This document shows, piece after piece, positions 1 through 21,742 of a stretch of DNA of 21,742 nt; the stretch's first letter is position 1; each line of letters opens with the position of its first letter. The translations under genes were made by a program, and so were the position numbers. The DNA is from a virus. The notes below the pieces were generated by a model, which saw only the letters and a list, made by a program, of their open reading frames with translations, was not told where the DNA came from and searched no databases. The stretch is from the IMG/VR virus record IMGVR_UViG_3300032246_001445, positions 1 through 21,742 of that record, one strand, 5' to 3'.

Positions 1-254
1 GAATGAAATTCCCAATCTGATATTTCTTCGAAATGATCAACGATAGCAGTCTCTTTCAATTTCTTGAAGTAAGAGATTGCCCATGCTTTACGTTGTTTGC
101 TGTCTGCTTCGTTAGCATACCAGTTCAACGATTTACTAAGTTGACTCGAATATGCTTCGGAAGTTTCTGCACTGATAATTGGCTCATCGGTTTTGCCACT
201 GGCACGATTGATGAGTTGTTGACGTTTGGTAGCTTGCGCTTCATTCATAGACAT
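1..254 (-). CDS. Conserved phage protein of unknown function (3' end cut by window edge)
   Basis: An open frame starts at ATG 254-252 and runs off the left edge, giving 84 visible residues beginning MSMNEAQATKRQQLINRAS. A strong ribosome site (AAAGGAGA) lies 6 bases before the ATG and decides the start; a second in-frame ATG two codons on is less well placed. The visible part is soluble, with a charged N-terminus and a helical, Trp/Tyr-rich middle (SLNWYANEADSKQRKAW). I see no signal peptide or catalytic motif. It has its own consensus sigma-70 promoter at 277-305, so it heads a separate transcript. I recall similar short-headed conserved proteins in T4-like environmental phages, but I cannot give a function. 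A plus-strand frame over the same bases is a shadow. Confidence 0.85.
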   Translation of the reverse strand, partial: MSMNEAQATKRQQLINRASGKTDEPIISAETSEAYSSQLSKSLNWYANEADSKQRKAWAISYFKKLKETAIVDHFEEISDWEFH

Positions 255-276
255 ATTTGTCTCCTTTCAAGTATAT

Positions 277-305
277 ATTATACCTGAAAATTGATTATTT
301 GTCAA
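277..305 (-). promoter_or_regulatory. Sigma-70-type promoter for the left-edge gene
   Basis: On the minus strand TTGACA (305-300) is followed by a 17-base spacer and TATAAT (282-277), an exact consensus match in both boxes with optimal spacing. The predicted start is near 270, giving a leader of about 16 bases that contains the AAAGGAGA ribosome site. The word AATGCTTGAC at the -35 region also occurs at the promoter at 4505-4533. Confidence 0.85.
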
Positions 306-308
306 GCA

Positions 309-500
309 TTATTTTGAAGAAAAAGACAACCCTTTGCCACCGACTACAGCACCCAAAATCAAGGCAGCACACCAAGTATCGAACGAAATTGGGATCGCCA
401 GAACTGGGAACAGGGCATTGAGAGACCAGATCGTTGCGATTGGTCCAAGGATAATAACAGCGAGTGCGAACAGTAGAATCAAAACGAGTTTCATTTTCAT
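309..500 (-). CDS. Small membrane protein, unknown function (63 aa)
   Basis: The 63-residue product starts MKMKLVLILLFALAVIIL and carries a basic N-terminus followed by a long hydrophobic segment (about residues 4-24) and a second hydrophobic stretch (about 40-55, ending AVVGGKG). It is most likely a two-pass inner-membrane protein. I chose ATG 500-498 because an AAAGGTAA ribosome-like site lies just upstream and because a longer frame would overlap the preceding gene heavily. It begins one base after that gene's stop codon. I do not recognise a family. A holin-like or superinfection-related role is possible for such proteins but nothing in the sequence shows it. Confidence 0.7.
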   Translation of the reverse strand: MKMKLVLILLFALAVIILGPIATIWSLNALFPVLAIPISFDTWCAALILGAVVGGKGLSFSSK

Positions 501-501
501 T

Positions 502-735
502 TTATTTACCTTTGATAATTGCCAATTTTTCACATGTAGAACGTGACTTGTCATTGTTTGATGTAATCTGTGTTGCACATGCTGCTGCAACTGGATCAAT
601 ACCACGCTCAATTGCTTTTGTTACAATCTCTTTTGTATTGTTACTATCAATCACATTGTAGTATGTCATACAACCAGAAACTGTAATAATCACAGCACTA
701 ATCGCTGTTATAAAAATGCTTTCAAATTCAGACAT
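502..735 (-). CDS. Small membrane-anchored protein (77 aa), unknown function
   Basis: The product begins MSEFESIFITAISAVIITVS and has one hydrophobic segment (about residues 7-24) followed by a soluble, mixed-charge tail with three Cys. The start at ATG 735-733 has a strong GAAGGAGA site upstream; the longer frame reaching to 1005 has no such support and would lie wholly inside the preceding gene. VSGC at residues 19-22 resembles a lipobox, but the N-terminus is acidic rather than basic, so I treat it as a simple membrane anchor. It overlaps the upstream gene by 8 bases (ATGTCTGA), which suggests translational coupling. Function unknown. Confidence 0.75.
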   Translation of the reverse strand: MSEFESIFITAISAVIITVSGCMTYYNVIDSNNTKEIVTKAIERGIDPVAAACATQITSNNDKSRSTCEKLAIIKGK

Positions 736-1189
736 TTTTTTCTCCTTCAATTTTTTTGACTTCTTCGACCAGCGTAACGCTGAGAGCATCTGCGTCAATA
801 ATGTTGTCATCATCTCCAAAAACAACTGGCTCAGGTGTTGGAGGATACTCAGAATCTTCTGACAATGAACATTCAAATTCTTTAATAGAATCGAATCGGA
901 AAGAACGCCAATCTTGTTTGTCCAAATCAAATACAGATATCGTCGCATCTGACGTGCCTTTACCAGTACCTTTAGGATGTTTCTCTTGTGGGATATGTTC
1001 TTCATCTAGAGTGCACCTCATTACCCTTTCTTCTCCATTAATTTTAAAAAATGTAACCTGTACTTCAGCTATATGAAGCAAACCTTTGAACCATTTTTTA
1101 AAGTTCGGATGATTCAATTCTTCCTTTGCTCTTTGCATTTCTTCTTTAGACAATACTTCTGTCGCTTGTACATCAATAATTTCACTCAT
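728..1189 (-). CDS. SH3-beta-barrel-like (DUF2693-type) phage protein with acidic tail
   Basis: The 153-aa protein has a core at about residues 41-108 reading VTFFKINGEERVMRCTL, then ISVFDLDKQDWRSFRFDSI. This matches the pattern I know from the small SH3-like/DUF2693-type proteins common in T4-like phages: a strand, a 'RVMRCTL' strand, then 'SVxDLDxxxWRSFRxDSI'. Their role is not established. Two things differ from the usual short form: a helical N-terminal extension of about 40 residues and a C-terminal tail (about 109-153) rich in Asp/Glu and Pro. The start overlaps the upstream gene's stop by 8 bases and has an AAGGAGAAAG site 5 bases upstream. Family assignment is by remembered pattern, not by search. 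Confidence 0.75.
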   Translation of the reverse strand: MSEIIDVQATEVLSKEEMQRAKEELNHPNFKKWFKGLLHIAEVQVTFFKINGEERVMRCTLDEEHIPQEKHPKGTGKGTSDATISVFDLDKQDWRSFRFDSIKEFECSLSEDSEYPPTPEPVVFGDDDNIIDADALSVTLVEEVKKIEGEKNV

Positions 1190-1514
1190 TAACTTTCTCC
1201 TTAAATAATAATTCGGAACCTTCTGCTACTAGTGCTTTCTTACCAGGAAATCTTTTACTGAAGATAGAATTTATCTCAATTAAATCTTTGCCTTGACAAA
1301 CAAATTCACTTGTGTGTTTGTCATACAAAAAGAACATTTCATTTTGTTTCTCTACAGTAACAACCATAATATGTTCTTTATAGAGTCTCTGTGCTTCAGC
1401 AAGGGACTCAGCAATTTCTTCACGTATTAATTTCCTTGCCTGATGTTTTGTGTATAAATGAATAAACCAAAAAACATTAGCAATCAAAAATAATAGAGTG
1501 AGAATTGTTTCCAT
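1182..1514 (-). CDS. Single-pass membrane protein (110 aa), unknown function
   Basis: The start is ATG 1514-1512; a TTG one codon earlier is in frame but less likely. The stop of the upstream gene and this ATG share one base (TGATG), and a GGAGATC ribosome site lies within the upstream gene's end. Residues 1-18 (METILTLLFLIANVFWFI) form an uncleaved signal anchor, followed by a basic stretch (TKHQARKLIREE), a helical charged region, and a cytoplasmic part of about 60 residues with beta character (VVTVEKQNEMFFLYDKH). By the positive-inside rule the bulk should be in the cytoplasm. I do not recognise it. Confidence 0.75.
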   Translation of the reverse strand: METILTLLFLIANVFWFIHLYTKHQARKLIREEIAESLAEAQRLYKEHIMVVTVEKQNEMFFLYDKHTSEFVCQGKDLIEINSIFSKRFPGKKALVAEGSELLFKEKVNE

Positions 1515-2182
1515 CAAAACAGATCTCCTGTTGTATCCTCTTCTTCATCAGGATAGTGTTTAACTTCCCATTTGAGAACTGCTAAATCTTGTTGCACCTC
1601 AGTGTCAATCCAACCTTCATTTCCACTGCAGTACCAATCAAGATAATCACCAGTACACAGAATATCAGCAACAAGACCGCCAGTTGATCTCCAGCTGTAG
1701 CTGATTACTTGACCATCTTTGTGTAGTTGATTGTTGCACAATGTAGAATAGAAACGCTTGCAATAATCTTTGCTAGTGCGCATCTTAAGTTTGATTGTTG
1801 TGCTATCTTGAATATCTCTAAACAAACTGATACGATTGTTATCTACATGGTCAGTGTCATCCTCAACAAAAGATTGTTGTTTTTCTTTCGCCTCAGCCAT
1901 TTCTTGATAGAATTTTTCCATCCACTTTTCGCGATTACGAATTCCCAACTTAGATTTGATGCCATCAAAGAAACTTAGAAATTGTTCAAACTGCTCTTCT
2001 TCAAAAAACATTTCAGTTTTATTGAATTTCAGTTTACCTTCTTTGTCATGGCTTCCCAAAATAACATGTGTCAAACCATGACCAATCTCAAATACATTTA
2101 CGTAAGTGATTGTATCGCCATGATCGATTTCAAGGTGTTCGTGTAGGGTGTTATCAAGTTCAGATTGGAATTGATTTAGCAC
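1514..2182 (-). CDS. Unknown soluble phage protein (222 aa, GTG start)
   Basis: The product begins at GTG 2182-2180, with a GGAG site 7 bases upstream; no ATG lies nearby in frame, so the GTG is the best start. It is acidic overall and soluble, with a beta-rich N-terminal third (TITYVNVFEIGHGLTHVILG), a Glu/Lys/Gln-rich helical middle, and a C-terminal part rich in Trp and Cys (DYLDWYCSGNEGW) ending in an acidic tail (PDEEEDTTGDLF). The short acidic, hydrophobic-ended tail resembles C-terminal peptides that bind clamps or SSB-like partners, but this is only a resemblance. I see no catalytic motif. It overlaps its neighbours on both sides. Confidence 0.75.
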   Translation of the reverse strand: MLNQFQSELDNTLHEHLEIDHGDTITYVNVFEIGHGLTHVILGSHDKEGKLKFNKTEMFFEEEQFEQFLSFFDGIKSKLGIRNREKWMEKFYQEMAEAKEKQQSFVEDDTDHVDNNRISLFRDIQDSTTIKLKMRTSKDYCKRFYSTLCNNQLHKDGQVISYSWRSTGGLVADILCTGDYLDWYCSGNEGWIDTEVQQDLAVLKWEVKHYPDEEEDTTGDLF

Positions 2183-2309
2183 GATGTTTCTCCTTACGTT
2201 TATATTGCTTCTTACTTAACTCAACTCTTTGACGATATTTTGATGTGCGCAGATCTTTAGCAATCCAATTTCTTGGCTTACTTGACTGTATAACCAGCGT
2301 GCATTCCAT
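2160..2309 (-). CDS. Tiny basic conserved phage protein (49 aa), nested in overlaps
   Basis: Between the 61-aa and 222-aa genes a different frame is open and encodes 49 residues from ATG 2309-2307 to TGA 2162-2160. The body reads SKPRNWIAKDLRTSKYRQR then a KK-x-Y-KRK basic tail. Very short proteins with the pattern 'PRN-x-x-A-x-x-L ... KK-x-Y-x-RK' are widespread in T4-like phages (DUF7230-type), which is why I call it. It overlaps the upstream gene by 32 bases and the downstream gene by 23. The exact start is uncertain: GATGGGT upstream is a poor ribosome site, and the first eight residues may not be conserved. Strongly basic, so a nucleic-acid or ribosome partner is plausible but not shown. 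Confidence 0.7.
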   Translation of the reverse strand: MECTLVIQSSKPRNWIAKDLRTSKYRQRVELSKKQYKRKEKHRAKSIPI

Positions 2310-2463
2310 ACCCATCATCGTGTCCCTTTGCGTAATGAACAGAAGTCAGTGCTCTTAGAAACTCTGACAACTCCTTATATTTTACCTCGCCCAAGGTATT
2401 TTCGTCAAGTCCTAAAATCGAAACTATTTTAGAACAAGCATGATCAACCTCATGCGGATACAT
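2278..2463 (-). CDS. Small unknown protein (61 aa)
   Basis: The start chosen is ATG 2463-2461 (MYPHEVDHACSKIV), preceded by an AGAGAGAAAAAGA purine-rich ribosome site. A longer frame to 2520 would run deep into the upstream gene and lacks a good site. The product is soluble, with an acidic middle and a C-terminus containing KGHDDGYGMHAGY, whose His/Asp/Gly content could suggest metal binding; that is only a suggestion. It overlaps the upstream gene by 14 bases, like most genes in this run. No family recognised. Confidence 0.7.
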   Translation of the reverse strand: MYPHEVDHACSKIVSILGLDENTLGEVKYKELSEFLRALTSVHYAKGHDDGYGMHAGYTVK

Positions 2464-2674
2464 CTTCTTTTTCTCTCTTGAATGATTGACGCTTTGCTGC
2501 TTCTTCAGACAGCTGAGCACTAATCATCGCACGTTTAAATGCAGATCTATCTTCTTCAGATTTAAACTTACCCAAAGCAAGATATCGTTTTGTTTGTTTG
2601 TGCATTTTAAAATTCTTATCTGGCTTCAATTCGAAAGGGATATAAACTTCATGTGTTTTTTGTTTCTTTGCCAT
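2450..2674 (-). CDS. Small basic phage protein (74 aa), unknown function
   Basis: The product begins MAKKQKTHEVYIPFELKPDK and is Lys/Arg-rich throughout (SFKREKEDVSA end). ATG 2674-2672 is preceded by TAAGGAAAATT, a clear ribosome site. The first half looks beta (HEVYIPFEL, RYLALGKF), the second half helical (SEEDRSAFKRAMISAQLSEEAAKR). It has no Cys clusters or membrane segment. The charge suggests nucleic-acid binding, which is inference only. It lies 8 bases after the stop of the membrane-protein gene at 2683. Confidence 0.75.
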   Translation of the reverse strand: MAKKQKTHEVYIPFELKPDKNFKMHKQTKRYLALGKFKSEEDRSAFKRAMISAQLSEEAAKRQSFKREKEDVSA

Positions 2675-2682
2675 AATTTTCC

Positions 2683-2970
2683 TTATGTTAACATTCTAAT
2701 TAAACCTACCATATCAATTGTTGTTAGCAAGAGATAGTTAGCCAGCATCCCAAAAGATTTCCTAGTATAAGCGCACCAAGCATAGATTGCACAACCAGTA
2801 ATCCAGACAGGATAAAGAGCAAGTAATGGAGGATTCGGTACTGTGATCGCCATTGTAAGAGAGCAAAAAATGCTGATAGCCCAAGCAAGCAACTCGAGAA
2901 CGAAACGAAAACGATTTGAAGTCCAGTCATCTTTAATCCATCCCCATGTATTTAATAGTATATCATTCAT
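2683..2970 (-). CDS. Three-pass small membrane protein (95 aa), conserved in T4-like phages
   Basis: After a soluble N-terminus (MNDILLNTWGWIKDDW) the sequence has three hydrophobic segments at about residues 24-44, 48-68 and 73-93, separated by short turns with Pro (TVPNPP) and basic residues (YTRKS). This layout and the wording 'VPNPPLLALYPVWI' and 'KSFGMLANYLLLTTID' match a small membrane protein I recall from marine T4-like phages; its general shape is that of half-transporters of the SemiSWEET/PnuC type, but no transport substrate can be named. It overlaps the upstream gene by 8 bases. A second frame in the same place (2724-2930) is a hydrophobic shadow. Confidence 0.8.
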   Translation of the reverse strand: MNDILLNTWGWIKDDWTSNRFRFVLELLAWAISIFCSLTMAITVPNPPLLALYPVWITGCAIYAWCAYTRKSFGMLANYLLLTTIDMVGLIRMLT

Positions 2971-3298
2971 ATTTTATTTCTAGCCAGTTAGTTTTTTCTG
3001 GTAGAACCTCCATTATAATTTGTTTGTCTTGCATTCTTTTAATAAAATCTTCAAGAATACTTTTGCCGTACATATTTGTGCCATAAACATCTTTATGACA
3101 TTCGTAGACAGAACCAGACCAACCCTCAAAAGAATATACGTTTCCCTCAAGAGTAACATTGGTAATTCCACTATTCATTTTCCACGAATCAGCACCAGCC
3201 CATCCACCAAACCAACAAGCAAAAACTTTATGGATTGGTAATGAGTTTGGTGCAGTAATTTTAACAACTACCCATCTATCTGGTCGGTATTCGCTCAT
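2963..3298 (-). CDS. Conserved hypothetical protein (111 aa)
   Basis: The product starts MSEYRPDRWVVVKIT and is a compact, probably beta-rich soluble protein with many Trp and Gly (FACWFGGWAGADSW, YSFEGWSGSVYECH). I recall stand-alone homologues of this pattern in phages and bacteria ('RPDRWVVVKIT ... SGITxVxxxGxxYxFxGxSGSVYxCHK') without a known function. The start ATG 3298-3296 overlaps the phosphoesterase stop by four bases (ATGA), the usual sign of translational coupling. Cys66 and neighbouring His could bind a metal, but they are not arranged as a known site. Confidence 0.8.
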   Translation of the reverse strand: MSEYRPDRWVVVKITAPNSLPIHKVFACWFGGWAGADSWKMNSGITNVTLEGNVYSFEGWSGSVYECHKDVYGTNMYGKSILEDFIKRMQDKQIIMEVLPEKTNWLEIKYE

Positions 3299-4155
3299 AC
3301 TTCTACTACTTTCAATTTAAAATTATCAGCAACTTCTTCGTATCCTGAATAGCCACGTGGATTACAAACAACACGTGTTTCACCGATCATATAATCAAAC
3401 AATTCGTGAGTATGACCATGAGTCCACAATTTAATTTGTGGGCGATCAAGAATAAACTCAGACAAGTCAGAATGATAACCACCATTCATCAAGTCATCGC
3501 CACGATACTTATCAGCAATACTTTGAAAACTTGGAGTGTGGTGCCCAACGACAACAAACTTCTGATCATGTTTTTCAGCAACAACACTCTTGATGAAGTC
3601 AAGCATTTTCCTGTGTTCTTCAACCGAATCTTCTGGTGAAAATTTAGCAGGACGTGTATGGAATTTACCTTCTTCATCTCGAAAATGTACTGCTTTGTTT
3701 GCATTCATAACACAACGGAAGTCGTTCATCATTTTCTTGATATGATATAAAGTCAAGGCATCTTCCTTGTTCATATCAGTCCACAAAGTTCCACCAATAA
3801 ATGTCACATCGTCAAGAACAAATACTTCTTTATCTAAGATATGAAGATTTGAATGATGATTTAATTTACGCTTCAATTCATTTAGTGTATCTGCAAAATC
3901 GCCATGATAATGCTCATGGTTCCCAGCAATATAGATTACATGTGGAAATTGAAAACAAACACGATCAAAGAATTCATGGAAACGCTGTGATCTTGCACGC
4001 ATAAACCCCATCTCAATCTGACGACGATCGTACATATCTAAGTCACGTTCGACAAGGATGTCGCCAGACAAAATAAGTACATCAATATTATCTTCGTTCT
4101 TAATAAACAAGTCATCAAACTCTAAATGAAGATCTGAACAAACAGCAATTTTCAT
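3295..4155 (-). CDS. Calcineurin-like metallophosphoesterase
   Basis: This 286-aa protein carries the full metallophosphoesterase signature in order: D8-x-H10 (CSDLHLEF), G31-D32 (LSGDILVERD), G78-N79-H80-E81 (IAGNHEHYH), G204-H205-H206 (VVVGHHTPS) and G247-H248-T249-H250 (THGHTHE). These residues bind the two metal ions that hydrolyse phosphomonoesters or phosphodiesters in the family. The substrate cannot be told from sequence; phage members are found against nucleotides and nucleic-acid ends. The protein is soluble, without a signal peptide, so it acts in the cytoplasm. It sits between the 113-aa gene (2-base gap) and the 111-aa gene (4-base overlap), so all three are probably made from the promoter at 4505-4533. 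Confidence 0.93.
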   Translation of the reverse strand: MKIAVCSDLHLEFDDLFIKNEDNIDVLILSGDILVERDLDMYDRRQIEMGFMRARSQRFHEFFDRVCFQFPHVIYIAGNHEHYHGDFADTLNELKRKLNHHSNLHILDKEVFVLDDVTFIGGTLWTDMNKEDALTLYHIKKMMNDFRCVMNANKAVHFRDEEGKFHTRPAKFSPEDSVEEHRKMLDFIKSVVAEKHDQKFVVVGHHTPSFQSIADKYRGDDLMNGGYHSDLSEFILDRPQIKLWTHGHTHELFDYMIGETRVVCNPRGYSGYEEVADNFKLKVVEV

Positions 4156-4157
4156 AT

Positions 4158-4499
4158 CTAACCCCTTCGCATTCTTGCGATTTCTTTTGCTTCATCATCA
4201 CTAAAGATGGGTACAGCATTTGATTTATGTAACGTACCGATACCAATCATTTTGGTACCAGTATAAACTTTTCCTGTTATTGGCTTAGTTGCAGTACCAA
4301 GACCGCTGTTGAGACTAGGATAGTACTTAGTGTGTCTCCGTAATACATCAGATTTTGGTGGACTGTAAACTTCAAATCGATCAGTTTTCTTTTCATCTTT
4401 GACATCATATTTCCTTTTCAGTTTTTCCCATGACTCTGCTGCCAGCATCGCTTGACGCTTGTGCTCGGCAGATTTGTATTTAACCTTTTGTTTACGCAT
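4158..4499 (-). CDS. Conserved T4-like phage protein (113 aa), probably from a leaderless mRNA
   Basis: The basic product begins MRKQKVKYKSAEHKRQAM and contains HTKYYPSLNSG and VYTGTKMIGIGTLHKSNAVP, then ends EAKEIARMRRG. I recall this as a conserved hypothetical in T4-like environmental phages with the same N-terminus, which supports ATG 4499 as the true start. There is no ribosome site: the -10 box TATAAT of the promoter ends only 5 bases before the ATG, so the transcript should begin at or next to its A. High Lys/Arg content suggests a nucleic-acid or protein-complex partner; no enzyme motif is visible. Confidence 0.85.
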   Translation of the reverse strand: MRKQKVKYKSAEHKRQAMLAAESWEKLKRKYDVKDEKKTDRFEVYSPPKSDVLRRHTKYYPSLNSGLGTATKPITGKVYTGTKMIGIGTLHKSNAVPIFSDDEAKEIARMRRG

Positions 4500-4504
4500 A
4501 AGTA

Positions 4505-4533
4505 ATTATACCCCAGATAGGATTAAAAGTCAA
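4505..4533 (-). promoter_or_regulatory. Sigma-70-type promoter abutting an ATG (leaderless start)
   Basis: On the minus strand TTGACT (4533-4528), a 17-base spacer and TATAAT (4510-4505) form a near-perfect promoter. The usual start, 6-7 bases past the -10 box, falls on 4499-4498, which is the A/T of the ATG of the 113-aa gene. The -35 box lies just beyond the stop of the 46-aa gene. Confidence 0.85.
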
Positions 4534-4539
4534 GCATTT

Positions 4540-4680
4540 TTACAGAAAATTATCGCCGTAAACTTCTTTTAGAGCAGTCTGAAGTTTTAACGCAGAAAGA
4601 CAGATTTCAAAAGTCTCTCCTTCTACGGAAAGGTCTCCTAATTTTTCTAAAAATTCGGCTAATTCAGAATCCGTAAACAT
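4540..4680 (-). CDS. Small acidic protein (46 aa), unknown function
   Basis: The product is a short acidic, helical peptide (MFTDSELAEFLEKLGDLSV at the N-terminus, ALKEVYGDNFL at the C-terminus). ATG 4680-4678 has a perfect AGGAG site and lies 16 bases after the predicted transcript start of the promoter at 4703-4731. The longer in-frame extension to 4779 would run through that promoter and the terminator and is not credible. It is placed alone between two promoters, first in the early-type block. No family recognised. Confidence 0.75.
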   Translation of the reverse strand: MFTDSELAEFLEKLGDLSVEGETFEICLSALKLQTALKEVYGDNFL

Positions 4681-4702
4681 AAGTTCTCCTGTTGAAAACT
4701 TT

Positions 4703-4731
4703 ATTATACTCCGAATTCGTTTAAATGTCAA
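4703..4731 (-). promoter_or_regulatory. Consensus sigma-70 promoter for the 46-aa gene
   Basis: TTGACA (4731-4726), a 17-base spacer and TATAAT (4708-4703) on the minus strand match the consensus exactly. It directly follows the terminator at 4743-4767. The spacer end ATTCGGAG before the -10 box recurs in the primase promoter at 14124-14152. Confidence 0.9.
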
Positions 4732-4742
4732 TACCCCAAAAT

Positions 4743-4767
4743 GAAAAACCCTACCAGTGGTAGGGTC
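4743..4767 (-). terminator. Rho-independent terminator after the 441-aa gene
   Basis: On the minus strand an 8-bp stem ACCCTACC / GGTAGGGT with a 3-base loop is followed by a run of five T. It lies 20 bases past the stop of the 441-aa gene and just before the next promoter, so it closes the long primase-RNR operon. Confidence 0.85.
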
Positions 4768-4787
4768 TTTTGGAGCCAAGGCAGTGC

Positions 4788-6113
4788 TTATCTAAATTCG
4801 GTTCTCGAATCAGGTATTACAACATTCGTTGGTTTTGGTGCTTCCGAATTTATATGGACATGGGAATCTTCTTTCTTCTCATCAAAAGGATCTTTTGGGT
4901 TGAAGTCAGAATTTAATTGTTCTGGATCAAGTTGGAAAGTTGTTTCTGGTTCTTCATTAACATACAACATTGGTTCATTTGTGTTATCTGTTTTTGAAAA
5001 ATATTCTTTGACAACTTTCTTAAATTCCTCAGGCACTTCTTTCGGTGGCTCAGGAATCAACCATGTGTCTTTTGCTGGTTCTTCAACTGCAACTGTTTCA
5101 ACTTTTTGTTCAGTTTGTAGTTGGTTAAGAGAATCAACAATTTGACTCCAGTATTTATTTTGATCGTCCTCAGTTTCCTCATCACTTTGTTCTTCATCCG
5201 TCTCATCTTGTTCCTTCAATTCAGTTGTTGTTTCATAATACCATGAAGGACTTACAGATTCTTCAGGACGTACCATCGGAAATGGGAAAGTAGGTAAATG
5301 TGAATCTTCCTCTTCCTCATCAGCTTCCGCTGGTTCATCAACTACTTTAATTTGTTCATCTTCAGGTTTTCTGTTTAGCATTTCTCTATTTGCTGCAATC
5401 AACATCAACACAGCCATAGGATCAAAAACAAAAACAATCAGAAGAATAACGATACGAACTGATTTCTCTAGAATAGTATCGTCAAGAACATCTCCGTAGA
5501 TTAACGCTGCGATGTATTTGATCGGACCGACTTCGGCTTCGACTTTGCGGAGTTCGCTCGCGACTGGGGCACGCTCTTCGTTGTACTTGGCGATTTTGGC
5601 TTGCGAGGTTTGGATTTCGTTGAGGAGACTGTTTCTTTCTTTGGCTTGACTTCTACGGATGGCGACGGAGCGATCGGCTCCACGATCATCTGTGGTTCTT
5701 GCGAGGGTTTGGTCAACTTGTGAATCCAGTTGAGAAATTGCTTTACGAGCTGCATCGACATTATCCTTTTCTGTTTTAATTTTCTCGTCGAGAATTGCTA
5801 TCTTAGATGCCACATCTCCAGTTGGAACTGCTTGGTCTAAGTGCGCTTTACTTAGGTATCCGAAAATACCCATGCTTGTTAGTAGCATTAGGATGACAAC
5901 TGCCGATGTGAAGTAAGTCTTCAATAACATCGGTGCTGTCTTCCAATTTCTATATAGCCATGATGCGGAAACCAATTTACTTGCTTCTAAAATTGATCCC
6001 ATCACAGCGATAGGAATAACTGCTGTTGAGAAAATAGCAATCAATCCCATCACAGAATAATACGCTGCTACTGCGGACAATGCAAAACCGCATGTAAATA
6101 GTAGGTATATCAT
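4788..6113 (-). CDS. Phage membrane protein with periplasmic or cytoplasmic coiled coil and acidic tail (441 aa)
   Basis: Hydrophobic segments lie at about residues 4-43 (probably two passes), 66-88 and 220-241. Between the third and fourth is a region of about 125 residues (95-198) with coiled-coil character (KIAILDEKIKTEKDNVDAARK, LLNEIQTSQAKIAKYNEE). After the last segment a tail of about 200 residues is very rich in Glu, Asp and Pro, with no folded-domain signature. I recall proteins with the same N-terminal half (membrane segments with LEASKLVSASWLYRNW, then MGIFGYLSKAH) in many T4-like environmental phages, without a known role. Its start overlaps the GIY-YIG gene by four bases (ATGA). 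It could act at the cell membrane during infection, for example in exclusion or lysis timing, but this is speculation. Confidence 0.85.
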   Translation of the reverse strand: MIYLLFTCGFALSAVAAYYSVMGLIAIFSTAVIPIAVMGSILEASKLVSASWLYRNWKTAPMLLKTYFTSAVVILMLLTSMGIFGYLSKAHLDQAVPTGDVASKIAILDEKIKTEKDNVDAARKAISQLDSQVDQTLARTTDDRGADRSVAIRRSQAKERNSLLNEIQTSQAKIAKYNEERAPVASELRKVEAEVGPIKYIAALIYGDVLDDTILEKSVRIVILLIVFVFDPMAVLMLIAANREMLNRKPEDEQIKVVDEPAEADEEEEDSHLPTFPFPMVRPEESVSPSWYYETTTELKEQDETDEEQSDEETEDDQNKYWSQIVDSLNQLQTEQKVETVAVEEPAKDTWLIPEPPKEVPEEFKKVVKEYFSKTDNTNEPMLYVNEEPETTFQLDPEQLNSDFNPKDPFDEKKEDSHVHINSEAPKPTNVVIPDSRTEFR

Positions 6114-6499
6114 TTTTTTATATGCTTCCTGTGAGTTTTAATCATAATCCATTCATTATAATAATTATCGTCTAAAAGTACATTTAAGTCAAATTGGAAT
6201 TTTGCTTCCCAATAATTTGTATTACCTCTAGTTGGACACAACATCAATATTTTGCGAGAAAAGTTCTCGACACCATATTTATTGATATCTTCAATTAGGA
6301 CTTTGTTCGAACCCCAGTAATCACGCCAATTACTCTCTACCCTTGTTCTTTTCTTTTTACCTTTTACTTGTCGTGTTTTTGCTTCGGTAAAATACTTCCG
6401 ACCGATATATTTCTTACCAGTCAGATTATTTGTAATCTCGTAGATGAAACCATACCAATCACCAGCATCTACGAATGGTTCGTTATTGTGGTGCCACAT
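6110..6499 (-). CDS. GIY-YIG-type putative endonuclease
   Basis: The 129-aa product has the short GIY-YIG layout: GFIYEITN (18-25), KKYIGRKYF (29-37), a basic region (KGKKKRTRVESNW, including the ESxW motif), DYWGSNKVLIEDINKYG and a late Glu in NYWEAK (about 98). These fit the stand-alone phage/homing-type GIY-YIG nucleases (SegE-like), in which the first Tyr, the Arg after YIG and the late Glu are catalytic. The family cuts DNA; whether this copy is a mobile homing nuclease or a phage function is open. I chose ATG 6499-6497 (MWHHNNEPFV) because family members begin with a W-x-N-x-P-F motif; a GTG at 6535 is possible. It overlaps the 48-aa gene by 17 bases and has no clear ribosome site. Confidence 0.85.
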   Translation of the reverse strand: MWHHNNEPFVDAGDWYGFIYEITNNLTGKKYIGRKYFTEAKTRQVKGKKKRTRVESNWRDYWGSNKVLIEDINKYGVENFSRKILMLCPTRGNTNYWEAKFQFDLNVLLDDNYYNEWIMIKTHRKHIKK

Positions 6500-6629
6500 C
6501 GGTGGGTGGCGCAGGTGGAGGTGTTGGTTGAGCACCTTCTGCTTGTGCGGTGTCCATTGAGGAACCCTGTGGGTTTTTTAATTTGCTAAACCAATCATTA
6601 CCTTGTAGTTCGCTTGGGTTTTCTGCCAT
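6483..6629 (-). CDS. Small Pro-rich protein (48 aa), unknown function
   Basis: From ATG 6629-6627, with a TGAGGTAAAG ribosome site directly upstream, the frame encodes 48 residues: MAENPSELQGNDWFSKLKNP, then a Gln/Ala stretch and a Pro-rich C-terminus (PTPPPAPPTDVAPQ). It starts 2 bases after the PP-loop gene and overlaps the nuclease gene, so it is coupled to both. It looks unstructured. Small Pro-rich tails of this kind often bind partner proteins; no function can be assigned. Confidence 0.7.
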   Translation of the reverse strand: MAENPSELQGNDWFSKLKNPQGSSMDTAQAEGAQPTPPPAPPTDVAPQ

Positions 6630-6631
6630 CT

Positions 6632-7729
6632 TTACCTCATAAAACTGTTATTGGGAACATAGAATTCATTTGGATCTAGATCATAAATGTATTCATATTC
6701 ACTACTTAGTGCTACTGGTGTATCACGTTGTAGAAACAGTTTGTATAGGCTACCAGCTTTCATTTTAAAATCTCTATACTCTTGGTCTTTAGTATAGTCA
6801 TAGATAACTTCTTTGGCATGGAATTTATAAGATTCCCAGTTATGTTTAATCTTCAACTGTTTGTTCGACATACTCCAAATCTGAAAGTAATCTTCAGTAA
6901 AAAAATGATGGAAATATGTGTTAACAAAATCTTTATCAATGTTCTTACGAATTGTTTTATCAACACGTAATATCATTCTGAAGAAAACAGATTGCCACTT
7001 AAAGTTGAAGTTGTACCACCAGAAAAAATCAAATACAGTTTTGATTTCACAAGGTGCTTGTTTTCCATGCTCGTGTAATATTTCATACCAAACATTTGCG
7101 AATGGTTCTGTTAAACCACGCTGCATAAAATAATCAACTACAATTTCTCTAGTATATGGCGAATGAATAATCTCAAAACTAAATCGATTCTTGAAGTCTC
7201 CGATAACATCAGTACCAAACAATTGATCGTTGTGTTCACCACCAATAATCAAACACTTCTTATCAAAGTAAAGTGTCATTCTGTCACTTGGCTTGACTGT
7301 TAATTTTCCACGAATGTGATTTTGATAGAAGTTTGGATTCTCACGAATGCTATCCATACTCATGACAACAACAAGTCTATCGCGATCTGACTCAGGGATT
7401 ACTTTTAAAAATGATACTAGAACAAGAGTTGAATCAATACCACCAGAGTAAAACACATAAAGTGGTAAGTCCATTTGTTTCGACTTCTCATATAATTCAG
7501 TTGCTCTTTTCTCGCAACATTGTTCATATGTTAAATCATACTTACTTAAATCTGTTGGCATGATATTTGGTTCATACAGTTTAAATCTGTATGGCATAAT
7601 AACACGCTCTGAACGATCAACTAGACTTACGTTCAAATTGATCATTTCATAAATGCTACCCCACTCAGGACATCCAGCAGCAGGATGTTCTCTAAGAATA
7701 TCGCAGTTGGCAAGATATAATTCTTTCAT
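6632..7729 (-). CDS. Asparagine-synthase-like PP-loop ATPase (365 aa)
   Basis: The protein has a PP-loop, SGGIDST (95-101), in YVFYSGGIDSTLVLVSF, which in this superfamily binds ATP and adenylates a carboxyl or carbonyl group (or makes a sulfur/amide transfer intermediate). A second motif GGEHNDQLFG (163-172) resembles the 'GxGxDELFGG' motif of asparagine synthetase C-terminal domains. There is no N-terminal glutaminase domain; instead residues 1-85 form another region with several Cys (9, 20, 71, 72). The C-terminal half is rich in Phe/Tyr/Trp and has no motif I know. The start is ATG 7729, sharing one base with the upstream stop (TGATG). Substrate unknown: nucleotide or base modification, amidation, or an unknown small molecule are all possible. 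Confidence 0.88.
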   Translation of the reverse strand: MKELYLANCDILREHPAAGCPEWGSIYEMINLNVSLVDRSERVIMPYRFKLYEPNIMPTDLSKYDLTYEQCCEKRATELYEKSKQMDLPLYVFYSGGIDSTLVLVSFLKVIPESDRDRLVVVMSMDSIRENPNFYQNHIRGKLTVKPSDRMTLYFDKKCLIIGGEHNDQLFGTDVIGDFKNRFSFEIIHSPYTREIVVDYFMQRGLTEPFANVWYEILHEHGKQAPCEIKTVFDFFWWYNFNFKWQSVFFRMILRVDKTIRKNIDKDFVNTYFHHFFTEDYFQIWSMSNKQLKIKHNWESYKFHAKEVIYDYTKDQEYRDFKMKAGSLYKLFLQRDTPVALSSEYEYIYDLDPNEFYVPNNSFMR

Positions 7730-8361
7730 CAGCAATGCGCATTTCTAACCAAAGCATGACAGGCATCTTTAAATCCTTGTCTTAATTCATCTCTGGTTGA
7801 TAGTTTATTAAATTTGTCAACATAAACACCAAACCATGCGAAATTTCTCATCTTGATCAACCCACTGGTTTCAAGCATGAGTGTAAGTTCTTCATATGCT
7901 GTTTTGTTGGAAATATTGTGAGCAGATGCATATTCAACTATACCATTAGCATATGTATCTGTCTTTGGATCACTGGCTTCCATATCTTTAATCAGGAATG
8001 CCATAATAGATTCGTCAAAATACAAGACGGATCTTTCATTTTGTCTACGGAATTGTTCTTCTAGAGCATGAATATAATGAGCACGAACAGAAGCAATTTT
8101 CTTGCGATCCATATACTCTTTGGTTATCAACAACTCTGGCATATAACCAATCCAAGTATCTTGTTTTGGTGTGAGTCTCAGCTTGTCTTTTTCAAAGTCA
8201 AACTGTTTAAGTTCTTGAGCAACCGAATCGATCTCTATTGGAATAACAACAACATCAGTGTTAATCATTCCTTTAGAAACTGCGATAGCAGTAGTAAATG
8301 ATTTTGGTAATGCTAAGATCGCTTTAGTTGATACATCAATTACGGTATATAAAGCACTCAT
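7729..8361 (-). CDS. Unknown phage protein (210 aa), partner of the PP-loop gene
   Basis: The soluble protein starts MSALYTVIDVSTKAILALPK. Its first part is beta/alpha (TDVVVIPIEIDSVAQEL), the middle is helical and basic (YMDRKKIASVRAHYIHALEEQFRRQ), and the end is helical. No catalytic motif, membrane segment or Cys cluster is visible. Its stop overlaps the PP-loop start by one base and its start overlaps the zinc-ribbon stop by four (ATGA), so the three are translated together and may act together. I do not recognise the family. Confidence 0.8.
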   Translation of the reverse strand: MSALYTVIDVSTKAILALPKSFTTAIAVSKGMINTDVVVIPIEIDSVAQELKQFDFEKDKLRLTPKQDTWIGYMPELLITKEYMDRKKIASVRAHYIHALEEQFRRQNERSVLYFDESIMAFLIKDMEASDPKTDTYANGIVEYASAHNISNKTAYEELTLMLETSGLIKMRNFAWFGVYVDKFNKLSTRDELRQGFKDACHALVRNAHC

Positions 8362-8510
8362 TCTTCATCATCAATTAGTTCTTCTTCCTCATATATATCG
8401 CTGCCACAAAATGGACAATATACGATATCGTTTTTGGTATAGTCGCCTTCTTTAAATTTTATGCTGCCATGCGCTCCGCAGCTTTCGCAATCAAAATGTT
8501 TAAGTGCCAT
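8358..8510 (-). CDS. Small zinc-ribbon protein (50 aa)
   Basis: ATG 8510-8508 shares one base with the nrdB stop (TAATG) and the frame ends at TGA 8360-8358. The 50 residues contain two CxxC knuckles, C8-ESC11-G and C32-PFC35-G, spaced 20 apart with a beta-rich linker (GSIKFKEGDYTKNDIVY) and then an acidic tail. That is the classic zinc-ribbon fold, which in phages serves in transcription, DNA or protein contacts. It probably binds one Zn2+. Whether it serves NrdB, the PP-loop enzyme or something else cannot be told. Confidence 0.85.
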   Translation of the reverse strand: MALKHFDCESCGAHGSIKFKEGDYTKNDIVYCPFCGSDIYEEEELIDDEE

Positions 8511-9493
8511 TATGCCCACACCTCTCCCCACTGACCAGATAACGCACCTTTAGCGTAGTCAGTAGCACGATTTTCAAAAAAGTTTGTATGAGTCGGTGCA
8601 TTAATCATTTCTTCTACCCATGGTAGTGGATTTTTCTTAACTTTGAATATTCCTTTTAAGCCAAGAGAAATTAAGCGACGATCTGCGATGTAACGAATAT
8701 ACTGTTTAACATCTTCTGGTGTTAACTCTTCCATAGCACCCATAGAGAATGCCAAGTCAATAAATTTTTCTTCAAGAGAAACCATTTTCTCAGCGATAGT
8801 ATATATCTGAGATTTCAAATCATCATTCCAAATTTCTTTGTTTTCTTCAATGTATGTTCTAAACAATTTAATCATTGATTCAGCATGCATTGTTTCATCA
8901 ACAATAGACCATGTGATGATTTGTCCCATACCTTTCATTTTGCCATGTCGTGGAAAATTCAACAACATAATGAATGATGAGAACAACTGCATACCTTCAG
9001 TAAAAGCAGAGAACGCAGCAATATTTGTTGCTACTGATTCCATTGTACCATTCTTATTTGAAAGATCAACAAAGTAATCGTGTTTGTCTTTCATTTCAGC
9101 ATATTCCAAAAACTCATTATATGTTGTTTCTGGCATACCAAGTGTTTCAATTAGGTGTGAGTAACCTGCAACGTGTAACGCTTCTCTTGCTGCGAATCCC
9201 ATCAACATCATTCTTATTTCTGGTTGTGGGAAGTATGGTAGGTAATTCTTCACGTATCCTCCCGCCACATCCACATCCCCTTGGACAAAGAATCGCAGAA
9301 TGTTTGTAAGGAAGTGTTTTTCTTCTTGTGTTAATTTCTTTTTCCAATCTTTGACATCCTCCATCATTGGTACTTCTGTGTGTAACCAGTGGGCTTGTTC
9401 ATGTTTTAACCAAGCATTATATGCCCACGGATAATGGAATGGTTTAAAGGAACTACGCTCATCTGTTAATTTTAATTTTGTTTTTTTAATCAT
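8510..9493 (-). CDS. nrdB: Ribonucleotide reductase class Ia, beta subunit
   Basis: NrdB houses the di-iron centre and tyrosyl radical that drive reduction of ribonucleotides in NrdA. All key residues are visible: iron ligands D73 (QGDVDV), E104 and H107 (REALH), E166 (FTEGMQLF), E200 and H203 (DETMH), and the radical Y111 four residues after H107. The spacings D-to-E (31) and E166-to-E200 (34) equal those of E. coli NrdB. At 327 aa it is slightly shorter than the E. coli protein; the H107-to-E166 stretch is 27 residues shorter, as is usual for phage and diverse bacterial forms. It starts inside the end of the upstream small membrane gene (8-base overlap), and its stop overlaps the zinc ribbon. 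It works with nrdA at 10509-12293. Confidence 0.97.
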   Translation of the reverse strand: MIKKTKLKLTDERSSFKPFHYPWAYNAWLKHEQAHWLHTEVPMMEDVKDWKKKLTQEEKHFLTNILRFFVQGDVDVAGGYVKNYLPYFPQPEIRMMLMGFAAREALHVAGYSHLIETLGMPETTYNEFLEYAEMKDKHDYFVDLSNKNGTMESVATNIAAFSAFTEGMQLFSSFIMLLNFPRHGKMKGMGQIITWSIVDETMHAESMIKLFRTYIEENKEIWNDDLKSQIYTIAEKMVSLEEKFIDLAFSMGAMEELTPEDVKQYIRYIADRRLISLGLKGIFKVKKNPLPWVEEMINAPTHTNFFENRATDYAKGALSGQWGEVWA

Positions 9494-9728
9494 CTTTTTT
9501 TCTAATCCTAATTCCTACATATGTTCCGAAAAATGCACCAAGACATGCTGGTATCAACAGCCAATGGTCAACTGTATAGTTTATTACTGCTACACTTGCA
9601 ACTAAAAATACAATTACACCCCATACACTGGATACCAATGCTTTATCTTCGTTTACTGCTTTTAAATAGTATGTATAAAATACATCAGTGAAAAACAGAG
9701 CAAAGAAAACAACAATCCATTCTGTCAT
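9486..9728 (-). CDS. Small three-pass membrane protein (80 aa)
   Basis: Hydrophobic segments lie at about residues 4-22, 30-50 and 56-74, and the C-terminus is basic (RIRKKDD), which should be cytoplasmic. The wording 'DHWLLIPACLGAFFGTYVG' matches small membrane proteins I recall next to phage RNR genes in T4-like phages; function unknown. It overlaps the 43-aa gene by four bases and the start of nrdB by eight. It might help anchor or regulate something at the membrane, but nothing shows a link to RNR beyond position. Confidence 0.8.
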   Translation of the reverse strand: MTEWIVVFFALFFTDVFYTYYLKAVNEDKALVSSVWGVIVFLVASVAVINYTVDHWLLIPACLGAFFGTYVGIRIRKKDD

Positions 9729-9856
9729 TTTTCTTCAACCTGTTTTTCTATTTTCTTAATTGGTTCAGGAAAGTATGGCTCAATCACATAATGATTAGCA
9801 CTCCACCATCCGATTGCAGAAAAGAATCCAACAACCACCCAACTAGCAACTAGCAT
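9725..9856 (-). CDS. Tiny single-pass membrane protein (43 aa)
   Basis: ATG 9856-9854 follows an exact GGAGAAA ribosome site. The 43 residues are a hydrophobic segment (MLVASWVVVGFFSAIGWW), then SANHYVIEPYFPEPIKK and a charged tail (IEKQVEEK). The 'GWWSANHYVIEPYFPEP' phrase is one I recall from T4-like phage small proteins. It lies between the amidotransferase-like gene (1-base gap) and the 80-aa membrane gene (4-base overlap); the pair of membrane genes may form a complex. Function unknown. Confidence 0.8.
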   Translation of the reverse strand: MLVASWVVVGFFSAIGWWSANHYVIEPYFPEPIKKIEKQVEEK

Positions 9857-9857
9857 A

Positions 9858-10508
9858 TTATTTCTCCGTAAGTTCATTAACAAAATTCAATAATAGATCA
9901 TGGTGTTTTCCACCATTCCAGTATTTGTTTATATACTGCCATGGTTTCTCATACCAATATAAAGGTGCTTCTGGATGACAACCAATTATTCCAACTCTTC
10001 CTTTGATGATCGCCATCGGATCACCATTAGCATATCTAGCGATTGTTTTGAATTTGGTTTCATCACCAATCAAAGCACAACCATCATAGAAATACATTTT
10101 TTCTTCTTGACCATTCCAAGTAACAGAAGCTACTGTACCAAAACTTCGTTTGACTCCAGCATTTGGTCTTTTGATATATTGAACAGCACGAACATCTTCA
10201 ATTATGTCAAGATACCATTGGTCAGCCCAATAAGCACCCATACATATACCAAGATAATACCCACCATCTTCAATAAACTTGGCTATTCTATTTCCAGTTC
10301 TCCTAGTAAAAAACTTATAAAAAGAATCAGAATCCCCAAGCCCACCAGGAAAAGCAACAATATCAACACCATTGAAAAAATTAACATCTTCTATATCCTT
10401 CTCATTAAATGTTTTTACATTATAATTTGAAGAAAGAGATTTCGTCATTGCTTCTACACAATCTTCAGAACACTCTGGATCATGTAAAAAAAGTGCGATG
10501 GTTTTCAT
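9858..10508 (-). CDS. Class-I glutamine amidotransferase-like (BPL_N-type) protein
   Basis: The 216-aa protein has the flavodoxin-like fold order of class-I amidotransferases: an N-terminal strand (TIALFLHD), a GG motif (VAFPGGLGD, 51-59), a nucleophile elbow GICMGAYWA with C89, and a late H178-x-E180 (GCHPEA), which together form the Cys-His-Glu triad. The shape best fits the BPL_N domain of biotin-protein ligases rather than a glutamine-dependent synthase, since no synthase domain is attached. The reaction is therefore unknown; it may hydrolyse or transfer a small amide. Its ATG lies immediately after the nrdA stop with no gap, so it is co-translated with the reductase genes. Confidence 0.85.
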   Translation of the reverse strand: MKTIALFLHDPECSEDCVEAMTKSLSSNYNVKTFNEKDIEDVNFFNGVDIVAFPGGLGDSDSFYKFFTRRTGNRIAKFIEDGGYYLGICMGAYWADQWYLDIIEDVRAVQYIKRPNAGVKRSFGTVASVTWNGQEEKMYFYDGCALIGDETKFKTIARYANGDPMAIIKGRVGIIGCHPEAPLYWYEKPWQYINKYWNGGKHHDLLLNFVNELTEK

Positions 10509-12293
10509 TTACCCCTCACATGCTAAACAATCGTTTCCTTCTGCTAAGGCACGTAAGTCAATTTCTTGTATGACTTCGCGTTCAATTTTTTTGGCTACTT
10601 TATCAGCCTTACCAATTTTCTCACTACGACAATAATATAAAGTCTTTAAACCTGATTTCCATGCTTGAAAGTGTACGGCATGGAGGTATTTAACATTCGC
10701 ATCAGGTCTGAAGAATAAGTTGAGAGATTGGGCTTGGTCAATATACTCTTGTCGATCAGCTGCGTGTTGGACAAGCCAGCGTTGGTCAATCTCCATACTT
10801 GTTTTGAATACATCTTTTGTCCAGTCATCCAGTATGTCCAGATGTTGGACGGAACCATCATTTGCGATGATACTTGACCAGATTTCGTTATAATCCATTT
10901 TGCTGTCTGCATCACATTTCTCCTTAATAATTTTATCGAGCCATTTATTTTTGTTTAACGAAGAACCCGATAGAGTGTCTTGACGATAAGCATTGGCACG
11001 CAAAGGTTCAATAGAAGGAGAAGTATTGCCCATGATAATGGAAGAAGAAGCATTGGGAGCAATAGCCATAAGATGACTAAAGCGATTCCCAGTACCCACT
11101 GCATCAAGTGCTTCACCTCTCTCCAATCCCAGTTCTTTATTAGCACGATCTAAACCTTCTCTGATATGTTTGAATATTTGTTTATTTTTTCCTACAGCCT
11201 GTGCTGATTCCCATGGTATGTTATTTTTTTGCAGATAGGCGTGCCATCCAAGAGCACCCACACCGATGCTTCTTTCACGCATGGCTGAGAATTTTGCACG
11301 CTCAATGGAGGAAGGCGCATTAAGAATAAAATACTGAAGAACATTATCAAGCATTTCTGCAGTATCACGAAGGAATAGAGGATCGTTTTTCCACTCATCA
11401 TAGTACTCCAAATTTAGTGAAGACAAGCAACAAACAGCAGTACGTTGCTCATTGGTTGGTAAAATAATTTCTGAACAAAGATTTGATTGATGTACTTTAA
11501 GACCTTTATCCTTCAACCATTGAGGTAATGCATTGTTACTTGTTGTGATGAAATGTAGATATGGTTCACCAGTCATCATGCGTAGTTCTAAAATCTGTTG
11601 CCACAACGCACGAGCAGAAACAACTTCACGAATGACACCACTATGTGGATCTTTTAATTCCCATGAGTCATCTGCTTCTGGATCAAGCATACAGTTTTCA
11701 ATAATCTGCATAAACTCATCAGGAATATTAACAGCATGATGTAAATTTAAACAGCGTAAATTTTGATCGCCTGTCGGCTTACGCATTTCTAGGAAAGGGA
11801 TAATGTCTGGATGATCAATAGACAAGTAAGCAGCATAACTCCCCCTGCGAGTACGACCCTGACGATATGCCAAAGAACTGGCATCATAGATTTTGAGGTG
11901 AGGCATGACACCAGTAGATTTGTCGTCTGCGCTACGAATACCAAAGCCAATCCCCACACCACCGCCAAGCATGCTAAGCCAATTAGTTTCGCTAAGATTA
12001 TCAACTAGTCCCTCTGCTGTGTCTTCAATGTAGTTGAGAAAACAAGAGATGGGCATGCCACGCTTACTTCTTCCGAAACTGAGAATAGGTGTCGAATAGC
12101 TGAGCCAATGTTTGCTTGAGTAATCATACAGTCGTTGCGCATGTTCTGGATTACTACCAAATTTTGTGCTAACGAATGCAAATCTTTCTTGTGGCGACTT
12201 CTCTTCATCTTTCATGTAACTTTCTTGTAATCTTTTGATTCCTAGTGAATCGAAAAGTGCATCTCTCTCGTAGTTCAGTACGATCTCTGACAT
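10509..12293 (-). CDS. nrdA: Ribonucleotide reductase class Ia, alpha subunit
   Basis: NrdA reduces ribonucleoside diphosphates to deoxy forms. Visible catalytic residues are the cysteine pair C84 (PISCFLNYIED) and C288 (AVCCLSSLNL), the radical site N271-x-C273-x-E275 (NLCSEI), the radical-relay tyrosines Y553-Y554 (LKTLYYCRS) and the C-terminal shuttle C589-x-x-C592 (CLACEG). I start at ATG 12293 (MSEIVLNYER); a longer frame to 12353 overlaps thyX and lacks a ribosome site. At 594 aa it is much shorter than the 761-aa E. coli protein, mainly because the N-terminal ATP-cone is absent. That fits the truncated NrdA of many T4-like environmental phages, which lose dATP feedback inhibition. It lies 13 bases after thyX. 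Confidence 0.97.
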   Translation of the reverse strand: MSEIVLNYERDALFDSLGIKRLQESYMKDEEKSPQERFAFVSTKFGSNPEHAQRLYDYSSKHWLSYSTPILSFGRSKRGMPISCFLNYIEDTAEGLVDNLSETNWLSMLGGGVGIGFGIRSADDKSTGVMPHLKIYDASSLAYRQGRTRRGSYAAYLSIDHPDIIPFLEMRKPTGDQNLRCLNLHHAVNIPDEFMQIIENCMLDPEADDSWELKDPHSGVIREVVSARALWQQILELRMMTGEPYLHFITTSNNALPQWLKDKGLKVHQSNLCSEIILPTNEQRTAVCCLSSLNLEYYDEWKNDPLFLRDTAEMLDNVLQYFILNAPSSIERAKFSAMRERSIGVGALGWHAYLQKNNIPWESAQAVGKNKQIFKHIREGLDRANKELGLERGEALDAVGTGNRFSHLMAIAPNASSSIIMGNTSPSIEPLRANAYRQDTLSGSSLNKNKWLDKIIKEKCDADSKMDYNEIWSSIIANDGSVQHLDILDDWTKDVFKTSMEIDQRWLVQHAADRQEYIDQAQSLNLFFRPDANVKYLHAVHFQAWKSGLKTLYYCRSEKIGKADKVAKKIEREVIQEIDLRALAEGNDCLACEG

Positions 12294-12306
12294 AGTTAAT
12301 TCCCTG

Positions 12307-12966
12307 TTATTCTTGTTGTATAAATTCTGACGATAATGGAAATACTTCAGCAATTACTTTTGCGCATGCTTTAGCAATTTCCATATGTTCTTTTTGTGTG
12401 CCATTGCCAGATCGTAATTGTATATAGTGAATCCAACTTCTGACAGTTCCATTCATATAAAGTTTAGAAACTGTATTTCCTTCTGGGAGCACAGCACGTG
12501 CCTGTTCTTTTGCTATTCCCTGTGAGATTGCCCACGCATATGCTTCCTTAGCAGTTTCGATAACACGCTTTTGTTGCTGTTCCCAAAATGCTTGAAGTTG
12601 TAAATCTTCAGTGGTAATACTGTTTTGACGATTCTTAGTATCTTGAAGACGTGCTTCTCTAATCTCAAAATCTAAATCCTGAGTCGGATCTGCATAACGC
12701 TGTGAAAATTCTTGAAACGAGAATGAACGATGGCGTAGCATTTGTCTTGCGATGTCACGTGTTGTTGTGATTTCAAGACAAATATTTACCATCTCTAATG
12801 GCGACCAATGCTGATTCTTAATCAGATATCTGATCAACTTCTCACTTGTTTCTTTGTTGTTTTGGTTGCTAGGATTACTAACACGAGCACAGAACGCAAC
12901 TAATTCTGTCATGTTTTCAGCAAAATATTCTGCTGGTTGCGAAAATGATATTAGTTCAATCTTCAT
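12307..12966 (-). CDS. thyX: Flavin-dependent thymidylate synthase
   Basis: ThyX makes dTMP from dUMP using methylene-tetrahydrofolate, FAD and NADPH. The family signature RHRxxSxxExSxRY is exact at residues 78-91 (RHRSFSFQEFSQRY). HWSPLE (53-58) is the usual upstream motif, and the late QARAVLPEG and RSWIHYIQLRSG regions contain the dUMP- and FAD-binding Arg residues. Length (219 aa) is normal. Its start overlaps the 44-aa gene by 11 bases. With nrdA and nrdB downstream, this forms a phage dNTP-supply operon. Confidence 0.97.
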   Translation of the reverse strand: MKIELISFSQPAEYFAENMTELVAFCARVSNPSNQNNKETSEKLIRYLIKNQHWSPLEMVNICLEITTTRDIARQMLRHRSFSFQEFSQRYADPTQDLDFEIREARLQDTKNRQNSITTEDLQLQAFWEQQQKRVIETAKEAYAWAISQGIAKEQARAVLPEGNTVSKLYMNGTVRSWIHYIQLRSGNGTQKEHMEIAKACAKVIAEVFPLSSEFIQQE

Positions 12967-13090
12967 GTAATTCTTTATCCTTTAATTCTTCCGAAGGTTT
13001 TGGTTTCTTTCCGAAAATGCGTTCATAGCCATCGTCCCACTTCTCCTGATCTTCTGGTCGACGCTTATCGCCTTTACCACCATCGCTCAT
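12956..13090 (-). CDS. Tiny charged phage protein (44 aa)
   Basis: ATG 13090-13088 follows a perfect AAGGAG site. The product begins MSDGGKGDKRRPEDQEKWDD, then YERIFGKKPKPSEELKDK. The opening 'MSxGGKGDxRRP ... W..RIFGK' is a pattern I recall from very small conserved proteins of T4-like and other phages. It is hydrophilic and probably disordered. It lies 10 bases after the primase stop and overlaps thyX by 11. Function unknown. Confidence 0.85.
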   Translation of the reverse strand: MSDGGKGDKRRPEDQEKWDDGYERIFGKKPKPSEELKDKELHED

Positions 13091-13100
13091 TCTACTCTCC

Positions 13101-14117
13101 TTAGCATTTTTTCCACTGATTAAATTTAACTGTTGCCTCTAAGCCAGAGACAGTGTTTTCGTCAATTAGATTGACGATTTTATCCTGCGACCATCCTGCT
13201 TTAAACAAGTCATTAATATCTTTATAACCTGTTTCTGGCATCAACGACACAGTATATCCTTTATCTATACACTTTGCAATTTGCTTACATAAATCTTTGT
13301 TTCTTGGTTCGTTATCAAATACGACTACAAGTTTAGAAACAAGACCACGCATATAATTTGAATCAAAAGAGGAGCCAGCAACTGCAATAGAATTGGGTAA
13401 GAAGAGACTATCAATTGGTCCCTCAACTGCATAAACTTTTTTATCAAAGTCAACTCTTTCAAGTCCATAAATTCTCTCCATATTATCATCAAGTTTAACT
13501 GTCATATATCTTGGTTCTTCATTACCGAATGCCCGACCCTGGAATGCATAAACTTTACCATGATCGTTGAAGAAAGGAATTACCAATCTTGGGTGTTCAT
13601 TTTCTTCTTCAGAAGTGTATGTATATTTAACGCTGTTTACATACTTCTTCCACTTCGGACAATAATAAAGTAGATCAAAATATTCGCTTGGGATTAAACG
13701 AGATTCTACATATACTCTGGCTGGATGTTCAGGGGGTAAGGTATCAATTCTACGCAACCCTTCTAAAATCTCATCTTTTAACTCAGTAAACACTGGTTTT
13801 GTGTCTGGATATGCTATATTTTTATGAGAATTGTGCTTATTTGCACCAGACTGATAACGCTCTACTACATATTGTTCATAGAGATATGAGTCAACATGCT
13901 TGATTAAATTACCGACGTTCGTGCTTACACCACAATTATGACATTTGTAGAATAAATCGGTTTTCTTTTGGAATATGTAGCCACGTGCCTTCAGCTTGTT
14001 TTTCTTCGAATCCCCACAGAATGGGCAAGAAAAATTGAAGGTGTAGTCACTCTGCTGTTTGAAATTACGCAGACGTGTACTTAACTGGGAGATGTATTTG
14101 TGATCAATATGTAACAT
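13101..14117 (-). CDS. DNA primase, T4 gp61-type, probably from a leaderless mRNA
   Basis: Primase lays RNA primers for lagging-strand synthesis with a helicase partner. An N-terminal zinc finger is built from C31-PFC34 and C59-HNC62 (CPFCGDSKKNKLKARGYIF, YKCHNCG). A TOPRIM domain follows, with the Glu of VYAVEGPIDSLF (E232) and the Asp of LVVVFDNEP (D268), then KDINDLF. This is the T4-like primase order, length 338 aa. ATG 14117 fits homologues, which begin just before a 'DHKYISxLSxRL' motif. There is no ribosome site: the TATAAT box ends 6 bases before the ATG, so transcription should begin on the A of the ATG. It heads the long operon of replication and nucleotide genes. Confidence 0.95.
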   Translation of the reverse strand: MLHIDHKYISQLSTRLRNFKQQSDYTFNFSCPFCGDSKKNKLKARGYIFQKKTDLFYKCHNCGVSTNVGNLIKHVDSYLYEQYVVERYQSGANKHNSHKNIAYPDTKPVFTELKDEILEGLRRIDTLPPEHPARVYVESRLIPSEYFDLLYYCPKWKKYVNSVKYTYTSEEENEHPRLVIPFFNDHGKVYAFQGRAFGNEEPRYMTVKLDDNMERIYGLERVDFDKKVYAVEGPIDSLFLPNSIAVAGSSFDSNYMRGLVSKLVVVFDNEPRNKDLCKQIAKCIDKGYTVSLMPETGYKDINDLFKAGWSQDKIVNLIDENTVSGLEATVKFNQWKKC

Positions 14118-14123
14118 AACATA

Positions 14124-14152
14124 ATTATACTCCGAATCATATAAAAAAGCAA
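14124..14152 (-). promoter_or_regulatory. Sigma-70-type promoter for the primase operon, built into a terminator
   Basis: On the minus strand TTGCTT (14152-14147), a 17-base spacer and TATAAT (14129-14124). The -35 box is the 3' arm of the terminator stem at 14143-14170. Transcription should begin at 14117, the A of the primase ATG. The spacer end ATTCGGAG recurs at 4709-4716. Confidence 0.8.
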
Positions 14153-14170
14153 GTTATTTTTAACTTGCTT
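14143..14170 (-). terminator. Rho-independent terminator after the lysis cassette
   Basis: A perfect 10-bp inverted repeat AAGCAAGTTA / TAACTTGCTT with a 4-base loop is followed by T residues on the minus strand. It lies 6 bases past the stop of the XhlA-like gene and separates the virion/lysis unit from the primase operon. The stem is AT-rich, so strength is uncertain. It is symmetric and could also form on the plus strand. Confidence 0.8.
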
Positions 14171-14176
14171 TCGGAA

Positions 14177-14497
14177 TTACTTTAGAAACTTCGAGAAGAA
14201 GTCCAGATGCCCCATGAGATATCCACAAACAATTGCACCACCAACAATCATAAATCTCCACTTTTCTAAAATCTCAACACGACTTTTAATATCACCAAGT
14301 GTTTTTGTCATAATATTATGTTGTTCAGAATCTGCTTTGGCAAGATCGTCGATTTTCTTGTCAATGTGATCCGTAATCTCACGAGTGGTTGTCGTGATTC
14401 TTGAGTGTAGTTCCTTGATGTCTTGTTTCACATCTGCAACGTCCTCTTTTATGCCTTCTACTTGTGCTTCCAATTTGGCTATTCTTTCTGCATCCAT
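14177..14497 (-). CDS. XhlA-like coiled-coil/TM protein, probable lysis role
   Basis: The 106-aa product is a long amphipathic helix with heptads (residues 1-78: IAKLEAQVEGIKEDVADVKQ, then DIKELHSRITTTTREITDHI) and one C-terminal membrane segment (about 82-98). This layout, with 'ELHSRITTTTREI' and 'RVEILEKWRFMIVGG', resembles the haemolysin XhlA family, small phage proteins that sit on the inner membrane and work with holins in lysis. Position directly after two spanin genes supports this. It would be made last in the cassette, just before the terminator. An alternative is a general membrane-tethered coiled coil. Confidence 0.75.
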   Translation of the reverse strand: MDAERIAKLEAQVEGIKEDVADVKQDIKELHSRITTTTREITDHIDKKIDDLAKADSEQHNIMTKTLGDIKSRVEILEKWRFMIVGGAIVCGYLMGHLDFFSKFLK

Positions 14498-14501
14498 GGA
14501 T

Positions 14502-14771
14502 TTACTTTACGCTTTCGAAAATTTCTTTTTGTGTCTTATACCATTCATTCCAAGTATCATTTTTATTTTGGCATTCATGGTACTGCGAATAATTCTCTGA
14601 AACAACTTTCAAGACTTCGCTCAATTTGCTAGTCGATTCGGTTTGTTTCAAATCAGGACATGGTGTTGTCAATTCGGTTGGGACATCAGGAAATTTTCTT
14701 TTCACTGTGACTGTCGTAGAACAACCAGCAACTAAGGCAAGAAACAGTGTGAGAGTAATGTATTTAATCAT
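14502..14771 (-). CDS. Outer-membrane spanin lipoprotein (Rz1-like)
   Basis: The 89-aa product has a signal peptide MIKYITLTLFLALVAGC with a lipobox V14-A15-G16-C17, so it should be a lipoprotein anchored in the outer membrane. The mature part contains FPDVPTELTTPCPDLK, a pattern I recall from Rz1-like spanins of T4-like phages, and then an extended charged region. It starts 4 bases inside the end of the gene for the i-spanin-like protein (ATGA). o-spanins join i-spanins across the periplasm and fuse the membranes in the last step of lysis, which also implies a Gram-negative host. Confidence 0.85.
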   Translation of the reverse strand: MIKYITLTLFLALVAGCSTTVTVKRKFPDVPTELTTPCPDLKQTESTSKLSEVLKVVSENYSQYHECQNKNDTWNEWYKTQKEIFESVK

Positions 14772-15217
14772 TTCTTCACCTCTGGTTTCTTAGCTGCCTC
14801 ATTAAGGATATCAAGTGCTTCTGGGATGACCTCGCATTTAGCGTCCATCTTTTCTGCTACATTTACAATCTTCTCTTGTATAACTATCTTCGTATCGTGT
14901 ATAACTTTTACTTTATCTACGTATATTTTTTTAATAACAGTATTTACTTCTTGTGACTTGGCTTCAGCAATAGCAACTTTTGCTTCTGCTTCTTTAACTT
15001 TATCACGCCACTCCATTTCCGTGGCATAACTTCCATAAAAATATACACCTGCGATTGCAAGTAAAGAACCAATTAACTGAATTGGTGTCTTGTATATTTT
15101 TAATGGTGGTATAAAGTTTACAAATAAACTCAACACATACATACCAACACCACTAGCAAGAACTGCTAATACTGCAAGATGTAACCAACTATCAGGAACA
15201 AAACTAAGAAGCCACAT
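14768..15217 (-). CDS. Inner-membrane spanin (Rz-like)
   Basis: The 149-aa product has two N-terminal membrane segments (about 12-33 and 45-64) and a long helical, heptad-rich C-terminal part (66-130: EWRDKVKEAEAKVAIAEAK, then a beta-like KIYVDKVKVIHDTKIVIQ) with a Lys-rich end. This is the i-spanin plan, here with two membrane passes rather than one. It is followed by the lipoprotein gene with a 4-base overlap, as i- and o-spanin genes usually are. It overlaps the 176-aa gene by 14 bases. Confidence 0.8.
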   Translation of the reverse strand: MWLLSFVPDSWLHLAVLAVLASGVGMYVLSLFVNFIPPLKIYKTPIQLIGSLLAIAGVYFYGSYATEMEWRDKVKEAEAKVAIAEAKSQEVNTVIKKIYVDKVKVIHDTKIVIQEKIVNVAEKMDAKCEVIPEALDILNEAAKKPEVKK

Positions 15218-15734
15218 TTACAGGTTTCCTTCTCGCTAACATTTGATATTTTTTAATACTATTCTTACGAATAATAGGCTCATCAGTTTTTACTCCAGCA
15301 CCAGTGTGGTTTGCTGGTATACCACCACCTTCGCCATCTTCATTCAGTAAAAACTTTTCTACTAATAAATGTTCATCAACTAATAGTATATCCTCTTTTT
15401 GAATTTTTGTCAAAAGATCTATATACTGCTCTTCAAGATTTGTTGAAGATTTATTATTATCAAGACATTCTTTTACAAGAAAATATGCTGCTGCAAGATT
15501 ACCAATTTTTGTATTTAACAAAGGAATCTTTTGCATAATTTTGCGCAAACGAAAAGTCAATCTGTGCAACATAGTATAGGCATCTTTTTCAGTATATGTC
15601 ATGTCCTTGATTTTCTTTTGGGGACTGCCATTCTGATCAATTAGACCAAGTTTATATGCTTTTGTTTTTTCAAATGGTGTTACCAACATCGAAAGAACTC
15701 TAAAAGCAATCAGATTGTCAACTAATTGCGACAT
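15204..15734 (-). CDS. Conserved T4-like phage protein (176 aa), probable virion or assembly role
   Basis: The product begins MSQLVDNLIAFRVLSMLVT and continues PFEKTKAYKLGLIDQNG, then EKDAYTMLHRLTFRLRKIM and IGNLAAAYFLVKE. I recall the same plan ('AFRxxxxLVTPFxxTxAYKLGxIDxxG ... HRLxFxxxR') in T4-like phages next to virion genes, but without a certain function. The N-terminal half is helical and basic; the C-terminal part has a Gly-rich segment (GEGGGIPANHTGAGV) and a basic end. It shares one base with the upstream stop (TAATG). Not similar to any enzyme I know. Confidence 0.8.
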   Translation of the reverse strand: MSQLVDNLIAFRVLSMLVTPFEKTKAYKLGLIDQNGSPQKKIKDMTYTEKDAYTMLHRLTFRLRKIMQKIPLLNTKIGNLAAAYFLVKECLDNNKSSTNLEEQYIDLLTKIQKEDILLVDEHLLVEKFLLNEDGEGGGIPANHTGAGVKTDEPIIRKNSIKKYQMLARRKPVNVAS

Positions 15735-16105
15735 TAAATTTTCCTTAATTCTTGTATGACTCTGTCGTCTAATCTTAAATCAGTAACTGCTATTGATGTT
15801 CCTGGAATATTATCTGGCATTCTTTGAATATAGATTAAAAATGTTGCCAGTAATCCCCAGTCATCAGGATCAATTTTATAGAACAGCATTTGTACTGCTG
15901 CGTCATTAAACAAGTTGAAAAGAACGATGAGGTGGTTGAGGATTAATCTCTCTTTTAACTCATCGTTCTTCTTATATCTTGTAAATAATTTCTTCAAATA
16001 CAAAAACTTTTTTAGATCTTCCTCAAATTCACTTACTGTTGAACATTGAGGATTATCATAGTTATGCATTGCATAATGTAAAAATTCAGTCTCACTTTTA
16101 AACAT
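15734..16105 (-). CDS. Conserved T4-like phage protein (123 aa)
   Basis: I start at ATG 16105 (MFKSETEFLHYAMHNYDNP); a frame to 16177 would overlap the tail-fibre gene by 68 bases. The product is helical with DLKKFLYLKKLFTRYKKNDE, LKERLILNHLIVLFNLF and DWGLLATFLIYIQRMPD. The 'LKERLILNHLIVLxNLF' phrase is one I recall in a family of T4-like phage proteins of unknown role beside virion genes. It begins 4 bases after the tail-fibre-like stop and has no strong ribosome site, so it probably depends on coupling. Confidence 0.8.
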   Translation of the reverse strand: MFKSETEFLHYAMHNYDNPQCSTVSEFEEDLKKFLYLKKLFTRYKKNDELKERLILNHLIVLFNLFNDAAVQMLFYKIDPDDWGLLATFLIYIQRMPDNIPGTSIAVTDLRLDDRVIQELRKI

Positions 16106-16109
16106 AACA

Positions 16110-17051
16110 TTATGCGTCGTGTAATTGAACTCCGTAAGATGGGGCAGTTGTTGATCCTGTTGATGCATATGTTGCACCAGTTACTGGATACCAGCGACCT
16201 GTACCGTCAATCTTCAACCAAGCAAACTGCATAATATACTTACCAGCAATAGCTGCTGTTCTGTATTTGTAGTACTTGGTACCTTGCTCAGATGCATTCA
16301 ATGCATAAATTGATTGAGAGTTTGTAGTAGTTTGGTTCAATACGAATGTCCAAATCTTACCAGAGTCAGCATCGCTCATACCTGTTGTTGGTAGAGTAAT
16401 GTTATAACTTGCTGCACCTGATTGGTTCAAGTAGATTAGCGAAGTTACGTTCAAGTTAGCGTATGTTAAATCTGTAGATGCAGAGATAGAAATACTGTTT
16501 GTGTTATTAGTAATACCACCAGAAGTTCCAACAAAGCCCAATGATGGGAATTTTGGATACTGAGTTTGTGACCACATATTACCACCAGCATCGATAGCAG
16601 ATAACTGAGTACCACCAACCTTAACACTCAACACACGAGATGAAGATGAAGAAGCAGTATTAGTAACTTGGAAATCGAGGGAAGTAAATACTTGAGCAGC
16701 GTTGTTCCAAGTTTCAACTAATGTCAAACTTGTACCACCGATTGTACCCAAATCACCTACGTTAAATGTAAACTTAGTATTACTACCATTGCTCAACAGC
16801 AATGTTGGTAAGTTTGATGCACTACCAGTAACACGGAAAATACCGTTAGTAGAACTACCACCAGTACCTTTGATGATGTAAGAGTTGGTTGTTAATGTTA
16901 ATGTTGGATTAACAGCTGACGATGTCGTCAATCCAGACAACAAATTGTCAAGGGTTAGTTGACGATTGTCGCCTGATTGAACGATCAAGAATCGTTCAGC
17001 ACCAGTCAGCGAAGCTGCTGAGTTTAGTTCTGAGATCTTTTTAGATGCCAT
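16110..17051 (-). CDS. Tail-fibre-like virion protein (313 aa)
   Basis: The N-terminus MASKKISELNSAASLTGAE, followed by RFLIVQSGDNRQLTLDNLL, is the usual opening of trimeric tail-fibre and similar appendage proteins of phages ('KISEL...LTGAE...VVQ.G'). The rest is Ser/Thr/Gly/Asn-rich and beta-predicted, with no enzymatic motif, and ends YGVQLHDA. Such proteins form extended trimers and often recognise hosts. ATG 17051 has an AAGGAAAC ribosome site 6 bases upstream, and a late-type promoter word lies 30 bases before it. It could instead be a neck or whisker fibre. Confidence 0.8.
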   Translation of the reverse strand: MASKKISELNSAASLTGAERFLIVQSGDNRQLTLDNLLSGLTTSSAVNPTLTLTTNSYIIKGTGGSSTNGIFRVTGSASNLPTLLLSNGSNTKFTFNVGDLGTIGGTSLTLVETWNNAAQVFTSLDFQVTNTASSSSSRVLSVKVGGTQLSAIDAGGNMWSQTQYPKFPSLGFVGTSGGITNNTNSISISASTDLTYANLNVTSLIYLNQSGAASYNITLPTTGMSDADSGKIWTFVLNQTTTNSQSIYALNASEQGTKYYKYRTAAIAGKYIMQFAWLKIDGTGRWYPVTGATYASTGSTTAPSYGVQLHDA

Positions 17052-17080
17052 TTTAAGTTTCCTTGGTTAGATTATAAAGT

Positions 17081-17088
17081 TATTTATT
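17081..17088 (-). promoter_or_regulatory. Possible T4-like late promoter word
   Basis: AATAAATA on the minus strand lies in the only clear gap within the virion block, about 30 bases before the tail-fibre-like ATG. It is one base from the T4 late consensus TATAAATA and resembles the looser late motif of related phages. It overlaps the end of the preceding gene, and in AT-rich DNA such words arise by chance. Confidence 0.35.
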
Positions 17089-18394
17089 AGGTATTTGGAG
17101 TTTCAATTTCAACTAATGAATTAGCATCATCGCCAGAAATTAAGCTACGACCAGCTACTAAAACTTCATAACGTACACGACCAGCGAGACCACCAGTACC
17201 AACAGTACGACGAACCCATCCTGGGCTGGCCATAATAGCATGAGAACCAGAACCTAATGTAGCAGTTGCAGTAGCTGCATCAGATGTACCTTGTAGTTCA
17301 AAATACTGAGCATTGTTACCAGTAGCAGTAATATCAATAACTGTTTCAGTTGTATATGTCAAACCAGTCAAAGTACCAGCAGTAGTAGTTAATGCAACAC
17401 CTGCTTCAGTTTGTAGAGTGAAACCAGTTACACTTGGTGAAGTACCAGTAACAGCAGAAACTTTATAAGTTGTACCAGTTGCGTAGCTAGTAATAGTAGC
17501 AGTACCACCTAAAGTACCAGTGATAGTAACACGATCACCAGCAGCAAGAGTAGAGTTACCGCAAGTAAATTGACCAGCAGTACCAGAAACAGCAACAGTT
17601 GCTGCCAAAGTACCAGTTGTGTTAGCAGCTTTAACTTCGAATGCGTTAGCAGTCAAACCAGCAGTAGCCACATAGTAAGTTGTACCAGAAGTCAAACCAG
17701 TAGCAGATGTTGAACCACCATTGTTATAAGCAACAGCGTCACCAGCAACTAATAAGTGACCAGTGTATGCGATAGTATCAGTACCAGTAGTAATTGAAGC
17801 TGTTGAAACAGTACGACGTGGCTTACTGATAGCAACAGTTGGTGCTGAAGTATAAGAAGAACCACCATTACTTAATACAATTGTAGAAACTGCATTAGAA
17901 GCAACAGTTGTTGATGCAGCTGCAGAAGAACCACCACCACCACTGAATGTTACAGTTGGTGTAGTGCTTGAGTTGTCAGTTGCGATATAACGAGCACCTG
18001 CGCTACCAATAGCAACAGAAACTACGTTATCACCACCAGCTTTAATTTCAGTTGCACTAATACCATATACTTTTGTAATTGCTGAAACACCACTGGCTTG
18101 ATTAGAGTCTTGATATACAAATTTTGGTTGTTGCTGAATTTTAAAGTTAGCAATTGCCAATGATGCATTTGTTGTGCCAGTGAAGTTATTTGCTAATACC
18201 AATGCAGTATCAGAAGTAACTGTTGCAACACGTGCTTTTGTTACAGTTCCTGAGTTGATAATCAACGTGTCGCCGTTTTTAATATCGCTCAAGAATGTTG
18301 TACCACTGCCTGTTACAGCAGTAGATGCGTTTGTTACGCTGACAGTTGTTCCATTAGATGGTGCTGCAGCGTCTTGTTTACCCCAAAGTGCCAT
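17087..18394 (-). CDS. Mosaic beta-rich virion protein (435 aa)
   Basis: The N-terminus MALWGKQDAA and the C-terminus SPGWVRRTVGTGGLAGRVRY match the ends of a short virion protein known from T4-like environmental phages ('MALWGK ... GWVRRTVGTGGRAGRVxxEVLVA'). Between them lie inserted modules: a Ser/Thr beta module (15-79), a 'G-x-x-Y...P-x-V' repeat pair (about 124-188), and two copies of a 'GD-x-V...G-x-TYxV' module (204-274 and 279-344). The whole is rich in Thr, Ser, Gly and Ala with no catalytic motif, so it is likely a surface decoration or appendage. ATG 18394 has a strong AAGGAG site. The insertions make it several times longer than the basic form. Confidence 0.85.
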   Translation of the reverse strand: MALWGKQDAAAPSNGTTVSVTNASTAVTGSGTTFLSDIKNGDTLIINSGTVTKARVATVTSDTALVLANNFTGTTNASLAIANFKIQQQPKFVYQDSNQASGVSAITKVYGISATEIKAGGDNVVSVAIGSAGARYIATDNSSTTPTVTFSGGGGSSAAASTTVASNAVSTIVLSNGGSSYTSAPTVAISKPRRTVSTASITTGTDTIAYTGHLLVAGDAVAYNNGGSTSATGLTSGTTYYVATAGLTANAFEVKAANTTGTLAATVAVSGTAGQFTCGNSTLAAGDRVTITGTLGGTATITSYATGTTYKVSAVTGTSPSVTGFTLQTEAGVALTTTAGTLTGLTYTTETVIDITATGNNAQYFELQGTSDAATATATLGSGSHAIMASPGWVRRTVGTGGLAGRVRYEVLVAGRSLISGDDANSLVEIETPNT

Positions 18395-18414
18395 TTTTAT
18401 TCTCCTTGTTTGTT

Positions 18415-20124
18415 TTATTTTGGCAGATGTAGTTTATAACCAGTTGAGTCATATCTATCATCGTCTGATTTCGCTGCTGAACCCTTTTGGCGTGCGCCTG
18501 AGGCAGCACCTTTTGGTCTTCCGCGACCACGCTTCTCCTGACCTTCAGGAGTGCTGGTTTCTTTCTCGGCTTTCTCGTAGTCACGCTCATGTTTGTAGCT
18601 ACCATTACCTGTTCCAGTAATAGTGCCAGTTCCACTTGCGGATTTACGTGATTCGCCTTTTTTCAAATCTGTATGTCCATACTTTGCTTTATATTCTGGA
18701 GTTCCTGGCCACATGGCTTCGTCCAGTCCTTCTTGCATGTATGATTTAAATGAGTTTAGTTTCATGGTTTCCTCGTTTGTATCTTTATTGCTACCAGTCA
18801 TTGGTTGCAATGGATTCATTTTATTCTTTTTAACAAAACCAGTTTTTGGATCAACTGATGTAGTTGCATCTTTACCAACCATTGCTAAAAATTGACGTCT
18901 GCGAATATCTTTATAATGCGGATCCATACCAGCACGATCAGCAAAATCATCGGCATGTTGCTCTAATGATTTTTCTTTGTTTTGAGGTTCATCTGATACA
19001 GTAGCTTCCTGAATACCAGCGTCAACACCATATTTCGCTTTAACTGCTGCACCAATATTTTTACCTGTATGTTTTACAATTTTACCACTTGGTGATTTTA
19101 ACATAACAGTTGTTGTACCATCAGCATTTGTTTTCTTAGAGTGTAAAGAATATCCTTCTTCAGAGATAACTTCTTCATCCAATTTATCAGTAACTTTAAA
19201 CTTATGAACAGTTCCTTTTTTCTTAGGATCATAAGAGTCATGAGTTTGTTTCATGTGTACTTCAGTGTCGCTCTTATGCATAACTTTACCAGAAACCTTG
19301 TCGCCAGTTTTTGGCTCATAGTAATCATGCTCTTGACCAACCGACATATGTTTAGCCATACTAGGATGCATACAACTAGCACAAGCGTAATCGCGATGGT
19401 TGGCTTCTTGTAGTTCAACTTCTTCATTAGTTGGATGACCAACTCTTGGTTTCATTTGTTCTTTTTTCTTTGGTGGAACTGGAGCAACAGGTGCTTGTTC
19501 ATTCATGCAACCACATTTCATTTCACCACACTCTGAGCATGCTTTCTTTTTAGCTGCTTCTGCGATACGTGAAAGTAAAGTTTGTTCTTTTACTGGAGAG
19601 ATTGGTGATTGTGCGTTATTTTTTTGTTTGCGTTTTTGCATGTAAAGATCAAACTTAGCACCTTCAGTACCTTTACCACCATAGTGTTTTGGTGGAGTAA
19701 CATCTTCTTTCATTGTATGGGCAGGAACATGAGTTGTTCCACCACCATTAGCACCTTGGAAGTGAACATTGTCACCCATCTTCTTAGCTGTCCAGTGGCG
19801 ACCAGTTTCGTCTTTGAATTTATGTTCTTGTTGATCTTTCAATTTAGCAATTTCTTGATGGTGTTCTGGATGTAAAGGAATAGAAAAATCAGATCCGTGA
19901 TGAACAGTCTTCATAGTTCCCCATGAATATTTCTGTGTATCTACTTTACCACCTTTACCCAACGCTTTGGCATTGTCTGGGGCATTTTTAGTTTGATCTT
20001 GTTTCTCTTCTTTACGAAGAATTTGCAAGTCTTGACCATCAATTTCACCATTGTGGTTTTTGTCGATCTTTTTTTGCTTTTTGGATAGTTCTTCCAAATA
20101 CGCTAGTCTAAATGGATTACTCAT
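18415..20124 (-). CDS. Large hydrophilic virion-type protein with EF-hand loop, Cys clusters and AT-hook (569 aa)
   Basis: Domains seen in order: an EF-hand-like loop D21-N23-N25-G26-I28-D29-D32 (KIDKNHNGEIDGQDL); a His-rich part (74-136); Cys cluster C196, C199, C204, C206 (ACSECGEMKCGC) and a later C248-C251 (ACASCMHP); a 'GY..H' beta part (320-370); a helical MDPHYKDIRRRQFL; a segment MKLNSFKSYMQEG (454-466) that looks like the start of a separate protein; and an AT-hook KRGRGRPKG (531-539) near the basic C-terminus. I recall proteins with 'GRPKG..SGARQ.G' ends in marine T4-like phages, thought to be virion or internal head proteins. It begins 4 bases inside the Dps gene. Function is inferred from context only. 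Confidence 0.8.
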   Translation of the reverse strand: MSNPFRLAYLEELSKKQKKIDKNHNGEIDGQDLQILRKEEKQDQTKNAPDNAKALGKGGKVDTQKYSWGTMKTVHHGSDFSIPLHPEHHQEIAKLKDQQEHKFKDETGRHWTAKKMGDNVHFQGANGGGTTHVPAHTMKEDVTPPKHYGGKGTEGAKFDLYMQKRKQKNNAQSPISPVKEQTLLSRIAEAAKKKACSECGEMKCGCMNEQAPVAPVPPKKKEQMKPRVGHPTNEEVELQEANHRDYACASCMHPSMAKHMSVGQEHDYYEPKTGDKVSGKVMHKSDTEVHMKQTHDSYDPKKKGTVHKFKVTDKLDEEVISEEGYSLHSKKTNADGTTTVMLKSPSGKIVKHTGKNIGAAVKAKYGVDAGIQEATVSDEPQNKEKSLEQHADDFADRAGMDPHYKDIRRRQFLAMVGKDATTSVDPKTGFVKKNKMNPLQPMTGSNKDTNEETMKLNSFKSYMQEGLDEAMWPGTPEYKAKYGHTDLKKGESRKSASGTGTITGTGNGSYKHERDYEKAEKETSTPEGQEKRGRGRPKGAASGARQKGSAAKSDDDRYDSTGYKLHLPK

Positions 20125-20558
20125 TTAAGATGGCTCCTTATCATCCAACCGTGCTTATTGTGGACATCAACACGCTCTGGAAGCGAGTTTAATAGTCCTT
20201 GTTTATTTAATTTTGTTGCTAACTCTATTGCTTTATTTAGGGATTCTATAACCTGATCATTCGTAATTAAGAGATCCTGAAGCATTTCTTCTGGTGTTAT
20301 TGCTACAACACCCTCATTTACTGTTTTGTATTCATATAATTCGCTCAATGTTTTTGGCGCATATGCGTTTTGAGCACGAATCTCTTCAGCCAATAAATCT
20401 GAAGCATCAAAAAGATCTTCATATAAAGACTGGAAAAAACTGTGTAGTTGAGAAAAGTGAATACCCTCAACATTCCAGTGATGACTGTGTGTTTTGAAAT
20501 ACATCAAAAATGTATTTGCATGAGCAATTCTAAGCGACATTACTAATTCAGTATCCAT
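20121..20558 (-). CDS. Dps/ferritin-like protein
   Basis: The 145-aa product is a four-helix Dps-type protein. The Dps signature is visible: H27-W28-N-V-E-G (SHHWNVEG), H39 (LHSFF), D54 (FDASD) and E58 (LLAEEIR). These equal the E. coli Dps ferroxidase ligands H51, H63, D78 and E82; the fifth, D67, is replaced by Q43, so iron binding may be weakened. The protein lacks the long basic N-terminal tail that binds DNA. ATG 20558 follows an AAGGAAATAAT site; a longer frame overlaps the upstream gene. Dps oxidises and stores iron and protects DNA; in a phage it may protect DNA or be packed in the virion. Its position between virion genes favours the second. Confidence 0.88.
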   Translation of the reverse strand: MDTELVMSLRIAHANTFLMYFKTHSHHWNVEGIHFSQLHSFFQSLYEDLFDASDLLAEEIRAQNAYAPKTLSELYEYKTVNEGVVAITPEEMLQDLLITNDQVIESLNKAIELATKLNKQGLLNSLPERVDVHNKHGWMIRSHLK

Positions 20559-20568
20559 ATTATTTCCT

Positions 20569-21742
20569 TTATTTCCCAGTACCAACTGAGGACTGAGTGT
20601 ATTTGTGATGTTGTAATCTTGCTTTTTCGACTGAACGCACACGTGGCACCAGTCTACGTGCTAGACGTTGAATTAACTGTGGTCTAGCATGTAAAAATTT
20701 CTCTGCTCTTTCTTTTTCCTGAACAGATGCTGTGCTTGGGTCTTTTCTTAAAAGACGTTTCTTAACCATAAATGTGGCTAATCTTTTAGCACGTTTAGTT
20801 AGCACTGGAACACTTGATGACTTCTTGAGAGCAATTTTTTCTTTTACTTCACGTTTAGATTTGCTACGTGCCCATCTTTGTCTGCGACGCATACGTTCAG
20901 TACGACCAATTGCTTCAGTCAATTCTTCTTGGAAACCTTCTTCATCAAGTTCCTCACCAGTTTCTGAATCAATAATTGCTAGTTCGTTATCATCATATGC
21001 TTCTAGGATATCTTCTAATAATGAAAGAGAATCTATTTCGTCATAGAAATCTTCTTCTTTGATATCATCAAATCCTGGGATTACTGTATGTGGCGTATCT
21101 TCTTTGGTAAATTTAGAATATTCTTTGTCTAAATCTAAATGTCTTTGTTGAACAACTTTCTGGTCAACATCTTTATTTTTAGATAAATCCTGTAATGTTT
21201 TTTTCTTTTCTTTATAATCAATATGCGGATCCGCAGGATTTAATTTTGATTCTTTCATGTGTTTGAAATACTCAATTTGTTTTAGACGTTTCTTTGCGCC
21301 AGCAAGAGTTGGAGATTTGCCAAGGTTTTTATTACCATGTTCGCTCTCAACTTCGTATCCACCTTTAACTTTTTCGATATGCTCTTCTAATTCTTCATTA
21401 GTTTTACGAGCACCAGTGATACGATCTAAGGCACGATCAACACCAGCCTTACGTTGTTTACCCATATCTTTTTCGATACGGTGATACATATCTGGTTTTA
21501 CGCCAACTTTGTCTAAATGCTTTTTAGTGGCTGCGCCATAATAATTGCCAGCAAGTTTCTGTGAGATCTCGTCAATCTGAACTTCTTCTGGTACACAGTT
21601 AGGCACTTCTTTCTTGCCCTTCTTTTTCATACCAATCATTTTATATCCAGACCAACATGGATTTGCTGCTTCACCAAGTTCTTCCTTTGACTGTAGATAA
21701 TCTCTAACAGTTGTGATATAGTCTTGTGCTAATGTAATTTTA
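20569..21742 (-). CDS. Virion-type phage protein, 5' end cut by window edge
   Basis: The frame is open to the edge: the ATG at 21639 is preceded in frame by DYLQSKEELGEAANPCWSGY, which joins smoothly to KMIGMKKKGKKEVPNCVPEE. That motif ('PCWxGYKxIGMKxKxGKxVPNCVP') is one I recall as internal or N-terminal in marine T4-like phage proteins, so the true start is most likely outside the window. At least 390 residues are present. The middle is acidic (EEDFYDEIDSLSLLEDILE) and the C-terminal 110 residues are strongly basic (TERMRRRQRWARSKSKREVK), typical of head or core-associated proteins. It ends 10 bases before the Dps gene. Role not known. Confidence 0.82.
   Translation of the reverse strand, partial: KITLAQDYITTVRDYLQSKEELGEAANPCWSGYKMIGMKKKGKKEVPNCVPEEVQIDEISQKLAGNYYGAATKKHLDKVGVKPDMYHRIEKDMGKQRKAGVDRALDRITGARKTNEELEEHIEKVKGGYEVESEHGNKNLGKSPTLAGAKKRLKQIEYFKHMKESKLNPADPHIDYKEKKKTLQDLSKNKDVDQKVVQQRHLDLDKEYSKFTKEDTPHTVIPGFDDIKEEDFYDEIDSLSLLEDILEAYDDNELAIIDSETGEELDEEGFQEELTEAIGRTERMRRRQRWARSKSKREVKEKIALKKSSSVPVLTKRAKRLATFMVKKRLLRKDPSTASVQEKERAEKFLHARPQLIQRLARRLVPRVRSVEKARLQHHKYTQSSVGTGK

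Follow-up and report, generated by a model that had tools for sequence, protein, structure and literature searches.

The PP-loop ligases include the enzymes that form asparagine, beta-lactams, lasso peptides and peptide nitriles. The asparagine synthetase (AS)-like enzymes amidate or nitrilate peptide C-termini, and one of them, PesC, needs Tyr368 and loses its activity without Glu363 (PMC13060819). The locus described here belongs to a widespread phage branch of these ligases, in which a PP-loop protein (PP) has an obligate partner (U), the usual third gene is a cupin, and no curated family was matched. No prior description of the U-PP pair was found in the literature searched, nor any that brings together a PP-loop enzyme, a phage and a cupin.

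Gene run around PP in the window

The stretch of DNA analyzed (the window) is a 21.7-kb virus record, in which the genes of the module all lie on the minus strand, in the transcriptional order nrdB, Znr, U and PP. The ribonucleotide reductase small subunit is encoded by nrdB (8510..9493; Pfam Ribonuc_red_sm, 4.5e-75), a 50-aa zinc ribbon with a CxxC...CxxC pattern by Znr (8358..8510), the 210-aa partner protein by U (7729..8361), and the putative AsnB-type PP-loop ATPase, of 365 aa, by PP (6632..7729). The ORF listing puts the PP start at a TTG at 7735 (6632-7735, 367 aa). However, the start is most likely the ATG at 7729, since the relatives begin at the equivalent Met of the M(T)ELYLAN sequence. 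The PP start overlaps the U stop by 1 nt (TGATG), U and Znr overlap by 4 nt (ATGA), and Znr, whose most likely start is the ATG at 8510, shares 1 nt with the nrdB stop codon (TAATG). Therefore, the coupling runs through nrdB-Znr-U-PP.

The zinc ribbon had been described in the earlier note as locked to the pair. Its overlap with U was confirmed, but not a role as functional partner: among the loci of PP homologues, Znr was found beside U-PP only in the close T4-like relatives of the window. It was therefore placed outside the conserved module and rejected as a partner, being a mere local neighbor in these relatives. The genes nrdA, nrdB and thyX are near PP in the window, and this nrd/thyX neighborhood is confined to the same close T4-like group. 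A class-I GATase/BPL_N-like protein is encoded between nrdA and nrdB (9858..10508, minus strand; Pfam BPL_N, 3.7e-14).

A SegE-type GIY-YIG endonuclease gene lies directly downstream of PP (6110..6535, minus strand; Pfam SegE_GIY-YIG, 1.4e-34), and in another phage a gene that looks SegE-like adjoins U (L135:3865-4293). Since such genes adjoin the pair in two different phages, U-PP might move by homing. The window's SegE endonuclease was also the best match here for PHROG 447, labelled NAD synthetase, which on this match is probably a mislabelled family.

Motifs, relatives and predicted folds of PP and U

Both motifs reported in the earlier note were present in the minus-strand ORF 6632-7735, SGGIDST at residues 97-103 and GGEHNDQLFG at residues 165-174 (367-aa ORF numbering). 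Searched as a single sequence, PP matched no Pfam family above the cut-off and no PDB entry, and the PHROGs matches were weak ones to PP-loop families. Among the INPHARED phages, the sole match was Pseudomonas phage Cygsa01, with two paralogues (best identity 24.8%), and scans of IMG/VR gave 7, then 25 and then 236 relatives, the best 80 of the 236 being listed. Both PP genes of Cygsa01 (L009:6682-8831, PP179332.1) are annotated as the tRNA 2-thiouridylase MnmA, which looks like a misannotation.

The conservation counts rest on an alignment of 63 homologues, in which S97, G98, G99, D101, S102 and W239 are invariant, and for this reason the reading frames are not chance. The GE..D motif is kept in nearly all of them (G166 and E167 in 58/63 each, D170 in 62/63), and three late lysines, K304, K324 and K326, are near-invariant. 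C73 is Cys in 33/63, and no conserved catalytic Cys was found. The commonest Pfam match among the members was a weak one to Asn_synthase (27/63, best E 0.0013), and the PP of the window had no match to this synthetase domain (PF00733). When the profile of the 63 homologues was searched against the PDB, LarE (E 0.0012), asparagine synthetase (0.04), TilS and nitrile synthetase were retrieved; all are PP-loop enzymes, matched over the PP-loop only, with the LarE match spanning about 36 residues. In a comparison with hhalign, GGEHNDQLFG aligned to TGEGGDPCLGG of an AsnB-like protein of Verrucomicrobia at a probability of only 29.5%, and this same alignment placed the positions of the Glu-Tyr dyad of the DELFGGY motif at Q171 (52/63) and D176 (30/63).

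The earlier note had also stated that PP carries no glutaminase domain, and the sequence and the model agree with it: no Pfam domain reached the cut-off, an N-terminal glutaminase with Cys at position 2 is absent and no row of the alignment (A8) starts with Met-Cys, and the 365-aa chain was modelled by AlphaFold2 as one confident PP-loop protein (pTM 0.93). The structure predictions proposed in that note were confident for both proteins, with a pLDDT of 96.1 for PP and 95.4 for U. In Foldseek searches of the PDB, the best match of the PP model was beta-lactam synthetase (E 5.8e-4, probability 1.00). Beta-lactam and asparagine synthetases took the first places (probability 0.87-1.00), in line with the likeness to asparagine synthase proposed before, with TM scores of only 0.22-0.35; PP is therefore distantly related to them. 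The top matches were all PP-loop enzymes, as befits a HUP-type fold, and AsnB-type enzymes ranked above LarE. Because on the hhalign alignment GE..D is kept and the Glu-Tyr dyad replaced, PP is placed, with its predicted AsnB-type fold, outside the characterized amidase group. Since the dyad corresponds to Q171/D176, its catalytic details would differ from those of PesC. A known family with a known substrate was sought with Pfam, PDB profiles and Foldseek, and no clear match for PP was obtained.

The AlphaFold2 model of U (pTM 0.87) combines a small alpha/beta part at the N-terminus with a helical bundle. No credible fold match was found in the PDB (best E 0.11), and U has no solved or Pfam relative; neither its sequence nor its predicted fold fits a glutaminase. 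The best fold matches in BFVD were uncharacterized phage proteins (E 4.7e-10, TM 0.70). A weak match to a DUF4376 protein was also seen (E 0.03, probability 0.99, TM to query 0.39). DUF4376 occurs in gp27, the tail-fibre chaperone of Alteromonas phage V22 (PMC7289586, PMC10579305). By Pfam, 0/62 U members match DUF4376, and as sequence profiles do not confirm it, this likeness is a lead only.

A second PP-loop family that recurs in the loci, PP2, proved to be related to PP when the two profiles were compared (probability 96.7, E 4.4e-10). Its members are about 310 aa long (L101:1288-2217 and relatives, alignment A11) and have no Pfam match; their nearest PDB profile matches are NAD synthetases.

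Conservation of the U-PP pair and its neighbors

The locking of PP to the 210-aa U, proposed in the earlier note for the window, was found to extend to nearly all loci of the family. A total of 85 adjacent U-PP pairs were collected; in 37 of them the overlap is exactly 4 nt, and the others mostly overlap or nearly touch. The distance matrices of U and PP correlated strongly (Mantel r = 0.81, permutation maximum 0.14, 53 non-redundant pairs), against 0.44 for PP and the adjoining cupin (16 cases), which shows co-inheritance of U and PP, not physical contact. Moreover, the pair is duplicated in tandem as a unit (U-PP-U-PP) in one set of close relatives and re-occurs two to three times per genome; a 105-kb contig nearly identical to the window has three PP genes, one of them in a U-PP-cupin run. 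U was present in all 12 long contigs with PP, and PP without a detected U was seen in Cygsa01, in L123 and in two Verrucomicrobia loci. Between its two PP genes, Cygsa01 encodes a 90-aa protein, which was considered as a U and rejected, as the U profile gives no match. L123 was likewise rejected as a U-PP fusion, its 255-aa N-terminal extension scoring no better against this profile than shuffled sequence. Many uncultured phages from water, and a few bacteria, carry the two genes as one unit.

Across the loci, the recurrent neighbors are cupins, PP2, GNATs, 2OG oxygenases, a fatty-acid desaturase, radical-SAM maturases, YcaO/SagB and tail genes, and DNA-modification genes are not among them. 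The cupin is the usual third gene, found beside PP in 25 of the 51 locus groups, followed by PP2 (17/51), the desaturase (13/51) and GNATs (10/51). The desaturase, PP2 and k205 co-occur in phage loci that all contain U-PP by construction (p 1.5e-5 to 2.4e-7, kinship ignored). A sodium-solute-symporter-like gene, named by inspection, adjoins U-PP in three phages and one bacterial MAG (L047:5963-7351, L083:9027-10382, L088:9637-10995 and L122:10131-11558); the one copy searched had no Pfam match.

Peptide-modification contexts also recurred. Seven loci (L077, L089, L090, L092, L093, L096 and L098) have a SPASM radical-SAM gene upstream of U-PP-cupin, either directly or at a short distance. Its products are PapB/QhpD-like, and their best NCBIfam match was the PapB ranthipeptide maturase (E 5e-21, below the cut-off of that model). 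A protein with a Cys/Asn-rich C-terminus precedes the SPASM gene at these U-PP-cupin loci. Directly before the SPASM gene, proteins that resemble tail proteins at the N-terminus and have a C-terminal domain rich in Cys and Asn are encoded at L089:4729-5139, L092:4955-5371, L096:4996-5385, L098:4012-4428 and L077:4618-5721. The Cys/Asn-rich phage proteins beside the SPASM gene look like RiPP-style modified virion proteins. In Cygsa01, L066 and L123, by raw adjacency, the gene just before PP or U encodes a Gly-rich protein that looks like an adhesin; structural genes make up roughly one in five genes of phages. Some U-PP loci encode Cys-rich proteins or Gly/Ser/Cys-rich peptides, the window encodes none of them, and many loci, the window's included, lie near nucleotide-metabolism genes with no visible peptide partner.

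A scan of GTDB detected six cellular copies. In Duganella sacchari (L120:4604-9748, NZ_FRCX01000005.1) the pair belongs to a seven-gene operon, PP2-k205-desaturase-GNAT-U-PP-cupin, with several 4-nt overlaps and with flanking sequences that, by inspection, are FliP/FliA-like and RHS-like. This gene set is shared with phage contigs. The first gene of the operon had no Pfam, NCBIfam or PDB match, and its candidacy as an RRE/PqqD-like protein was rejected on that account. As the Duganella copy is a compact operon in a named bacterial strain, the chemistry is directly testable. Two Patescibacteria loci, binned as Paceibacterota and Moraniibacteriota, combine U and PP with a TOMM-type YcaO and a SagB-like dehydrogenase, both identified by NCBIfam in the former, the YcaO by NCBIfam and the SagB-like gene by inspection in the latter; small Gly/Ser/Cys-rich peptides are encoded in both loci. 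In the Verrucomicrobia loci, PP overlaps the cupin and adjoins an AsnB-like protein. The copies other than Duganella are MAGs, and so misbinning is possible for them. Surveys of 380, 246 and 289 related genomes yielded no further copies beyond the one already known in each, and the PP family is therefore mainly viral in the data examined.

Candidate function and comparison with known systems

The product of U-PP is probably an amide-type bond, made on a peptide or on a small molecule, and a modification of DNA is less likely. By its predicted fold and its motifs, and in having no glutaminase, PP looks like an AMP-forming ligase that would use an amine or free ammonia. For the adenylation, the type of bond, the role of U, its contact with PP and the class of substrate, we infer the following course. 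PP would bind ATP in the PP-loop and convert a carboxylate to its acyl-adenylate, in the manner of asparagine synthetase, beta-lactam synthetase and the lasso cyclases; attack by an amine would then give an amide, isopeptide or lactam bond. U would present or recognize the substrate. Our tentative preference is that the two proteins form a two-subunit AMP-forming ligase acting on a ribosomal peptide or protein, which may be a small peptide or, in some phages, a tail protein, and which would be processed together with the cupin and, depending on the lineage, with radical-SAM, YcaO/SagB, GNAT or 2OG enzymes. If U-PP does modify tail proteins or peptides, it would represent a new phage route to alter host recognition or to make peptide products. 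A bolder version, which we regard as unlikely, takes U-PP(-cupin) as a phage RiPP-like system, with U as a recognition subunit derived from a chaperone and PP as an AsnB-type ligase that would form amide or isopeptide bonds, either on the adhesins of the tail or on small peptides that are secreted; some phages would add a radical-SAM maturase, with a tail protein rich in Cys as its target.

We place a peptide or protein substrate slightly ahead of a small molecule, given that lineages with no close kinship repeatedly have YcaO/SagB, SPASM maturases or adhesins near the pair; the weak likeness of U to DUF4376 proteins would also suit it. The small-molecule reading stays close because of the desaturase/GNAT operon of Duganella, and amidation of small molecules, which the earlier note had also named, remains a candidate. 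It is conceivable, if somewhat doubtful, that the same two-subunit ligase couples an amine with a carboxylate of amino-acid-like or fatty-acyl type, within a metabolite pathway including the desaturase, GNATs, the cupin, 2OG oxygenases and PP2, which phages would carry to alter host metabolism or the host envelope. The gene order of that operon with its several 4-nt overlaps, the co-occurrence of desaturase, PP2 and k205 in phage loci, the four loci with an adjoining symporter-like gene and the weak resemblance of the cupin to ectoine synthase are consistent with such a pathway. However, YcaO/SagB and the SPASM maturases with their Cys-rich proteins are peptide-modifying systems, and no product of the pathway can be named. 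The desaturase, GNATs and symporter at other loci fit small-molecule chemistry equally well.

The earlier note had raised modified bases as one possibility. In this reading, PP would make such a base in phage DNA, with U as its partner and the dNTP-synthesis genes as the supply. The nearness of nrdA, nrdB and thyX and the weak DndC matches, over the PP-loop only, would suit this. The neighborhood, however, is specific to the window's relatives, and neither QueC nor GTP cyclohydrolase I goes along with U-PP, which disfavors DNA modification: both are absent from the three contigs closest to the window (G001, G002 and G005), and FolE is missing from half of the 12 long contigs that all have U. 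As the bacterial operon copies carry no DNA-modification genes and PP has no QueC four-Cys site, this role is very improbable. There is little more chance that PP is a tRNA- or cofactor-thiolating sulfurtransferase of the MnmA/ThiI/LarE type, as the LarE profile match and the MnmA annotation in PP179332 might suggest, given the shortness of that match, the variable C73 and the higher rank of AsnB-type enzymes in Foldseek. The last candidate was an amidotransferase supplied with ammonia by the class-I GATase-like protein at 9858-10508. This gene still has the Cys and HPE motifs and is only three ORFs away from PP in the same direction, but it accompanies U-PP in only 3/12 long contigs, so that it was rejected as an obligate donor, and in G004 it is found on another segment, some 6 kb distant; such an arrangement is the least probable of all.

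Compared with QueC, DndC, LarE and MnmA, PP is alike in the PP-loop only, the similarity ending after about 40-60 residues, and it lacks their family-specific Cys or Zn motifs, including the C-terminal four-Cys zinc site of QueC. U and the DUF4376 chaperones are both small phage proteins with at most a weak likeness in fold, but in most loci U is coupled to PP and not to a fibre gene. The AS-like RiPP enzymes (PesC nitrile synthetase, TsrC, lasso cyclases) belong to the same PP-loop class, and several U-PP loci lie among peptide-modifying genes; by contrast, in PP the dyad is not conserved, U-PP comes without a defined precursor peptide, and a separate partner takes the place of a fused N-terminal domain. 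With beta-lactam synthetase and the C-terminal domain of AsnB (PF00733), PP has in common the SGGxDS PP-loop, a GE..D that aligns to GEGGD and the near-invariant late lysines. It differs from them in having neither an N-terminal Ntn glutaminase nor a relic of one, in the putative change of the dyad from Glu/Tyr to Gln/Asp, in the extra conserved segments WW.NF..KW and FQ.W, and in nearly always travelling with U.
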